Assembly (NCBI GenBank): GCA_030427525.1
Contig: JAUIBD010000002.1
Coordinates: 1 to 64,000 of the forward strand
DNA length: 64,000 bases
Source: a bacterium
Lineage (GTDB): Bacteria; Patescibacteriota; Saccharimonadia; Saccharimonadales; Saccharimonadaceae
Direction of reading: 5' to 3'
Part shown: positions 1-64,000 of the stretch, piece after piece
Numbering within the stretch: the stretch's first letter is position 1
Layout: the number at the start of each line of letters is the position of its first letter
Notes under the pieces: model-generated
Database searches by the model: none
What the model was told of the DNA's origin: nothing
Seen by the model: only the letters and a program-made list of their open reading frames with translations
Position numbers and translations under genes: made by a program

Positions 1-183
1 TTTATCATCGCTCTACTACTGCAGTTGATCGTGCTGTTCGGCCCGTTGGCTGGCCCATTCCACATCCAACCAGTGCCGCTCGAGGTGTTGCTCGGCTGGT
101 CAGCCGTTTCAGCTATTGCTGTTTTGGTTGTGGGCGAGCTACATAAGGGATATGAACGATACAAAGCCCGAAGTCGAGCTTAA
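1..183 (+). CDS. C-terminus of a P-type cation-transporting ATPase (partial)
   Basis: The window opens inside a reading frame (frame 1) that ends with TAA at 181-183. The visible 60 residues start FIIALLLQLIVLFGPLAGPF and contain two hydrophobic helices followed by a short basic cytoplasmic tail (HKGYERYKARSRA). This pattern, a helix with polar GP-containing turn, a last helix with LLGW and a tail GELHKGYERY, resembles the C-terminal transmembrane domain of P-type Ca/Mg ATPases. None of the catalytic domains (DKTGT, TGES) lie in the window, so substrate cannot be judged. The stop overlaps the convergent gene downstream by 4 bases. It could instead be the end of another polytopic transporter. 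Confidence 0.5.
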   Translation, partial: FIIALLLQLIVLFGPLAGPFHIQPVPLEVLLGWSAVSAIAVLVVGELHKGYERYKARSRA

Positions 184-593
184 AATCTTTTTTTGTATAG
201 ATAGGTAAAGATTACTGCACCCAAACACGATCCTATAATCGAGAGTGTGATGTCAAACATTGTATCAAAGTTGTTCAGCTGCCAACCAAGCTGAAGCACT
301 AGATCCACAAAAAATTCTACTATTTCCCACGCTACCTCTACAAAGATGCCAAGTAGCACTGCCAAAAACACAAACACAGGTGTACTCTTTACGCTTATTA
401 AATTTATCTTTTGTAAAAATACTGCCAGTAACGGGCCAATGGTTGCCGGAAATAGAAAGTGTGCCACTACGTCTAGCCGTGATGGGCCGTTGAATGTACC
501 AAGGGGTATACGAACGAGCTCTAACAATATGACAACCGCAATAATTCCGCTGTACAGCTTATATGCTAATAGTATGTCGACAATATGTTTCAT
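180..593 (-). CDS. Small polytopic membrane protein, DUF2238/VanZ-like
   Basis: 137 residues with about four hydrophobic segments (near residues 13-32, 44-62, 70-92 and 112-132). Conserved-looking acidic positions sit in EVAWEIVEFFVD (about 86-97) and FDTMFDITLSIIG (about 109-121). This E-x-x-WE-x-x-E followed by a D-T-x-x-D helix is the pattern seen in DUF2238/YjdF-like and VanZ-like membrane proteins; the assignment is by motif only. Its start overlaps the stop of the gene at 590-1153 by 4 bases, so the two are probably co-transcribed. Function is unknown. Confidence 0.6.
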   Translation of the reverse strand: MKHIVDILLAYKLYSGIIAVVILLELVRIPLGTFNGPSRLDVVAHFLFPATIGPLLAVFLQKINLISVKSTPVFVFLAVLLGIFVEVAWEIVEFFVDLVLQLGWQLNNFDTMFDITLSIIGSCLGAVIFTYLYKKRF

Positions 594-1153
594 CCGAAAA
601 CCACCCGTAGCGTTTCCCTGTCTGAGCCTGGCTGTTTCTCTACTAAAGCAATGTGGTCAATGGTTGCGTTCATTGATAGGGTTTTACTACTCAAATACTG
701 CAAACCTTTCTGATAACCTTCTTGGTTCAAATCTCGAAACGCCAGGGTGATGTGCGGAGTATATGGTGTTGGCATTTTGTACCATGTTTCGTGTTCGCCT
801 GTTAGATTTGTCACGTGGTTTACCATTTGTAATAACTGTTCGTTTACTATTACCCCAGCATACAGCGCGTACGGCGTTGTTCGTTCATTTTGCCCACCAC
901 GTCTGTTATCTTTCGAACCAAACCCAGCAATTTGTATACTAAATGGTGATATGTTTTTGGCGAACTGCTGAAGTGACGCCTGAAATTCATTTAGTTTCTC
1001 CTGGTTTAGCACCACACCATCGCCTACTGTGATGTGTGGCTGCCAAGATGTTAGAGAAGTCGTAGAGCCTGTCAATTTACTTAGCGTGGTCTGGATTTTT
1101 CGTATTTCGTTTGTCGACTGTTCGTCGAGGTAGCTCACAATAGAGAATTGCAT
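590..1153 (-). CDS. 2'-5' RNA ligase / 2H phosphoesterase family protein
   Basis: 187 residues. Two H-x-T motifs define the 2H phosphoesterase fold: PHITVGDG at about residues 39-46 (H40, T42) and PHITLAFRD at about 133-141 (H134, T136). Their spacing of about 94 residues is typical of LigT/CPDase-like enzymes, which act on 2',3'-cyclic or 2'-5' phosphodiester ends in RNA or on cyclic nucleotides. The actual substrate cannot be told from sequence. The start is supported by a -10 hexamer TATCAT at 1160-1165, six bases before the ATG, which predicts a leaderless mRNA. It overlaps the downstream membrane-protein gene by 4 bases. Confidence 0.75.
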   Translation of the reverse strand: MQFSIVSYLDEQSTNEIRKIQTTLSKLTGSTTSLTSWQPHITVGDGVVLNQEKLNEFQASLQQFAKNISPFSIQIAGFGSKDNRRGGQNERTTPYALYAGVIVNEQLLQMVNHVTNLTGEHETWYKMPTPYTPHITLAFRDLNQEGYQKGLQYLSSKTLSMNATIDHIALVEKQPGSDRETLRVVFG

Positions 1154-1159
1154 ATTTAT

Positions 1160-1165
1160 ATGATA
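1160..1165 (-). promoter_or_regulatory. -10 element of a predicted leaderless promoter
   Basis: TATCAT on the minus strand with exactly six bases between it and the ATG at 1153, so transcription would begin at or next to the start codon. Confidence 0.5.
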
Positions 1166-1198
1166 GCAAAGTACGTTATATTCTTCGCTTGCGTAGCT

Positions 1199-1534
1199 TT
1201 ACTGCATTGGACCGATTTCAGTAATCGCAAGGTCAATGACTGCAAACCGATCTGCATCCCATACTTCTCGGGGTGATTGTCCGCCTAGCTCTACCCGTGA
1301 TTGATCCCACCACCGTGCAATGTCATCAGTCTTGAAGCCCGCAACCACTAAACATTCTTCAGTAAATGTTCGGGCAGCCGCTTCGTCTTCGGTAAAGACT
1401 TGATTTAGTAAATCTGCTTCGATGCCAGCGGAATCAGCTGCCATATCTGATAGATCGTCAAATGGCGCTGGTTTGCCATCGGGATCAACTTCCCTGTAAT
1501 GTATTTCGTATGCTTGCTTAGGTGTAATAGCCAT
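1199..1534 (-). CDS. Small protein with a MbcA/ParS/Xre-antitoxin-like C-terminus
   Basis: 111 residues, acidic, no membrane segment or signal peptide. The N-terminal half (KQAYEIHYREVDPDG and onward) is unfamiliar. The C-terminal 40 residues contain WWDQSRVELGGQSPREVW (75-92), which resembles the toxin-binding domain of MbcA/ParS/Xre antitoxins (W-x-x-x-x-LGG-x-(S/T)P-x-x-(L/V/W)). No RES-domain toxin is adjacent; the neighbour at 1580-1930 is a different small hypothetical. So this is either an orphan domain or chance similarity. It starts at an ATG 35-40 bases after the small gene upstream and is on the same strand as its neighbours. Confidence 0.5.
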   Translation of the reverse strand: MAITPKQAYEIHYREVDPDGKPAPFDDLSDMAADSAGIEADLLNQVFTEDEAAARTFTEECLVVAGFKTDDIARWWDQSRVELGGQSPREVWDADRFAVIDLAITEIGPMQ

Positions 1535-1579
1535 GGCTCTATTTTGAAACTACGCTAAGGCATTTGCAAGCATAAGAGG

Positions 1580-1930
1580 CTAGTAAAGGTCTGGGTACTC
1601 GCCGTTTAGTGCAACCAGCACCGCCTGCTTGAATACTTCTTCACCTGTACCGTAGCGTAAAATAGGCACGCGAGCATAGCCTATTGTCGCTGTGCCATCC
1701 GCACTGTCATGCGTGATCTCTACTCTACTGCTCTGTACCGCCTCATCCCCCGCTCGTCTGGCTATTAGGTGCACGATATTCTGCCCAAACGCAACCCTCG
1801 CTTCTTCCGTAAGAAATCGGACAGGTGGTTCAATACGAAATGTTACGTCTGCACTGCTATCAAACAGCGTGGTCAGTTCTAGTGAATATCTGGCAGTTGT
1901 CATATGCTCATTCTGGACAATCAACAACAT
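1580..1930 (-). CDS. Hypothetical small protein
   Basis: 116 residues from the first ATG; an internal ATG at residue 10 (MTTARYSLEL, start at 1903) is an equally good start. No hydrophobic segment. The C-terminal stretch YARVPILRYGTGEEVFKQAV looks well structured and the protein reads as a small alpha/beta cytoplasmic domain, but I do not recognise the family. It lies 45 bases upstream of the 1199-1534 gene on the same strand and may be co-transcribed with it. Confidence 0.45.
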   Translation of the reverse strand: MLLIVQNEHMTTARYSLELTTLFDSSADVTFRIEPPVRFLTEEARVAFGQNIVHLIARRAGDEAVQSSRVEITHDSADGTATIGYARVPILRYGTGEEVFKQAVLVALNGEYPDLY

Positions 1931-1976
1931 TTTGCAAGCATAAGAAAAATAAACACAGTAGTGTGTTAGGTGTTGC

Positions 1977-2480
1977 CTATTTGAAGCTGCCTTCTAGTAC
2001 GTGCGCCTCGGGCTTGTTATCCAACCCATCAGCAAGTGTTTCTTCAGTAATTACCACCAGTTTATGGTCTGGGTAATTTTTATACGCAGTGTAGCTAAGT
2101 TCGTAAGTATCGCCATTTTTCTTTAGTTTTCCCGTTGAGAAAAAGTCTTTACCATTTACCAGCCAGCCTTCATAAAACTTACCTTCAGCTGGGTCATCAA
2201 TATACGCAGTGACAGCGTGCGCAAAGACACCTGTATCAAATACACGAGTTGCCGCACCTACACCAGTATAATTTCCGACTGCTTCGAGCGTAGCTTCTTC
2301 TATCGGTGCTTGCACTGCCTTGTCTGCTTCTTCTGTTGTATTAGACTGAGTGGATGATTCAGACGCCGTGGAGTCTTCTTTCATGTAGTTTTGCCAAAAC
2401 ACAAAACCCAATGCACCAACTAGTACTACTGCTATGCCGACGGTTATTGCTACGTTCGCGAAACCTTGCTGTCTTTTCAT
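1977..2480 (-). CDS. Membrane-anchored extracytoplasmic protein, anti-sigma-factor-like domain
   Basis: 167 residues: a short basic N-terminus (MKRQQGF), one transmembrane helix (about 8-28), a Ser/Thr/Glu-rich linker (about 33-60) and an outside domain. In the domain, AHAVTAYIDDP, FYEGWLVNG, FFSTGKLKKNGD and LVVITEE follow the strand order of RskA/anti-sigma-K C-terminal domains, where a short peptide is described as having a 'worth as a gift' style loop; this is a weak similarity. It is a tandem paralogue, at least in the anchor, of the gene at 2515-3090. A purine-rich ribosome site (AAGGGCA) precedes the ATG. Function unknown. Confidence 0.6.
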   Translation of the reverse strand: MKRQQGFANVAITVGIAVVLVGALGFVFWQNYMKEDSTASESSTQSNTTEEADKAVQAPIEEATLEAVGNYTGVGAATRVFDTGVFAHAVTAYIDDPAEGKFYEGWLVNGKDFFSTGKLKKNGDTYELSYTAYKNYPDHKLVVITEETLADGLDNKPEAHVLEGSFK

Positions 2481-2514
2481 GTGGATGCCCTTTTTCTTGC
2501 TATTTTGTTAAAAA

Positions 2515-3090
2515 TTATTTTACGGCGAATGTCTCTATTATTAAATCAAACGCTGCTTTCTCGTCGGTAGTTGGTACATCTGCTGTTTGCATAGTGACGA
2601 TATACTTGGGTCCCTTCGAGACAAATTTTGCTTGAAGCCAATAGCCCTCGTAACGAATCTCATATTTATACCCCGTACCAACTGGTAACTGAATCTCCTC
2701 GGCATTAATAACGCCCATTCCCTGAGGTGGCGCAATATCTTCTGTAGTTCGATCAATTATCAATTCTGCGCCAGTCTTCAGCCCCATTCCCACATTTCGT
2801 TCAAAATCGTCCGTTTCTATTCGAGCCGGATAATCGTTGTATTGATCTTTCTTCTCTACCCAATTACTTGGGTACTCGAAAGACAGCTCATTGCTAGAAA
2901 AGGTCTTATTAGTATTAGTATCGGCATCTTCGGCTTCGTTCTTAGTTGTGTTCGGTTTAATAACCTCAGCTTGGGTTGCTGGTTCTTGATATATAAAATT
3001 CTGCCAGAATATGAATCCAAGTGCACCCAGCAGGGCTACGGCCATGCCGATGATTAGTACCGCGTGTGCAAAGCCATGTTGTTTCTTCAT
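2515..3090 (-). CDS. Membrane-anchored extracytoplasmic protein, PsbP-like domain
   Basis: 191 residues with the same N-terminal anchor as its neighbour (MKKQHGFAHAVLIIGMAVAL, helix about 8-28, ending FIFWQNF). After a polar linker the outside domain begins FSSNELSFEYPSNWVEKKD (about 64-82), the opening strand pattern of PsbP/DUF1795-like domains, and ends ADVPTTDEKAAFDLIIETF. Such domains occur in secreted proteins of many bacteria with no single function. AAAGGCA upstream of the ATG resembles the ribosome site of the 1977-2480 gene, so the pair probably arose by duplication of at least the leader and anchor. Confidence 0.6.
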   Translation of the reverse strand: MKKQHGFAHAVLIIGMAVALLGALGFIFWQNFIYQEPATQAEVIKPNTTKNEAEDADTNTNKTFSSNELSFEYPSNWVEKKDQYNDYPARIETDDFERNVGMGLKTGAELIIDRTTEDIAPPQGMGVINAEEIQLPVGTGYKYEIRYEGYWLQAKFVSKGPKYIVTMQTADVPTTDEKAAFDLIIETFAVK

Positions 3091-3148
3091 AATCTAGATG
3101 CCTTTTGTTTAGTTCTGACTTAATTAAAGCAAAAACAACGTGTGTTGA

Positions 3149-3424
3149 CTAGCTTTCTGGCTTGTATAAATCTTCCTGATTCTCAATTACTGAGTACGTA
3201 GTAAAGGCTTTATCTAGATATTTCTGGACATACTTTTTCATTTTATCCTCGCTCCAGCCTTTGTCTACCATGGCATACTTGGCCATAAAACTTGTTGCTT
3301 CAAGCCAATACCCAAAATCTGTCCACTGGTCTTCGGTCGTGGATGTAATTTTGACTATTCCGCTGGTAGTATCAATTGTTCCCGAAAGCTTAACTTTGGT
3401 AGAAGTCGTTTTTTTCCAAGCCAT
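3149..3424 (-). CDS. Hypothetical small cytoplasmic protein (leaderless mRNA)
   Basis: 91 residues beginning MAWKKTTSTKVKL. A longer frame begins at 3445, but TGG-TATACT at 3431-3439 puts transcription start at the ATG at 3424, so the shorter start is chosen. The protein is rich in Lys, Thr and aromatic residues (FGYWLEATSFMAKYAMVDKG) and has no signal or membrane helix. No family recognised. Confidence 0.55.
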   Translation of the reverse strand: MAWKKTTSTKVKLSGTIDTTSGIVKITSTTEDQWTDFGYWLEATSFMAKYAMVDKGWSEDKMKKYVQKYLDKAFTTYSVIENQEDLYKPES

Positions 3425-3430
3425 GATTGC

Positions 3431-3439
3431 AGTATACCA
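3431..3439 (-). promoter_or_regulatory. Extended -10 of a leaderless promoter
   Basis: TGG-TATACT on the minus strand, with six bases between the hexamer and the ATG at 3424. Confidence 0.6.
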
Positions 3440-3545
3440 GAGCAACAGTTTTTAGTTCTTATGGTTGCTGAAAAGATAATAAAAAGTTTAGTATATGCAT
3501 ACACCTGTCTAACAAATTGTATGGTATGGATAGAACGGATATGCT

Positions 3546-4475
3546 ATGACTAAACCCGGTTATGAACAAGGTCTGGTGTCTGAATACCAGAGACTACGTG
3601 TAGAATTTGCCCGGCACTTTGAAGACGAACAATATAGCATGGAAGCCTACGACATAGACAGCAAGGATTACCTAGCAGAGGTTGCTGCGCTTGATGCAGA
3701 GCTCTTCGGTCAACATAAATCCTTACCAGTCGAAGGTTTTGTATCGGTTGTAGAAAATGGTGGTATTGTATTGGGTATTCGGGATGGTACTGGAAGTTTA
3801 GTCGGTGAGGCGAGCGTAATACTCAACAATAGTCCGGAAGATGGCGACAGTCAAATCGAAAGAAGCTTACCAAGCAATATGGCCTATTGTGATGGAGCAG
3901 CGATTCATCCTTCAGCACGCGGCAAGGGACTACAAAGATGGCTACTTAGAGCCCGTGAGATGGTGGCTTTGGCTGCCGGAAAAGAGCTTATTTCTGCTTC
4001 GGTTAGGCATAGAAATCTAGCCAGTATCAAGTCTATGCTGCGGGAAGGCTATTTTGTCGTTGCCGATGCACCGCATTATTATGGTGATAGCACCGAAGAC
4101 GCACGAATATTCTTGGTAAAGGTTGTTGGGTCCCCTAACCCTATGAACATGCTCACTCTAGATTACAACGACTCAGCCTCAATGATAGCAGGAATTACTG
4201 ATCCCACAACTGTTCCTCAATCAATGAGTGAACGCCGAGACATAATTGCTCTATCGGTCGAAAACAGTGACGATGTTGATGAACACTTTAATAGTCAAAT
4301 CGCACTGCTGCTTCGAGGAGGATACGTAGCTGTCAATTCCCACGAAATCGACCTTCAGGGAAATATCGCTTCAAAGAATAGTGCAATAATGTTTGTCAGA
4401 GTAGCCTCTGTCGAGAGTGAATTGTTTGATAAGCTATCTGACATTCAGAGATTACTACACAACATATTTGTATAA
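3546..4475 (+). CDS. GNAT-family N-acetyltransferase-like protein
   Basis: 309 residues. The core of a GNAT domain is visible: strand YCDGAAIHP (about 114-122), the acetyl-CoA pyrophosphate loop ARGKGLQRWLL (about 124-134), and the following helix and strand SASVRHRNLASIKSMLREGYF, where the N-x-x-S-x-x-x-L-x-x-x-G-(F/Y) pattern is typical. The C-terminal 120 residues (from about 195) form a second, unrecognised region that may be a degenerate second GNAT repeat. The acceptor is unknown. The gene is alone on its strand between minus-strand neighbours. Confidence 0.65.
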   Translation: MTKPGYEQGLVSEYQRLRVEFARHFEDEQYSMEAYDIDSKDYLAEVAALDAELFGQHKSLPVEGFVSVVENGGIVLGIRDGTGSLVGEASVILNNSPEDGDSQIERSLPSNMAYCDGAAIHPSARGKGLQRWLLRAREMVALAAGKELISASVRHRNLASIKSMLREGYFVVADAPHYYGDSTEDARIFLVKVVGSPNPMNMLTLDYNDSASMIAGITDPTTVPQSMSERRDIIALSVENSDDVDEHFNSQIALLLRGGYVAVNSHEIDLQGNIASKNSAIMFVRVASVESELFDKLSDIQRLLHNIFV

Positions 4476-4542
4476 TATTACTCTCACTAATCGAGTATCG
4501 CGTGGGGCCATATCTTTCGTTGATTGTTTGCCATTATTAAAC

Positions 4543-4836
4543 TTAGTTTGCTAATAGAAGACCGATTATTATCAGCGAATACGGTATTAGTGCAAGCAAC
4601 CTTAATCTGAGCATGGCGGATCTATCTACCATTGTCTTCGTTTCTACCTCGACCTTTTTTGGAAATGCAAATATCAGCAACACCTGGCCCAATGACAAGA
4701 CAGCAAGTGCTAACCAAATTGGTATATTTAGCTCATTGTTTCCTGTTTGGATTAGTAGTATACCCTGCACAGACAGCAAGGTTAGTTGAGCGGTTTGCAT
4801 AACTTGGAATAGCGAGTTGAGTTGCTTAATATTCAT
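4543..4836 (-). CDS. Small three-helix membrane protein
   Basis: 97 residues with three hydrophobic segments (about 14-30, 37-56 and 76-95) separated by a short KKVEVETKTMVDR loop. No family recognised. The promoter is diagnostic: TGT-TATACT at 4843-4851 lies six bases before the ATG, predicting a leaderless mRNA. It is divergent from the gene at 4884. Confidence 0.5.
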   Translation of the reverse strand: MNIKQLNSLFQVMQTAQLTLLSVQGILLIQTGNNELNIPIWLALAVLSLGQVLLIFAFPKKVEVETKTMVDRSAMLRLRLLALIPYSLIIIGLLLAN

Positions 4837-4842
4837 ACAGAT

Positions 4843-4877
4843 AGTATAACAGTCGCGGTTATACGGGGTGGTATACT
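4843..4877. promoter_or_regulatory. Divergent pair of leaderless promoters
   Basis: Two extended -10 elements face away from each other: TGT-TATACT on the minus strand (4843-4851) and TGG-TATACT on the plus strand (4869-4877). Each is followed by exactly six bases and an ATG (4836 minus, 4884 plus). The mirrored geometry supports both gene starts. Confidence 0.65.
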
Positions 4878-4883
4878 TACCGT

Positions 4884-5414
4884 ATGAAGAAAAAAATCAT
4901 TGATACTTCCAGTACAGTTGTTGGCTTCATAGTCATACTGTGGCTAGTGCCGATAATGATTCTTGGTGGCGTGTTGTATTCACCTTTTTTTATCTACAAT
5001 CTATTCGCAAGAAAGAAAAAGCGCAGAACAAGGATAGATCTATATAAATCTATCCGAGCAAAAGGAACCATCGCATATCTTAATTACGACAGAAATAACA
5101 GCTTTTCTAAATGGATTGAGGAAGAATTTCTGGAAAAATATAAAGATGTTATATATTCAAAAAAATTCTATGATCTGCAACAAAAAGAACTTTTCAGCGT
5201 CGATGTGTTCTACGACATGAACGAGGATGCCGAGCACGGTGGCGACAATTATTACACAGACGTGGCAGAAGAAAATGATGATATTGCGACATTGTTCATA
5301 TTTAGCGAAGACGGCACAGTAACCCGCTGGACCCCACCCATGCTTGACGAGAAAAGCGTTGACATGAAGAAGGCAAAAAAGTTGTATAAGAAACTGATAG
5401 ATTCTGAGCTGTAG
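4884..5414 (+). CDS. Membrane-anchored acidic protein, unknown function
   Basis: 176 residues: basic MKKK start, a hydrophobic hairpin or single long helix (about 12-42, FIVILWLVPIMILGG), then a very basic stretch RKKKRRTR and a soluble, strongly charged domain that becomes acidic toward the end (DMNEDAEHGGDNYY, EENDDIATLFIF). The C-terminal FIFSEDGTVTRWTPPMLDE reads as beta strands. The basic stretch after the helix suggests that the soluble part is cytoplasmic. No family recognised. Confidence 0.5.
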   Translation: MKKKIIDTSSTVVGFIVILWLVPIMILGGVLYSPFFIYNLFARKKKRRTRIDLYKSIRAKGTIAYLNYDRNNSFSKWIEEEFLEKYKDVIYSKKFYDLQQKELFSVDVFYDMNEDAEHGGDNYYTDVAEENDDIATLFIFSEDGTVTRWTPPMLDEKSVDMKKAKKLYKKLIDSEL

Positions 5415-5572
5415 AACAACATTGTACCGGCGGGATGGTTGTTACGGCAACGCGCAGACATCGTGCTCGAAATTAAGAGGTAGTTTCTGCGCGCGATGTC
5501 TTGGCGCCCGTCCCCGCGACTTTGCGCCGCTTCACGGCGCGTCGCAGGTTCGGATCACGCACCGGAACATAG
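5415..5572 (+). ncRNA. Candidate structured RNA (GC-rich hairpin cluster)
   Basis: Between the stop at 5414 and the terminator at 5573 the sequence is GC-rich and full of complementary segments. AACAAC (5415-5420) pairs with GTTGTT (5438-5443). CGCGCAG (5451-5457) pairs with CTGCGCG (5487-5493). GACATCG (5457-5463) pairs with CGATGTC (5494-5500); these two helices are mutually exclusive or interlocked. GCGAC/GTCGC (5516-5520, 5541-5545) encloses GCGCCG/CGGCGC (5524-5529, 5535-5540). GTTCGG (5548-5553) pairs with CC-G-GAAC (5562-5568). The strand is inferred from the plus-strand terminator that follows. It does not match tRNA, SRP RNA, tmRNA or RNase P motifs that I know. It may be a 3' UTR element, an orphan RNA or a palindromic DNA element. 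Confidence 0.35.
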
Positions 5573-5608
5573 AAAAAAGCCTTTGGCCAGATGGCCAGAG
5601 GCTTTTTT
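5573..5608. terminator. Bidirectional Rho-independent terminator
   Basis: A run of six A (5573-5578), a 10-bp stem (5579-5588 with 5593-5602, one G-T pair), a 4-base loop AGAT and six T (5603-5608). It works in both directions: for the plus-strand transcript from 4884 and the candidate RNA, and for tRNA-Asn on the minus strand. Confidence 0.85.
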
Positions 5609-5610
5609 CA

Positions 5611-5685
5611 TGGCTCCGGGGGCGGGATTCGAACCCGCGACCAATTGATTAACAGTCAACTGCGCTACCGCTGCGCTACCCCGGA
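5611..5685 (-). tRNA. tRNA-Asn (anticodon GTT)
   Basis: Minus strand, 75 bases including an encoded CCA. The acceptor TCCGGGG (5685-5679) pairs with CCCCGGA before the G discriminator and CCA (5611-5613). The anticodon loop is CTGTTAA with anticodon GTT, and the T-loop reads GGTTCGAATCC. It is expressed from its own promoter at 5697-5726 and ends at the terminator at 5573-5608. Confidence 0.95.
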
Positions 5686-5696
5686 ATACTCATGTG

Positions 5697-5726
5697 ATTA
5701 TACTGGTCTACCCCTGGTAGAGTCAA
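5697..5726 (-). promoter_or_regulatory. Sigma-70-type promoter of tRNA-Asn
   Basis: TTGACT (5721-5726) and TATAAT (5697-5702) on the minus strand with 18 bases between. The -35 overlaps the last codons of the upstream lexA-like gene. Confidence 0.75.
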
Positions 5727-6121
5727 GAGGTTTCTGTTGGAGGAACTAATTTTTCGGCTAATTTTTCAAAGCCAAGCAGTTTCAGGGTTTCTGCCACCTG
5801 CACTTTTTGCTCATCGGAAAGTTTTGCTGCTTCGATAGATGCCTGTAGTTCGTCCTCGAACGGCTTGCGTGTTTCTAAACCTGATGTTGGCTGTTCGCGC
5901 AATGTCACAACTTCGAGTGACCGAGCTGAGCCATCTTCACCGCGGCGCAAGTAGCCTTTGGCAATCAGGCCATCCACGTGAATCGCTACGGTAGAAACTG
6001 ATTTATAGCCCAGCGCACGCATAATTTCCCGGTAGCTAGGGCCGTAGCCATTGCCTTTTATAAAGCCATCCACAAAGCTCAGGAGTTCTTGCTGTTTTTT
6101 ACTCGCGCGTTCATTACTCAT
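5723..6121 (-). CDS. LexA-type winged-helix regulator lacking the protease domain
   Basis: 132 residues. Residues about 5-70 match the LexA DNA-binding domain: KKQQELLSFVDGFIKGNGYGPSYREIMRALGYKS (segments KQQELLSFVD, GYGPSYREI, ALGYKSVSTVAIHV, LIAKGYLRR). The wing is followed by a charged helical tail rich in Glu and Lys. Full LexA is about 200 residues and carries an S24 serine-lysine autoprotease; here there is no room for it and no Ser/Lys motif, so RecA-stimulated self-cleavage is not expected. It follows the fibre module with an 18-base gap and may regulate it, though this is inference. Confidence 0.8.
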   Translation of the reverse strand: MSNERASKKQQELLSFVDGFIKGNGYGPSYREIMRALGYKSVSTVAIHVDGLIAKGYLRRGEDGSARSLEVVTLREQPTSGLETRKPFEDELQASIEAAKLSDEQKVQVAETLKLLGFEKLAEKLVPPTETS

Positions 6122-6139
6122 ATAGATTAGTATAGCCTG

Positions 6140-7339
6140 CTACTGTATTTTGCGTCGAGACGCTTGGTTGAGCGGACGTTTCTTTGGCACGGGCTTTTTT
6201 GCTTCTTCTAGGTCGTTCGCGTCTACTTCATTTACTGTTTCATCTTCTATCAGCACATTTCCTAGTGCGTATACATACGCCACGTCGTCGCGCATGATAA
6301 TAAAGCGTGTGCCGTCATTGCCCGCGGGGCTGGCGACTATCGGAACCTTTAGCTCTTCCTCTAGGTTTAGCATGTCATCAAATGTCTTTACCGACACGAT
6401 ATTTTTGCCTGTGAGGTCGGCGGATTTGCTGGCACGAATGATAATGCCATCGTGCAGACGGTAAATACGATCGAGCTCACGCTGGTATGGTGACTTGAAG
6501 ATTTGTTTACGGAAGCCAACAATCAATAGAATGAGCCCGACTATTGCCAATGACGCTGCCAATATTTCCTCGTAGTGTTCAGAGATATTCCACGAGTTCT
6601 TTGTAGCCGGTGCTGCAACCTGATTGGTTTTCTTTTTGTCGTACTTTACCGCTAGCTGATAGATTTGCTGGTCAAGTGGCGCGGTGATGGTAGAGACTTT
6701 TACGTCGTTAAACTCAGTACCTTCAACATTGCCCGACACTCTCACTGTGAAACTAACCACCACCTCGCCGTTTAGTAGCAACTCAAGCGTTTTATTGAAC
6801 TCGTCGATATCTTTAGCGTAGTCTGTAAAAGGAATCGTAACTGATGGGTTAAGCGAAAAGTTCTTCGCCTTTGTTGTTTTCGTTTCCGGGTACACCAACA
6901 CGTATTCTTTTGACCACACTTTCGGCACGCTTGAACCATCGTTTTTCAGTGGGTACGTGCCTTTCACGATTGCCTTTACATCATACGAATACTTCAAATC
7001 ACGTGCTTCGCTCGCCTTATAGTTATAATGAAACGTCGCATCAATAGCCTTTGTAAGATTCGTCACGTAAGCTGTATCCGTAACATTTGGGCCGCCATTT
7101 TCAAAAAAACTACTGCCGTTATACTGCACATCGGTATCAACTTTTTGCGTCACCGTGTATTGATAGTCAAACGGCACTGGCTTGGCTTCTGGCCGTTGCT
7201 GCAGCACTCCGTAGTACACATAGCCTGCAGCAATCAGAAGAAGCACGCCAACAATGCCTAGCCCAATCGGCCGGCGTGGTGCTTCATCTACTTCTTCAAA
7301 ATCTAGTGCCATAGTTACCTTGTTATCTCGTTTAGCCAA
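6140..7339 (-). CDS. DUF5305-type membrane protein of the SipW/fibre module
   Basis: 399 residues: a cytoplasmic N-tail, helix about 25-45 (GIVGVLLLIAAGYVYYGVL), a beta-rich outside domain (about 50-245, YQYTVTQKVDTDVQYNGSSFF ... in short strands, TYPLKND, WSKEYVLVYPE, TAPLDQQIYQLAVKYD), a second helix (about 257-277) and a cytoplasmic domain (about 280-399) ending in a Lys/Pro-rich tail. This organisation and sequence feel match DUF5305, a family that in archaea and some bacteria sits beside SipW-type signal peptidases. Its start overlaps the end of the signal peptidase gene by 25 bases, which argues for coupled translation. A role in fibre assembly or in presenting substrates to the peptidase is inferred. 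Confidence 0.7.
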   Translation of the reverse strand: MAKRDNKVTMALDFEEVDEAPRRPIGLGIVGVLLLIAAGYVYYGVLQQRPEAKPVPFDYQYTVTQKVDTDVQYNGSSFFENGGPNVTDTAYVTNLTKAIDATFHYNYKASEARDLKYSYDVKAIVKGTYPLKNDGSSVPKVWSKEYVLVYPETKTTKAKNFSLNPSVTIPFTDYAKDIDEFNKTLELLLNGEVVVSFTVRVSGNVEGTEFNDVKVSTITAPLDQQIYQLAVKYDKKKTNQVAAPATKNSWNISEHYEEILAASLAIVGLILLIVGFRKQIFKSPYQRELDRIYRLHDGIIIRASKSADLTGKNIVSVKTFDDMLNLEEELKVPIVASPAGNDGTRFIIMRDDVAYVYALGNVLIEDETVNEVDANDLEEAKKPVPKKRPLNQASRRKIQ

Positions 7340-8487
7340 ACCGTTGGGTAGCCTATGTATGGCACCTGTGCGCGTATGACGCCAACAATTTGTTTTGGCA
7401 CTACTATCGGGTCAGCGCTCGGGCTGTTATCACCCTTGGTCGTAAATCGCCGCTCTCCGCTACCGTCGTCTGCTAAATTAATTTCTACCACCCTGTGAGT
7501 TATCAAATGATCAGATGCTTTATATTGTACAATATCGCCTTTTTGGATGTCCATTGTGTCACCTACCTTCTGCACCACCACCACTGATCCTCGGCTAAAC
7601 ACTGGCTTCATGCTATTCGATAGAATAACCGATGGCTTGTAGCTAAACATGCCGGTAGTAAACGACACCAGGCCTGCCATAACAATGAGCAACATAATGT
7701 CGTACGCGCGCTTAGGATGCTTCCGCGAACGATGGTGACGGGTTGTTTCGCGCCCTTGTGCATTGCGGTCTATAGCGATATACACTGCAATCGCCATCAA
7801 CACCGACGAGACGCCGATTAAATACCAGTCGTATTTCGGAATTATAGGTGGCAATATGGTTGCTGCTACAACCCCGAGCCGATAGGTTAACATTGCGGGC
7901 AAACCGCTGGAAACTGCCAGAAAAGTGAGCAAGAAGCTCGATACAATTGCAGGTATGATGTTAGCAACTAACGTTTTAATGCCGTCACTGGCCGTTTGTA
8001 CATCACTGATATTTTCTAATGTCATCTGCTGCAGCGAGAATACGACTGCAACAATGAACCCTAGTAGTAATACGCTTCGGCGTCCGCCCACGAGCATGGT
8101 GACATACCGAGTGTACTCTATAGCAAAAGCACCAACACCAAACGCAAAAATATTCAGCGCAATGCTCCGAAAATCGGTAACAAGGGTATTGTGAACATAG
8201 GTCACTAACAGCCCAGACATAAAGTAAAGAACGAACCAGATTGCAACAATGCTTCCAACAATCAATGCTTTTTCACTTTTATGGCGCACACGGTCACCTC
8301 TGCCGGCTGCTATAAAGTATGCCACGATGGCGATGGCGATGGCCGAAAGTGGCTGAATCGTGAAGAGAAGTGTTTTCGCTTCTACGAATCCGCTCAGACG
8401 CGCGTAGACAAGCGTGCAGGAGGTAAGCAACATAATACCGACTAATAGCCATGAATCTCGTGGTATGCGGCGTAGTTGTCTTAGCAC
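7315..8487 (-). CDS. sipW: Signal peptidase I, ER/archaeal (SipW) type, with long membrane N-terminus
   Basis: 390 residues. The C-terminal third is a S26B signal peptidase: SNSMKPVFSRGSVVVV with catalytic Ser at about 292, then DHLITHRVVEI with His at about 331 where bacterial LepB has Lys, and TTKGDNSPSAD with the conserved GD(N) near 352. The Ser-His dyad is that of SipW, archaeal and ER peptidases. The N-terminal 260 residues hold about seven to eight hydrophobic helices, far more than SipW, which has one or two. It is flanked by two candidate substrates with SipW-type leaders and by the DUF5305 protein, and overlaps neighbours on both sides (1 and 25 bases). It probably processes the fibre proteins outside the membrane. 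Confidence 0.85.
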   Translation of the reverse strand: MLRQLRRIPRDSWLLVGIMLLTSCTLVYARLSGFVEAKTLLFTIQPLSAIAIAIVAYFIAAGRGDRVRHKSEKALIVGSIVAIWFVLYFMSGLLVTYVHNTLVTDFRSIALNIFAFGVGAFAIEYTRYVTMLVGGRRSVLLLGFIVAVVFSLQQMTLENISDVQTASDGIKTLVANIIPAIVSSFLLTFLAVSSGLPAMLTYRLGVVAATILPPIIPKYDWYLIGVSSVLMAIAVYIAIDRNAQGRETTRHHRSRKHPKRAYDIMLLIVMAGLVSFTTGMFSYKPSVILSNSMKPVFSRGSVVVVQKVGDTMDIQKGDIVQYKASDHLITHRVVEINLADDGSGERRFTTKGDNSPSADPIVVPKQIVGVIRAQVPYIGYPTVWLNEITR

Positions 8488-9293
8488 TACAAACTACCCT
8501 CTACTGTGTAGCCAGAAAACACGTAGTTTTGGTTGGTGGAGCCTAAGTTGCCAGTAAACTGGAATGAACTACCGTTTGTCATAGTTGCAGCGCGCACAAT
8601 GGTTATATCACTAGGTGATTCTACATACGTAACTGTTCCCGCCATGCTGTTTACACGGTTCGTGCTAGTACTCCACGGAGCGACAATTCGCCAGGCGCTA
8701 ATTGTTTGGCCAGAGAGGTTTGTAACCGTAAATGTATAAGGCCAGCTGTACCATTTTCCTTGCTTACTACGCGTCCCCGGTATTGCAGTTGCGGTAAGGC
8801 CTGGCATAGTTTGCCATACTCTGGCGAGTGTTCCATTCAAGTCAATATTTTGCAATACGTATGCTGGGTTCGACGTTTTAAATGTAAACGTAAAGTTCAC
8901 CGAACCGCCTGCATTGATAGTGCCATTGCCAGAGCCGTTTATAATGCTCGCGGTATTGCCATTCGTCGAACAAGATACAGTTCCAGGACAGTTAAACTGG
9001 CTAAAGCCAGAAGGCAAGTCAAATTTTATTTGCCATGATTCAATCGTACCAGTGCCATTGTACTGCAGTGTCATATCGATGGTATAAATGTAGTTTTGGC
9101 CTTGCGTGCTTAGCGACTTCGTATAGGACATCGACAGGTTTTGCGAGGCAGAATACGCGGGTTTGTCTGCTGTTGCATTAATGCTAAGTTGCTGCGAAAA
9201 AAGAGCATACCCCGTGCCCGTAAGAGCAAGGGGTATGGCTATCAGCAAGAGGACGTGTCGGATAACCGAATTGTTTCGTCGATATCGCGACAC
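8487..9293 (-). CDS. Secreted two-domain CBM2-like protein with a SipW-type leader
   Basis: 268 residues from a GTG start with a strong ribosome site (GGAGGGGAAA). The leader is RRNNSVIRHVLLLIAIPLAL-TGTGYALFSQQLSI, close to the leader of the adjacent TasA-like protein (AYAAFAQTLTI). Two related domains follow: about 48-150 (YTIDMTLQYNGTGTIESWQI, FDLPSGFSQFNCPG) and about 165-266 (WYSWPYTFTVTNLSGQTISA, WRIVAPW, FSGYTVEG). The order 'T-V-T-N-x-(S/T)G-x-x-I-(S/E)-(A/S)W-x-I' is the hallmark opening of CBM2 cellulose-binding modules. It may bind glycan or simply use the fold for fibre building. No catalytic domain is present. Confidence 0.75.
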   Translation of the reverse strand: MSRYRRNNSVIRHVLLLIAIPLALTGTGYALFSQQLSINATADKPAYSASQNLSMSYTKSLSTQGQNYIYTIDMTLQYNGTGTIESWQIKFDLPSGFSQFNCPGTVSCSTNGNTASIINGSGNGTINAGGSVNFTFTFKTSNPAYVLQNIDLNGTLARVWQTMPGLTATAIPGTRSKQGKWYSWPYTFTVTNLSGQTISAWRIVAPWSTSTNRVNSMAGTVTYVESPSDITIVRAATMTNGSSFQFTGNLGSTNQNYVFSGYTVEGSL

Positions 9294-9330
9294 TTTCCCC
9301 TCCCTGTTTGTGTTGTTTCTAGACTAAATC

Positions 9331-9834
9331 CTAGGTGTCTTGTGCGTAATCAAGCGTGATAGTTGCTGATTTGTTTTCGTTTGGCGTAACTGGTGCAGAT
9401 GCAGAATCCCAAGTCACTGTCACCTGAACGGTATTGGTGCCACCACTTGCAGCTAATGTAGTCGAGCCTGCCGTTACACCGCTTGTGCCGTAGGTAATGT
9501 ACGTAGGAGCAGCTGCATTGGTGCCTGAAAGGTCGGTAATGCTTGAAAGAATCGCAGGAATTGAACCGTTGTTGGTAACCACTACGTCATACGTAGCCGT
9601 TGCACCCGGGTAGGCAAGGTTTACATCAAATGTTGCTGACGTTGCGTTAAAGCTAGGGGCTACGTTGTCGGTAGCACCAGTTGCTGAAGTTTGCGTAATA
9701 CTAGTAATTGCTACGTCCCACGTACCTGCTGCCGTACCGGTTCCGTTGATAGTGAGCGTTTGTGCGAATGCAGCATAGGCTACAGAGGCAAGTCCAACCA
9801 AGACTAACGCTGCAACGATAAGTTTATTTCTCAT
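9331..9834 (-). CDS. TasA/camelysin-like secreted fibre subunit
   Basis: 167 residues: leader MRNKLIVAALVLVGLASVAY then AAFAQTLTINGTGTAAGTWD, followed by a Thr/Ala/Asn-rich beta protein with YPGATATYDVVVTNNGSIPA and a C-terminal TVTWDSASAPVTPNENKSAT strand pair. The 'S-x-A-Y-A-x-F-x-Q-T-L-x-I-x-G-T' processing region and the beta-sandwich strand 'Y-x-V-x-V-x-N-x-G-(S/T)-x-P' are features of TasA/CalY-type proteins processed by SipW. Low aromatic and no Cys content suits a polymer subunit. It is first in the operon, with AAAGGA as ribosome site and a promoter (TTGCCG/TATTCT) upstream, so it is probably the most expressed gene of the module. Confidence 0.75.
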   Translation of the reverse strand: MRNKLIVAALVLVGLASVAYAAFAQTLTINGTGTAAGTWDVAITSITQTSATGATDNVAPSFNATSATFDVNLAYPGATATYDVVVTNNGSIPAILSSITDLSGTNAAAPTYITYGTSGVTAGSTTLAASGGTNTVQVTVTWDSASAPVTPNENKSATITLDYAQDT

Positions 9835-9873
9835 TGAAGTGTTTTTCCTTTATTCATTAGTACTTATGGCTAT

Positions 9874-9902
9874 AGAATACAACACATTAGCGTAAGCGGC
9901 AA
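9874..9902 (-). promoter_or_regulatory. Candidate promoter of the fibre operon
   Basis: TTGCCG (9897-9902) and TATTCT (9874-9879) on the minus strand, 17 bases apart, about 40 bases before the TasA-like start. Confidence 0.45.
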
Positions 9903-10140
9903 GAGCTGCGTTGAGCTTACTATATTTTGTATTGTGTTGCAAAAACTACTACGCCAAATTTTCCTCTGTTTTTAAAAAAATTTTTTAAATTTCTTTTGAC
10001 AGTCACACAAATATGTCATAAGCTCGTCTTTGTATCTTTTGAAAACCTGCGCACCAGGTATTTCAAAACAATCGTCTACTAGGGTGGCCCCCACGAATAG
10101 AATTTGGGGTCATATAGAGGCGGGTATAAGGGAGAATATT
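9903..10140 (+). promoter_or_regulatory. Promoter and structured 5' leader of the LysM-CHAP gene
   Basis: No gene is seen here. A run of A and T tracts (9966-9995) precedes TTGACA (9996-10001) and a weak TAAGCT (10019-10024), 17 bases apart. The leader then holds a 13-bp hairpin (TTTTGAAA-ACCTG at 10037-10049 with CAGGT-A-TTTCAAAA at 10055-10068) and a second stem (10085-10091 with 10106-10112). AGGGAGA lies just before the ATG at 10141. A roughly 110-base leader with two hairpins is unusual beside the many leaderless genes of this window and suggests post-transcriptional control. It does not match the c-di-AMP riboswitch motifs that I know. Confidence 0.5.
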
Positions 10141-10803
10141 ATGCAAGTCAAACAAGCCATAGTGGCGCTCGGCGTCATAGGTATTAGCGTGCTACTGCCT
10201 TCGGCATCTGCACACGCTACCTCGGGTAAAACCGAGACTAATAAAAAATCTAAGCCTGTAGTTGTCACAGTAAAGGCTGGCGATACTCTAGATAGTATTG
10301 CAAAAAAGTACAACCGCACTTATGTACAGCTGTTCAACGCTAACAAAAACATCATTAACCCGGATGTAATTGATGTGGGTGACAAAGTAAGAATTCCAAA
10401 AAACGGTGAGAAGTTGCCAGATCGTTTTGACGGCGCACCAGTTGCCTACACAACTGAAACCTACACTACACAACAATATACGAGCGCGCCAGTCAACGAA
10501 AACAGCTACTACGTGGGTAACGGCATGTGGTGTACCGACTACGTACACTCAAAGCGTTCAGATATTCCGGTATACGGCAACGCTGGGTACGGCTGGATTA
10601 GCGCAGCGCAAGCAGACGGCAAATCAACTGGGTCAAGCCCCAAAGCTGGTGCCGTTGCCGTAATGAATGGTCATGTTGCGTACGTTGAAAAAGTAAATAC
10701 AGACGGCAGTTACGTCGTTTCAGAAATGGGCTGGAATTATCAAGCCGGCAACTACAACAAGCGTACTGTTCAACCAGGTACGTTCGGCGGATTTATTTAC
10801 TAG
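10141..10803 (+). CDS. Secreted LysM-CHAP peptidoglycan hydrolase
   Basis: 220 residues starting at the ATG preceded by AGGGAGA. A signal peptide (about 1-27, ending ASAHA) leads to a LysM domain (about 42-86: VTVKAGDTLDSIAKKYN, LFNANKNI, VGDKVRIPK), a Thr/Tyr-rich linker and a CHAP domain (about 125-220). Catalytic Cys lies in MWCTDYV, His in NGHVAYVE and a third polar residue in VSEMGW. CHAP enzymes cut peptide or amide bonds in peptidoglycan; LysM binds N-acetylglucosamine. Probable role: own wall remodelling or attack on the host wall. The stop overlaps the convergent gene by 11 bases. Confidence 0.88.
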   Translation: MQVKQAIVALGVIGISVLLPSASAHATSGKTETNKKSKPVVVTVKAGDTLDSIAKKYNRTYVQLFNANKNIINPDVIDVGDKVRIPKNGEKLPDRFDGAPVAYTTETYTTQQYTSAPVNENSYYVGNGMWCTDYVHSKRSDIPVYGNAGYGWISAAQADGKSTGSSPKAGAVAVMNGHVAYVEKVNTDGSYVVSEMGWNYQAGNYNKRTVQPGTFGGFIY

Positions 10804-12082
10804 ACGTTCGAACGTTTGGTGGGGTTAAAACTACCGCTGCGAGACCCCACCAAACCAGAGAAACGGTGTCGTCGGTCCAGACCGGTAAAAAGACGCCCAC
10901 TACGGCCAAACCTATACCAGAAGCGAGCACTGCCAAGCAAAGGCTATCGGCTCGCTTTTGCCATAAGCGCTGTAGCACTATGATAAATAGCGCTACAAAT
11001 AGCCCAAGCCCCACCCAGCCAGATTCGTGAGCGACAAATAAGTACTGATTCTCGACACCTCGCGGTGAACTGCCCAGTAATGAAGCTGAGCCTGTACTAC
11101 CAACGCCAGCCCCAAACGGCTCGGTGATAAATCGGCCCGTTCCTGCTACAAGCGAGTCGATATGCCCGTCGTTCGAATTTATCTGACCCATTTCTTCTGG
11201 GTCTTCATGCAGCACAACGTTTGAAACAAAATCATTCGACTGTAGAGCGCTTAGCAGCCCTACTATAGCAATGGCTATTGCACCTAGTGCAATCCAATGT
11301 TTCATGCGGACACGGTGACTATAGCGTACGCCTAGCACAACGGCAGTCGCAACCAATAAGCCCAGGTAGGCGCTTCGTGAATAGGTTACATATAGCGCAA
11401 TAAGCCCTAATAGTCCTACTATTGCCAATTTTAATGTTGAAAAACGATGATGCTTGTCTACTAGCCATGCAATTACCACCGCAAGCACTATTACAATATA
11501 TGCGCCTAGCGGGTTCGGTCCTCGCAATGTACTTTGGTAGCGAACAAAGTCTGGATTCTGGTCAATCGTTGTATATGGCGCAATTGTCTGCTTCGAATAG
11601 CCAAGAATTTTCAGCGAATCAGGTGGCAAGAATAGTTGCAATATTGTAAAGCCTATTACCACTACCGCACCAACACCAAACACTTTTATAAATGCAGCGC
11701 GGTACTGTGGGTACAAACTCAACAAGATATATATAAGTGCAAAGTACACAACAAACCGAAGGTCAATCGCTAGGCCCGCAAACGCTGGCGCAAGCCCCTG
11801 CCATATAAACAGGCTGAGAAAGTGTACTATAGCAAAGGCAAAAATGAGCTGAAACAATCTGTCGGTAGTAAACCGCTTCCAGGCATGCTGCTGTTGAACC
11901 ATCACAATGGTAAGTACCGCTGCGGCTAGTATTAATATCTCTTTCCACGACTTTATAATGAGCGCAGCCTCTGGTAACCATGTACCAAAGAGTACCGTCA
12001 AAGGCGCATGTATCACCACACCGGCGGCAACAATTAGCAATATGCCAGCTATTATTTGATGTAAGCGCACGTTTTTAAACAC
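10793..12082 (-). CDS. O-antigen ligase / Wzy-type polymerase family membrane protein
   Basis: 429 residues with roughly twelve hydrophobic helices and a larger outside loop (about 270-340) after YVTYSRSAYLGLL, the R/S-x-SRxA-x-L-G signature region of the Wzy_C/O-antigen ligase family. These proteins join or polymerise lipid-linked glycans outside the membrane. Its place beside a polyprenyl-phosphate sugar transferase fits a Wzy-like role. The start is a GTG at 12082: TATACT at 12089-12094 stands six bases ahead, so the mRNA should be leaderless with a GTG start, an uncommon arrangement. Confidence 0.75.
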   Translation of the reverse strand: MFKNVRLHQIIAGILLIVAAGVVIHAPLTVLFGTWLPEAALIIKSWKEILILAAAVLTIVMVQQQHAWKRFTTDRLFQLIFAFAIVHFLSLFIWQGLAPAFAGLAIDLRFVVYFALIYILLSLYPQYRAAFIKVFGVGAVVVIGFTILQLFLPPDSLKILGYSKQTIAPYTTIDQNPDFVRYQSTLRGPNPLGAYIVIVLAVVIAWLVDKHHRFSTLKLAIVGLLGLIALYVTYSRSAYLGLLVATAVVLGVRYSHRVRMKHWIALGAIAIAIVGLLSALQSNDFVSNVVLHEDPEEMGQINSNDGHIDSLVAGTGRFITEPFGAGVGSTGSASLLGSSPRGVENQYLFVAHESGWVGLGLFVALFIIVLQRLWQKRADSLCLAVLASGIGLAVVGVFLPVWTDDTVSLVWWGLAAVVLTPPNVRTSSK

Positions 12083-12088
12083 CTCTCT

Positions 12089-12110
12089 AGTATAGCGAAA
12101 ATGCTATAAT
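12089..12110. promoter_or_regulatory. Overlapping divergent -10 elements
   Basis: Minus strand TATACT (12089-12094), six bases before the GTG at 12082. Plus strand TGC-TATAAT (12102-12110), ten bases before the ATG at 12121. Their -35 regions must overlap, so the two glycan genes may compete for polymerase. Confidence 0.6.
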
Positions 12111-12120
12111 ACAGACTACA

Positions 12121-13557
12121 ATGCCGACGCGAAATACTAAATTTTACAGTGTGCTACTGATTCTGAGCGACTTTATTGTGCTACTGGCAGCATTTAGCGC
12201 AGCGTATATTGCCCGTGTTCAACTAGATGATCGCCCACTGGTTGCTCCTATCTTCGCCGTCGACTACCTATATACAGTACTAACGATTTTGCCGTTTTGG
12301 ATTATCGCCTTTGCCTTTATAGGGCTGTACTCGGCAGATGTATATAACCGTCGGCTGAAAGAATGGAGTCGTTTAATTGTTGGTGCGTTTATTGGTATTT
12401 TGCTGTTCATTGGGTGGGAGTATGTAACTGATAAAGCTTTGTTTCCCGCTCGACTCGTGGTTGCCTACGCTTTTCTCGCGTCTGCCTTACTGCTCATTCT
12501 CGAGCGTGAGCTTTTGCGCCTAATTCGTACCCTTATGTATTCATTTGGGTATAATATCTCGCGTGTGTTAATTATCGGTAATTCACCCGCAACAATCGAC
12601 ATCGCCAGAAGCCTCAGTCAGACGCATAAAAGCGGCTACAAAATTGTCGCCATTGCTTGCCCGAAGTCATTGCTTGCAGATGATTTAGGAGCAGAGCATT
12701 TTTCTAATGCAGACGCTGCACTTGCCAGCATTGATGAACTTCGCATCGGCACGATTATTCAAACTGATCTGTACGACAGCGAGGTACGCAACCAGCGCAT
12801 ATTAACAGCGGCTCAGCTTCGTCATATTCAGTACAATTTTATACCTGGCGAACCAGAATTTTACGCCGGAAAAAACACCGTTGACGTCTTCCTAGGCTAC
12901 CCTATGATCACCGTTTACCAAACACCCCTCACGGGTTGGGGGGAAATTGTAAAACGTATTTTTGACACACTAGTATCATTTTTATTAATTGTCATTCTGT
13001 CGCCTGTCTACCTGCTGATAGTGCTGCTACAACTTGTACTGAACCCAGGCCCTGTCTTTTACGTATCAAAGCGTCTAAGCCGGTTCTCAGACCCAATTAG
13101 TTTATTTAAATTCCGCACAATGAATCCGGCATACGGCAAGGCTGACGCAGCCGAAGAGTTCCGCGCCATGGGTCGTGAAGACCTGGCACTCGAATACGAA
13201 GCAAACAGAAAAGTGGCCAACGATCCGCGCGTGACCCGTTTTGGAAAGTTTCTGCGTGATACATCGCTTGATGAACTACCGCAACTATTTAACGTGTTGC
13301 GCGGTGAGCTAAGCCTAGTTGGACCTCGCCCTATATTGCCGCAAGAGGTAAAGTTCGACAAAGGTCGCGCGGCGCTGCTTCACAGCGTACGCTCTGGCGT
13401 CACAGGTCTATGGCAAGTGTCTGGGCGTAGTGAACTTAGCTTTGATGAGCGTATCGAGCTTGAACTGTACTACGCACAAAACTGGAGCTTCTGGCTCGAT
13501 ATCAAAATCTTATTTAAAACAATTGGCGTTGTGATTCGTCGGCAAGGTGCCAAGTAA
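12121..13557 (+). CDS. Undecaprenyl-phosphate sugar phosphotransferase (polyprenyl glycosylphosphotransferase)
   Basis: 478 residues. An N-terminal block of four to five helices (about 8-130) is followed by a Rossmann-like CoA-binding-type domain (about 140-260: YNISRVLIIGNSPATIDIA), another helix (about 280-305) and the catalytic sugar-transferase domain (about 310-478) with SKRLSRFSDPISLFKFRTM, GKFLRDTSLDELPQL, LSLVGPRPILP and the C-terminal GVTGLWQVSGRS. This is the full WbaP/CpsE layout. The enzyme starts glycan synthesis by moving a sugar-1-phosphate to the lipid carrier. Length is usual for the family. Confidence 0.92.
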   Translation: MPTRNTKFYSVLLILSDFIVLLAAFSAAYIARVQLDDRPLVAPIFAVDYLYTVLTILPFWIIAFAFIGLYSADVYNRRLKEWSRLIVGAFIGILLFIGWEYVTDKALFPARLVVAYAFLASALLLILERELLRLIRTLMYSFGYNISRVLIIGNSPATIDIARSLSQTHKSGYKIVAIACPKSLLADDLGAEHFSNADAALASIDELRIGTIIQTDLYDSEVRNQRILTAAQLRHIQYNFIPGEPEFYAGKNTVDVFLGYPMITVYQTPLTGWGEIVKRIFDTLVSFLLIVILSPVYLLIVLLQLVLNPGPVFYVSKRLSRFSDPISLFKFRTMNPAYGKADAAEEFRAMGREDLALEYEANRKVANDPRVTRFGKFLRDTSLDELPQLFNVLRGELSLVGPRPILPQEVKFDKGRAALLHSVRSGVTGLWQVSGRSELSFDERIELELYYAQNWSFWLDIKILFKTIGVVIRRQGAK

Positions 13558-13558
13558 A

Positions 13559-15373
13559 TTATTCGACTGTGACACTTTTTGCTAGGTTTCGTGGCTGGTC
13601 AACGTCATTGCCGCGAGCTACAGCAATATAATACGCGAATAGCTGAGAAACTACATTTAGCACCAGTGGTGTAAGCAGTTGAAGTTGGCTTTCAACCCGC
13701 ACAACAGTTTCGGCATCGATGTCACGCGGACTATTCGTTATTGCGAGCACATGCCCGCCACGAGCATTTACCTCTATCACATTGCTCATTGTTTTTTCAA
13801 AAAGGCGATGCTCGTCTATAAATGCAACTTCAAAAAACCTATCGTCTACCAGCGCAATTGAGCCATGTTTTAGCTCACCCGCTGCCTGACCTTCAGTATG
13901 AATATAGCTGGTTTCTTTTAGTTTCAATGCGCCTTCAAGTGCGACAGGGAACATGGTGTCGCGTCCCATATATATTGCATTGTCGTAGCGCTCATATTTC
14001 TTGGCGATCGCTTGAAATTCTTCATGTCTCGCTAGTGTTTTTTCTAGTTCGTCTGGCAACGCATCAAACTCGTCTATATATTGATTCACAAGCTCTTGGT
14101 CGACGCCTTTTGCCTGCGCCATCACCAGGCCCACTAGCACCAGCGCAGAAACTTGCGACGTAAATGCTTTGGTGCTCGCCACCGAAATCTCTGGCCCAGC
14201 GTGCACATACACGCCACCGTCTACTTCACGAGCAATCGTGCTACCCACGGCGTTCACGATTCCCAAGCAGCGCACGCCGCGCGATTTCATTTCTTGCAGG
14301 CAAGCCCGCGTATCGGCCGTTTCGCCAGACTGTGATACGAAAATAGCGATAGAATTTTCGGGCACATTAAACGAACGGTAACGAAGTTCAGATGCCACTT
14401 CGTTACGGATAGTCACATCATCGCAAAACTGTTCAATATAATAGCTAGCTAGCTGACCTGCATAGCTGGCCGTGCCACATGCCACTATAAAAATGTTCTT
14501 GACCGCTCGCAGTTCTTCTTCGTTCATGTTAAGGCCGCCTAAGCGTAGCAGGCCTTGCTCTTTTACTACTCGTCCACTTAATGTCGAGCGAAGCGTGTCT
14601 GGCTGTTCCATAATTTCTTTGATTAAGAAGTGATCATAGCCTTGTTTTTCAATTGCTTCAAGGTTGGTTTCAATTTTTTCTACAATCGCGCTGACCGGCT
14701 GCTCATCAAGATTCATTACCTCTACATTACCCGCCGTGCACACGGCTAGTTCACCGTCCTTCAGGTAAATCGCGTTATCAGTATGCGCAATCAACGCGGC
14801 TGCATCACTGGCGACAAGAGTTTCGCCGTCACCCACGCCCACAATTAACGGGCTACCTTTTCGCGCTACCACCACTTTATGTGGCTCTTTTGGACTCAGT
14901 GCAGCTATACCATAGGTACCCTCTACCAGTTTTAGCGCTTGAGTCACCGCGTTTTCTAGCTTTACGTCTTCACGCTTGTACAAACTATCAATCAACGCCG
15001 CCAAAACCTCGGTGTCGGTGTCGCTCACAAATTCATACTCCGCCAGTTGCTGTTTTAGTTCTTTATAATTTTCAATTATGCCGTTATGTACCAAATACAC
15101 ATCGCCAACGTGGTGAGGGTGCGCATTACGTTCACTTGGTTCGCCGTGCGTAGCCCAGCGCGTATGCCCAATCCCTACACCGTCATTAGTATTATCATCC
15201 GTTATTTTCTGCTCGAGTTCAGCCACCTTGCCCTTCGCTCGAAGCTGTGTGATACCACTGCTGACCGTTACGATGCCGGCTGAATCATACCCCCGATATT
15301 CAAGTCGTTTTAGTCCCTCTAACAATACTTCCTGGGCTTTTTTTGGTCCGACATAGCCAACTATGCCGCACAT
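13559..15373 (-). CDS. glmS: Glutamine-fructose-6-phosphate aminotransferase (isomerising)
   Basis: 604 residues, full length. Met removal exposes Cys2 (MCGIVGYVG), the nucleophile of the class II glutamine amidotransferase domain (1-about 230: TRWATHGEPSERNAHPH, VHNGIIENY). Two SIS isomerase domains follow (about 290-420 with ACGTASYAGQLASYYIE and SQSGETADT; about 460-590 with LKETSYIHTEGQAAGELKHG), ending with AKSVTVE. It makes glucosamine-6-phosphate for UDP-GlcNAc. Upstream, TATACT about 36 bases before the ATG drives it; the 80-base gap to rfbB leaves no room for a glmS ribozyme. Confidence 0.97.
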   Translation of the reverse strand: MCGIVGYVGPKKAQEVLLEGLKRLEYRGYDSAGIVTVSSGITQLRAKGKVAELEQKITDDNTNDGVGIGHTRWATHGEPSERNAHPHHVGDVYLVHNGIIENYKELKQQLAEYEFVSDTDTEVLAALIDSLYKREDVKLENAVTQALKLVEGTYGIAALSPKEPHKVVVARKGSPLIVGVGDGETLVASDAAALIAHTDNAIYLKDGELAVCTAGNVEVMNLDEQPVSAIVEKIETNLEAIEKQGYDHFLIKEIMEQPDTLRSTLSGRVVKEQGLLRLGGLNMNEEELRAVKNIFIVACGTASYAGQLASYYIEQFCDDVTIRNEVASELRYRSFNVPENSIAIFVSQSGETADTRACLQEMKSRGVRCLGIVNAVGSTIAREVDGGVYVHAGPEISVASTKAFTSQVSALVLVGLVMAQAKGVDQELVNQYIDEFDALPDELEKTLARHEEFQAIAKKYERYDNAIYMGRDTMFPVALEGALKLKETSYIHTEGQAAGELKHGSIALVDDRFFEVAFIDEHRLFEKTMSNVIEVNARGGHVLAITNSPRDIDAETVVRVESQLQLLTPLVLNVVSQLFAYYIAVARGNDVDQPRNLAKSVTVE

Positions 15374-15378
15374 TTTGA

Positions 15379-16467
<1,089 letters not shown>

Positions 16468-16470
16468 GAC

Positions 16471-17010
16471 ATGAGTGAAGTGCCTACCTTTATAGACGCT
16501 GACCCAATGAATGAGTTCTCAGTGGTAACAACAGAAATACCCCTGGTAACTTTAAATGGTATTGAGCTTGGAAAACTCCTTGTTCGAACACGCCGTGAAA
16601 ACCCAGAAAAGCCATCGCGCACGCTGGGTGTTGCGTGGGATAGCCGTATGCCAATGGCCGAAGACTTCGAAGTAAGATATAGCTATCTGGTTCGTTTTAG
16701 TAAGCAGCCCGGTGTAGACGCCGAGCCAGCCGGCCGTCACTGGCATGAGGAGAAAAACGAATTGATGAGTGCAGCACAAGGCAACTTTTTGGTTGTGTTA
16801 GAAGATAGGGAAACCAAACAACAAGTTACTTGCACACTACACTCAGATGCACGTGGTGATGCTGGTGAAGCACTAGAAGAAACAGTGGTCGTGCCCGTAG
16901 GTGTCGCACATGCGGTATTACCACTGGACGACGGCGACAGCACGCTGCTTGTCATGGCAGACGCACCGGGTACAATCGAAGATGAATTCCCCTATGAAAT
17001 GTCAGTGTAA
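16471..17010 (+). CDS. Cupin-domain protein, possible dTDP-sugar isomerase/epimerase-like
   Basis: 179 residues. The cupin metal motif is GRHWHEEKNELMSAAQGNF (about 89-107), with the second motif at VVPVGVAHAVLPL (about 144-156). It lies three bases after rfbB, so it is in the same operon. RmlC has a different active site and a genuine rfbC is found further on, so this cupin may act on another dTDP-keto sugar (as WxcM/FdtA ketoisomerases do) or be a small regulatory or salvage protein. I assign only the fold. Confidence 0.65.
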   Translation: MSEVPTFIDADPMNEFSVVTTEIPLVTLNGIELGKLLVRTRRENPEKPSRTLGVAWDSRMPMAEDFEVRYSYLVRFSKQPGVDAEPAGRHWHEEKNELMSAAQGNFLVVLEDRETKQQVTCTLHSDARGDAGEALEETVVVPVGVAHAVLPLDDGDSTLLVMADAPGTIEDEFPYEMSV

Positions 17011-17023
17011 TAGCGCGATGCAG

Positions 17024-17557
17024 CTACAAAGTTGCCCTGTAGGCCGTGGCTATTTCTGGAATCATTATTTTGTGGTGTTCTAAGGTAGATTCTGGCAGAT
17101 TTTCGACTGAGAAAAATTTACCGTCGAGTTTCGTCTCGTCAGTAGTCTCCACGAGTACATAATGTACTAGATCGAGTTCGCGACCTCTAGTTACATCCCA
17201 AAATTTCATAGTGACAAAAGCTGGTTCAGACACACAACGCAGCCCTTCTAGTTCATCTTTCAGTACACGCTCAATCCCGGTCTTAAGGCTGCCTTCTTCG
17301 TCCGAAGAACGAATAATTGTACCGGGAATATGCCAGCCGTTCGGCCAATGTGGGTCATTTTCGGGGCGTTGTGTTAGATAAATTTCAAGCTGGCCGTTGA
17401 CTATTCGTAGAGGTGCGACTTCCATACAAGGCATCGTTACCAACCTTGCAACCGCCCAAAAAATAGGCTGCGGCAGGTAGCCCCGCGGCAAGCGTGCCAG
17501 CATATCTGCAACGTTTTGGATTTCTTGTTCAGTGAGTGTTTGGTTTTGGTCAGACAT
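17024..17557 (-). CDS. Nudix-like hydrolase with a degenerate Nudix box
   Basis: 177 residues. The fold pattern is recognisable: LRIVNGQLEIYLTQRPEND, NGWHIPGTIIRSSDEEGSLK, then TGIERVLKDELEGLRC where the canonical REUxEExG helix should be. Here the box is degenerate: LKDELEG keeps some acidic residues but lacks the usual RE..EE set. It may bind or hydrolyse a nucleotide-sugar with altered metal ligation or be inactive. It is convergent with the cupin gene and divergent from the GC-rich Nudix gene at 17682. Base use is like the rest of the window. Confidence 0.6.
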   Translation of the reverse strand: MSDQNQTLTEQEIQNVADMLARLPRGYLPQPIFWAVARLVTMPCMEVAPLRIVNGQLEIYLTQRPENDPHWPNGWHIPGTIIRSSDEEGSLKTGIERVLKDELEGLRCVSEPAFVTMKFWDVTRGRELDLVHYVLVETTDETKLDGKFFSVENLPESTLEHHKIMIPEIATAYRATL

Positions 17558-17606
17558 ATGCTAGAGATTATGTCAGGTCTACCCCCATAAAACAAGTCCC
17601 AGACTA

Positions 17607-17634
17607 TTGACTTTTTTATACTTTTTGCTATAAT
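17607..17634 (+). promoter_or_regulatory. Promoter of the GC-rich Nudix gene
   Basis: TTGACT (17607-17612), 16 bases, then TGC-TATAAT (hexamer 17629-17634). It has the same TTGACT plus T-run style as the promoters at 59516 and 62953, so the promoter is native in style although the gene is not. Confidence 0.75.
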
Positions 17635-17681
17635 ATACAATAGTCTCAACCCCGAGGCTCATGTTCGAAGGAGTACCTTTC

Positions 17682-18428
17682 ATGTCCAATTCCACCACCC
17701 TGCCCGTGATCGCTGTCCCGGCTGGCGTACCGGAGGGCTTCGTCCTGCCGGACATCCCCGAGGGGATGTTCATGGCGAAGGCCTACCCCGCCGACGCCGA
17801 CGAGCAGCAGCACGTGCTGATGCGGACGCCCGATGGTGCGCTCGTGCTGTACAACGGCGACCCGAGGTTCAACATCTGGACGATCTTCGCCTGGATGGAC
17901 GCCGGCGCCTTCCAGTACGTCGCGCCCTTCCAGCACGAGAACGGCGGTGGCGGCAACACCAGCCTGCCGTTCAGCCTCGTCTGGAACGACGACCACACCA
18001 AGGTCATCGACATCATGGTGGTCCTGTGGGGTCGCCCCCGCAAGACCATCCTCGACGACAACGGTCAGCCCGACCTGAGCTGGCTCGAGGTCAAGGGCGG
18101 CTTCTCCAACCAGGGGGAGGCGCGCAAGGCGGGTGCCGACCGCGAGCTCTCCGAGGAGAGCAGCGGTGTGAAGCCCGGCGAGCACTTCGAGACCAGCGTG
18201 GCACGGACGGCCATCAACCGGGCCACCAGCGTGCTGCTCGACAGCGACGAGGGCGTCGCGAACTTCGCGTTCGAGATGACGGACGCGAAGCTGGCCGAGT
18301 TCGAGGCCAACCCCGACGACCGCATCATGTCGATCTGGGAGGTCACGGTGAGCCGCGACAGCCTGGCCAAGGCGGCCGCCTTCGACCTGCTCGCGTGGGT
18401 CCGGCGGAACTACCCCACGGCCTTCTGA
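17682..18428 (+). CDS. High-GC Nudix-type hydrolase, likely acquired by transfer
   Basis: 248 residues from the ATG at 17682, eight bases after AAGGAG (17668-17673); an upstream in-frame ATG at 17661 lacks such a site. The Nudix box region is LEVKGGFSNQGEARKAGADR then ELSEESSGV, with G-x5-E-x7-RE-x-x-EE present and one extra residue before the final G. The N-terminal half (about 1-110) is unfamiliar. Codons end almost always in G or C (GTC, CTG, GAC, CCG), and 17881-17940 counts 40 G+C of 60, against 30 of 60 at 16561-16620. Such composition is foreign here and typical of actinobacteria. The substrate is unknown. The transcript runs into the hammerhead ribozyme. Confidence 0.8.
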   Translation: MSNSTTLPVIAVPAGVPEGFVLPDIPEGMFMAKAYPADADEQQHVLMRTPDGALVLYNGDPRFNIWTIFAWMDAGAFQYVAPFQHENGGGGNTSLPFSLVWNDDHTKVIDIMVVLWGRPRKTILDDNGQPDLSWLEVKGGFSNQGEARKAGADRELSEESSGVKPGEHFETSVARTAINRATSVLLDSDEGVANFAFEMTDAKLAEFEANPDDRIMSIWEVTVSRDSLAKAAAFDLLAWVRRNYPTAF

Positions 18429-18576
18429 CGTCGGCCAGCTCGATGCTTCGCGGTGGCATCGATCTTCGTCAACCAGGCGGAGAGAACGACCATTCCATGG
18501 GTCACACCGAAGGCTACCCGCGCCTCAAGCGGTACCGATACACGTGAAGCACCCTTCGACTGCTCCGTGTGTCGGA
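18429..18576 (+). other. GC-rich 3' flank of the transferred gene with strong hairpins
   Basis: No gene is supported. The composition remains GC-rich up to about 18570 and then drops. A hairpin CGATGC/GCATCG (18441-18446 with 18456-18461) lies after the stop. A second, CGACTG-C-TCCG with CGGA-A-CAGTCG (18557-18567 with 18573-18583, loop TGTGT), overlaps the 5' strand of ribozyme stem III. Confidence 0.55.
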
Positions 18577-18636
18577 ACAGTCGTTCTACAATTGTGTAAT
18601 TGTACTGATGAGTCCAAAAGGACGAAAACGAGCTGT
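18577..18636 (+). ncRNA. Type III hammerhead self-cleaving ribozyme
   Basis: All conserved core parts are in place. Stem III: ACAG-TCGTT (18577-18585) with AACGA-g-CTGT (18627-18636, preceded by GAA), one bulged G at 18632. Cleavage-site residue C17 is 18586, after U16.1 at 18585 (a UUC site). Stem I is a closed hairpin TACAATT/AATTGTA (18587-18593 with 18598-18604) with loop GTGT. Core CTGATGA is 18605-18611. Stem II is GTCC/GGAC (18612-18615 with 18620-18623) with loop AAAA. Core GAA is 18624-18626 and A15.1 is 18627, pairing with U16.1. Stems I and II are closed and stem III is open, so it is type III. It lies 258-50 bases after the Nudix stop and upstream of the rfbC -10. Confidence 0.88.
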
Positions 18637-18655
18637 CTACCCCGATATCTTTTGC

Positions 18656-18661
18656 TATAAT
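18656..18661 (+). promoter_or_regulatory. Extended -10 of the rfbC-rfbD-rfbA-ugd operon
   Basis: TGC-TATAAT (hexamer 18656-18661); a 17-base spacing would place a poor -35 (CTGTCT) on the last bases of the ribozyme. GGAGG at 18672-18676 follows, ten bases before the ATG at 18687. Confidence 0.7.
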
Positions 18662-18686
18662 AGTTCTAGATGGAGGAATGCTGCTG

Positions 18687-19235
18687 ATGGCCGATTTAGC
18701 AATAGAACCTACCCCTATTCCGGGACTTTTTGTGTTGCGCTTGCCCGTACACGGCGACAACCGTGGATGGTTTAAAGAGAACTATCAAAAAGAAAAAATG
18801 GAGGCTCTTGGACTGCCAAAGCTTGATGTAGTGCAAAACAACATCAGTTTCAACGCCGATACAGGCACCACGAGAGGCCTGCACGCCGAACCGTGGGAAA
18901 AGTATATTTCAGTGGCAAACGGCTCGGTATTTGGCGCGTGGGTCGATTTGCGAAAAGGCGACTCATTTGGTGCAACCTTTAGTATTGAAATCACTCCAGA
19001 AGTTGGCATTTACGTGCCTCGTGGTGTTGCCAATGGTTACCAAACACTCGAACCGAATGTGGCCTACACCTACCTAGTAAACGAGCATTGGTCGCCCGAG
19101 GCAAAATACACCTTCGTGAATTTGTTTGATGAGACGGTAAATATACAGTGGCCAATTGCCAAAGACAAAGCAATTATTTCAGAAAAAGATGCTGGGCACC
19201 CGATGCTTGGTGACGTAATTCCAATGGAGGTCTAA
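18687..19235 (+). CDS. rfbC: dTDP-4-dehydrorhamnose 3,5-epimerase
   Basis: 182 residues from the ATG at 18687, chosen because GGAGG lies ten bases before it; the ATG at 18678 would be only one base from that site. RmlC cupin features: RGWFKENYQKEKME, NNISFNADTGTTRGLHAEPW with the catalytic His, VNGSVFGAWVDLRK-like ANGSVFGAWVDLRKGDSFG, and PRGVANGYQTLEPN. It epimerises C3 and C5 of dTDP-4-keto-6-deoxyglucose. Stop and next start share one base (TAATG), so translation with rfbD is probably coupled. Confidence 0.95.
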   Translation: MADLAIEPTPIPGLFVLRLPVHGDNRGWFKENYQKEKMEALGLPKLDVVQNNISFNADTGTTRGLHAEPWEKYISVANGSVFGAWVDLRKGDSFGATFSIEITPEVGIYVPRGVANGYQTLEPNVAYTYLVNEHWSPEAKYTFVNLFDETVNIQWPIAKDKAIISEKDAGHPMLGDVIPMEV

Positions 19236-20089
19236 TGGACGATTCTTCGATATTTATAGTAGGAGCTAATGGGCAACTGGGCACTGCCCTACGCGCGCAG
19301 TACCCAGGCGCACAGTTTGCTGACATCAACGAGCTTGATATTACTAGTGAAGAATCCGTCGCCAATTTCGATTGGTCTGGCATTACAACAGTACTCAATG
19401 CAGCGGCGTTTACCAACGTAGATGGCGCTGAAACACCGGAAGGTCGCGTGGCTGCCTGGAAAGTAAATGCCACGGCAGTCGGCTACCTTGTAAAGGCCTG
19501 CCAGGCTCACAACATGACGCTAGTACACATCTCGAGTGACTATGTATTTGACGGCACCGCCGAGGTGCACCTTGAAACGGAAGATTTTAGCCCGCTGAAC
19601 GTCTATGGTGACTCGAAAGCAGCTGGCGACTTGTTGGTGCAGCAGCTCGATTCTTACTATATTTTACGTACGACCTGGGTGATTGGCGAAGGCAAAAACT
19701 TCGTGCGCACCATGCTAGGCCTAGCCGAAAAAGGTATCTCACCTACCGTCGTGTCCGACCAAATCGGTCGCCTCACCTTTACCGACGAACTGGTGCGTGC
19801 GATTGATCATCTGCTTTCATCAAACGCAGCCACGGGCACCTATAATGTCACCAACGATGGACCGCTCGAGAGTTGGGCGCAGATTACCCGGCGGATCTTC
19901 AGCCTAGCTGGCCACGACGAATTAACCGTGACCGATACATCAACCGAAGAATATTTTGCTGGGAAAGAAAATATCGCACCCCGCCCATTGGGAAGCAATA
20001 TGTCACTCAGCAAAATTCACGAAACTGGCTTTACCAGCAATGATTGGACGACAGCATTAGAACAATATGTGAAAAAGGAGTTAGCATAA
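19235..20089 (+). CDS. rfbD: dTDP-4-dehydrorhamnose reductase
   Basis: 284 residues. NAD(P) loop [12 protein letters not shown] (8-19), the strand and loop [22 protein letters not shown] and the Tyr-x-x-x-Lys pair in [10 protein letters not shown] are RmlD signatures. It reduces the 4-keto group to give dTDP-L-rhamnose. It overlaps both neighbours by a single base (TAATG at each end), a tight operon. Confidence 0.95.
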
Positions 20090-20946
20090 TGAAAGGAATT
20101 ATATTAGCAGGTGGATCTGGTTCTCGGCTTTGGCCGATTACCCATGGCATTTCAAAACAATTGATGCCGATTTATGACAAGCCAATGATCTACTACCCGC
20201 TGAGTACGTTAATGTTGGCGGGCATTAATGATATCTTGATTATTACCACGCCCGAGGAAAACGACATGTTTCGACGATTGCTGGGCGATGGATCGAAATG
20301 GGGTTTAACGCTTTCATATGAAGTACAGCCATCACCCGATGGCCTTGCGCAAGCATTCATTATTGGCGAGAAATTCATTGGCAAAGACAGCGTTGCGCTA
20401 GTACTCGGTGATAACATCTTCCATGGTAGCGACTTAGGCGTGTCACTGAAAAAATGCGTAAAAGATGACGGCGCAACAGTATTTGCCTATGAGGTGTCAG
20501 ACCCAGAACGCTATGGTGTTGTAGAGTTTGATGAAAAGCATCGAGCGATCTCGATTGTTGAAAAGCCACAGCATCCACGTTCGAACTTTGCAGTGGTTGG
20601 GCTGTATTTCTATGACAACGACGTGATTGAAATCGCTAAGGGGCTAAAGCCAAGCGATCGAGGTGAGCTGGAAATTACTGATGTCAATGAAGAATACTTA
20701 CGACGAGGTAAACTAAATGTTCAGACGCTCGACCGTGGTGACGCGTGGCTTGACACAGGCACGATTGGTTCCTTGCACGACGCGTCAGATTACATTCGCG
20801 TGATTCAAAAACGAACTGGGCTAATTATTGGTAGTCCTGAAGAAGTTGCCTACCGCGAGGGGTTGATTAGCAAAGACCAGTTGAATGACTTGGCAGAGCC
20901 ACTACGTAAATCAGGCTATGGGGAGTACCTGCTGAATGTCGAATGA
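20089..20946 (+). CDS. rfbA: Glucose-1-phosphate thymidylyltransferase
   Basis: 285 residues from the ATG at 20089, preceded by AAAAAGGAG; an upstream start inside rfbD is less likely. The nucleotide-binding signature [13 protein letters not shown] (6-18) and [20 protein letters not shown] are diagnostic of RmlA, as are [22 protein letters not shown] and the C-terminal [14 protein letters not shown]. It makes dTDP-glucose, the first step of dTDP-rhamnose synthesis, so the pathway A-B-C-D is complete in this window. Confidence 0.96.
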
Positions 20947-22300
20947 TTTTGGCAAAACAATTACCGTACTTGGTGCCGGCTATGTTGGCCTTACCAGCGC
21001 CGCTCTGTTTGCGCACTGTGGCTACAAAGTGTATTTGATTGAACCAAATAAAGAGCGACTGGACGTAATTAAAAAAGGCCGCTCTTTCTTTTACGAAGAA
21101 GGTTTAGACCCAATTATTAAAATGGCTATCGACGCGGGCGACTTGATTCCTACTAATTCGTACAAGGACTCTGTGCCACAAAGCGATGTTATTTTTTCTT
21201 GTGTTGGCACTCCGGATAATCCAGACGGGAGTTCGAACCTTTCATATGTGTTTAGCGCGGCTGAAGAGACTGCAAAGCATGCTAAAAAAGGTGCTGTCTA
21301 TGTGCAAAAAAGTACCGTACCTGTTGGCACAGGCTTAAAGGTAATTGATCTATTCAAGGAAAAAAATGTGTCTATCGATTACGTTTCGAACCCAGAGTTT
21401 CTGCGTGAAGGCACAGCCGTCTACGACACACTGTACTTCGACCGTGTGGTAGTAGGCGGAGACAACAAACATGCTGTTGATACGGTGCTAGATATTTATT
21501 TTGCTCTCGAACGCTTTCGTGATCATATTGCCCACGTTGCAAAAATCCCTAACGGTGCGCGTGGCGACCAGTACATTGCAACCAGCCTAAACAGCGCCGA
21601 GCTTATAAAGGTAACCTCGAACGCGTTTTTGGCATTAAAAATTTCTTTCGCAAACTCTATAGCAATGCTCGCAGACAAAGCTGGCGCAGATGTAGTAGAA
21701 GTAATGGACGCAGTCGGTGCCGACAATCGTATTGGCCGGGCGTTCTTCAATGCCGGTCGCGGTTACGGAGGCGGCTGTTTCCCGAAAGATGTTAGTGGGC
21801 TGATCTCAAGCGGTCTGGAATACGGTGTAGACCTTGAAATCATGCAGGCTGCACAGAAACAAAACGTGATGATGCCTGAATACGTAGTTGATAAATTGCA
21901 GAATACGATTGACGGCCAGCTAGAAAACAAGCGAGTCGCCGTGTTGGGTCTAGCTTTCAAGGCTGGTACTAGCGATGTACGTAAATCACCCGGCATCGCT
22001 ATTGCTAATACGCTAGAGAAGGTTGGGGCAAATGTAGTTGCGTATGACCCCCGTGCAAACGAAGAAGCCGCAGCGGATCTGCGTAAGGGTGTTCACCAAG
22101 TAGAAACAATTGAAGAAGCAATAAAGGATGTCGATGCAGCAGTGATCGCTACAGAGTGGAATGAAATACTCAACTACCCTGCCGCGTCTTTCAAAAGACA
22201 CATGAACGGTAGTTTACTGCTAGACGCCGTGAATCAATACGATGTAACCGAAGCCAAGGCTGCTGGTTTAGAATATATTGGAGTTGGCCATAATGGCTAA
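20936..22300 (+). CDS. ugd: UDP-sugar dehydrogenase (UDP-glucose 6-dehydrogenase family)
   Basis: 454 residues, full length. It has the N-terminal Rossmann loop [15 protein letters not shown] (about 9-23), [19 protein letters not shown], the STVPVGTG and [13 protein letters not shown] motifs, the catalytic Cys in [14 protein letters not shown], and the C-terminal [17 protein letters not shown]. Enzymes of this family oxidise UDP-glucose (or UDP-ManNAc/GalNAc) to the uronic acid; UDP-glucose is the commonest case and the choice cannot be proved here. It overlaps rfbA by 11 bases and would supply an acidic sugar for the glycan. Confidence 0.88.
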
Positions 22301-22342
22301 AGCCTAGTGCTATAATGGTAAAGATATAACTGTGGAGAGTGA

Positions 22343-23290
22343 ATGAAAGTTTTTATACAAATTCCGTGCCTGAACGAAGAGGAGACGTTGCCGCTCGTCT
22401 TTAAAACTATGCCTAAAAAGCTTCCCTACGTTGATGAGGTTGAATGGCTAATCGTTGATGACGGATGTACTGATAAGACCGTAGAAGTTGCCAAAAAACT
22501 AGGCGTACGGCATTTTGTTCATCACCGAAAAACTATGGGTCTGGCACGAAGCTTCCGCGATGGCGTGGATTATGCTCTGAAACACGGCGCTGATATTGTG
22601 GTTAATACCGATGGCGACAACCAGTACCCGCAAGACCGTATCGCTGATCTTATAAAGCCCATTGTTGATGGCGAAGCCGATATCGTTATTGGCGACCGAC
22701 AAACAAAGACCATAAAAGAGTTCTCAACCTTCAAGAAAATAATGCAGCGATTTGGCAGCTGGACCGTGAATAAGGCGGGAGGCACCGACCTGCCTGATGC
22801 TCCAAGTGGATTCCGAGCCTATTCACGCTACTCGCTGTACCGCCTCAATATTGTTACGCAGTTTAGTTATGCTATGGAAACAATTATTCAATCTGGTACA
22901 AAGCAACTCAATATTGTTAGTATCCCCATTACTACCAACAAGAAAACTCGTGACTCACGTTTGTTTACTAATATCTGGCAGCACATGGCAAAATCTGGCC
23001 AAGCAATCCTGCGTAACTTTGTGATGTACAAGCCTCACGCTATTTTTGTCACACTCGGTGTTATCTTCTCTATTGCCGCTGCCGTGCCATTCTTACGCTA
23101 CTTCTACTTTTACCTGACTGGTGATAGTGCCGGGCACGTGCAATCACTAATTTTCGGTACCGCCATGCTACTGGGCGCGATGCTTTCATTTGCGCTACTT
23201 GTTATTGCCGACTTATTGAAGACAAACCGAGTATTGCTTGAAGACCTCGAAGAGCGTGTAAAAGAAATACAATACAAAAAGAAGGATTAG
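22343..23290 (+). CDS. Family 2 glycosyltransferase, polyprenyl-phosphate-sugar synthase type
   Basis: 315 residues. The GT-A domain (about 1-215) has IPCLNEEETLPLVFKTM, WLIVDDGCTDKTVEVAKKL and VVNTDGDNQYPQDRI with the metal-binding D-x-D variant, plus PSGFRAYSR. Two C-terminal helices (about 232-255 and 270-296) anchor it. This is the layout of DPM1/ArnC/GtrB-like enzymes that put a sugar onto undecaprenyl phosphate, a donor for the GT39-type enzyme at 29440. It has its own promoter (TGC-TATAAT around 22308-22316) and GGAGAG. Confidence 0.85.
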   Translation: MKVFIQIPCLNEEETLPLVFKTMPKKLPYVDEVEWLIVDDGCTDKTVEVAKKLGVRHFVHHRKTMGLARSFRDGVDYALKHGADIVVNTDGDNQYPQDRIADLIKPIVDGEADIVIGDRQTKTIKEFSTFKKIMQRFGSWTVNKAGGTDLPDAPSGFRAYSRYSLYRLNIVTQFSYAMETIIQSGTKQLNIVSIPITTNKKTRDSRLFTNIWQHMAKSGQAILRNFVMYKPHAIFVTLGVIFSIAAAVPFLRYFYFYLTGDSAGHVQSLIFGTAMLLGAMLSFALLVIADLLKTNRVLLEDLEERVKEIQYKKKD

Positions 23291-23742
23291 TTAAAGATTT
23301 CTTCAATCTCGTCGGGCTGTTTTTTCAGCCCGAATTTGCTCTTATGCCATGCGCGTTCGTGGAAGTAGTAGAGCGCCATTTTTGTCAGCACTTCGGTTGC
23401 TCCGACTTTCAAACCAACCATTGGGTCGCCCGATATAATCCACGCTAAAATCATTGTATCGATAGTGCCAACAACTCGCCAGCTGACGGTTTTTAGTAAG
23501 TGGCGGCGGCGACTTGAACGTAGCAGCGGATGCTTACTATAGTCTGCCCTGAACCAGACACGTTCATGAATATAATAGAGTATTATTTTCGTTACAGTTT
23601 CCGCGAGGCCAATCTTTAGGCCCGTCAGTGGGTTGCCGCTAAAAATCCAGCCGAGCATCATCGTATCGAGACTGCCGACAACACGCCACGTTAGCGCTTT
23701 TACGATGTGTCGTTTTCTGGCCGCTTGGCTCGAGTTACTCAC
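23287..23742 (-). CDS. Tandem DUF2061 membrane protein
   Basis: 151 residues made of two DUF2061 copies of about 65 residues: RHIVKALTWRVVGSLDTMML (about 10-30) ... ETVTKIILYYIHERVW, then RHLLKTVSWRVVGTIDTMIL (about 80-99) ... EVLTKMALYYFHERAW. Each has two hydrophobic helices around the SGNPLTGLK/SGDPMVGLK loop. DUF2061 proteins often sit beside sulfate-activation genes in other bacteria, as here. The GTG start overlaps the end of cysQ by 8 bases. Function unknown, possibly sulfate or PAPS related. Confidence 0.85.
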   Translation of the reverse strand: MSNSSQAARKRHIVKALTWRVVGSLDTMMLGWIFSGNPLTGLKIGLAETVTKIILYYIHERVWFRADYSKHPLLRSSRRRHLLKTVSWRVVGTIDTMILAWIISGDPMVGLKVGATEVLTKMALYYFHERAWHKSKFGLKKQPDEIEEIFN

Positions 23743-24520
23743 TTTTATTCCACTGCAGGACGTTGTTTTTACTTGCGACCACGAAAAATGGATTTAATAT
23801 TTCCTTGTTTATATCGTAGGCAAGTGGCTCGCCGCTCAGCGTAGTCGTCATGCCGCCCGCTGCCCGCACCACGGCATCTGCTGCTGCCGTGTCCCATAGA
23901 CTCGTTGGGCCAAGCCGAGGATATAGCATTGCTTCTCCCTCAGCTACCAAACAAAGCTTCAATGAAGAACCTATTGATTTTGCTTGGTGAGCTGGCAGTG
24001 TCGCCAGAAAATCTTCGGTTTCTTGGTTGCGATGTGACTTGCTTGCAACAACGACTGGATTAGTCGTATCAGCCTCAGACTGAATTTCTTTTTTACCCTC
24101 GGCTGTTTCTTTGAATGCCTTGCCCGCTTCAACATCGCCCGTATAAGTTACATTTGGAACAGGTGCATATACCACACCCATGGTCGGAGTGTTGTTTTCT
24201 ATCAGGGCAATATTAACCGTAAAATCACCGCCTCGCTTGATAAACTCTTTCGTTCCATCGAGCGGGTCAACTAACCAATAGGTATCATCTGCTTGGCGAA
24301 CGGTATTTTCTTCAGACACAATTGGCAGCTGGCTTATTTCACCAAGCTTCGTAACGATTATTTCGCTTGCCTGTTTGTCGGCTTTTGTAAGTGGTGAAAC
24401 AAAATCATCGTCTTGTTTTTCTTCAACCGCAAAATCGTCAGAGTTATAGACTTCTCGTATGGCTTCGCCGGCAGCTTTAGCAATGATGACCAGCTGGTCT
24501 AGTAGCTCTTCTCGGCTCAC
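23735..24520 (-). CDS. cysQ: 3'(2'),5'-bisphosphate nucleotidase
   Basis: 261 residues. Inositol-monophosphatase-fold motifs: VSEENT (metal-binding Glu), WLVDPLDGTKEFIKRGGDFTV with the D-P-L-D-G-T triad, and the C-terminal LWDTAAADAVVRAAGG. The KEF(I)-KR-x-G-(D/E)FTVN extension is typical of CysQ. It hydrolyses PAP, the by-product of sulfotransferases, to AMP. GTG start overlapping the sat-cysC stop by 4 bases (GTGA). Its presence beside a sulfotransferase rather than reductases supports sulfation. Confidence 0.93.
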   Translation of the reverse strand: MSREELLDQLVIIAKAAGEAIREVYNSDDFAVEEKQDDDFVSPLTKADKQASEIIVTKLGEISQLPIVSEENTVRQADDTYWLVDPLDGTKEFIKRGGDFTVNIALIENNTPTMGVVYAPVPNVTYTGDVEAGKAFKETAEGKKEIQSEADTTNPVVVASKSHRNQETEDFLATLPAHQAKSIGSSLKLCLVAEGEAMLYPRLGPTSLWDTAAADAVVRAAGGMTTTLSGEPLAYDINKEILNPFFVVASKNNVLQWNKSE

Positions 24521-26205
24521 TGATCACCCCGAACGAACTCTTCTTTTTCAAGGTGTAGCAATATTTGGTTTGCGAGTTCTTCTGGTGTATTTTCGACGGT
24601 GTTGAGCACAATTTCTGCATCAGTTGGTTCTTCATATGGGTCAGAGATACCGGTGAACTCTTTGATTTTGCCAGCACGTGCTGCTGCGTATAAGCCCTTA
24701 CGATCACGACCTTCGCAGACATCAAGCGGGGTTGCGACGTGTACTAGCAAGAAATTACCACCGTTGCCGCGTACCATGCTGCGGACTTCCTTCCGAACAT
24801 TATCATATGGGGCAATCGGTGCGCATATAGCGATACCGCCGTGCTTAGAAATCTCAGCTGCTACATAGCCAATGCGCTTTACGTTTAGGTCGCGGTGTTC
24901 TTTCGAAAAGCCTAGTTCGCTTGAAAGATTTTTTCGCACCACATCGCCGTCAAGTAATGTTACTGAGCGTCCACCCTGTTCCATCATTTTTACCATTAAA
25001 GCGTTGGCAATAGTTGACTTGCCAGAGCCAGACAGGCCTGTAAAGAAAACGGTGAAGCCTTGTTGATGGCGAGGTTTGTAGGTTCGACGAAGTTCTTTCG
25101 CAACCTCTGGGTAGGTAAACCACTCCGGTAGTTCACGACCATCAGCCAGGCGTGCGCGAAGCTGCGTACCTGATAGCTTCATCACTTCCATACCTTCTGG
25201 TACTTCGTTTACATCCATGTATTTATCGAGTTCTTTTACGTACACCAGGAAGCCTGCTTCGACAATTTCAATGCCAATTTCTTCAGCGTATTCTCGCGCC
25301 ATAGCCATGGCTGCCATTGGGTCGTAGAAATCATTACCTTCTGAGTCAGCACCAGGACCAGCGTGGTCGCGGCCAACAATAAAGTGTGTTACGCCGTAGT
25401 TTTTGCGTATTATCGCATGCCAGACTGCTTCACGCGGGCCTCCCATACGCATAGCGAGTGGAAGCAGGGAGATCATAGCGGTTGAAGCCGGGAAGCGTTT
25501 CACCACCTCTTTATATACACGCACACGGGTATAGTGATCGACATCGCCTGGTTTAGTCATACCAACGACTGGGTGAATCAATACGGCAGCTTCTGCCTTT
25601 TTAGCTGACTGCAACACAGCTTCTGCGTGATTTCGGTGCATTGGATTACGCGTTTGGAACGCAACAATTTTTGTCCAACCCATTTTTTTGAAGTGCTCTT
25701 TTAGTTCCGCGGGTGTCAGACGGATTTCATTGAAGTCGTAGTAAGAAGGCAGCTCTAGACCCTCGAGCGTTCCGCCAACATAGTATTCACCAGCAAAGTC
25801 GTGCAGATAGCTGACTGCCGGATGTGCTTTGTCATCTTTGCCGAACACTTGCTCGGCTTCCTTGCTTTTGTTTGGTTTCCAAACGTCACCAACCGTCAGA
25901 ATTGCTAGCACTACACCTTCTTGGTCGCGCAAGGCTACTTTCTCGCCCTTCTTCAAGCTTTTAGCAAAATCTTCATCGGCATCCAGAGTGATCGGCATTG
26001 GCCATAATGTGCCATCGGCCAAGCGCATGTCTTTACACACACTATCGTAATCTTTTTGGTTCATGAAACCGTCTAGCGGCGCGAAGGCGCCATTTAAAAG
26101 CATCTCGGTGTCACACACTTGGCGTGGTGTTAGGTTCCAGCTTTTATAATCAGCACTCTTAGCTTTATATTCAGTTTTTTGCTTTTCAGACACTAAAAGA
26201 CTCAT
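24517..26205 (-). CDS. Bifunctional ATP sulfurylase / APS kinase (PAPS synthetase)
   Basis: 562 residues. ATP sulfurylase (about 1-385): QTRNPMHRNHAEAVLQ with the H-x-x-H nucleotide site, GRDHAGPGAD, and LSGTQLRARLADG. APS kinase (about 390-555): P-loop FFTGLSGSGKSTIANAL, LLDGDVVRKNLSSELGFS, ICAPIAPYDNVR. Fusions in this order (Sat then CysC) are known from Aquifex and fungi-like sequences. The product is PAPS, the universal sulfate donor. No APS or PAPS reductase or sulfite reductase is in the window. Promoter with extended -10 TGG-TATAAT upstream and GGAGG about 11 bases before the ATG. Confidence 0.95.
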   Translation of the reverse strand: MSLLVSEKQKTEYKAKSADYKSWNLTPRQVCDTEMLLNGAFAPLDGFMNQKDYDSVCKDMRLADGTLWPMPITLDADEDFAKSLKKGEKVALRDQEGVVLAILTVGDVWKPNKSKEAEQVFGKDDKAHPAVSYLHDFAGEYYVGGTLEGLELPSYYDFNEIRLTPAELKEHFKKMGWTKIVAFQTRNPMHRNHAEAVLQSAKKAEAAVLIHPVVGMTKPGDVDHYTRVRVYKEVVKRFPASTAMISLLPLAMRMGGPREAVWHAIIRKNYGVTHFIVGRDHAGPGADSEGNDFYDPMAAMAMAREYAEEIGIEIVEAGFLVYVKELDKYMDVNEVPEGMEVMKLSGTQLRARLADGRELPEWFTYPEVAKELRRTYKPRHQQGFTVFFTGLSGSGKSTIANALMVKMMEQGGRSVTLLDGDVVRKNLSSELGFSKEHRDLNVKRIGYVAAEISKHGGIAICAPIAPYDNVRKEVRSMVRGNGGNFLLVHVATPLDVCEGRDRKGLYAAARAGKIKEFTGISDPYEEPTDAEIVLNTVENTPEELANQILLHLEKEEFVRGDQ

Positions 26206-26244
26206 CGCCTATTTTTCCTCCACATACGGTCAGTTTAACTCTTA

Positions 26245-26280
26245 CTATTATACCAGAGCACTGCCCCTATTCAGTGCTAC
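26245..26280. promoter_or_regulatory. Divergent promoter region of sat-cysC and the flippase-like gene
   Basis: Minus strand TGG-TATAAT near 26247-26256 serves sat-cysC. Plus strand TGC-TACAAT (about 26275-26283) serves the gene at 26296. Both are extended -10 elements and no clear -35 is seen. Confidence 0.5.
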
Positions 26281-26295
26281 AATTACTGTAGCACT

Positions 26296-27234
26296 ATGAA
26301 ACATCCAAAAACCCTAGTTCGAATCGTTTTAACAGTCTTGGTATTGGGCCTACTTGGATGGTTTGTTGCAAAAAATTGGGACGATTTCTCCAGCTTACGC
26401 ATCATTCACCCATGGATTCTCCTGCTTTCGGTGCCAATAACCATACTAAGTTTGTACTCTGCGGGTATGGTTAACGAGATAACTATGGAGCCTCATGGTA
26501 TAAAGCCTTCGCGCAAAGAGGTATTTGCACTGGCCGCAGCCAATCGTTTTCTTAACCAGGTTGCCACCAACTATGCTGGTGCTACGATGCGCGCGGTGTA
26601 TTTTAAAAAGAAATACGGTGTTTCTTATACGAAATTCTCTTCAAGCTTTGCGGTTGCAAATGTTTTACAAATTTTGATTTCTTGTCTCCTTGCTATTGGT
26701 ATGTTTATCGTTATATCTGGTGGCGTCAATAAAATAGGCAGCATTGTCACGATTTTGATTGCAGGTGGAGTGTTGGTGTTGGCACTGTTTTTACCAACGC
26801 GAACGATAGAGCGTATGATTGATTTTTTTCGGAGCAAGCTGAACATAAAAGCACTCGGGCATCTGCGCAACCTTGTCACAGAATACGGTCATGTTCGTTC
26901 GCATCCTAAAATGTTTCAAAGGATGGCTTTTTGGATGGTATCCCTGACTATCATCTCAGGAGTAATAATTTATCTTCTCTATTTCTCACTTGGTACTAAT
27001 ATCACTGTCTTGGAAGCAATTTTTATTGCTGGCATGACAAATCTTGCTATTATACTTTCCGTAACCCCCGCCGGGCTTGGCATTCGTGAAGGGATGATTG
27101 TATTTAGCGCGAGCATCATAGGTGTCTCACCAGTTGTGTCTCTTGCTGTATCCATTTTATTACGCGTTGTTATTGCTCTCGTCAGTGGGGCTATTAGTCT
27201 TATCTTCATTAGGACACTAACGCGCTACAACTAA
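26296..27234 (+). CDS. Lysylphosphatidylglycerol-synthase-TM / AglD-like integral membrane protein
   Basis: 312 residues with about eight helices (first at 8-25). Conserved features of the UPF0104/LPG_synthase_TM family are visible: AANRFLNQVATNYAGATMRAV (about 76-97), with polar residues inside helices, and LSVTPAGLGIREGMIVFSAS (about 254-273). Members act on lipid-linked substrates, as the membrane domain of MprF or as AglD-like and flippase-like partners of lipid-linked glycan assembly. The MprF catalytic domain is absent. Within a glycan locus, handling of polyprenyl-linked sugars is the better guess. Confidence 0.8.
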   Translation: MKHPKTLVRIVLTVLVLGLLGWFVAKNWDDFSSLRIIHPWILLLSVPITILSLYSAGMVNEITMEPHGIKPSRKEVFALAAANRFLNQVATNYAGATMRAVYFKKKYGVSYTKFSSSFAVANVLQILISCLLAIGMFIVISGGVNKIGSIVTILIAGGVLVLALFLPTRTIERMIDFFRSKLNIKALGHLRNLVTEYGHVRSHPKMFQRMAFWMVSLTIISGVIIYLLYFSLGTNITVLEAIFIAGMTNLAIILSVTPAGLGIREGMIVFSASIIGVSPVVSLAVSILLRVVIALVSGAISLIFIRTLTRYN

Positions 27235-27260
27235 CATCTTTGATATAATTGGATGTATCT

Positions 27261-28184
27261 ATGACAAGTCAGAAAAAACCAACGCTTGATTTCATATGCA
27301 TCGGTGCAGCGAAATCGGCCACTACAACACTTTACGAATTGATTAAAGATCACCCGGAAGTATCACTACCCTCAACAAAAGAAGCGCCGTTTTTTAGCGA
27401 TGACAGGGTGTATGGCAAGGGTATCGACTGGTATCTAAAAACCTATTTCACACAGACAAAAGGTAAAAAGACGGGCACTGTCACACCGCAATATATGATT
27501 GGTGAAGGCAGCGTATCTTCTGATGCGGTAGCAGAGCGTATTTATAAAGATTCTCCGAATGTGAAACTTATCGTCTTAGTCAGACATCCCGTTAAGCGCG
27601 CGTTCTCGCACTATCGTATGTTAAAAAAACGTGGGTATGACAGCCGCAGTTTTGAAGAAGCCGCCGAAGCAAACATGAAAGGCGACGCCCAGATTCCTGG
27701 CTACAGCGAGCCCGATAGTGACTACGTTGGGTTTAGCCGGTACGGGCACATTCTCGCTCGCTACTACGAATTATTTCCTAAAAAAAATATTCTTGTCTTT
27801 ACCACCGATGAATTACAAAACTCACCAGAAATCCTACTTAAAACATTTTTCAAATTTATTGGGGTTGATGATACATATACGCCAGAGACGACGGAAGTTG
27901 TTTCACGCAAAGGTGGTAGTAAGCCGCGTGTTCGTTTTTTGACCCCCGGCTTTATTTTTCAAATACCATTTGTAAAAACTGTGTGGCAGAATTATACTCC
28001 CCAAGGCATTCGCCGGCGTATCGAGTACTCCCTCAACTTGTGGAATACCTCGCCCGATAATGAGAAGCTAGATACAGAAACCAAGACATATGAAAAACTA
28101 GTAGACTACTTTAGGCCTGACATAGAATTGTTCGAGAAGCTAACTGGTAAAAAAGTACCTTGGAAGGAATGGTCAAAGAAATGA
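27261..28184 (+). CDS. PAPS-dependent sulfotransferase
   Basis: 307 residues from the ATG at 27261; a TTG at 27249 would add four residues but lies within the region just after the -10 (TATAAT 27244-27249). 5'-phosphosulfate loop: FICIGAAKSATTTLYELIKD (about 9-28), with HPEVSLPSTKEAPFFSDD. 3'-phosphate loop: LIVLVRHPVKRAFSHYRMLK (about 107-126). These are the two PAPS-binding motifs of the Sulfotransfer_1 family (heparan sulfate N-sulfotransferase/NodH group). Cytoplasmic, no signal. It would move sulfate from PAPS to a sugar before export. ATGA overlap with the next glycosyltransferase gene. Confidence 0.9.
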   Translation: MTSQKKPTLDFICIGAAKSATTTLYELIKDHPEVSLPSTKEAPFFSDDRVYGKGIDWYLKTYFTQTKGKKTGTVTPQYMIGEGSVSSDAVAERIYKDSPNVKLIVLVRHPVKRAFSHYRMLKKRGYDSRSFEEAAEANMKGDAQIPGYSEPDSDYVGFSRYGHILARYYELFPKKNILVFTTDELQNSPEILLKTFFKFIGVDDTYTPETTEVVSRKGGSKPRVRFLTPGFIFQIPFVKTVWQNYTPQGIRRRIEYSLNLWNTSPDNEKLDTETKTYEKLVDYFRPDIELFEKLTGKKVPWKEWSKK

Positions 28185-29443
28185 GCCACAAGCCTATGCG
28201 TGTACTGTTTACTACGTCTACCATGCCCGCGTCTGACGATGACCCCGTGCCCGCCTTTGTAAAAGACGAGGCTATTTCCATGAAGAGGTTGTACCCACAC
28301 CTACACATAGACATTCTGGCGCCGCATAATGGCTACGGCAATACAAAATCATATCAGAAACTTGAGCATTATGATGAATATCGTTTTCACTACTTTTGGC
28401 CGTTTCGCTGGGAAACGTTGACCGGTAAAGGCATTCAGCCTGCTCTGAAAAAAAATAAACTGCTATATCTTCAACTACCTGGCTTGTTTATTGCACAATT
28501 TTTTGCCACGCTTCGTCTAATTCGTAAAACGAAACCAGATGTACTGTACGCACACTGGTTTACCCCACAAGCACTGACCGGTGCAGTCGCCGCAAAACTG
28601 ACTGGCACACCGCTTGTTTTTGACACGCAAGCTTCTGATGCAATTGTGCTAAAGGTGGTGCCGTTTTCGAAGAAAATAGTTGCATGGGTGTGCAAACAAG
28701 CTGTTTCCTACACAGTTCCTTCACAGCAAACACTTGATAAGCTGCTGTACTTTGCAACACCAGAAAACAAGGACGATATTTTGAGTAAAGTCACGATGGT
28801 GCCGTATGGTACAAACAAGGTCGAGGTAGATGCTACTCTAGTGAAACGAGTTGAGAAAACCTACAAACTAAAAGGTAAACATGTGCTCTACTTCATTGGA
28901 CGCCTGGTAGACAGAAAGGGTGTGGATACACTCATAGAAGCCTTCAGCGAGCTGAACAATGCCGATGACACGCTTCGATTAGTAATCGTGGGCGATGGTC
29001 AAGACAGAGCGAAACTTGAAGCATTGACCAAAGAAAAAGGCGTAGAAAACAGCGTTATATTTACAGGCTTTATGACTGGTAATGACCGATACGGCCTACT
29101 GAAACTTTCAACTGCTTGTGTTATACCATCAGTCACCATTAAAGATCAGTCTGAGGGGCTACCAGTCGTCTTCATGGAAGGACTCATGTACGGAAAGCCG
29201 ATGGTTATTAGCGATGCCACCGGAGCTCACGAAATTGTAGATGATGGCAAAAACGCGATTGTCGTTAAATCTGGCGATAAAGACAGCCTTCGTGATGGCA
29301 TAGACAAAGTGCTTGCACTCGATAAAAAATCGCTTGCCTCACTGAACGCTGCAGCACTGAAATTATCAGAGCAATTTTCTTGGAATAGTATTGCGAAGCG
29401 ACGCTACAATGCACTACTAAAACCAATAGCGCGTAAAGATTAA
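28181..29443 (+). CDS. Family 4 glycosyltransferase
   Basis: 420 residues from the ATG overlapping the sulfotransferase stop (ATGA). GT-B fold: N-terminal domain with RVLFTTSTMPAS, FFATLRLIRKTKPDVLYAHW; C-terminal donor domain with LYFIGRLVDRKGVDTLIEAF (about 232-251), VIVGDGQDRAKLE and the E-x7-E nucleotide-sugar motif in SEGLPVVFMEGLMYGKPMV. A retaining glycosyltransferase of unknown donor and acceptor. Translational coupling to the sulfotransferase suggests that they act on the same glycan. Confidence 0.9.
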   Translation: MSHKPMRVLFTTSTMPASDDDPVPAFVKDEAISMKRLYPHLHIDILAPHNGYGNTKSYQKLEHYDEYRFHYFWPFRWETLTGKGIQPALKKNKLLYLQLPGLFIAQFFATLRLIRKTKPDVLYAHWFTPQALTGAVAAKLTGTPLVFDTQASDAIVLKVVPFSKKIVAWVCKQAVSYTVPSQQTLDKLLYFATPENKDDILSKVTMVPYGTNKVEVDATLVKRVEKTYKLKGKHVLYFIGRLVDRKGVDTLIEAFSELNNADDTLRLVIVGDGQDRAKLEALTKEKGVENSVIFTGFMTGNDRYGLLKLSTACVIPSVTIKDQSEGLPVVFMEGLMYGKPMVISDATGAHEIVDDGKNAIVVKSGDKDSLRDGIDKVLALDKKSLASLNAAALKLSEQFSWNSIAKRRYNALLKPIARKD

Positions 29444-30966
29444 TTTTCTTTTACCAGTGGAGCCAATATTTTTTTGGCGTGCGTATTCGCACTTGTTACT
29501 ACACTATTGTTCCAGTACCACGATGTATCGCTTTTGACGATGTGTGTAATGACTCCGCCGCCCTGCGTCAACAATAGAAGCATTGTGACTAACCCAGCGA
29601 ATTTAGCAGTGGCCGAGAACCTTCTAAATACGTACGCTGAAGCTGAAACTGCAACAATAAGTGCAATCGGTATAACGGTGAGTAGGTATCTTGGTTGCGT
29701 TGCAAACACCAAATGGAAGTTTCTATATATAAGATAGTTGTTTATAAAGACAACCACCGTTAGTGCAACCATGTTAACTATAAGAAACCACATCGCGCTA
29801 TTGAACCGACGCCCTCTCCACGAATAGACTGTCACCAATGCTGCCAAGATAGTACCAAAGAAAATTATTTGGTTCAGAATGGGAATTTGTTCGTTCAATA
29901 TAACACGGCCGCTTGGCAATGTTGCACCCGTCATAACGGTAAAATTCACCATGTTCGTATACCAGACATAGCTGTAGTGAGAAATCGGCATAAGCGGCCT
30001 AGAAGGAGCCGTTGCCTTCGCGTCAATATTCCTTTTTGCGACAGGGTTAGCGCCACATCTTTCAACTGACAGTATCTGCTCGCATTTGGGCCTTGGAGCC
30101 CCATACACAAGTACGTTTCTTGTGTACATAAAACTAAACAAACCAATAATAAGTATAGCTAAGCTCAAACCTATAATGGCTGTGCGTCGTTGCGTTTGCT
30201 TGAATGAACGAGCAAGTTGTTGCGCGATGGCACGGAAACTTCCTTCGCGTACGCGAATCGCGACCAATAGAAACAATGTGCTGGCTGCAAACACCGGAAG
30301 AAATGTGAACTTTACTAGTGTCGTCACACAGCCAACGACCAGCAGACCAACGTACCTACTCCAGTGAATGTTACGCTCACGAAGCATGCGTACAGCCAGC
30401 AAAAAGAATATGCCCGTCATTAGAAACAGCAAATTATCATAATTCACGTGCGCCGCCACGAATGGTACAATTGGCAAAAGTACAAAGATTAGTAGCCCGA
30501 TGTGTACATATCTTTTTTTAATAGTTCGAACTTCATCGAAAACTTTTGCATATATAACAAGGCCTATTGCTACAAGAAGTATATTTAGTACTCTCAGTGA
30601 AATGATTTTAGCTACTTCATTATTCGTGATGACACTGACAACTCTATAGGGAAAACTCATCAGATAGTGATATAAGCTTGCAGTAAAGCCGGTAGTGATA
30701 TCAAGACTGCCTAGCGAATCATACGACCTTGGCTGTGTGTCCACAAAGGGGGATATGTGATTGGCGAAGAACGCTACAATTGGAACATGCCTTGCCTCGT
30801 CATAGATCATTGGGTAGCGGAAACTGAACGCAATCCAGAGTGCCTGTAATATAAATAAGGCAATAATTACATAGAGAAATTTGTTGCTATCCAGAAACAA
30901 GACAACCGGGCGTAAAAAGCGGTCGCAAGCCTGAATTCCCTTCCTGTAGTAGTCTTTTAATTTCAT
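29440..30966 (-). CDS. GT39/ArnT-like integral membrane glycosyltransferase
   Basis: 508 residues with about eleven to twelve helices. After the first helix comes YPMIYDEARHVPIV (about 57-70), whose D-E pair in the first outside loop matches the catalytic acidic pair of GT-C enzymes (PMT/ArnT). A larger outside loop (about 300-345) and NYLIYRNFHLVFATQPRYLL follow. Such enzymes use polyprenyl-phosphate sugars outside the membrane to decorate protein, lipid or glycan, and a matching donor synthase is at 22343. It converges with the GT4 gene with a 4-base overlap. Confidence 0.75.
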   Translation of the reverse strand: MKLKDYYRKGIQACDRFLRPVVLFLDSNKFLYVIIALFILQALWIAFSFRYPMIYDEARHVPIVAFFANHISPFVDTQPRSYDSLGSLDITTGFTASLYHYLMSFPYRVVSVITNNEVAKIISLRVLNILLVAIGLVIYAKVFDEVRTIKKRYVHIGLLIFVLLPIVPFVAAHVNYDNLLFLMTGIFFLLAVRMLRERNIHWSRYVGLLVVGCVTTLVKFTFLPVFAASTLFLLVAIRVREGSFRAIAQQLARSFKQTQRRTAIIGLSLAILIIGLFSFMYTRNVLVYGAPRPKCEQILSVERCGANPVAKRNIDAKATAPSRPLMPISHYSYVWYTNMVNFTVMTGATLPSGRVILNEQIPILNQIIFFGTILAALVTVYSWRGRRFNSAMWFLIVNMVALTVVVFINNYLIYRNFHLVFATQPRYLLTVIPIALIVAVSASAYVFRRFSATAKFAGLVTMLLLLTQGGGVITHIVKSDTSWYWNNSVVTSANTHAKKILAPLVKEN

Positions 30967-31023
30967 ACGGATTGTGATTAAATATAAGTATAAGGTTTAT
31001 CAATATAAAAATCAAAAAACTGT

Positions 31024-31560
31024 ATGCGAATCACAACTAAAACGATCCTTCTCGCCTCCGCTGTCGTATTGCTAGTAGTTGCCACCGGTGTTGGTGCGTA
31101 CTATTTTTTATACGGCCAAAGTGACTCTACAGACACATCGGGTAAACAGGCCAAAGATACATCGCCAGTAAACTACGAGGCACCCCGCGAGGAACAAGTT
31201 GATGGTGGCACTCAGATAAAAAAAGATAAGTACGCTTCCGATGATTCTACTGGCAGTCAGTCTGCAGCTGTAAGCCTACGATTTTCTCAGTCAGAGCAAG
31301 TAGGAAATAGCGTGCGTATTCGTACCATTATTAATACCCTCACGTCGAATGGGACCTGTAAGTTAACGGTTACTGACGCTTCAGGTAGCCAGGTATACTC
31401 AACGTCTGCTGGAGTTCAGGCTGCATCCTCTTATAGCACCTGCAAAGGTTTTGACGTACCTACTAGCGAGCTTGAAGCTGGCGTCCTTGTATTTGCAGTA
31501 GTCTTTACCAGCGATACCTCTACCGCATCAGCAAAGGTCAGTCTGGAGGTGACTAAGTGA
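31024..31560 (+). CDS. Membrane-anchored secreted protein, unknown
   Basis: 178 residues: N-terminal helix (about 8-29, ILLASAVVLLVVATGVGAYY), a charged low-complexity linker (about 35-80), then a beta-rich outside domain with two Cys (NGTCKLTV and STCKGFDV) that could form a disulfide. The strand pattern SLRFSQSEQVGNSVRIRTII then VFAVVFTSDTSTASAKVSL resembles an Ig-like fold. The stop overlaps the GTG of the large secreted protein downstream (GTGA), so they form a two-gene unit and may interact. Confidence 0.6.
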   Translation: MRITTKTILLASAVVLLVVATGVGAYYFLYGQSDSTDTSGKQAKDTSPVNYEAPREEQVDGGTQIKKDKYASDDSTGSQSAAVSLRFSQSEQVGNSVRIRTIINTLTSNGTCKLTVTDASGSQVYSTSAGVQAASSYSTCKGFDVPTSELEAGVLVFAVVFTSDTSTASAKVSLEVTK

Positions 31561-33986
31561 TTCGTTCAGCAAACCTACGACATGTGCTGCGCATCTTTGT
31601 TGCCTTCGCCTCGCTTGCGTATTTACTATTTGCATCTGGTACAGGTGCGCATGCGGCACCGGTTATCGGTTTTCAGGCAGGAAGCATTATCGATGATGGT
31701 ACATTCACAAACTATTCGACCATGTCGCCTACGGCAATTCAAAACTTTTTGAATAGCAAGGTACCGAATTGTGACACCAACGGGCAGCAACTCTCTGAAT
31801 TCGGTGGTCCCGACCTAAACAATGACGGTCGCGTCCAGCGCTGGGAATGGGGCAAGTCAAGGTATAACCAAACAACCTTTCCGTGCTTAAAGAACTGGAA
31901 AACATCAGGTGGAACTCCTGCAGCACAGGTAATTTACAACAAGGCTGTCAAATATAAAATCAATCCCCAGGTGCTCATTGTGCTATTACAGAAGGAACAG
32001 GGTCTTGTAACTGATACCTGGCCGCTAAACCTACAATACAAAACGGCAACCGGCTATGGTTGTCCAGACACAGCGCCATGTGATTCACAATATTATGGTC
32101 TAGCAAATCAATTAGACTGGGCAGCAAAGATGTTCAGGGCAATTATGAACGATAGCCCGACCTGGTATACACCATACACACTAGGTGTTAACAGAATTTA
32201 CTTCAACCCAGACCTAAGCCGGTGTGGATACACCAACGTGACAATTGAAAACCGCGCTACGCAGGCACTATATAATTACACCCCCTACCAGCCAAATCAA
32301 GCGGCACTGAATGCAGGCTACGGTACAGGAAATAGCTGTAGTGCGTACGGCAACCGAAACTTTTACCTGTACTTCACAGATTGGTTTGGAAAACCAGTTA
32401 GGTATTATGCATTCAAAGGTAACGCAAGTGCTGCCGTATATCTTTACCTTGATGGGATGAAGCTATCGGTTCCGTCTATGTCTGTTTTGCAAGACTATGG
32501 CTTTAACCCGAGCTCCATAAGAGTATTCCCTCAGGCAGTAGCAGATGGAATTCCGCTAGCAGACACTGGTGCGGGCTACAGTACAAGTATTTCCTATCTC
32601 GCAAAATCTTCATCGGACAGTGACTCAGATGGAAGCAGCCTTTACTTTGTTACGCTCGGCAAACGATTTAGAATTGTTGACCTTGCTCAATACAATGAAT
32701 TTGGCTTCAGTGGGGCGCCCATCGCAAAACTACCAATTGAATACATTAAAAAGATTCAAACCGGCGGCAACCTAGCTAACTTCATAGGCACGCCGTCAAA
32801 CAATGTATTTAAAGTGGAGGGTGGTGCAAAAAACGTCATCTTCTCATATAGCACATACCAAAGCTTAAACTCATCTGGTAGTCTGACTAGAATGAGTCAT
32901 GGTGCTGCTAGCGAGATAGCGGGTGGTGACCCGGTTGTTTCAAAAGGTACCTTTATTCGAAAGCCGAATGGCGCCATCGCGTATTATGATCCTTCGAGCG
33001 GTAACTATCATTCCGTGCCCAACCTTGAGGCTTACAACTGTTGGGGTGTTGGGAAGCTTAGTACCATGAAGTATTATCAACTGGCCCGCAATGACTATAT
33101 TGCAAGCTACACGCCTGCCTCGAGCCTCGGATGCTATACCAAAGAGTCAGACGGCACCACCTACCTCATCAACCAAGGTAAACGACACAAAATTCCCGCA
33201 TCATTCGGGCTCACTCAGACCACCTCGCATGCAGACATTAACTCTTTCTCATCAAACCTTAGTACCGTTAGCCATGACCTGTCTCGGGTGGTGAAGTCGT
33301 CAAGCTCGTCGTCTGTTTGGTATATCGAGTCAGGGGCAAAACGTCCTGTACCAAGCATGCACAATCTGGCGCTACTTGGGTTTACTGGTTCAGATATCGA
33401 CATACTGTCATCCGCCTCAGCTGCGGCGATCCCGACAAACTCGGCCAAGAAACTTGGCAGTGGTCAGATAGTTAAGACACCCGGTAGTGGTACAGTATGG
33501 GTTATCGACGGCAATAAACGCTACACTATTTCTAGTGCTTCTCTACTTGAGTCACTGGGCTTCAAGTGGAAGCATCTTGAAACATATAGTGCATCGTTTT
33601 TAGACAGTTACTACCCTGTTGACAGTACGCCACTCAGTCGCTTCATCTCTTCTCCGGATTTAAATACTATTTACTACTTTGGGCCAACAAACTGTTACGT
33701 TTTTGATGCTCAGTCCCTTACCAACTACAACGTAAATTCAAGCACGGTCACTTCCCAGCCTTTCACAACAAATTTGCTAGGTACACTGTTCAATTTATCG
33801 ACATGTCAACCAATCACAAGCTATGCGAAATCTACTGCATCATCTGCGATATATAAGGTTGAGGCAGGTACAAAGTATGCGTTTACTAGTTGGCAGTCTT
33901 TCTTGGACGACAATACTTCCCTTGCTCCAATCACTGTGTTTGATCCGTCCGTTCTTAGTAGTCTCAGTAACGGCACCCCTATTTGA
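31557..33986 (+). CDS. Secreted lysozyme-like protein with repeated surface domain
   Basis: 809 residues, GTG start. Signal peptide about 1-35 (ending GAHA). An N-terminal domain of about 250 residues is alpha-helical and lysozyme-like: KINPQVLIVLLQKEQGLVTD (about 138-157) with a Glu in the transglycosylase position, YGCPDTAPCDSQYYGLANQL, LYNYTPYQPNQAALNAGYG and YGNRNFYLYFTDWFG. I recall this set of motifs from secreted proteins of actinobacteria. From about 290 on there are at least six loose repeats of the form (L/V)(Y/W)x(V/I)x-x-G-x-K-(R/x)-x-(I/V)-x-S/P (for example LYFVTLGKRFRI, TYLINQGKRHKI, VWYIESGAKRPV, VWVIDGNKRYTI, IYKVEAGTKYAF). Probably a host-wall-binding hydrolase or adhesin. 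Confidence 0.7.
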   Translation: MIRSANLRHVLRIFVAFASLAYLLFASGTGAHAAPVIGFQAGSIIDDGTFTNYSTMSPTAIQNFLNSKVPNCDTNGQQLSEFGGPDLNNDGRVQRWEWGKSRYNQTTFPCLKNWKTSGGTPAAQVIYNKAVKYKINPQVLIVLLQKEQGLVTDTWPLNLQYKTATGYGCPDTAPCDSQYYGLANQLDWAAKMFRAIMNDSPTWYTPYTLGVNRIYFNPDLSRCGYTNVTIENRATQALYNYTPYQPNQAALNAGYGTGNSCSAYGNRNFYLYFTDWFGKPVRYYAFKGNASAAVYLYLDGMKLSVPSMSVLQDYGFNPSSIRVFPQAVADGIPLADTGAGYSTSISYLAKSSSDSDSDGSSLYFVTLGKRFRIVDLAQYNEFGFSGAPIAKLPIEYIKKIQTGGNLANFIGTPSNNVFKVEGGAKNVIFSYSTYQSLNSSGSLTRMSHGAASEIAGGDPVVSKGTFIRKPNGAIAYYDPSSGNYHSVPNLEAYNCWGVGKLSTMKYYQLARNDYIASYTPASSLGCYTKESDGTTYLINQGKRHKIPASFGLTQTTSHADINSFSSNLSTVSHDLSRVVKSSSSSSVWYIESGAKRPVPSMHNLALLGFTGSDIDILSSASAAAIPTNSAKKLGSGQIVKTPGSGTVWVIDGNKRYTISSASLLESLGFKWKHLETYSASFLDSYYPVDSTPLSRFISSPDLNTIYYFGPTNCYVFDAQSLTNYNVNSSTVTSQPFTTNLLGTLFNLSTCQPITSYAKSTASSAIYKVEAGTKYAFTSWQSFLDDNTSLAPITVFDPSVLSSLSNGTPI

Positions 33987-34013
33987 CCCCTAGGGATTCA
34001 TCACTGTTAATGC

Positions 34014-34019
34014 TATACT
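34014..34019 (+). promoter_or_regulatory. Extended -10 ahead of the rhamnan-type gene group
   Basis: TGC-TATACT (hexamer 34014-34019), twelve bases before the ATG at 34032. Confidence 0.55.
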
Positions 34020-34031
34020 AATTAGCAGAAT

Positions 34032-35294
34032 ATGCGAGCATTTAAAGAGCTGAGAGCAAAGGTCGTTGTTTGGTTTTCTACCCTCAGGAAGGATGGATTT
34101 ATCGAGTTCCTTATTCAGCTACTTCGGTACATTCAAAAACGTTTGCGGCGCATCAGTCCTCCGAGCAAGAGCAGCCAAAAGCATCCAATTCATACCAAAG
34201 CTGGTTTCGATCTTATTGAAAATGTTGATTTCTCATCGTTAAAAAAATTTTCCCATACTTCAAGCAACGACACCTTGTCCTTCGCATGGATAATGCCCCC
34301 ACCAGGAAAAGGCAGCGGTGGACATCTAAATATTTTTCGTTTTATCGAATTTCTGGAAACTGCGGGACACAGCTGCAGCATTTATCTGTATGTGGATGGT
34401 CCGCATAGTACAATCTCTGCCGTAAAGGACATCATGGGAGACTCTTACCCTGACATACAAGCCGCAAGAAATATGAAGTGGCTTGACGAGGCAGACGATG
34501 TAAACGATGCCGATGGAATTTTCTGTACAAGCTGGGAAACCGCATACGCATCGTATAACCTTGCAAGCAACGCGAGGCGCTTTTACTTTGTTCAGGACTT
34601 CGAACCGTACTTTTATGCCCGCGGAGGCATGTATACGCTAGCAGAAAACACCTACAAGCTAGGCTTTTATGGCGTTACGGCTGGAAAGTGGTTGGAGCAA
34701 AAGTTGCGAAAAGACTATGGTATGAAAACAAGTTCGTTTGATTTCGGCGCAGACCAAGACCTCTATCGTCACGAAAATGATAGTACGCGCAAGGAAATAT
34801 TCTGCTACGTTCGACCCTACACAGAGCGACGCGGTTTCGAAGTGGCTATGTTGGCACTCGATATTTTTCACAAAGAGCACCCTGACTACGTCATTAACCT
34901 CGTAGGATGGGATGTTTCTGAGTACGATATACCGTTTCCTTATACAGGGTACCGTACGCTTGAGGTCAGCGAATTAAGTACCCTATATAATCGTTGCATA
35001 GCAGGACTTGTTTTGTCATATACCAATATGTCTCTTCTACCTCTCGAGCTGCTAGCATGTGGTACTATACCAGTTGTTAATGATGCCCCTAATACACGGC
35101 TTGTGTCCGATAACCCGTACATTGCCTACAGCTCGAACGATGCGATGGCGGTTGCAGCATCGCTTGGTACTATCGTAAAAAGAGCCGATGGGCCAGAGTA
35201 CGCACGCAAAGCCTCTGCGAGTATTGATGAGCTGGGCTGGGCTGAATCCGGAAAACAATTTGTTTCTTGTGTAGAAAAGGAGTTAAAAAAATGA
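34032..35294 (+). CDS. WsaF-like (rhamnosyl)glycosyltransferase, GT-B fold
   Basis: 420 residues. From about 80: FAWIMPPPGKGSGGHLNIFR, with the GGHLN loop, FCTSWETAYASYN, RRFYFVQDFEPYFYARGGMY and the donor domain EIFCYVRPYTERRGFEVAML, SLLPLELLACGTIPVVNDAP with E-x7-E-like acidic residue. The 'P-P-x-x-x-G-GGH' opening and FVQDFEPxF are typical of WsaF and related rhamnosyltransferases. With a complete dTDP-rhamnose pathway nearby, a rhamnosyltransferase is the likely role. The first 60 residues are basic and may be a membrane-interacting extension. Confidence 0.8.
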   Translation: MRAFKELRAKVVVWFSTLRKDGFIEFLIQLLRYIQKRLRRISPPSKSSQKHPIHTKAGFDLIENVDFSSLKKFSHTSSNDTLSFAWIMPPPGKGSGGHLNIFRFIEFLETAGHSCSIYLYVDGPHSTISAVKDIMGDSYPDIQAARNMKWLDEADDVNDADGIFCTSWETAYASYNLASNARRFYFVQDFEPYFYARGGMYTLAENTYKLGFYGVTAGKWLEQKLRKDYGMKTSSFDFGADQDLYRHENDSTRKEIFCYVRPYTERRGFEVAMLALDIFHKEHPDYVINLVGWDVSEYDIPFPYTGYRTLEVSELSTLYNRCIAGLVLSYTNMSLLPLELLACGTIPVVNDAPNTRLVSDNPYIAYSSNDAMAVAASLGTIVKRADGPEYARKASASIDELGWAESGKQFVSCVEKELKK

Positions 35295-36235
35295 AAATTG
35301 TCGTACTTGGTGGAAATGGCTTTATAGGAAAGCACTTGGTATCTAAGCTATCCGTCACTAACGCAAAAGATGAGATTGTTGTGTTCGATAGAATACGGGC
35401 AAACGATACCGAGAGCGCCAGCTTTTTCAACGAAATGGCCAACGTCAGCCTGGTACCAGGTGACTTCTTTAACTCTAGTGATGTCGCCAATGTACTGACT
35501 GGTGCAGACTATGTGTTTCACCTTGTCTCAACGACAAACCCTGCAGCCTCAAACAATAACCCACTCATTGATATAGATACTAATATTCGTGCCAGTGTAG
35601 AGCTATTTCAGCAGTGTGTTGATAAGGGGGTAAAAAAGGTACTATTTCCATCCTCAGGTGGAACTGTATACGGTGACATTGATAGCCTGACTATTTCTGA
35701 AGAGGCACTCCCCGAACCCTTCTCGCCTTATGGTATTGGCAAGCTAACTATCGAGCATTACCTACGTTATTTCAAACGATCACATGGACTAGATTACTGC
35801 ATATACCGTGTAGCTAACCCTTTTGGTCCTGGGCAAAATGTACTTGGAAAACAGGGGGTTATCCCTATATTTATGTACCGCTTGTTAACCGATAAGCCAA
35901 TAGAAATATATGGTGATGGCAGCATGACTCGTGACTATATCTATGTTGAAGACCTAGCGAACATGATTGCTACTACCTTCGAAAAAAATAATAAGCATGA
36001 CGTCTATAACCTTGGTAGCGGCAGCGGCACTACCGTAAACGAGCTTGTGAAATCTATAGAAACACGTTCCGGAAAAACGTTCGAAAAAGTCAGCAAAGAT
36101 ACGCCATCGACTTACACTAAAAATAGCGTTCTAAATATCGATCGTTTTATAGAGGAATTCTCGGTTGAACCTAAAACTAGTCTAGATGACGGTATTGAAA
36201 AAACTTGGGAGTACGTACGTGGCCTCGACATCTAA
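35291..36235 (+). CDS. NAD-dependent epimerase/dehydratase (UDP-glucose 4-epimerase-like)
   Basis: 314 residues from the ATG that overlaps the previous stop (ATGA). NAD loop VLGGNGFIGKHLVSK (4-18), LVSTTNPAASNNN, FPSSGGTVYG, PYGIGKLTIEHYLR with a Tyr-x-x-x-Lys pair, NPFGPGQN and MTRDYIYVEDLANMI. An extended short-chain dehydrogenase acting on a nucleotide sugar; 4-epimerase activity is the most common case but the substrate is not determined. Between two glycosyltransferase genes in one operon. Confidence 0.85.
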   Translation: MKIVVLGGNGFIGKHLVSKLSVTNAKDEIVVFDRIRANDTESASFFNEMANVSLVPGDFFNSSDVANVLTGADYVFHLVSTTNPAASNNNPLIDIDTNIRASVELFQQCVDKGVKKVLFPSSGGTVYGDIDSLTISEEALPEPFSPYGIGKLTIEHYLRYFKRSHGLDYCIYRVANPFGPGQNVLGKQGVIPIFMYRLLTDKPIEIYGDGSMTRDYIYVEDLANMIATTFEKNNKHDVYNLGSGSGTTVNELVKSIETRSGKTFEKVSKDTPSTYTKNSVLNIDRFIEEFSVEPKTSLDDGIEKTWEYVRGLDI

Positions 36236-37205
36236 CTACATCAGTGTTTTTATTCCAGTGTTCAACGGAGAGAAGTACCTGCGAGAATGTCTTGATGCCG
36301 TTCTTGCTCAGGACTTACCAAAGAATACAAAGCTTGAGGTAATCGTTATTGATTCTGGTTCAAAGGATTCAAGTGTGGAAATACTCGCGTCTTATGGTAA
36401 AAAAATCCTGTTTCACCAAATACCTAACACTGAATTCGGCCACGGTAAAACGAGAGACAAAGCTGCTCGGATGGCGAAAGGTGAGTTTATCCTCTTCTTG
36501 ACACAGGATGCTACGCCAGCTAACAATCGCTGGCTTATTAATATGATTGAACCGTTCTACGTTTCTGAAAAAGTCGGCTGCGTATTTGGCAGGCAAATAC
36601 CTCGTCCTTTTTCCGTACCAACCATAAAACGCGAGGTAGCTACAGCGTTCGGCGGCCTAGGTGCAAGCGATGCGATTACTCTCCATCGCAATACCTCTTT
36701 AGTAGATGGTGAGGAAACGAACAGTTTAAACACCTTCTTCTCTGACGCGAATTCTGCTGTTCGACGCGAGCTCCTACTAAACGAGGTCCCGTTTCGTCAT
36801 CTTCCCTATGCCGAAGACCAGGCGCTTGCCGAGGACATGCAAAACAAAGGCTACTTAAAAGCGTACGCATCAATAGGTGCGGTGCTTCATTCGAATGAAT
36901 ATACCGCTAAAGAGTACTACCACCGCAAATTTGATGAATATACCGCACTAATAGAAAGCTTGGGCTACGACGAAAAACCACGACTAAAAAATCTCCTGCT
37001 AGGATGGGTACGGCCCACTCTTGCCGACTACAAATTCATCAAAGCCGACGGTGAATATAACAGACGAGCAAAGCTTAAATTTTTATTCTGGGCACCTTTG
37101 TACAATATGTATCTTCAGCTAGGTAAATACCGAGCACTAAAATATTATGGCAATAACAAAAAACGAGAAAAGCTATCGTTAGAGGCCAAGGCTAAAAGAA
37201 GATAA
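36219..37205 (+). CDS. Family 2 rhamnosyltransferase-like glycosyltransferase
   Basis: 328 residues from a GTG at 36219 (VASTSNYISVFIPVFNGEKY), overlapping the epimerase gene by 17 bases; longer in-frame starts exist but have no ribosome site. GT-A motifs: VFIPVFNGEKYLRECLDAVL, VIVIDSGSKDSSVEIL, HGKTRDKAARMAKGEFILFL and TQDATPANNRWL, where the Q-D-A is the D-x-D equivalent. The 'F-G-H-G-x-T-R-(D/N)-x-A' motif is typical of RfbF/WbbL-type rhamnosyltransferases. The C-terminal 70 residues are basic with a weak helix. Confidence 0.82.
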   Translation: MASTSNYISVFIPVFNGEKYLRECLDAVLAQDLPKNTKLEVIVIDSGSKDSSVEILASYGKKILFHQIPNTEFGHGKTRDKAARMAKGEFILFLTQDATPANNRWLINMIEPFYVSEKVGCVFGRQIPRPFSVPTIKREVATAFGGLGASDAITLHRNTSLVDGEETNSLNTFFSDANSAVRRELLLNEVPFRHLPYAEDQALAEDMQNKGYLKAYASIGAVLHSNEYTAKEYYHRKFDEYTALIESLGYDEKPRLKNLLLGWVRPTLADYKFIKADGEYNRRAKLKFLFWAPLYNMYLQLGKYRALKYYGNNKKREKLSLEAKAKRR

Positions 37206-37220
37206 TGGCCTACATGATTG

Positions 37221-38300
37221 CTACTTAATATGTAGCTCTGACCACTCGGGGATATTGGTTGTTTGATAGCTCATTTTATCTACTGTATTCTCTTTTATTC
37301 CATAGAGTTCACGTCCATCTAGTTCAGGTACCACGCAGAAAAGTCTCTCCAGAGCGTGTGCCAGGGTCGAATCAACTTGTCCCATCTCGGGCTCAAAGTC
37401 ATCCATTTGCACAAGATCAAGTATAGTCTGTAGTGAGTCAAGACGCGCCCAAAACATTGTGCCTGCGAAAAAACCATATTCATCCGCTATACCTTGCATT
37501 TCTCTAGCCAACTTTTTCGAGTAGAGTTTTGTCAATATATTCTGTAGGTGATGAGTAGTCGCAGCGTAATTAACAAGAAGAGACACGTATTCACTAGACG
37601 GTCCAACTAACGAAGTGTTCTTTGTCGCAAGTATCATTTCGAGCCGCTTTAGCACCTTCTTATCCTTCGGAAGGAGATTTTCAACGATTCTGTCCCGCCA
37701 TTCTTCACCATCCGAACGATGGGGTGATTTCTTTGAGTGCAATTTCAGTACCGTATCATAGCCCATGTGCCTTAGCTCGTTTGCAACTTTAATGAATGGC
37801 AATACGTCTCTACCGCCGTTTGGCACTACGGCAATTCTGGCATTTGGTAATGCAGCTAGTACACTCTTTCTTTGGTCCGTCTTGGTGTTTGGTATTGTGA
37901 CATACAAATCATACTTCTTGTCTCCGAGTCGTTTCAATGCAGTAGCAAAGTACGTCGCCATTTCTGGATAGTAAAGATGTACCACTACAGCCGTGCTCGT
38001 TGTTTTAGGCTTGGTAAAGCATTCAGTGAATTCTGCAGAAGCGTAAGTGCTGTGAATATAGTTTTTATTTTTTACATTCCGCGCTATTCGTGCGGGGTTC
38101 AGATTCTTTACGGTGCGCAGTCCTACCTGCACGTACAGCTTACCGAGGGCAATTTTTTTAGCTAAACGATAGCTACCAGAGCGCTGAATAGTATGAATTT
38201 CTCTTTCGCGTGCGGCAAGTTTTATCTTTGTTTTTAGATGCTCCTGCCGTTCATGCTCAATAGCATTCTGCGTTTTAGTATCCGGTTGCGAATGTGCCAC
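37221..38300 (-). CDS. RgpF-type rhamnan synthesis protein
   Basis: 359 residues. After a coiled-coil-like charged start (about 10-45) the RgpF domain (PF05045 type) is recognised by VVVHLYYPEMATYFATALKR, YDLYVTIPNTKTDQR, VVPNGGRDVLPFIKVANEL, TVLKLHSKKSPHRSDGEEWR and SLVGPSSEYVSL. RgpF proteins act in rhamnose-glucose polysaccharide synthesis of streptococci and similar O-antigens. It sits three bases downstream of the ABC exporter ATPase gene, a frequent arrangement in rhamnan loci. Confidence 0.88.
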   Translation of the reverse strand: MAHSQPDTKTQNAIEHERQEHLKTKIKLAAREREIHTIQRSGSYRLAKKIALGKLYVQVGLRTVKNLNPARIARNVKNKNYIHSTYASAEFTECFTKPKTTSTAVVVHLYYPEMATYFATALKRLGDKKYDLYVTIPNTKTDQRKSVLAALPNARIAVVPNGGRDVLPFIKVANELRHMGYDTVLKLHSKKSPHRSDGEEWRDRIVENLLPKDKKVLKRLEMILATKNTSLVGPSSEYVSLLVNYAATTHHLQNILTKLYSKKLAREMQGIADEYGFFAGTMFWARLDSLQTILDLVQMDDFEPEMGQVDSTLAHALERLFCVVPELDGRELYGIKENTVDKMSYQTTNIPEWSELHIK

Positions 38301-38302
38301 TT

Positions 38303-39523
38303 TTAGCTTTCCTGATTACCGTTTTTATATTTCGGTTTTGATACTTTGATTTCTGGATCAATCAAAGCTGCTGTATTGCCATCCTTTTCGATCGTGAATT
38401 CTTTCGCATTGTTGAGCCAGTCGTAATACTCAGTGGCAGAGCTATCACAGCATGAAACACTTAGACTATACGTTCCAGCCGCAAGAGTATTCGGAAACTC
38501 CCAGCTGATTGACAACCCTTCGTTCTTTGCAAGATTCTTTGTTTTTACTTTAGTCCGAATCGTATTGCCTTCAAGCATGTTCATTCCATGAGAATTGTAT
38601 ATATTAAACCCGAGAACAGGTGCAGGAAGTGCTTCATTTGCCATATAGGTAACATCTACCTTTATGTTTGATGGTGTCACCTTTACTTTCGTATGCTGGG
38701 CCAGCATTTTTCGGTTCCCCCATCTATCACCATCCTCATCGCTGCCAGTATCATCAGTTGGCTGGCTTGGTCCATCACTGAATAGCCGCTGATAGCGCTG
38801 TGCTACTTTCTCTACTCTTCCGGACTCAACAATTTTTCCTGAGTCTATCATAATGGCTCGGTCACAATATTGCCGCACGGCCGACATGTCGTGGGTCACC
38901 AAAACAACCGTTCTTTTTTCTGACTTTAGCTGCATGAAATAATCAAAACATTTCTTTTGAAATGCCATGTCGCCTACCGCCAAAACCTCGTCAAGTAATA
39001 GGATATCAGTCTGTGCCCGAATGGCAATCGAAAATGCGAGTCGCACCTGCATACCCGAAGAATAGTTTTTTAGACGTTCTTCCATAAAATCGTGAAGTTC
39101 TGCAAAGTCGACAATATCATTGTACATCGCCTCCATCTCCTGATGGCTAAACCCGAGCAGTGCGCCGTTTAAAAACACATTCTCTTTTCCGGAAAGTTCA
39201 GGGTTAAATCCAACACCAAGCTCGATAAATGGCGTAAGGCTACCCTTTACATTTATAGAACCCTCGTCCTGCGTATAAACCCCTGCCAGCATCTTTAGTA
39301 GCGTGCTTTTTCCGCTACCATTGCGACCCACGATGCCAAAGAACTCGCCCTCAAATATATCAAACGAGACACCATTTAGCGCGACAAAGTCACGGAACCC
39401 TTTCTTGGGTTTCAGTAAACTTGTCACCGCTTGCTTGATTCCGCTTTTTTTATCAAGTGGTATTCGAAAAGATTTCTTGATATTCTTTACTTCGATAATC
39501 GCTTTGTTGTGTTTGTCAGCCAT
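38303..39523 (-). CDS. wzt: Polysaccharide ABC exporter, ATP-binding subunit with C-terminal glycan domain
   Basis: 406 residues. ATPase domain (about 1-250): Walker A GRNGSGKST (66-74), signature YSSGMQVRLAFSIAIRA, Walker B ILLLDEVLAVGD and switch LVTHDMSAVRQYCD. The C-terminal part (about 275-406) is a beta-sandwich of Wzt_C type (VTYMANEALPAPVLGFNIYN, GLSISWEFPNTLAAGTYSLS). In Wzt that domain reads the terminal cap of the O-antigen before export. It overlaps the permease gene at 39523 by one base and completes the exporter. Confidence 0.93.
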   Translation of the reverse strand: MADKHNKAIIEVKNIKKSFRIPLDKKSGIKQAVTSLLKPKKGFRDFVALNGVSFDIFEGEFFGIVGRNGSGKSTLLKMLAGVYTQDEGSINVKGSLTPFIELGVGFNPELSGKENVFLNGALLGFSHQEMEAMYNDIVDFAELHDFMEERLKNYSSGMQVRLAFSIAIRAQTDILLLDEVLAVGDMAFQKKCFDYFMQLKSEKRTVVLVTHDMSAVRQYCDRAIMIDSGKIVESGRVEKVAQRYQRLFSDGPSQPTDDTGSDEDGDRWGNRKMLAQHTKVKVTPSNIKVDVTYMANEALPAPVLGFNIYNSHGMNMLEGNTIRTKVKTKNLAKNEGLSISWEFPNTLAAGTYSLSVSCCDSSATEYYDWLNNAKEFTIEKDGNTAALIDPEIKVSKPKYKNGNQES

Positions 39524-40338
39524 TACACATTCTCCGCAAAATATCGTTGTTGCTTTTTAAACAGATATACCGCCCAAATGGCTATGCCGACCGTTACTAT
39601 ATATGGAATACTTGCGATGAACGGATTGTCGATAAAACTAGTGGTAGTAATGGTATCGTGACTTATGGCATTGTACCTTGTGGTTTGAATGATTTCAGCT
39701 ACCGGGTTCAGCATTAGAATTTTCGCGACTGTTTCACTGGTATTATCGATAACGATAGATATAGGGTACAGAATAGGCGTTGCGTAAAAGAGACCTTGCA
39801 GGAATACCTCCCAAAGATGCGATATGTCACGGTATTTCACAAACAGTACCGCTAGTCCGGTTGCGATTGCGAGCGCAAGCAGGTACAGCTGAAGAATATT
39901 TAAAGGAACAAGAAGGATGGTTGCTGTTAGGTCAACGCCATTTAAGAAGATGAAAAATAATACGACAACCATGTTAAAGCATAGGTTAATGAGCGCTGAT
40001 ACAGTAGCAGACATGATAATAATATATTTGGGGAAGTAAATTTTTCTTATCAGGTCGCCCCTTGCAACGATAGCTTGCATTCCTTGGGTGGTCGCTTCGA
40101 CAAAGAATGTCCACAATACGATACCGAGCAGAAGGCTTACCGCAAAATGCTCGACCCCCTCGCCAAAACGCAAGAATCGAACAAAAACCACATACAGAAT
40201 TGTAAAGAATAGTAGAGGTCGCAGCAACGACCATAAGTAGCCAAGGACAGATCCTTGATACCGAAGCTTAAAGTCGGTCACGACTAGTTCGCGTAACAGG
40301 ATTCTATTACGTCGATTAAACACGTTTGATAGCTTCAT
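39523..40338 (-). CDS. wzm: Polysaccharide ABC exporter, permease subunit
   Basis: 271 residues, six helices, of the ABC-2/TagG-Wzm family: RELVVTDFKLRYQGSVLGYL with the R-Y-x-x-S-x-L-G-x-L-W entry, LLLGIVLWTFFVEATTQGMQ, RKIYFPKYIIIMSA and the C-terminal LNPVAEIIQTTRY. It forms the membrane channel for the polymer with the Wzt-like ATPase. Divergent from the GT2 gene at 40403 with a 64-base gap. Confidence 0.92.
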   Translation of the reverse strand: MKLSNVFNRRNRILLRELVVTDFKLRYQGSVLGYLWSLLRPLLFFTILYVVFVRFLRFGEGVEHFAVSLLLGIVLWTFFVEATTQGMQAIVARGDLIRKIYFPKYIIIMSATVSALINLCFNMVVVLFFIFLNGVDLTATILLVPLNILQLYLLALAIATGLAVLFVKYRDISHLWEVFLQGLFYATPILYPISIVIDNTSETVAKILMLNPVAEIIQTTRYNAISHDTITTTSFIDNPFIASIPYIVTVGIAIWAVYLFKKQQRYFAENV

Positions 40339-40389
40339 AAACTACTAGTAATTATACAGTATTAGGGCGACAGCTGGTGCGTTTTCATT

Positions 40390-40395
40390 TATACT
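40390..40395 (+). promoter_or_regulatory. -10 of a leaderless promoter
   Basis: TATACT, seven bases, then the ATG at 40403. Confidence 0.55.
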
Positions 40396-40402
40396 TAGTG
40401 TT

Positions 40403-41404
40403 ATGTCAAAAAATAATTCCGTACTGTTTGTTGTACTCAACTATAGGGGATGGCAAGAAACCCTGTTGTGCGTAGAGGCTGTCTTAAAGCAAGATTACCC
40501 AAATTTTCATTTATTACTGATTGAAAATGGATCTGGCGATGAATCACCTGAAAAACTAGCGAAATACAAAAAACACAAAAATATTACATTCGTACAGCAT
40601 GAAGTTAACCTTGGCTTTTCCGGAGGGGTAAATGTCGGTATTCGACATGCGATCGAGCACAATTACTACTACACGGTACTGCTGAACAATGATGCCATTA
40701 TTGAGGATAAATGGCTTTCAAAGCTCGTCAAAGCGCAAATAAAATCCAAAGCCTCTACCATAACAGGTCTACTACTCGATGGCGATGGTAAGAAGATCGA
40801 GAGTACCGGTGATGGATACTCGTACTGGGGTTTGCCGTTTCCGAGGCAACGCGATGAAGATGTATCCGAGGCCGAAGAGTCTGGGTTCGTATTCAATGGC
40901 ACTGCGGGCGCATCGTTGTATGAAACAAAGTTATTTGAAGAAATTGGCCTTTTTGACGAAAGCTTCTTTGCCTATTATGAAGACACCGACATAGGATTCC
41001 GTGCGCAAATATCTGGCCACACCGCCTATTACGAAAAGTCTGCGTTAGGTTACCATGACCACGGTACCACTAGCAGCAAAATTCCCGGCTTTACTGTTCG
41101 GCAAACCTTCCAAAATTTACCACTGTTTTTTTGGAAGAACGTACCCCTTCGGCTACTCCTACCTATTGGTCTACGTTTTGCTTCTGTCTATACATTGCTT
41201 TACATACGGGCAGTACTACGTGGACAATTTATCGTCGCGACCAAAGGGGTATTACGTAGCTTAGTACGACTTCCCGGTGCTTTGCACAAGCGAATAGGTA
41301 TTCAGCGTTCTCGAACAGTGAGTATCGACTATCTCAAATCAGTAATGTATATGGCATTGCCGCCAAACAATAAGCGTACGGTTCGTCGTATCTTTCATCT
41401 ATAA
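40403..41404 (+). CDS. Family 2 glycosyltransferase (rhamnosyltransferase-like)
   Basis: 333 residues. GT-A motifs: VVLNYRGWQETLLCVEAVLK, LLIENGSGDESPE, FSGGVNVGIRHAIEH, VLLNNDAIIEDKWL with N-N-D as metal site, and FFAYYEDTDIGFRAQISGH with E-D-x-D, the WbbL-like acceptor-domain motif. Two hydrophobic patches near 240-275 probably touch the membrane. Last gene of the glycan locus; convergent with jag. Confidence 0.88.
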   Translation: MSKNNSVLFVVLNYRGWQETLLCVEAVLKQDYPNFHLLLIENGSGDESPEKLAKYKKHKNITFVQHEVNLGFSGGVNVGIRHAIEHNYYYTVLLNNDAIIEDKWLSKLVKAQIKSKASTITGLLLDGDGKKIESTGDGYSYWGLPFPRQRDEDVSEAEESGFVFNGTAGASLYETKLFEEIGLFDESFFAYYEDTDIGFRAQISGHTAYYEKSALGYHDHGTTSSKIPGFTVRQTFQNLPLFFWKNVPLRLLLPIGLRFASVYTLLYIRAVLRGQFIVATKGVLRSLVRLPGALHKRIGIQRSRTVSIDYLKSVMYMALPPNNKRTVRRIFHL

Positions 41405-41412
41405 GTGGTAGT

Positions 41413-41874
41413 TTACGAGCTTTTCTGGGCTATAATAACTCGTCTGTCGCGGCCTTCGCCCTCAGAGAATGTTTCGATATCGTCGTATTCGCTAGCTACA
41501 CGATGGACTACACGTCGGTCTGCTGGATTAAGATTTGCCACATGCGAATCACCTGTTTCACGAACTTGCTCTATCCATTCGCGTGCTTTTTCAGCTAATT
41601 TTTCGGCGCGTTGTTTTTTATAGTCTGCTATGTCTATATTTACCCGTACTACCGCAGCATTTTGATTACGAAGCGTTGTTGAGATAATATACTGCAAGCT
41701 ACGTAGTGTCTCGGCGCCACGTCCAATCAATATACTATTGTCTTCAGTTGAGGGGACAGAAAGCTCTATAACGTCATCACTGAGCGAACCTTCTACTTCG
41801 ACATTTACTCCATAAAAGCTCAGTAAATCTTCTAGGTACTTTTTTGCGTATTCTAGTGCGGCTGTTTTATCCAT
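41413..41874 (-). CDS. jag: Jag/KhpB-type RNA-binding protein (KH and R3H domains)
   Basis: 153 residues. KH domain (about 25-85) with ILIGRGAETLRSLQYIISTT, the G-x-x-G loop, and R3H domain (about 90-150) with NLNPADRRVVHRVASEYDDI, where R-x-x-x-H is the R3H motif. The N-terminal Jag_N domain of the full-length 200-residue proteins is missing. Next to yidC and the ribosomal L34 gene, as in most bacteria. It likely binds RNA. Confidence 0.93.
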   Translation of the reverse strand: MDKTAALEYAKKYLEDLLSFYGVNVEVEGSLSDDVIELSVPSTEDNSILIGRGAETLRSLQYIISTTLRNQNAAVVRVNIDIADYKKQRAEKLAEKAREWIEQVRETGDSHVANLNPADRRVVHRVASEYDDIETFSEGEGRDRRVIIAQKSS

Positions 41875-41877
41875 TGC

Positions 41878-42828
41878 TTACCCCTTCTTCTTACTCCGAT
41901 TGTCTTTTGCGACTATACGAACGACGTTCGTTTCGGATTTTCTAGATTTGGATGAATTGGATTTTTTGGTAGATTTTACCGGCTTCTTTACTGGTGCTTC
42001 TTCGGCTATTTCTTCCAGCTCTTCTTCGTCTTGTTTTAGCAAATAGCTCTGCTGGGCAACAGCAACCATGTTTGATACGGCGTAGTAAAGTGCCAATGCG
42101 CCCGGTACGCTAATCATGATGAAGAACATAAATATTGGCAGCACTTTCATCATGCGACTCATAACGATGGCGTTCATTTCAGATTGATCCGCCTGCTTAC
42201 CCTCTGCTGCTTCCGCCATAATGTCACGAAGTCGCTTTTTGGGCTGGTTTTGAGGCGCAGTTTGTTTCGACATGACATATTGTGTGTAGGCGGCGACGAG
42301 CGCAAGTACAACCAGGAATATTTCCACACCATTACTTGAAAAAGCAGATTTTGTCAGATCGACAACGCCAAACAGTTTTTCATTAAAGCTTTGCGGGTCT
42401 TTTATTAAGTCAGCAATCGGGGCCAATTGCTCCATGAAGTCATAGGTAAACTTCTGAATTTGATCACGGTGCATGGTAAATATTTGTATGACATGGAACA
42501 AAGCGATAAATATAGGAAGCTGAATAAGCAGAATGCCAATCGATCGAAACGGGCTAACGCCATGTTTTTTGTACAGCTCCATCATGCGCATACTTTCTTG
42601 CTGCTTGTTGCCTTTTGATTCCTTCTTTATTTTGGCAAGTTCTGGCTGGAGCTTTCGCATCGCCTTTGACTGATGAAGCATACTTCTGGTTAATGGGTAC
42701 AGCAGCATACGAACGATAATGGTAAAGATGATGATTGCGACACCAAAATCATGACCTGGAATTATTGCATACAGGCCAATAAGGAGGTTAAAAATAGGTT
42801 GAACGACTAAGAGGTCAAAAATATTCAC
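41878..42828 (-). CDS. yidC: YidC/OxaI membrane protein insertase
   Basis: 316 residues, GTG start. Five helices of the 60KD_IMP domain: FGVAIIIFTIIVRMLLYPLT (about 28-47) with the conserved Arg of the groove, a coiled hairpin KAMRKLQPELAKIKKESKGN, GVSPFRSIGILLIQLPIFIA and VPGALALYYAVSNMVAVAQQ. There is no large periplasmic P1 domain, as in monoderm YidC, and the C-tail is very basic (KKPVKSTKKSNSSKSRKS), fitting ribosome contact. Own promoter TGG-TATAAT at 42866-42874. Confidence 0.95.
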   Translation of the reverse strand: MNIFDLLVVQPIFNLLIGLYAIIPGHDFGVAIIIFTIIVRMLLYPLTRSMLHQSKAMRKLQPELAKIKKESKGNKQQESMRMMELYKKHGVSPFRSIGILLIQLPIFIALFHVIQIFTMHRDQIQKFTYDFMEQLAPIADLIKDPQSFNEKLFGVVDLTKSAFSSNGVEIFLVVLALVAAYTQYVMSKQTAPQNQPKKRLRDIMAEAAEGKQADQSEMNAIVMSRMMKVLPIFMFFIMISVPGALALYYAVSNMVAVAQQSYLLKQDEEELEEIAEEAPVKKPVKSTKKSNSSKSRKSETNVVRIVAKDNRSKKKG

Positions 42829-42865
42829 GTCTGGTGTTAGGCTCCGCTAGCTTCGATTTATACTT

Positions 42866-42874
42866 ATTATACCA
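42866..42874 (-). promoter_or_regulatory. Extended -10 of yidC-jag
   Basis: TGG-TATAAT on the minus strand (hexamer 42866-42871), about 37 bases before the yidC GTG. Confidence 0.55.
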
Positions 42875-42876
42875 GT

Positions 42877-43233
42877 TTAGGTGTTTGTTTTATACACTCC
42901 ACTAGTTGTGAGTAGTTGAATGATTAATTCTTCTAACTCAGTGGCTGGCTTTGTGGCAACAATATCTGATACAACTGTCACAACAATATCGACACCAGGC
43001 TCGACATCCTCTAGATGTTTACGAAAAATTTCATAGACACGTCGTCTAATGCGATTTCTTGTAACCGCAGATTTTGCTGTCTTCTTGCTTACCACCACCG
43101 CAACGCGCGTAGCATTCCTCTTTGGGTTATTAATAAAACGCACTGTAATCTCAGCACCGCGAATTGTTTTTCCATTTTTGTATACAAAACGAAGACTGTT
43201 GTATCCGTGAAATCTGTGTTTGTACGATAACAT
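42877..43233 (-). CDS. rnpA: Ribonuclease P protein component
   Basis: 118 residues. Start KHRFHGYNSLRFVYKNGKTI; the RNR motif region TAKSAVTRNRIRRRVYEIFR (about 53-72) is intact, and VDIVVTVVSDI forms the following strand. It is the protein subunit of RNase P, which matures tRNA 5' ends. TATACT at 43243-43248, nine bases before the ATG, gives a very short leader. The order rpmH-rnpA-yidC-jag is the classic origin arrangement. Confidence 0.95.
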   Translation of the reverse strand: MLSYKHRFHGYNSLRFVYKNGKTIRGAEITVRFINNPKRNATRVAVVVSKKTAKSAVTRNRIRRRVYEIFRKHLEDVEPGVDIVVTVVSDIVATKPATELEELIIQLLTTSGVYKTNT

Positions 43234-43254
43234 ACTATTTCCAGTATAAAACGA

Positions 43255-43282
43255 CCGCGCCTTTTTGGCGCGGTTTGTTTTT
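43255..43282. terminator. Hairpin between rpmH and rnpA
   Basis: CCGCGCC/GGCGCGG (43255-43261 with 43267-43273), loop of five T. A T-rich tail on the plus side; on the minus side TCGTTTT follows, so it is a weak terminator or attenuator between rpmH and rnpA. Confidence 0.6.
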
Positions 43283-43418
43283 ATAGAGCGATCTTCGCAC
43301 GTCCCTTAGCGCGTCGGCGCTTTAAGACTGCACGACCAGCCTTTGAAGCAACACGTGCTCGAAAACCGTGAGTCCTTGCGCGGTGTCGCTTATGTGGTTG
43401 ATGTGTTCTCTTTGGCAT
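43281..43418 (-). CDS. rpmH: Ribosomal protein bL34
   Basis: 45 residues: [19 protein letters not shown], then [20 protein letters not shown] and RAKIAL. This is the near-invariant L34 sequence; the usual length is 44-46. It is part of the large ribosomal subunit. The stop is TAA at 43281-43283. Confidence 0.98.
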
Positions 43419-43690
43419 ATCTTACTTAGTCTACCAGAAAATACACGTTTTATCAAGGCTACTGGCTCTTGTGTCCGACCTTTGAATGTTATGTGATTAT
43501 TGTACTTATACACAGAACCTTCCAATTTATCCACAGAATTAAAGGTGTTAGTGCCCTACTGTGGAAAAGTTTACCTCTTTGCTTTATGTAACTTACACCG
43601 TTCTTCTTCTGCTTGTGGAAAACTTATTGGTTCGCTACAATTACTAGTAGTCAAAAACTGTAATCTTGCTTTTAGTAGCGGGGGTAGCAA
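43419..43690 (+). promoter_or_regulatory. dnaA upstream region with a DnaA-box cluster
   Basis: No gene. DnaA boxes: TTATACACA (43506-43514), TTATCCACA (43527-43535, perfect), and the inverted TGTGGAAAA at 43560-43568 and 43614-43622. A candidate -10 TACAAT lies near 43637, and GGGGG precedes the dnaA ATG at 43691. The boxes suggest autoregulation of dnaA and/or part of oriC. Confidence 0.75.
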
Positions 43691-45043
43691 ATGAGTCGTG
43701 CCGTATGGCAAACCGTATTAGATGAGGTTGAGCTTTCTGTTTCGCGCGCAACGTTTCTTACATGGTTTAAGAACACAGAGCTCGTGAGCCTTACAGAAAA
43801 CGAAGCGATTGTAGCTGTTCCTAATATATTTGCCAAGCGTCAGTTTGAGGTTAAGTTTGATACTCAGATACGTGAGCTGTTCGAGAAGCAAGGTCAGAAA
43901 CCTAAGCTCGTCAGCTATGTAGTGCAGACGTCTGCAAAGAAACCTGTAATCTCTCGAGAGACGACCATCACAAAAAGTGACACTGTTTCTACCACACCCC
44001 TTCCCCGTCAAGCGTTAGGCTCAAGAGCTTCCACACTAAATCCTCGATATACTTTTGAGTCATTTATCGTTGGGTCTAGTAACGATCTTGCGTATAGTGC
44101 GTGCCAAGCGGTCTCGAAAAATATTGGCACAAAGTATAATCCACTATTCCTCTATGGTGGGGTTGGTTTGGGTAAAACCCACCTTATTCAGGCTGTTGGA
44201 AATGAAATCATGAAGGGTTCGCCGGAAAAGTCTGTGCTTTACATTAGCTCTGAGACATTTGTAAACGATTTTCTTGAGAGTATTCGGTTTAAGAAAAAAG
44301 GGTTTGCTGATAAATATCGAAATGTTGATGTTTTGATTGTTGATGATATGCAGTTTATCGCCGGCAAAGAAAAGACACAGGAAGAATTTTTTCATACCTT
44401 TAACGCACTTCATCAAGCGAACAAGCAAATTATCATTAGTAGTGATAAACCTCCTCGGAGTATCCCAACGCTTACGGAGCGACTGCGAAGTCGATTTGAG
44501 TGGGGTATGTCTATTGATATTCAAATGCCTGATTTTGAGACACGGTGCGCAATTGTCGAGGCGAAGGCCGCAGTATCAGATATAGAGCTTTCTCGTGATG
44601 TGATCGAATATCTTGCGAATTCGATTAAGTCGAATATTCGTGAACTTGAGGGTGCACTTAACCAATTATTAGCATATTGCGAGATGCGCGGCTTAGAGCC
44701 AGATATAGCAACCGTAGAAGGACTTGTTGGTAATATTCGGTACAGTCGGCCACAGCACATCAGTCCAAAACAAATAATAGACCGTACGGCCCGACACTTT
44801 CAATTAAGTTCGGTTGAGATATGTAGTGAAAAACGAGATAAACATATTGTAACCCCTCGTCAGATAGCAATGTATCTTTTACGAAGCGAGTTACACTTAA
44901 GTTTCCCAAAAATTGCACAAGAGCTTGGTCGAAAAGATCATACGACAGCTATTCACTCCGTCGAAAAGATCGAGAGAGCTATAAAGCTTGACCTGCTCAT
45001 ACGCGAACAGGTAGCAGAGATTCGAGAGAAGCTATATGCTTAG
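43691..45043 (+). CDS. dnaA: Chromosomal replication initiator protein DnaA
   Basis: 450 residues. Domain I (about 1-85, WQTVLDEVELSVSRATFLTW), a short linker, AAA+ domain III with Walker A LYGGVGLGKTHLIQA (about 154-168), Walker B VLIVDDMQFI and sensor TLTERLRSRFEWG, and domain IV (about 345-450) with HFQLSSVEICSEKR and the DNA-binding signature GRKDHTTAIHSVEKI. All parts are present at normal length. It opens the origin at DnaA boxes on both sides of its own gene. Confidence 0.98.
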   Translation: MSRAVWQTVLDEVELSVSRATFLTWFKNTELVSLTENEAIVAVPNIFAKRQFEVKFDTQIRELFEKQGQKPKLVSYVVQTSAKKPVISRETTITKSDTVSTTPLPRQALGSRASTLNPRYTFESFIVGSSNDLAYSACQAVSKNIGTKYNPLFLYGGVGLGKTHLIQAVGNEIMKGSPEKSVLYISSETFVNDFLESIRFKKKGFADKYRNVDVLIVDDMQFIAGKEKTQEEFFHTFNALHQANKQIIISSDKPPRSIPTLTERLRSRFEWGMSIDIQMPDFETRCAIVEAKAAVSDIELSRDVIEYLANSIKSNIRELEGALNQLLAYCEMRGLEPDIATVEGLVGNIRYSRPQHISPKQIIDRTARHFQLSSVEICSEKRDKHIVTPRQIAMYLLRSELHLSFPKIAQELGRKDHTTAIHSVEKIERAIKLDLLIREQVAEIREKLYA

Positions 45044-45305
45044 GGTATGTGGAAAAGCTGTGAAGTTTCTGTTTAGTAGCTTGGGTATGTTTTGTGAAAA
45101 AATTTCCACAACAACATTCTCTTCTGGTGATTTTGTGTTTTTTGATGTGTATAAAAATTGTGTTCTCCACATTAAACAACTTTGTTTTTCACACACAAAC
45201 CCACAAACCTTAGTGGGTTTTACACCTCTGTATATCGACGCTTTATACACAGTTTCCACAGTGCCTATTATTACTAAAACGAAGTTTGAAAGGATCTAAT
45301 AGTAT
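45044..45305. other. Candidate replication origin (oriC), dnaA-dnaN intergenic region
   Basis: No gene. AT-rich with DnaA boxes of both orientations: TGTGGAAAA (45048-45056), ATTTCCACA (45102-45110), TTCTCCACA (45163-45171), TTATACACA (45243-45251) and GTTTCCACA (45252-45260). A perfect inverted repeat AAACCCAC/GTGGGTTT (45197-45204 with 45213-45220) followed by T may terminate dnaA. The AT-rich stretch 45110-45190 could unwind. AAAGGA precedes dnaN. Confidence 0.75.
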
Positions 45306-46409
45306 ATGGATATAGTAGTTACTCAGAATAAGTTGGACTTTGCTTTAACAAACGTTAGTCGGGTCGCAAACGGACGAGCAAGCCTTCCTATTTTAGGAAA
45401 TATTCTACTAAGAACGGACAAAAATAAACTTATTATCGCAAGCACAAATTTAGAAATTGCTGCCATACACAGGGTTGGTGTAAAAGTGTCTAAACCAGGC
45501 TCAATTACAGTACCCGCAAAACTAGTAACCGAGTTTATTCATAACCTTCCTAAAGATACAATCCACCTTCAGGTGAAAAACAACCAGCTTTATATTAAGT
45601 CTGGTAATTACTCCTCTACAATTAACGGTGTTATAGACGACGAGTTCCCTGAGTTACCTAGTGTTGATGCAAAAAATGCAGTTTCATACCAAATAACAAC
45701 AAATGATTTTAAAACCGCTACAAACCAAACAATAGTAGCAGCAAGTTCAGATAGTACCCGACCCGTATTAACCGGAGTATACTGGCATTCATATAATAAC
45801 TACCTATACTGCGCGGCAACTGATGGGTATAGGTTGGCTGAAAAAAAGATAATAAAAACCAGTAGTGAGCTGAGTGCGATTATACCTACAAACACACTTC
45901 AAGAAGTATTACGCACTCAGAAAGAGGACACCCAGGAAATTCAAATACTATTCGACGACACACAAGTAACTTTCCTGTTTGACGATACTGAGATAACAAG
46001 CCGGTTGATTGACGGAAACTTCCCTGACTACAGACAACTAATCCCGACAAAATCAAACACTAGTTTTAGTATCGACGAGGGTGAATTTAATAGAGTTACA
46101 AAGATAGCAGGATTATTTGCCAGAGAATCTGGCGGAGGAATTACCATAACGGTAGATGCTGAAAAATCTAACATTGCCGTACACTCTGTGGCGTCAGAAG
46201 TGGGAGAAAACACCTCCGAAATTGAAGTAAGTGTTTCAGGTGAGTCTGGGTCAGTAAGTTTAAATTCACGATACCTTACAGACGCATTGTCAGTGATTGA
46301 TGGTAAAACAGTAATGTTTGAATTCTCTGGAAAACTCGCACCCTGTATTCTAACAAGCGAATCTAAAAAATCAGACTATACACACATTATAATGCCGCTA
46401 AAAAGTTAG
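45306..46409 (+). CDS. dnaN: DNA polymerase III subunit beta (sliding clamp)
   Basis: 367 residues, three repeated clamp domains. Landmarks: ASLPILGNILLRTDKNKL, TVPAKLVTEFIHNLP, STRPVLTGVYWHSYNNYLYC with ATDGYRLAEKK, LIDGNFPDYRQLIP, SLNSRYLTDALSVIDGKTV and the C-terminal HIIMPLKS. It is the ring that keeps the replicase on DNA. It is convergent with the first T4SS-locus gene, overlapping by 4 bases. Confidence 0.97.
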   Translation: MDIVVTQNKLDFALTNVSRVANGRASLPILGNILLRTDKNKLIIASTNLEIAAIHRVGVKVSKPGSITVPAKLVTEFIHNLPKDTIHLQVKNNQLYIKSGNYSSTINGVIDDEFPELPSVDAKNAVSYQITTNDFKTATNQTIVAASSDSTRPVLTGVYWHSYNNYLYCAATDGYRLAEKKIIKTSSELSAIIPTNTLQEVLRTQKEDTQEIQILFDDTQVTFLFDDTEITSRLIDGNFPDYRQLIPTKSNTSFSIDEGEFNRVTKIAGLFARESGGGITITVDAEKSNIAVHSVASEVGENTSEIEVSVSGESGSVSLNSRYLTDALSVIDGKTVMFEFSGKLAPCILTSESKKSDYTHIIMPLKS

Positions 46410-47155
46410 TAGCGAAACGTAAGTGTGTAGTTGTTAACATTTAGCTTGTTCTCAACCAACCAAGCTTTAATTTCTTCAGAATATTCATTAATCGCCTGAG
46501 TGCTTGGACGTATATCACCTCTATTTGCATACACATCAACAGTTAATATAACCCGTCCCTTCTCTTCACCGACAGTTATTTTTTCATACTCGGCAACTTT
46601 ATATTTCGACTTTACGTGATATGGAAGTAGAGGGCTAATTGCGTCATAGTTTTCTTTGCCTTGCTCTAAGATTCTGTCATCAACACAGTCAAAACTACCA
46701 TAAACAAGCTCGCCCGGAGGCAGGCAAGATATCTGTGTTCCATACTCGGAGATATGTTCACTAAACTGATCTTCACTTGACCATTCATACGCGACTCGAT
46801 ATGACTGCTTAAGACTCTTGATATCGACAATAAAATGCACCATATATAACTGAGTAGATTTATCATAAACCTGTGAAAATGTTCTATCTCGAATTAAGAT
46901 ATCTTTAATAGAGTCATTTTTTAATTCATAGTCTACATTATGGCTAACAGTATTAAATAATGCGTATTTTATATACTCAACACTGTCGGTGTCTGAGGGT
47001 TGACCATCGGTATATTGGGAGAGGTTAGAGATTTCTAGTTGGTTATCGTACTGTCCGCGCAAGTTATAAAGAATCGCTACAACAATTAATACGACAGATA
47101 TGGCAGCATAGAGAATAACAAAAAATAGCAACCTATTTCTTTTATAGAGATCCAT
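46406..47155 (-). CDS. T4SS-locus membrane-anchored protein (VirB8-like topology)
   Basis: 249 residues: a short cytoplasmic tail MDLYKRNR, one helix (about 9-29) and about 215 outside residues with alternating strands (TQLYMVHFIVDIKSLKQSYR, GRVILTVDVYANRGD, LNVNNYTLTFRY) and a Cys pair (ISCLPPGELVYGSFDCV). The topology and the end-of-operon position would fit a VirB8/TraM-like assembly protein, but I see no sequence signature. It overlaps the lysozyme-CHAP gene by 14 bases. Confidence 0.55.
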   Translation of the reverse strand: MDLYKRNRLLFFVILYAAISVVLIVVAILYNLRGQYDNQLEISNLSQYTDGQPSDTDSVEYIKYALFNTVSHNVDYELKNDSIKDILIRDRTFSQVYDKSTQLYMVHFIVDIKSLKQSYRVAYEWSSEDQFSEHISEYGTQISCLPPGELVYGSFDCVDDRILEQGKENYDAISPLLPYHVKSKYKVAEYEKITVGEEKGRVILTVDVYANRGDIRPSTQAINEYSEEIKAWLVENKLNVNNYTLTFRY

Positions 47156-48428
47156 TTATATACCCCTCTATTTTGCTTGTCTCAACACCACGAAGGTAGG
47201 CGAATTTGGTAGGAACGCCGCCAGCGTACCATGCTGAAGCGTCGCCAATCTTACCTCTACGTACAAAACCAGCGCCACCACCTTCAAGGGTACCGTCTCC
47301 CATACCACTACCTCTATTACCGCAGCTTGCGTGACCAACAATTATCTCATCACCATGGATACCAAGAACAATACCGGTGTGACCATTCGTTGCGGTGCTA
47401 CCCATGCTAAATACGGAAAATACTTTTGGTACATTTCCTCTCGGCACACTTCCATCTAAGTTTCCAACTACTTCACTACCATCACCACCTTTGTAGTCTT
47501 CAGTCGAGAATTTATTTACAAAGAATGCAGAAAACGATGTACAGTTTGAAAGTAAACCGCCAAGGCATCCACTAGATGGTTTACCGGAACCAGCCAGCAC
47601 AAAACGAGAACTGTCACCTGAGCGATTTGCTCCGTAGTTCATCATAAACTGTTTTGCTTGATCATACGTTAAGCCACCCTGGTCTACTGTTCCATTGCCA
47701 TTATACTGACCCTCACAGGTAGATACCTTACCGGTGAAATTGTCGAAAATTTGCCTTGCGGCATCTGAGTGTGGACCACCTGCGCCGCGGATTGACCCTT
47801 CAAAAATCTCTTCAAATTTGTCTGCTGCTGACTCTGGCGAGTCAGACGCTAGCATCTCTTTCCATACGGTTGGTCGACTACCGTAAGGACCCGGGTTTGA
47901 CTCTCTAAATATGTATTCAAGCTCAAGGGTTAGAAATGTATCATTTATATCAGCAGGTGCTTCTAGGTAACTCTCTGCAGACGAACCATACTTGCTGCTA
48001 ACATATTGTTTGTAGCTCTCGTTAGATTTAGCGATATATTTTAGCACCTCAACGCGGCGCCCACCGTCCCACTGTACTAGGCCAAACGCCTTATTATAGC
48101 CGCTATTACTTACCAGTGTTTCAAAGTTTTCTGTCGTGACCTGAAGCCTGAAGGGGTTAAAACCTGACTCCACCTGCATATTACCCATTATTCCAGCAGT
48201 CCCCTGTTCAGACATACCCTTGTTGCGTAGCCAACTCCATATTTTTTCTTGCTGACTACCCGCGTCTAATACTGAAGTTACCTCGTCGCATACGGCACCG
48301 TCAGGGTTGTACAAGGTGATGTCATTGCCTGAGTAAAATTCGTAGTCAAGTGCGTTAGCAATTTGGCCGGTTATAAGCGACACACAAAGCAGGCTCAGAA
48401 CAGCAAGGCGAAATTTTTTAATGACCAT
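47142..48428 (-). CDS. VirB1-like wall hydrolase: phage-tail-type lysozyme plus CHAP domain
   Basis: 428 residues. A hydrophobic leader (about 5-26) is followed by a lysozyme-like domain (about 50-200): EKIWSWLRNKGMSEQGTAGI, MGNMQVESGFNPFRLQ and FGLVQWDGGRRVEVLKY match the Phage_lysozyme2 family. A CHAP domain (about 265-420) has Cys in LLSNCTSFSAFFVN, His in TNGHTGIVLGIHGD and GHASCGNRGSG. Such two-domain hydrolases open peptidoglycan for monoderm T4SS channels (VirB1 or Tn916 Orf14 type). It overlaps the nuclease-domain gene by 11 bases. Confidence 0.85.
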   Translation of the reverse strand: MVIKKFRLAVLSLLCVSLITGQIANALDYEFYSGNDITLYNPDGAVCDEVTSVLDAGSQQEKIWSWLRNKGMSEQGTAGIMGNMQVESGFNPFRLQVTTENFETLVSNSGYNKAFGLVQWDGGRRVEVLKYIAKSNESYKQYVSSKYGSSAESYLEAPADINDTFLTLELEYIFRESNPGPYGSRPTVWKEMLASDSPESAADKFEEIFEGSIRGAGGPHSDAARQIFDNFTGKVSTCEGQYNGNGTVDQGGLTYDQAKQFMMNYGANRSGDSSRFVLAGSGKPSSGCLGGLLSNCTSFSAFFVNKFSTEDYKGGDGSEVVGNLDGSVPRGNVPKVFSVFSMGSTATNGHTGIVLGIHGDEIIVGHASCGNRGSGMGDGTLEGGGAGFVRRGKIGDASAWYAGGVPTKFAYLRGVETSKIEGYINGSL

Positions 48429-51400
48429 AAATAAGCGCTCCTATTTTCTCAAGCAGAGTAGATTTCTTACTTGCTGAGACTGTTGAAGGAAGTGATATAT
48501 CAGCAATTTGTGTATCATGCACATCAGATCCATTATTCCCCGTTTTGAAAAATTTATTAACGGTAATATCTGGAGAAACATACACATGGTCGACCGCGTT
48601 ATCGTTGCCAGGGTTTGGACATTTTACGGGTCGCTTTGGTGACATATCAAAGGCATTATTCATGAAGCCACCTTGTGTGAGGATACAGTACGTTAGGTTT
48701 TTATCCAAGTTTCGCCATGTAATATTGTCTCGTCCACCACTGCGGCGAGAAAAGCCGGAATTGAAGTCACCAGTAAATATAATCGGCTTACCAGACGTCT
48801 TTAGACCTGTGATGAACTTTCGGTGTTGAACCGCGTTATCGTAACGATCTTCAGCATAAGGCTGGCGCGCTGGGTCGTGTGTGTTTAGTACGTAAAACCC
48901 TTCGCTGTCTGGGGCACCAACTGGCTTCAGTATTACGTATGGAGCCCTCAGGGCTTTGTTGTTGAAGTATTTCAGGTTCTCCATCATAGCGCCCTTCACT
49001 ATCTCGTATTTTTCACTATTCCACATAATCGGGTTTTGAACGGCGGCGTTTTTTGGGTAGAACTGGTATGACGGCAGCTGATTCTTTAGCGCAGCTCGCT
49101 GCACAGCTTGAACCTCTTGCATGCCTACAATATCGATTGACCGTTTGTCTTTTAATGATGATCCATTTATGACAGCGACCGTTTTAATCATTCGCTGCGG
49201 CCACGGAAGTGAGCCAGGCTTTTCTTTGTCGTGTGAAGCGCCACGTATATTGAATGACGCCACACGAATACCATCGCCGCTAACCGCAGATGCCTGTACT
49301 GGGGGTGTTGTATAGTCTTCATCAAGGCCTTCAACGAGCGAACGATCAAGTGTGTATACACGGAAATAACTCATCTGTTGAGATTTCTCACGACACTTCT
49401 TGCCAGTAATCCAGTCTTCGCCAGCGCCACCAATCAAGTTTGCTTCTTCGAAAGTTTTGCCGTACGGCACCGTACGGTATGCGCAGTATTCTAGGAAACG
49501 GGCGTAATCATTTGGTAGGTCGACACCTGAGACAAACTGACCAATAGTCGCACCGCGCAGTGTGCTTTCAAGCAAGCCTTGTTGTGTTCGAGCATCTGGC
49601 GGCGTGTAGCCTTCTGGTATCCCATCAACCGTATTTACAGGTACGAAGCCGTTACTTTCCATCCAGGCGGCTACTTTATCTGTGTCGAGCTGAAGGTCTT
49701 TTTTGGGCATAAAGTAACGCACATTACATTGCACGTCCGCGTCGATACCTAGTTCGAACAGGTCTTTATCATCACAGCGTTTAAACCTAGATGGGTCGAC
49801 GGGTTCTGCGCCTACGTTTGGCATAAGTCCGCTGGCGATTACGCTTGGGATACGCGAAAGTGTAGTGGCGTTCAAGCTAAAGCCAATATTTTTATACATA
49901 CTGCGTAAGGTACTACCGAGGAACGTTCCCTGTTTGGTGGCATCCAATGGACTGGCACCATCGGCTTCTAGCGCGATGTACTGATCGTTTACTTCTTTTG
50001 CCAACGAGCTGTATGCTTGTAGCTCTTCAGCATTGCCTGGTTGCATACCTACAGACTGTGCGCTAATAGACTCGAGGCTTGCCATACCCGTCCAGGTTGC
50101 ATCACCACGACCAACAGCTTCATTTTCATCGTCAAGTACATCAAGTGGCGAGCCACTAATGGCGTTGTTTACGAGCTTTGAAACAATAAACATACCCGCG
50201 ATTAGTCCGGCAGTCACAGCCACCTGCCCCGAAGTAATCGTTCCACCAGAGAATATCGCCGCCACTACACTTACTCCAATACCAATACCTCGAACAGCCC
50301 AGTTTTGAATGTATTCACAGCCATGCACAGGACCAAGGTTTGTTACAATGTCAGTTATTTTTGAAGTAGTCGTTAGTCCGTATAGTAGTGTTCTCATACC
50401 AAACCCAAGTGAGAATTGCTTTTGCATCTGAGTAATAGGAGCCACGCCACCGTTCAGTGACATTTTTATCAGCTCTGAGTCATAGGCGCTTTTGCCATAG
50501 TCGGGATTATCTACATAGACTGCCTTTTGTGCCTGGGCTGTTTCAGTAAGACCCAGAACTTCCCGTCTCGCGTCTGCGTTGCCCCAGAACTCACCGATTA
50601 ACTGACCGTCTTCTACTGTACCGTCGCCTGCCTTTATCTGGTGTACGCGCGACGAAATGTCCCAGCCATATTTCACCATGTCACGATTGGCCGCGACCTT
50701 CGCCGCCACCGTTCCAGCGCCTAGAATGTTATTTATCGAACAAGCAACATCCCAGTACCCCAATATACTCGCCGCACCGGCAAGTTCACTCAAGCCTTTC
50801 GGTGGAACTTTGGTAGCCTTTACGTTAGCTAGGTTTTTTTCTATTTTTGCCTTCTGTGCCTCGGTATATGGCCCTGCTACAGGTTTACCTTCGGCATCCA
50901 CCAGAGTATACTGCCCATCGATTGGTTTACCGTCTGCATCGGTTGCGGCAGTAAATTTAAGGTCTGAGGCACTAGTGGTTTTAGCTGCAGTCAGAAGTTG
51001 GTTTAGTCGATCTTTTGTACTACCTTTTAGTCCTGGCGGCTTTTTACTAAGTCCGAACCGCTCTAGTACACGGCCAGTAAATGCCTTGTCCGCATAGCTA
51101 ATAAACTTCATATTATTTGCACGATGAACCGCATTAAATAGGTCGCGGTCTGTCCTTAGGGCTTTGGTCATCTCACCAGCGGTATAGGTTTTGCCGCGGA
51201 ATTCGTAACTTTCGGCTATTTTTCGTGAACCAAAACCGGCAATGCTGACTTTCTCGCCGTTAATGATTACCCCCGCGCGCTTGAAGCGTGCTTCTTCGTT
51301 CGTGCCAATTGTCGCAAATTTACAGCGCAACGATATTGTGGTACAGCCTTTGATAATCTTTTGTTTATCACGAGCTGCCGCAAATCGATTACGTGCCATT

Positions 51401-51777
51401 GCAGTATCTCGAAGTTGGTACGATGCTAGTTTGTCATCGAGGTCAGATACCATGTTTTCGACAACTGCGATTGGCCCAACGAACCCACTAAATATCGTAA
51501 AGAAACCACCACCACCAAGAAAGAAGAGTATGAGCGCCCACAGCGATTTCTTTCTGGCAACGACCTTTGCACCTTCAGTAAAGCTACGTTGCTGCTCCTT
51601 CTGTACTCCGGCGGGCTCAGGGTTGTAGAAGTTTTCTTGCTCGGCAACGTCACCCGAAGCACTTTGCATCTGGGTTTTGCCGGCACTTCTTTCAGCCGAT
51701 TTAGGATTGAACCTACTTGCTAGTCGCTCGTCAATCTTGTTTTCAGGCTGTATGTTTTTGTTATCTTCGTCGTCCAT
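48418..51777 (-). CDS. Large T4SS-locus membrane protein with C-terminal nuclease-like (EEP) domain
   Basis: 1119 residues. A polar N-tail (1-about 75), helix (about 80-105), a long region with few motifs, a second hydrophobic block (about 490-545, GIGIGVSVVAAIFSGGTITS), a linker, and from about 838 an endonuclease/exonuclease/phosphatase domain. EEP motifs: IRVASFNIRG (Asn), IVGMQEVQ (metal Glu), FYVLNTHDPA, IIFTGDFNSG (Asp-Asn), NAVDHVYVS and SDVHDTQIADI (His at the end). The domain reads as intact, so DNase/RNase or phosphodiesterase activity is plausible. Lying between VirB4 and the wall hydrolase, it could be an exported effector or a toxin carried on the machine. Confidence 0.75.
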   Translation of the reverse strand: MDDEDNKNIQPENKIDERLASRFNPKSAERSAGKTQMQSASGDVAEQENFYNPEPAGVQKEQQRSFTEGAKVVARKKSLWALILFFLGGGGFFTIFSGFVGPIAVVENMVSDLDDKLASYQLRDTAMARNRFAAARDKQKIIKGCTTISLRCKFATIGTNEEARFKRAGVIINGEKVSIAGFGSRKIAESYEFRGKTYTAGEMTKALRTDRDLFNAVHRANNMKFISYADKAFTGRVLERFGLSKKPPGLKGSTKDRLNQLLTAAKTTSASDLKFTAATDADGKPIDGQYTLVDAEGKPVAGPYTEAQKAKIEKNLANVKATKVPPKGLSELAGAASILGYWDVACSINNILGAGTVAAKVAANRDMVKYGWDISSRVHQIKAGDGTVEDGQLIGEFWGNADARREVLGLTETAQAQKAVYVDNPDYGKSAYDSELIKMSLNGGVAPITQMQKQFSLGFGMRTLLYGLTTTSKITDIVTNLGPVHGCEYIQNWAVRGIGIGVSVVAAIFSGGTITSGQVAVTAGLIAGMFIVSKLVNNAISGSPLDVLDDENEAVGRGDATWTGMASLESISAQSVGMQPGNAEELQAYSSLAKEVNDQYIALEADGASPLDATKQGTFLGSTLRSMYKNIGFSLNATTLSRIPSVIASGLMPNVGAEPVDPSRFKRCDDKDLFELGIDADVQCNVRYFMPKKDLQLDTDKVAAWMESNGFVPVNTVDGIPEGYTPPDARTQQGLLESTLRGATIGQFVSGVDLPNDYARFLEYCAYRTVPYGKTFEEANLIGGAGEDWITGKKCREKSQQMSYFRVYTLDRSLVEGLDEDYTTPPVQASAVSGDGIRVASFNIRGASHDKEKPGSLPWPQRMIKTVAVINGSSLKDKRSIDIVGMQEVQAVQRAALKNQLPSYQFYPKNAAVQNPIMWNSEKYEIVKGAMMENLKYFNNKALRAPYVILKPVGAPDSEGFYVLNTHDPARQPYAEDRYDNAVQHRKFITGLKTSGKPIIFTGDFNSGFSRRSGGRDNITWRNLDKNLTYCILTQGGFMNNAFDMSPKRPVKCPNPGNDNAVDHVYVSPDITVNKFFKTGNNGSDVHDTQIADISLPSTVSASKKSTLLEKIGALIYGH

Positions 51778-51784
51778 AGCTTAC

Positions 51785-53725
51785 CTATCGTATGCTGTAT
51801 TCACCAGGCTCCATGTATCCAGGGTTAACGGGTGGAGTCGATTGCTGCTGGGGTTGCGGTGCTTCTGTCTGTGCGGGCTGCTGCGTGTTCCGGTATTCAG
51901 GTGTCGAAGCAGCTTCGGTATTAGTACCACCGGTTGTTACTAGACTCTGCTCTGTTTGGCTTGCCACAATTTGAATATGTACGTGATTTTGTCCAGCAAA
52001 GAATAAGCCCTGCCCTACGGGGAAATTCGCCAATCGTTTACGTTCTTCTTCGGTTAGTTTGAAAACATCAGACAGCACATCGACAGCGCTTGAGGATTGT
52101 TTCAGCAGTAGTTGCATTGAACTGTTCGCTACGATCGCGCGGCCCATCTTGCTGCCCATAAAGTCTTCTACGTCTTGGGTGATAGTGGTTAGACCCAGTT
52201 GATATTTACGAGCGCGCTTTGCCAGGCTGAACAAAAAGTTTGCACTGTCATCGTACTTCATTAGCTGCCAGGCTTCATCTACAATCAACATACGCTTGCG
52301 TTGGTCACTACGGGTTATGTTCCAGATATGCGACAGCACGATATACATGGCAACGGGTCGTAGTTCGTCTTCTAGGTCACGAATGTTAAACACCACCATA
52401 TGGTTATTGATGTCGATGTTGCTTTGCTGCGAGAAGATACCCGCGAAGGTACCGCTGGTATATTTACGAAGGCGCTGTGCCAGCTGTGGGCCGGTGCCAC
52501 CCATGTGTAGCAGGGTGTCGTAAAGGTCAGAAATAGTTGGCGGGGTTGAATTGTGTGTCAGCGGGTCTGAGGTGATACCAGCACGTGCGTAGGTATCAAT
52601 CAGTCCTTGGTCGAGGTCGGCTTCCTCGGCGGGGGTAAGCGCTGGCAACATTTGGCCGTTAGCCGCCATTTGGCTGCCACCCAGCATTAGCCGTAGCAAA
52701 CCATGTAGTGTGACTAGATTGGCACGCAAAGCATCGTCAGCTTCTTCAGTGTCGATTACACGTGGCAGGTCGAACGGGTTTATGCGCGTATCGCTATTGA
52801 GGCTCAGACGAATATAGCTACCGCCCACTGCGTCGGACAGTTTCTGATATTCATTTTCAGGGTCGATAATTAAAATGTCAGCGCCAGTCATCATGCTGCG
52901 GATTGCCTCAAGCTTCACGGTAAATGACTTACCTGCACCAGACTTGGCGAACACTACCATGTTGGCGTTTTCTAGCGTGAAACGATCGAAAATAACCAAC
53001 CCGTTGTTGTGCATGTTGATACCGTACAAAATCCCCTTGCTGTCGGTTAGGTCGGCGCTGGTGAATGGGAAGCTGGTGGAAATTGCGCCAGTGTTCATGT
53101 TGCGACGAATTTGTAGCTGGTCAACCATTTGTGGAACAGTGCTGTTCAGGCCTTGTTCTTGTTGACTGGAAGCCACCTTGCTAAACACAAGCTGTTGGCC
53201 AAAAATTGTCTCGATTTTGTGCTGCACGAAACTTAGTTCGTCTAGGCTGTCGGCATAGAGGGTAATGTATAATCCATAGCGGAAGAAACGCTCGGAACCG
53301 ACCTGTAGTTGGTCGCGCAGCTCTTCGGCATCTTGAATCGCAACTTCTAGCCCTGGGTCACGGGTGCGGCCTTTCTCGCTATTAATGGCCATGCTGGCCT
53401 CTAGTTGAGTCACTTTTTTACGCAAGTTGTTTAATACCACTTGGCTTTCAACTGGGTAAACGAACATAGAGATATCGAGCACTTCATCGATATTAATGAT
53501 GCTCGAAAGCCAACCGGTGTAAATCTGTCGCGGGTAACCATAGACGTACAGGGTACGACCATACTTTGTACCTAGTCGGAAGTGACCAGAGTGAATCTCG
53601 AGGCTGCTTGGGGCAATCAAATCACGTAGTGTGGTAACACCTTTTAGGAACGCCTGTTCTACCTCGGCTTGTTCGCGCGCACGCTGCTGAGCAGCAATAT
53701 CTACTGGGTCAAGTTTCTTGGCCAC
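51785..53725 (-). CDS. virB4: VirB4/TraC-type conjugative ATPase
   Basis: 646 residues. An N-terminal CagE/TrbE/VirB4 domain (about 1-210: HFRLGTKYGRTLYVYGYPRQ, RFFRYGLYITLYADSLDELS) and a C-terminal ATPase (about 235-600): Walker A VVFAKSGAGKSFTVKLEAIR, LIIDPENEYQKL, Walker B MLIVDEAWQLMKY and ITQDVEDFMGSKMG. The Gln/Pro-rich tail is disordered. It powers pilus or channel assembly in the T4SS. One-base overlap with the gene upstream. Confidence 0.93.
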   Translation of the reverse strand: MAKKLDPVDIAAQQRAREQAEVEQAFLKGVTTLRDLIAPSSLEIHSGHFRLGTKYGRTLYVYGYPRQIYTGWLSSIINIDEVLDISMFVYPVESQVVLNNLRKKVTQLEASMAINSEKGRTRDPGLEVAIQDAEELRDQLQVGSERFFRYGLYITLYADSLDELSFVQHKIETIFGQQLVFSKVASSQQEQGLNSTVPQMVDQLQIRRNMNTGAISTSFPFTSADLTDSKGILYGINMHNNGLVIFDRFTLENANMVVFAKSGAGKSFTVKLEAIRSMMTGADILIIDPENEYQKLSDAVGGSYIRLSLNSDTRINPFDLPRVIDTEEADDALRANLVTLHGLLRLMLGGSQMAANGQMLPALTPAEEADLDQGLIDTYARAGITSDPLTHNSTPPTISDLYDTLLHMGGTGPQLAQRLRKYTSGTFAGIFSQQSNIDINNHMVVFNIRDLEDELRPVAMYIVLSHIWNITRSDQRKRMLIVDEAWQLMKYDDSANFLFSLAKRARKYQLGLTTITQDVEDFMGSKMGRAIVANSSMQLLLKQSSSAVDVLSDVFKLTEEERKRLANFPVGQGLFFAGQNHVHIQIVASQTEQSLVTTGGTNTEAASTPEYRNTQQPAQTEAPQPQQQSTPPVNPGYMEPGEYSIR

Positions 53726-54594
53726 TACACTCCCCCTCCTCGGTTTGCCGGGGCAGGCCCTGCTCCTTTTTTCACATAAGTACTGGTGATTGTTTCGAAA
53801 TCTCCCAGTGGTTCACGTACCGCAGTGTCTGGGTTGTACATGTTGTAGTACAGTTCGCCTAGCTCCTTGGTATTTAGCTGCACACTTTTTACACCCATCT
53901 GGAATAAGCCACTCATCACGGCATCAACACGGTTTTTTATCTCATCGCGTGCCTTTTGGTAGGCAGCTTCGTCTATCTTTATCGTTTCAGTGTTGGGTTT
54001 GGCGAAAATCTTGCCGAAAAAGCCCTTGGCCTGGTCGCGTAAGTCGGTTAAATCTCCGGTTGGGTAGAACGGTACCACTATAAAAAAGCTTTTATCCATA
54101 ATATTGGCTTCTTGGGCAAGCGCATCGATAAAGTCGATGTAATCGTCCATCAGTACTCCTAGTAGCATGTTGTCTTGGCTGCGACGCATCTCTATTAGCC
54201 GGTCAATGTATGGGCCAATATCAACGCGCTGCGAACGAATGAATATTTGTGCTGGGAAATACAGTGAATTCAGGAAGTTTTGGTAGCTATATTCTACGCC
54301 TTCACGTTCGCGTGAACTCATTAGGTCAAAGTTGATAGACTTGCAGGCGACTACTGCACGGAAACTGCCATCACGCATTATCACCATATTCTCTCGCACT
54401 TCAGATATTTGCAGGCTATTTTGTGACGTGTTAGGGTTGGCGGGCTTTTTAGGGGCAGTCTGAGCCGGGCCTGAGCCTGCGGCTTGAGGTTGCGGAACTT
54501 GCGCTGGCTGCTGTGGCTGTTGTGTAGGGGCGCCATTAGCAGGACCAAGTGGTGTTGGTGCTTGCTGTGGTTGATTGTTTGTTGCTGGTGGCAC
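53725..54594 (-). CDS. T4SS-associated TraC-like protein
   Basis: 289 residues, GTG start. The first 70 residues are Pro/Gln-rich and disordered. The remainder (LQISEVRENMVIMRDGSFRA, VVACKSINFDLMSSREREGV, YSYQNFLNSLYFPAQIFIRS, SFFIVVPFYPTGDLTDLR) follows the fold of the VirB4/TraC N-terminal domain but there is no ATPase part. It stands between PrgI and VirB4, a position in which CPR and Firmicutes T4SS loci often have such a VirB4-N-like partner. Confidence 0.75.
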   Translation of the reverse strand: MPPATNNQPQQAPTPLGPANGAPTQQPQQPAQVPQPQAAGSGPAQTAPKKPANPNTSQNSLQISEVRENMVIMRDGSFRAVVACKSINFDLMSSREREGVEYSYQNFLNSLYFPAQIFIRSQRVDIGPYIDRLIEMRRSQDNMLLGVLMDDYIDFIDALAQEANIMDKSFFIVVPFYPTGDLTDLRDQAKGFFGKIFAKPNTETIKIDEAAYQKARDEIKNRVDAVMSGLFQMGVKSVQLNTKELGELYYNMYNPDTAVREPLGDFETITSTYVKKGAGPAPANRGGGV

Positions 54595-54630
54595 TAGCCT
54601 AGATTCCCCACTCCAGTTAGTTTGAGATGC

Positions 54631-55581
54631 CTAGCGAAGCGAGATAACGACTTCTCCATCAGAGAGGTCTTGCTTCTTCTGAATACGATTGGCCTCACGC
54701 GCAATCGTTTCTACAGACAAATCAGAATTGTTTGCAAGGTTTATTATATCAGGGGACACCTCTTTGGCGCTAGTATTTTCGCTGGTGGTTTCGCTGGCTG
54801 TTTTATCTTTGGCTGGTGCATTTGGGTCAATTGGCGCTACCACCGACTGGTGCATGGCTGGGTACGGGTTGAATGTCAGGTGTGGGTCGTTGGCTCCAGC
54901 GGGGTCTGGGTCTGGTTGAGGCTGCTGTTGTGGCTCAGCTAGGTTTGCATATGGGTCGGCGACCTGAGGTGCTGGCGCAGACTGCTGCTTCACCCTAGCC
55001 AACATCTCTTGATGATGACGAGCGTTGCTTTGCTCTAGTTTGCTATCGAACGCTTGCCCTATCGTGCCGGCACTATCTAATACGTCTTGAGTTTGCTGTG
55101 CTTCGTTATATACATCAGTGTTCATGGCGGTGTTGCCACCAGGCATTTGGCCATTTACACCGCGCACGGCCCAGCCGCGGGTATCAACAATGTTTGCAAG
55201 GTAGCTGAGGCGTTGTTCTGCCTCTGTTTGCGAAAGGTCTTTGGTGCGCTGTACTTCTACGACTTTCGGTGCGGTTATTTCTACCAGGTTTTCAGCGCCA
55301 TCTGGGTTCCACAGGCGTCTGCGCGGCTTTAAGTAAAATGACACAATAGCTGCCATGTAGGTTTCCATAGGCTGGTCTTTTCGCAGTGGCAGTGCCAGTG
55401 CGCCGAAAAACAACACGAACGGTAGCGGCAATATGAATAGCGGCAGGAACAAACGGCTTAAAAAGTAGCCAATCGCAATTGCACCCGCGACAATCAGCAG
55501 ATAAATAAACTGTCGAAAGCTAAACGGGCCAATCAGCTTGTCGTCTGCTTCAACATCTTGGGGTACTTTGTAAACTGCCAT
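54631..55581 (-). CDS. PrgI-family (VirB3-like) T4SS protein
   Basis: 316 residues. The first 110 are the PrgI domain: MAVYKVPQDVEADDKLIGPF, SFRQFIYLLIVAGAIAIGYF, two helices, ALPLRKDQPMETYMAAIVSF and YLKPRRRLWNPDG. The C-terminal 200 residues are Gln/Pro/Ala-rich and mostly disordered, ending in a short helical segment. PrgI is the VirB3 counterpart in monoderm systems. TAAACT at 55588-55593, six bases before the ATG, may be an internal leaderless promoter. Confidence 0.9.
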   Translation of the reverse strand: MAVYKVPQDVEADDKLIGPFSFRQFIYLLIVAGAIAIGYFLSRLFLPLFILPLPFVLFFGALALPLRKDQPMETYMAAIVSFYLKPRRRLWNPDGAENLVEITAPKVVEVQRTKDLSQTEAEQRLSYLANIVDTRGWAVRGVNGQMPGGNTAMNTDVYNEAQQTQDVLDSAGTIGQAFDSKLEQSNARHHQEMLARVKQQSAPAPQVADPYANLAEPQQQPQPDPDPAGANDPHLTFNPYPAMHQSVVAPIDPNAPAKDKTASETTSENTSAKEVSPDIINLANNSDLSVETIAREANRIQKKQDLSDGEVVISLR

Positions 55582-55602
55582 ACTGTTAGTTTATCATGGC
55601 CT

Positions 55603-58600
55603 CTATTTCGTATTTGGTTGTACTAATTTAGTCAAGCCATACTTGGGATCATCATACGCAGTACCGTCGACCTTAGTTGGAGTTGAGCCAACCGCCCCGT
55701 TAATTGCCTGCTCGAGCGCGTGTATTTGTTCACCAGCAAGGTTGAGGTTTGGATTCTTTTTAGCCGCTTTGTATAGTTTATCAAGCATCGCAACGTCCGT
55801 TGCATCAAGTTTGTCTGCGGCTTTCATCTGAGCAAATCGCGCCAAATCATCAACGTCCATGCCGGCCAATTGACGCTCATCGAATTTCTCATCACGTAAG
55901 CGCTGACGAAGACTGGCATTGTAGCCTTGAAGTAAGTTTCCGGACGTATCTTTCCCAGACTGTAATTTACCATTTACCAGTGCGTTTGCCTGTGACTTGC
56001 CAACACCAGCTGGGCGTCGATCTAGTAGTGCAGATGCGGCTAGTTGTTGCACATCCCCGATGTCCTTGCCGTTTACGTCACCTTGCTGCATGAGATAGTC
56101 ATACGCAGACTGTATGTGCTGGTGGCCGCCCACTTTTGTTAGTTGTCTCAGTGCTGCTGCCCTTCGTTCAGATGATTGCTTTATGTCGGCTGCAACTCCC
56201 AGTAGTTCCTCGGCGCGCATTTCACTCATCGTTGCCTGCTGTCGTTCAGTCTCTTCGTTAGCTGCTTTGTGGTATTCGGCCGTGGCTGCTGCTTTTCCGC
56301 GGTCAGCACCCAGATATTGTCCTGTCGACGTTTCGTCAAATTTTGCGCCAACCTGTGCCACGTCATATTTTTTAAGTCTGCCACCTAGCGCCTGAAGATT
56401 ACTGCTTTTACGAGTTGCCAAAAAATTACCAGCGCGGGTCATTCTGCCTTTACCCAGCCGTGTTTCTACTTTGCGTCGCTGACTTCTGGCGTCGTATGCT
56501 GCTTTCGCCTCACCAAGTCTTCCTTCTTTAATATTCTGCTTTGCTTTGCCAGTCGCCGTGTCCTGCAGGCTGGCTAGCTTCGAGCCAACACTACCAGCAG
56601 CAGACAGTGCGCCTTTTAGTACCGTTGGTACAGCAAACAATGGAATACCCATGACGGCAAGCGCTACAACACCTAACATTTGTTTGTCGTCACCACCCGA
56701 GTTTTGTTCGGCAACTTGTGTGAGTATGCGCGACGCTAGCACGCTACCACCAAATATGGCTGCAACTACGACATACAGCGCTAGCAGTGATGAAAATGCC
56801 TTCCACCATTTTTGGAACCACTGTTCAGTGTTTGGCAGCAGGTACGCAACGAATGCCAGCGGCGATATAACTACGAGAATAATAAGGAACGCCTTTCGTG
56901 CAATAAGCACCAGCACCGCCGCGGCAACGGCTAATAGTGTAACTGGTGCGAAAATCACCACCGCAATGACGCCAATCACCGCGCCAACTGCCAAGATACC
57001 GCCGACTAAACTTTCCCATGCTCCGCTGATGGCGCCTGGTGTGGCACCGTCGGCGCCTATTGGAATATTCTTGAATAGGTCGTATACGCTGGAGCCCAAT
57101 ATATTGCTGATATCAACAGCAATCTGACACACATAGTATGAAATGTTTACCATGACCGCTGCGATGACCAGCTTTGGTAGCAATTTCTTCAGGCCGTAGT
57201 TTGTTATACCCGCTCCAGTTAGCTGCGAGTAAATAATAACCAAAAATGCCACTACGAATGCTGCGTTGGCAAAGTCGCGGAAGGTCTGCCAGGCAGATTG
57301 CGCTGCGTCATCGGTTAGTAGCTCAGGCTCAATGGTTAAGAAGTTATTTAGAAAGCCAAACGCGGCGTCGTTTAGTTTGGCGATGAAGTTCATGGTGGGG
57401 CAAATAATCCAGCCGATGCCATCTATAGCACAGGTGGTGGTGTTTTCTGCTGTGGTCTCGCCGTTGTCGTTTGCCACTACTGCCGAGGCGCCCAGCGCAT
57501 CTATTGAAGCACGGTAGGCACTAGGGAGTTGTTTTTTCAGACATACTTTAAACAGGTCTGTGCGATTCGCAACAGGCACGGCTACTCGCAGTGTCGCATC
57601 TACCTTACACTTATCGACGGCTGCATTAAACTTTTGCACGATGCCGCTGACGCAGGTTGCGTATATTTTCTGTGCGGGGCTGGGCACACTAGTGCCAGAG
57701 CCGGGCGGTGGGTTACCACACAGTTTCTTTTTTATGGCATCGGTTAGTTTGAACTGGTCTTTTAGATCTTCGCCGACCTGGTTGTTGTATTCGTTAATAA
57801 TATACGCAGAGTAGTTTTGTGAGTGACTAACGGTAATGCGGGCTATTTGCGCGCATGTTCGATCATCTGCCTCGTTGGCATTCCCACCCAGTGTATAGTA
57901 GATGTCGTTTACTTTGTCGTTTTCTTTCCTGCCAAACAGTCTAAATGTCTGACCGGTAGTTCGGGCACCAGTATCGGTGTTTACAAGGTCGACAATAACG
58001 GCGGTTTCGTCATTCGCAAGGTCGTCTATTCCGTCTGCCAGTGTGGTGTTGCCACAAAATGTCTCTAGTGAGCGTTGGCCGATAATGTAGTACATTTCGC
58101 TTGCAGTCAGATCGAAAGCAGGACGTTTTCCGGTAGTGCTAAGTGCTCGCGTGAGTGCGGTTTGGTACTTCGTTCCAGTCGTGGTTTTCCAGCTTGTAGA
58201 TTTTTCACAGTCACTTGCATTGTTTGGTTGAATGGCGTCGGTATCGCCTAGTGCATTTAGTTGCCTGTTTAATTCACAAATTAAGCCGATAACACCATCA
58301 AAGCCATAGGCGTTTGCTCCCTGTACCCAAATGCTACCGTCTGTACAAGCAACCGAACCATCACTACCACCATCCAAGTCAGGTGCTAGGTAGCCGAAGC
58401 CCTCCTGGTTTTTGCTACCCGGGTCTACCAGTTTCCCGGCGGTTACGTCTGCCCGACTGATGTCTTGTTTGAAGGCAAAATAATTAGCTTCTAAACAGCC
58501 CCGCATACCGCGGTAGAACAGCCATCGTTTTACCTTTTCTTCTGCGATGTCGGCTGGGTTTTGCACAGCGGCTTGCGCTGTAGAAAACGGTGTAATAACA

Positions 58601-58671
58601 TTTACGGCAATAGATAAAAACAACACGCCTATCGACGCAAACAATACCAGGCGGCGCCTAAACTGTTTCAT
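55603..58671 (-). CDS. VirB6/TrbL-like polytopic T4SS protein, copy 1
   Basis: 1022 residues. A leader (about 8-35, ending STAQA), an outside domain with many Cys (about 40-430), six to seven helices (about 470-720) and a charged helical C-tail (about 730-1022). The membrane core TFRDFANAAFVVAFLVIIYS, KLLPKLVIAAVMVNISYYVC, ARKAFLIILVVISPLAFVAY, LPNTEQWFQKWWKAF and GGSVLASRIL is shared with the protein at 59565. VirB6-like proteins form the inner channel; the tail may contact cytoplasmic partners. Promoter TGG-TATGAT is eight bases before the ATG. Confidence 0.88.
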   Translation of the reverse strand: MKQFRRRLVLFASIGVLFLSIAVNVITPFSTAQAAVQNPADIAEEKVKRWLFYRGMRGCLEANYFAFKQDISRADVTAGKLVDPGSKNQEGFGYLAPDLDGGSDGSVACTDGSIWVQGANAYGFDGVIGLICELNRQLNALGDTDAIQPNNASDCEKSTSWKTTTGTKYQTALTRALSTTGKRPAFDLTASEMYYIIGQRSLETFCGNTTLADGIDDLANDETAVIVDLVNTDTGARTTGQTFRLFGRKENDKVNDIYYTLGGNANEADDRTCAQIARITVSHSQNYSAYIINEYNNQVGEDLKDQFKLTDAIKKKLCGNPPPGSGTSVPSPAQKIYATCVSGIVQKFNAAVDKCKVDATLRVAVPVANRTDLFKVCLKKQLPSAYRASIDALGASAVVANDNGETTAENTTTCAIDGIGWIICPTMNFIAKLNDAAFGFLNNFLTIEPELLTDDAAQSAWQTFRDFANAAFVVAFLVIIYSQLTGAGITNYGLKKLLPKLVIAAVMVNISYYVCQIAVDISNILGSSVYDLFKNIPIGADGATPGAISGAWESLVGGILAVGAVIGVIAVVIFAPVTLLAVAAAVLVLIARKAFLIILVVISPLAFVAYLLPNTEQWFQKWWKAFSSLLALYVVVAAIFGGSVLASRILTQVAEQNSGGDDKQMLGVVALAVMGIPLFAVPTVLKGALSAAGSVGSKLASLQDTATGKAKQNIKEGRLGEAKAAYDARSQRRKVETRLGKGRMTRAGNFLATRKSSNLQALGGRLKKYDVAQVGAKFDETSTGQYLGADRGKAAATAEYHKAANEETERQQATMSEMRAEELLGVAADIKQSSERRAAALRQLTKVGGHQHIQSAYDYLMQQGDVNGKDIGDVQQLAASALLDRRPAGVGKSQANALVNGKLQSGKDTSGNLLQGYNASLRQRLRDEKFDERQLAGMDVDDLARFAQMKAADKLDATDVAMLDKLYKAAKKNPNLNLAGEQIHALEQAINGAVGSTPTKVDGTAYDDPKYGLTKLVQPNTK

Positions 58672-58704
58672 ACCTCATCATCATACCACTTTTGCTTATT
58701 CGAA

Positions 58705-58740
58705 GAAACGCAACAAAACCGCGCCTACAGAGGGCGCGGC
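58705..58740 (-). terminator. Rho-independent terminator
   Basis: Hairpin CCGCGCC/GGCGCGG (58719-58725 with 58733-58739) followed on the minus strand by TTTTGTTG. It ends the transcript of the gene at 58763-59464. Confidence 0.75.
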
Positions 58741-58762
58741 ATGGAATTTCGTTGTTACGATG

Positions 58763-59464
58763 TTATTGCTGGTTGGCTTCGATGTCTGCACGAGTTCGAG
58801 AGAACTGATAGTGTACGTCTGCCTCCCAGGCTTCTTCTGCACTAAGCAGTTCAGTCGGCTGATATTCGTCTGGGTGGTGCAAGGCAAACATAACTCGCTC
58901 TTGTACGACTGGGTCGAGTTTGGTGTACTCTGCTTTCCAGTCTGGGTAGTATTCGTCCCAGCTAGGGAATGTAGCGGCAATCTCTGCGATGTCACTAAGT
59001 TCTTGCTCAGTGGCGTCGGCTAGTGCTTCATCCTCGCTTGGTTGGCCATCGGTTGTATCAACAAATCCGCCACTTGCAGGATCGTATGGCTCCTGTGCAT
59101 CTGGCACGTCATTGCCGTTAACGTCAGTCCAGGCATCATCCTGGCCATCACCATTTCGGTCATTGAATTTGGTAATTTCTGTTGGATTATTAGGGTCAAC
59201 TACTAAGTATTCAACCGTACCATCACTGGCAAGTTCGTCTGCAGTAAATGAGTTGCCAACTGTTTGTTCAGTACCTTGCTCGGCTTTATCGGTTTTGCCT
59301 GGGTCTTTGTCGCTGCCCCTAAGGCCTACGCCAACAGCTGTCCCAGCGGCAAGAAGTCCAGTTATCGCTGTGCTAGCAATTAGAACACGACGGCCACCAC
59401 GACGTGAACGTGGGTCTTGGTCATCAGATGATGTACTTGGTGCTTCTAGGGTTCCGTGTGCCAT
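58763..59464 (-). CDS. Membrane-anchored acidic protein with calcium-loop-like repeats
   Basis: 233 residues: polar N-tail, helix (about 27-48, VLIASTAITGLLAAGTAVGV), then a very acidic outside part. DRNGDGQDDAW and DVNGNDVPD (about 101-120) are loops of the thrombospondin-3/dockerin type with D-x-(D/N)-G-(D/N) spacing, likely binding calcium. The rest is helical (EEAWEADVHYQFSRTRADIE). It stands between the two VirB6-like genes with its own promoter and terminator, so it is regulated separately. Confidence 0.65.
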   Translation of the reverse strand: MAHGTLEAPSTSSDDQDPRSRRGGRRVLIASTAITGLLAAGTAVGVGLRGSDKDPGKTDKAEQGTEQTVGNSFTADELASDGTVEYLVVDPNNPTEITKFNDRNGDGQDDAWTDVNGNDVPDAQEPYDPASGGFVDTTDGQPSEDEALADATEQELSDIAEIAATFPSWDEYYPDWKAEYTKLDPVVQERVMFALHHPDEYQPTELLSAEEAWEADVHYQFSRTRADIEANQQ

Positions 59465-59515
59465 ATTGCTGTTGTTCCTTGTGCGCGTTTAAGCACTAAA
59501 CAATGTTACCTTCGT

Positions 59516-59544
59516 ATTATACTCCAAATTGTTCAAAAAGTCAA
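59516..59544 (-). promoter_or_regulatory. Sigma-70-type promoter
   Basis: TTGACT (59539-59544), 17 bases, TATAAT (59516-59521) on the minus strand, with AAGGAA as ribosome site before the ATG at 59464. Confidence 0.85.
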
Positions 59545-59564
59545 GAGGCTTATGGTTTGAGTGA

Positions 59565-62500
59565 TTAGCCAACGATTTTATCTAGGGTGTAATCATCCGG
59601 AATGTAGGTCGTGACGTTAACAACCTCGGCCTCTGGGTGGTCACCCCACTGCGCGTATGGAACGGTGATAGTATTGTTTGCATCATTCGGATCAACAATT
59701 TGACGATACTCTGACTTCTTTTCTGCCAATGGACGCGTGTCGGTTGGGTCAAGGATTGCAGACATAACGTTCATCAGAGCACGTTGACGACCTTCGAGGC
59801 GTCCGTACATATTCTTGTCGCTTTGAGTAGCGCGAATGTGCTTCAGTAGCTTCTTCTTCGCATCAGCTTGACGAGCACGGTCTGGAATTACGCGGTCAAG
59901 CTCTTCTTGGTCGCTGAGGATGTGTACCATGCGGGAGTATTCATCGATATCTGTCTTGACCAAGCGTTCACCATTGAACTTGTCGTCACGGATGTCACGG
60001 ATGGTGGCAGTAGAGCTATCGTACACAGCCAGACCCGTGTCGTATTCACCGCGGTCGGTACCAGAAAGGCTGGCGATGTAATGCTTTGACTTGCCTTGCA
60101 TGTCATAGAACAGCTGTTGACGGTCACGGCGAAGTTCAATCTCATCTTCATCGGTAATTGCCCTAGTCATATCTGCCTGCGGTTTACCATTTGGCGCTAA
60201 TTCAAGTTTGCCGTCAGCATCACGTTTAGGCTCGAAGTAACCGTAGATATCTTGACCGTTCGCATTCTGTCGACCAGTCTTTTCGTACACCATACCTTCT
60301 AAGGCAACCCAGTCACGCATCTTTTGGAAGGCCCAGTTGTTACCCTTCTTTTCACCCAGCTCGTACATGGCAGCCATGCGCATTTCCTCGTTGACATTTG
60401 TGTTGCCATCTCGGTCGATACCCTTTTGCTGCAATGTTACTAGCTCCTCAGCGCTGTACTCAGAAATAACCGAACGTGAATTGGTAATGCCTTCCATCAG
60501 GGCAGAGAGTGTGTCAGACTTTGCCTTGGCGTACACGCGGTTGGCGCCTCTGTCGCCGGCGACACCACCTGCCCGTTCGCGTGCTCTAATATCGGTCTTA
60601 AATCGTGAAGTCATGTTCTCTTGCTGAATTACCTTCGCAGAGGTCTGCTTCTGGTTCTCGATCTCGATATCTTGCGTAAGTGCCTGAATAGATCCTGCTA
60701 GTGCACGATCGGCAGCGCTAATATCTGGTGCGGCTGTGCCTTTTGCGCGGATGCCTTCAATCAGACTATTCCACTCAGCCTCGGCAAAGCTGGCTTGGTC
60801 GCTGGCCTGTACTTCTTGCAGCCGTAGGTTACGCAGGGCCCCATCGGTTTTGCTAATACGGTTCCAGTTGCCTTCGGCTTGTTTTTGCACAATGCCTTCA
60901 GCCACCTCGGCGCGTTTTTCAAATTCATAGGTTTGAATTTGCATATTGGAAAGATTTGGACTTGCCTTCACTTCATCTCTAAAGACCTTCTTGCCTTCGG
61001 CTTCCATGTTAGATTTAGTCAGGCCAGCTTTGGCGGCATCAACATCTGAACGTATTTTTACGTTACGCAGCGCGCCAGTAGCGATTTGCGTTTGCAATGC
61101 GCTTTCATCGGCGTTGGTCATAGCTTCTTCGTACAATTTACCGCGGCCTTCAGACAGATGGGCGTCAGTCATTGCACGACGACGATCCATGTTGGCACCA
61201 GTTTGGGCATCCTTCACCCAACGTTCTTTATTGTGAGCGTCGTGGCGGCGGTGCTCAAGTTCGGCGTCGCGGTAGCGTTGGTCTACGGCGTCGTACGAAC
61301 TGCGTGCCTGGCGGTTGCGGTACCATTCAGGTGCACGCTTGGTCAGAGCGCCGTCTTCAAAGCGGCGGCCATGTGCCATGTTTTCGGCCTCTTTTTGCCA
61401 AGTTTCTTGCTGTTTCTTACGAGCAAGGTCACGAGCATAGCGGCGTTGGGCGGTGCGGCGGGCGAAGTTTAGGTTATTTATACCATTGTTTGGTTGGCGA
61501 AGATTCTTGTCGCGGTGATATTCGGCCTTGGAATTCGCCCAGTTTTTGGCACCGTCCACCAAACCCTTATTGGCGTTGTTGGCAATACCAGCAATACGGC
61601 CTACCAAACTACCACTGAACTGGATGAGCAGTGGTGTAATAACCAGCGGCACTACCTTTACGGCCATACCGAGTAGCATAATAGCAAGCGCAGACGAGCC
61701 ATCGCCTTCAACATTGGCGGCACTTTGAATAATAATTGCCGATGCCAGCTGCGAGCCGCCGAATATCATTGAAAATATAGGGAATACCAGCAGCAGCGTA
61801 ACAAACGCCTTGCGCCACTTATCGAACCAATCTTCGGTATTTGGCAGAATATTGGCGGCAAATGCCAGCGGCGAGATAATGACGAAGATGACAATCAGCG
61901 CCTGACGAGCCGCCAGAACAATCAGTGCAACCAGTGCCGCAAATGCTACACCAATGAGTACACCGAGCAGCGTGAATGCGAGCGATAGTACCGAGCCAGC
62001 CGCACCAGTGGCCGCGGTGAAACCAAGGAATGCGATGGTGCCGCCTGAAAATACATAGGCGGTGAGTTCTTTCCAGGTAACCTCGACATTAACTTCGGTG
62101 CCCACGGCCGTCTGACGAATTGCCTCGAACAGTGACTGTATAGATGCACCTAAGATATTTGAGACATCAACGGCGAGTGCAGTGATCCAGTACGAGATGT
62201 TTACCAAAATTGCCGCAATAACAATGCGGGGCAAGATGCGGCGCACTACATAATTGTCGGCCACGTTGTCGGTCATGTAGCGGTAGATAATAATCAGGAA
62301 GCCGATGATAAACAGTGCATTGGCAATGTCACGTACGACGTCCCACAACCGGTAAATACTGTTATTGCCACCAGTGATTGGCTGAACTTTTAAGAAGCTC
62401 GCAATAATACCGTATACCGCGTCGACGTTGTCTGAGATCCAGTTACCAACACCACACACAAACCACCCAACGTTATCGCTGACCTGACATGACGAAGTCC

Positions 62501-62942
62501 CCTCGGTAACACCTTCAGGGGTATCAAACTCACTAGTATCGATGTTGGTAAGGGTTGTTTTACCCGTTGGGTTGCTGTAGTCGTTTGGCGGGTTCAGCGT
62601 GTACACCACATAGGTGGCTTCTTTGGCGCTTTTCGGTACGACACCAGGTTCGAAATAGATAATACGTGCGACGCTTGTACCACTGACCGTTTGAATATTT
62701 CGGTATACCTGGGCACCATTGGGTATCTGTAGGCCGTTCGCATTGGTTGTGTTAATTGGCCCTTTATAGGTGTTGCCGTTGTAGGTCAGTTCGCCATCTT
62801 TCCAGGTGGCGGTTGCTGCATAGGCTGCGTGGGACAATGCAAAACTACCGCCAATAGACACCACTAAAAAGGTGGCAACAAGCAGTAATAATCTCCGCGC
62901 AGATATTCTACCGCGCGGGCGCTTAATTAGAGCTTCCCACAT
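59565..62942 (-). CDS. VirB6/TrbL-like polytopic T4SS protein, copy 2
   Basis: 1125 residues. A leader helix (about 15-42, ending AAYA), an outside domain (about 43-185), the VirB6 core of six to seven helices (about 190-470: VVRDIANALFIIGFLIIIYR, RILPRIVIAAILVNISYWIT, LAVDVSNILGASIQSLF, ARQALIVIFVIISPLAFAAN, LPNTEDWFDKWRKAF) and about 650 residues of highly charged helix (DKNLRQPNNGINNLNFARRT, QRRYARDLARKKQQETWQKE). The core is paralogous to the 55603-58671 protein, while the tails differ. The long tail may be a cytoplasmic scaffold. Confidence 0.88.
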   Translation of the reverse strand: MWEALIKRPRGRISARRLLLLVATFLVVSIGGSFALSHAAYAATATWKDGELTYNGNTYKGPINTTNANGLQIPNGAQVYRNIQTVSGTSVARIIYFEPGVVPKSAKEATYVVYTLNPPNDYSNPTGKTTLTNIDTSEFDTPEGVTEGTSSCQVSDNVGWFVCGVGNWISDNVDAVYGIIASFLKVQPITGGNNSIYRLWDVVRDIANALFIIGFLIIIYRYMTDNVADNYVVRRILPRIVIAAILVNISYWITALAVDVSNILGASIQSLFEAIRQTAVGTEVNVEVTWKELTAYVFSGGTIAFLGFTAATGAAGSVLSLAFTLLGVLIGVAFAALVALIVLAARQALIVIFVIISPLAFAANILPNTEDWFDKWRKAFVTLLLVFPIFSMIFGGSQLASAIIIQSAANVEGDGSSALAIMLLGMAVKVVPLVITPLLIQFSGSLVGRIAGIANNANKGLVDGAKNWANSKAEYHRDKNLRQPNNGINNLNFARRTAQRRYARDLARKKQQETWQKEAENMAHGRRFEDGALTKRAPEWYRNRQARSSYDAVDQRYRDAELEHRRHDAHNKERWVKDAQTGANMDRRRAMTDAHLSEGRGKLYEEAMTNADESALQTQIATGALRNVKIRSDVDAAKAGLTKSNMEAEGKKVFRDEVKASPNLSNMQIQTYEFEKRAEVAEGIVQKQAEGNWNRISKTDGALRNLRLQEVQASDQASFAEAEWNSLIEGIRAKGTAAPDISAADRALAGSIQALTQDIEIENQKQTSAKVIQQENMTSRFKTDIRARERAGGVAGDRGANRVYAKAKSDTLSALMEGITNSRSVISEYSAEELVTLQQKGIDRDGNTNVNEEMRMAAMYELGEKKGNNWAFQKMRDWVALEGMVYEKTGRQNANGQDIYGYFEPKRDADGKLELAPNGKPQADMTRAITDEDEIELRRDRQQLFYDMQGKSKHYIASLSGTDRGEYDTGLAVYDSSTATIRDIRDDKFNGERLVKTDIDEYSRMVHILSDQEELDRVIPDRARQADAKKKLLKHIRATQSDKNMYGRLEGRQRALMNVMSAILDPTDTRPLAEKKSEYRQIVDPNDANNTITVPYAQWGDHPEAEVVNVTTYIPDDYTLDKIVG

Positions 62943-62952
62943 ATCACTTATG

Positions 62953-62981
62953 ACTGTATCATTTTACAGAGAAAAAGTCAA
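62953..62981 (-). promoter_or_regulatory. Promoter of the second VirB6-like gene
   Basis: TTGACT (62976-62981), 17 bases, TACAGT (62953-62958) on the minus strand; only ten bases separate it from the ATG at 62942, so the leader is nearly absent. Confidence 0.7.
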
Positions 62982-63014
62982 GACCTTTACAGGGGAAAAT
63001 GGCTCGTCTGATGC

Positions 63015-63044
63015 TTTACATTTCATAGTGAATGTGTGTAAACT
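63015..63044 (+). promoter_or_regulatory. Promoter of the pilin-like genes
   Basis: TTTACA (63015-63020), 18 bases, TAAACT (63039-63044). AGGA at 63051-63054 is ten bases before the ATG at 63065. Confidence 0.6.
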
Positions 63045-63064
63045 AATTGTAGGAACATTTTTTA

Positions 63065-63448
63065 ATGAAATACAAAAAAATCGTCGCTTCAATGATATTG
63101 GTGCTATGTGCGCCGTTTACTGCTATTACCCCTGTAATGGCAGCAGAGTGTGCAGGGGTGGAAACGTCGATCATTGATTGTCCTACAAAAAATAAAAGTA
63201 CCAAAACAGAGGACAACGGCGTGTGGCAGCTGCTGCTAATAGTGATTAATATTCTGACGGCGGGTATTGGCATAACTGCGGTGGGCGGTATCATTTATGC
63301 TTCTGTTCTCTATGCTAGCGCCGAAGACAAAAGTGACCAGGTGAACCAAGCAAAAGATCTTATAACGAATGTTGTAATCGGTCTAATCATGTTTGCAGTT
63401 ATGTGGTCACTACTAAATTTCTTGATTCCAGGAGGAGTATTTACATGA
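63065..63448 (+). CDS. VirB2/TrbC-like pilin subunit, copy 1
   Basis: 127 residues: signal peptide (about 1-28, ending VMAAE), a short polar segment with two Cys (ECAGVET, IIDCPTK), and two helices (about 58-82, LLIVINILTAGIGITAVGGI; about 98-122, NVVIGLIMFAVMWSLLNFLI) joined by ASAEDKSDQVNQAKDL. Two helices linked by a short basic/acidic loop is the VirB2 pilin layout. It begins a run of at least three similar genes with ATGA/TAATG overlaps. Confidence 0.82.
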   Translation: MKYKKIVASMILVLCAPFTAITPVMAAECAGVETSIIDCPTKNKSTKTEDNGVWQLLLIVINILTAGIGITAVGGIIYASVLYASAEDKSDQVNQAKDLITNVVIGLIMFAVMWSLLNFLIPGGVFT

Positions 63449-63885
63449 TACAAAAAGTAAAACAAATGCTAGTTGCATTACTGATGCTAGCTTCTTTCAC
63501 AGGTGGTGCTGTGGCGCTGTCGCCAAATGCGTATGCTGCGCCCGGCTGTAAAAGCAACTTTCTTACCTTCCCTGCATGGTACGACGGACTTACGGATAGT
63601 AGTTGCCGACTGAAAAGTCCGTCTGACTTGAATGGTCCCGAAAAGAGTAAGTTGTCTCGGTATATCTTCCGTGTGGTGCTGAACGTGCTTGATATGGCCT
63701 TGCAACTTGTAGCCTATATATCGGTTGGATATATTATGTACGGTGGTTTCAAATGGCTGACAAGCGCCTCTGACTCAAGCAAGATAGCCGGAGCCAGGAA
63801 AACTATTCAGAATGCACTGATTGGGCTAGTGATTTCAATCCTATCAGTTGCAATTGTTAACCTAATAGCGAACAATATAACGTAA
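63445..63885 (+). CDS. VirB2/TrbC-like pilin subunit, copy 2
   Basis: 146 residues from the ATG that overlaps the previous stop (ATGA), preceded by GGAGGAG. Signal peptide about 1-31 (ending AYAAP), a polar segment with two Cys (GCKSNFLTF, DSSCRLKS), then two helices (about 75-97, VVLNVLDMALQLVAYISVGY; about 122-144, TIQNALIGLVISILSVAIVN) joined by KWLTSASDSSKIAGARK. The loop S-A-x-D-(S/K)-x-K-(I/S) is close to those in other CPR T4SS pilins. Confidence 0.82.
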   Translation: MIQKVKQMLVALLMLASFTGGAVALSPNAYAAPGCKSNFLTFPAWYDGLTDSSCRLKSPSDLNGPEKSKLSRYIFRVVLNVLDMALQLVAYISVGYIMYGGFKWLTSASDSSKIAGARKTIQNALIGLVISILSVAIVNLIANNIT

Positions 63886-64000
63886 TGAAACTACTAGATT
63901 CCATTACTCTCTTTGCTGCAAAAATTGATGCTAGCAGTGTGGGTATTGAAGAAAAAAGTGCCAACGATGTGCTAAACGGTGTACTGACAACCGTGTATTT
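63885..64000 (+). CDS. VirB2-like protein, copy 3 (partial at window end)
   Basis: The ATG at 63885 shares one base with the previous stop (TAATG). The visible 38 residues MKLLDSITLFAAKIDASSVG then IEEKSANDVLNGVLTTVY end at the window edge. The I-D-x-(S/N)-x-V-G/(L) and N-x-x-L-x-x-(V/I)-(Y/L) pattern resembles the region before the first helix in other Saccharibacteria pilin-like genes, so a third pilin-type subunit is likely. Confidence 0.5.
   Translation, partial: MKLLDSITLFAAKIDASSVGIEEKSANDVLNGVLTTVY

Follow-up and report, generated by a model that had tools for sequence, protein, structure and literature searches.

What would a self-cleaving ribozyme do between two protein-coding genes of a saccharibacterium? 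Reviews leave the roles of prokaryotic hammerheads open and point to phages (PMC6155905, PMC3088659, PMC10085705). A sequence-only reading of our window, a stretch of 64,000 nucleotides from a Saccharimonadaceae genome, had placed a type III hammerhead behind a Nudix-like gene and before the rfbC promoter, a location that sequence reading and a promoter scan uphold, and every element of the ribozyme is borne out letter for letter. It occupies 18577-18636 on the + strand, where stem III pairs ACAG-UCGUU (18577-18585) with AACGA-CUGU (18627-18636) through 9 bp with one bulged G (18632), stem I pairs 18587-18593 with 18598-18604 (7 bp, loop GUGU), and stem II pairs 18612-18615 with 18620-18623 (4 bp, loop AAAA). 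Between the helices lie C17 (18586), the CUGAUGA core (18605-18611) and GAA (18624-18626), with A15.1 (18627) pairing with U16.1 (18585). CUGANGA, GAA, the A15.1-U16.1 pair and H17 are thus all present, by sequence and in the alignment to Rfam RF00008 (Hammerhead_3), and of the three helices stems I and II are closed and stem III is open, the type III arrangement; matches to RF00008 and to a model of relatives (R2, below) likewise sustain this assignment and the predicted cut at 18586/18587. The minimum free energy structure computed by RNAfold consists of exactly these helices, and the ribozyme folded together with the hairpin upstream of it (18535-18575) is more stable than shuffled sequences (z = −4.07).

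Comparison with covariance models, which the earlier reading had proposed as a check, gave a divided answer. RF00008 aligns over its full length with 37.5 bits (E 1.1e-6 in 401 bases; E 6.2e-7 when the whole genome is searched), but its gathering score is 48.5 bits, so that a default Rfam scan reports nothing here and the window's ribozyme falls outside RF00008 at the curated level, being a hammerhead by mechanism and structure. Model R2, built from relatives only and leaving out both the window copy and that of its closest relative, G017, scores the two at 66.7 bits (E 5e-21, such E-values being rough) and 71.9 bits, respectively. The 23-nt core with stem II had no chance match in 100 shuffles, even with 3 mismatches allowed. 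In our judgement the E-value and the covariation described below outweigh the formal threshold failure: by sequence and structure this is a genuine type III hammerhead, and it is very probably active in self-cleavage. Core, helix order and NUH cleavage triplet are identical to those of RF00008 type III ribozymes (sTRSV-like, and known in bacterial intergenic regions), whose short stem I and II loops it shares; it scores under that family's gathering score, however, and belongs to a compact subfamily, with a 7-bp stem I carrying a GUGU-like loop and a 4-bp stem II, that is concentrated in Patescibacteria.

Among 295 genomes of the family, 55 contain RF00008 matches at E ≤ 0.001, with up to eight in one genome. 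Pattern-based reading of loci yielded 45 distinct type III hammerheads, 33 of which align gap-free over 57 columns, and in these the stem covariation that the sequence-only reading had called for is strong: all three helices covary, and both partners vary in 15 of the 19 pairs, although homologues were chosen partly by pairing (at least three pairs per stem), so that pair counts lean towards structure. Shuffling lowers the covariation score from 0.75 to 0.24, and sliding the pairings brings it to 0.13 or less; over the 7 bp of stem I, 98% of cells are paired, while slid controls collapse. Model R1, built from the 33, matches 44 of 380 genomes sampled phylum-wide, in many families, and matches the window's own genome at four places, one of them weak; two further clear hammerhead copies occur in that genome. 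Across 84,980 species genomes, the 23-nt core pattern occurs in at least 115 stretches, mostly from Patescibacteria among the matches listed, a taxonomic statement that rests on record titles: of 80 titles, about 60 carry Patescibacteria names, 15 are unnamed bacteria and 5 lie elsewhere (Phycisphaerales, Deinococcales, Polynucleobacter, Pseudomonas and Desulfotomaculum). The literature that we searched, mostly open-access, held no paper joining hammerheads with Saccharibacteria, Patescibacteria or the candidate phyla radiation, in keeping with the earlier remark that none was known from Saccharibacteria; hammerheads of this kind nevertheless recur across Patescibacteria, and the window copy is therefore not an isolated case. 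IMG/VR viral contigs also contain many hammerheads, and several lie together on single contigs (for example L213, L231, L255, L266 and L281). A recurrent 20-nt word, GATCRGATTTGCCTCTCGAG, was also observed several tens of nucleotides 3′ of hammerheads (L003 8642-8662 on the − strand, L005, L008, L016 and L032), in many cases with a variable hairpin behind it; when one mismatch is tolerated, 5 of 198 family genomes have a single occurrence, in four of them directly behind a hammerhead.

The ribozyme ends a compact arrangement of parts, all on the + strand. A promoter at 17607-17634 (TTGACT, 16 nt, TATAAT, with TG before the −10 box; 11 of 12 consensus letters), conserved in G017, is followed by a hairpin at the predicted transcript 5′ end (17642-17659; AGUCUC-AACCCC-GAGGCU in the whole-unit fold), where G017 has a hairpin of different sequence, and by a Shine-Dalgarno site (GAAGGAG, 17667-17673) 8 nt before the ATG at 17682, the best reading of the start. 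The gene (17682-18428) encodes a 248-aa Nudix-box protein (GFSNQGEARKAGADRELSEE) and is 67% GC with GC3 0.95, against a mean GC3 of 0.46 (sd 0.077) for ORFs in 425 kb of the same genome. The protein contains the Nudix box G-x5-E-x7-RE-x2-EE; a Pfam search with it gave no match, while its homologue L038 matches Pfam NUDIX at 5e-11. One nucleotide before the ribozyme ends the 3′ hairpin (18535-18575), whose 10-bp lower stem is compensated in G017, and the 112 nt before the ribozyme fold at −36.8 kcal/mol, against −26.4 for the 112 nt after it. Beyond the ribozyme, the only hammerhead that R2 finds in the window, come the −10 box of the rfbC operon (TGCTATAAT, 18656-18661, an extended −10), kept in G017 and in a ribozyme-free relative, G122, and the rfbC-like gene (18678-19235), first of the downstream dTDP-sugar operon and ordinary in GC (GC3 0.49). 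No intrinsic terminator (a GC-rich stem followed by a T-run) was found on the + strand in 17500-18800, including after the Nudix gene. The complete ribozyme, its covariation, the order of the parts, the GC anomaly and the absence of a terminator are thus read from the sequence itself.

Some candidate accounts of this unit's origin were set aside. One was a cassette bounded by the direct repeats GTCTACCCC (17578 and 18634); the repeat is not kept in G017. Another was recent import from phages or plasmids: a search of 50,697 phage records with the G017 Nudix gene found no homologue, nor did a search of 72,556 plasmid records with the window gene. In PHROGs the unit proteins tested have no convincing phage match, the weak matches obtained being those of one other unit.

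Comparison of the same rfbC site among relatives shows which parts persist. The corresponding Nudix gene of G017 is also 67% GC; its protein is only ~33% identical to the window's, while the hammerhead is nearly identical, the 3′ hairpin carries compensatory changes and the promoters are the same, so that between the window's genome (G000) and G017 the ribozyme is conserved better than the adjoining protein-coding gene. At this site G096 has an orthologue of the G017 Nudix gene (73% identity) and no ribozyme, its unit ending instead in GAGCGCACC-AAGCC-AGGTGCGCTC-TTTC, a hairpin and T-run resembling an intrinsic terminator. G122, with an rfbC protein 99% identical to that of G017, has a different GC-rich Nudix gene, inverted and without a ribozyme, and G167 has no unit at all. 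The unit therefore turns over at the rfbC site, where, on these comparisons, ribozyme and terminator appear interchangeable.

If the unit turns over, is its composition peculiar to this locus? In 101 cases a same-strand ORF ends no more than 450 nt before the hammerhead; these ORFs lie above the local background by 0.072 in GC (p 1.6e-14) and 0.154 in GC3 (p 3e-15), whereas the same-strand gene 3′ of the hammerhead is ordinary (GC3 +0.017, p 0.79); a repeat analysis gave +0.151 for the 5′ gene versus +0.033 for the 3′ gene (difference p 7e-9). These values come from simple ORF calling and from loci that are not phylogenetically independent, and the rule has exceptions: 26% of upstream genes exceed background GC by no more than 0.03, the copy on contig 29 of the window's own genome sits behind a 44%-GC gene, and on viral contigs the upstream GC3 effect is much weaker (+0.045). 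The polysaccharide locus, which the sequence-only reading had named as the setting, is incidental, the association being with atypically GC-rich, self-contained gene units; as a phylum-wide association of hammerheads with a GC-rich 5′ gene, it appears to be new. In a minority of related loci (L045 and L051) the order is reversed, with promoter, hammerhead, GC-rich gene and terminator in succession; there the ribozyme stands at the unit's 5′ end, and 3′-end formation is therefore not its sole use. As a separate observation, GC-rich units 5′ of the hammerheads in L187 and L199 encode, by reading, VWA-like, kinase-like, ThiF/E1-like and ubiquitin-like proteins, a set possibly belonging to conjugation or defence.

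We propose that self-cleavage probably gives an autonomous accessory mRNA its 3′ end and so separates the Nudix unit from the rfbC operon. The near-consensus promoter would start a short autonomous unit consisting of the GC-rich Nudix-box gene and a stable hairpin, and the ribozyme would cut at 18586/18587, yielding upstream the Nudix mRNA with the hairpin and a 2′,3′-cyclic phosphate at its 3′ end, and downstream the ribozyme body with a 5′-OH, continuing into rfbC, which has its own promoter. Replacing the intrinsic terminator of relatives, the ribozyme would both define and protect the mRNA 3′ end, and would keep the housekeeping operon that follows apart from an accessory gene of foreign appearance. 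From these data we infer cleavage in the cell, and 3′-end formation as the selected function.

Could the ribozyme instead act on its downstream side, trimming read-through RNA so that rfbC mRNA receives a 5′-OH leader made of the ribozyme body, which would tune stability or translation? The cut falls ~80 nt before the start region of rfbC itself, and in some loci a ribozyme directly behind a promoter would yield a 5′-OH mRNA. We nevertheless consider such a role unlikely, given that rfbC's own promoter sits 3′ of the ribozyme and is kept in G122 without any ribozyme, and that across loci it is the 5′ genes, not the 3′ genes, that are remarkable in composition.

Formation of a 3′ end also accounts for the locus better, in our estimation, than a retrozyme-like mobile or circular-RNA element, in which tandem hammerheads would excise a unit-length RNA that is circularised and spreads. 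Hammerheads do occur in clusters, several of which share stem III (for example in G140 and G026), and the differing or missing unit at the rfbC site of close relatives could be read as mobility. Yet in the array units that we read closely, a promoter of the unit's own follows the preceding ribozyme, the window's unit encodes a Nudix-box protein, and its single ribozyme leaves the window without the two flanking copies that such an element calls for. Circularisation by RtcB was rejected, since a search for this RNA ligase (PF01139), with a working control, came up empty in all 14 genomes examined from the genus. Taken together, this reading is very improbable.

The unit is one of a wider class. 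A distinct high-GC group (GC3 0.71-0.93) of about ten ORFs stands out in 425 kb of the window's genome. Those of its members that were inspected closely look like stand-alone units, each with a promoter and a 3′ hairpin of its own, and only the window's has a ribozyme; most of the group do without one, so that a ribozyme is not required. Some units have complementary mRNA ends, with a leader word, GACAAGCAG, and a tail word, CTGCTTGTC, whose pairing occurs 34 times in 1.59 Mb versus 0.07 times for shuffled words, a count that includes both strands and so stands for 17 elements, a few lying in loci that overlap. A tail tends to match the upstream region of its own unit better than that of another: 28 tails out of 142 rank in the top 1% (p 3.5e-9), although hairpins formed locally contribute part of this signal. 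Between one pair of orthologues G-C is replaced by A-U, a compensatory change, whole-unit folds give a panhandle probability near 1 for three units, and in some units the leader/tail pairing covers the Shine-Dalgarno site. The window's own unit has just 0.9 expected pairs between its ends, and we therefore claim a panhandle for other units and not for this one. We likewise rejected the idea that a complementary segment farther upstream, such as the window contains, captures the 3′ end after cleavage: over 142 units the mean rank is 0.51, which gives no general signal.

Several further features of such units were observed in passing. In L035, L044, L129, L144, L147 and L198 the 3′ arm AUGUCUGCUUGUCA can pair either with the 5′ leader or with a competing local copy in the tail, the GU-rich UGGCAAGUGGAUAUGGG, giving two alternative structures beside the ribozyme. 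On contig 2 of the window's genome (L360 17970-18200), a third clear hammerhead ends a unit of ~150 nt, with promoter, Shine-Dalgarno site, a 9-codon ORF and a large hairpin, whose leader and tail pair over the Shine-Dalgarno site and which resembles an emptied unit. Units of G140 without a hammerhead carry a recurring 3′ element (L036 1325, 5755 and 6310), GGCGCGAG-TTTAGTTGATGTGCG-AA-GCTTTCCAAC-...-CGCGCC and then a T-run, a terminator variant or other structured RNA. A GC-rich gene at L373 15700-16851 (− strand) encodes a protein with a signal-peptide-like start and no Pfam family, with a second copy, 56% identical, in the same genome, that of the window (L382).

Why are these genes so GC-rich? 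Orthologues retain GC3 0.87-0.96 while neighbouring genes stay near 0.5 and are synonymously far diverged. For one GC-rich pair, between the window's genome and G138, dN is 0.149 and dS 0.217, against dN 0.07 and dS 0.7-1.5 for neighbours; the Nudix genes of G017 and G096 differ by dN 0.195, like rfbC (0.205), with dS 0.41 versus saturation. This pattern fits synonymous-site constraint combined with fast protein change, although a more recent transfer of the unit may also account for the G138 pair. High-expression codon bias was rejected as the cause, ribosomal protein genes of the window's genome having GC3 0.47-0.48. Nor need translation take place elsewhere for want of tRNAs: those that read the C- and G-ending codons used are encoded in that genome, and the GC-rich genes can therefore be translated at home.

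It is conceivable that the units are protected mRNAs for translation in a GC-rich host, the cell on which these epibionts live, with the ribozyme providing a clean, structured RNA end that would serve putative export. The retained GC3, the insufficiency of high expression alone as an explanation, and the pairing of 5′ leader and 3′ tail in several units, in some over the Shine-Dalgarno site, would suit such a role; the home-encoded tRNAs, the weak pairing of the ends in the window's unit and the fact that repeated gene import from GC-rich donors would also give high GC speak against it, and we regard it as a long shot. The broader proposition, that Patescibacteria produce self-contained GC-rich mRNAs, structured, often paired and with hammerhead-cut ends, which would be made by the epibiont and translated in its GC-rich host, seems to us equally speculative. 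Finally, although it is still unproven what bacterial hammerheads do (PMC3088659, PMC6155905), a chance relic between two genes, whether decayed or selectively neutral, is extremely improbable for a ribozyme with an intact core, complete helices, strong covariation across homologues and better conservation than the adjoining gene.

Formation of a 3′ end by the ribozyme invites comparison with several known systems. Like the phage-linked or clustered bacterial hammerheads (Perreault 2011, PMC3088659; phage-gene link, PMC10085705), those described here are intergenic and sometimes several to a locus, but they associate with GC-rich stand-alone genes. The hammerhead of mammalian Clec2 3′ UTRs cuts in the 3′ untranslated part of an mRNA (PMC6155905), a position like that proposed here, whereas the window's ribozyme is contiguous, compact and bacterial, and is followed by the next gene's promoter. 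The layout of the unit has a parallel as well, as a lone, foreign-looking gene with a promoter and a 3′ end signal. Phage insertions of the 'moron' type are likewise single foreign-looking genes with their own promoter and 3′ end signal, placed between resident genes; the window's unit differs from them in lying on a chromosome and in having a ribozyme as its proposed 3′ end signal.

The function of bacterial hammerheads has been open since their discovery, with phages and ribozyme clusters as the known leads. In a hammerhead-rich phylum of reduced, mostly epibiotic bacteria, these ribozymes mark a recognisable gene class, lone, promoter-equipped, strikingly GC-rich and fast-evolving, and a vague question thereby becomes a testable one: whether the ribozyme acts as a former of mRNA ends, and why these genes have such unusual ends and codons.
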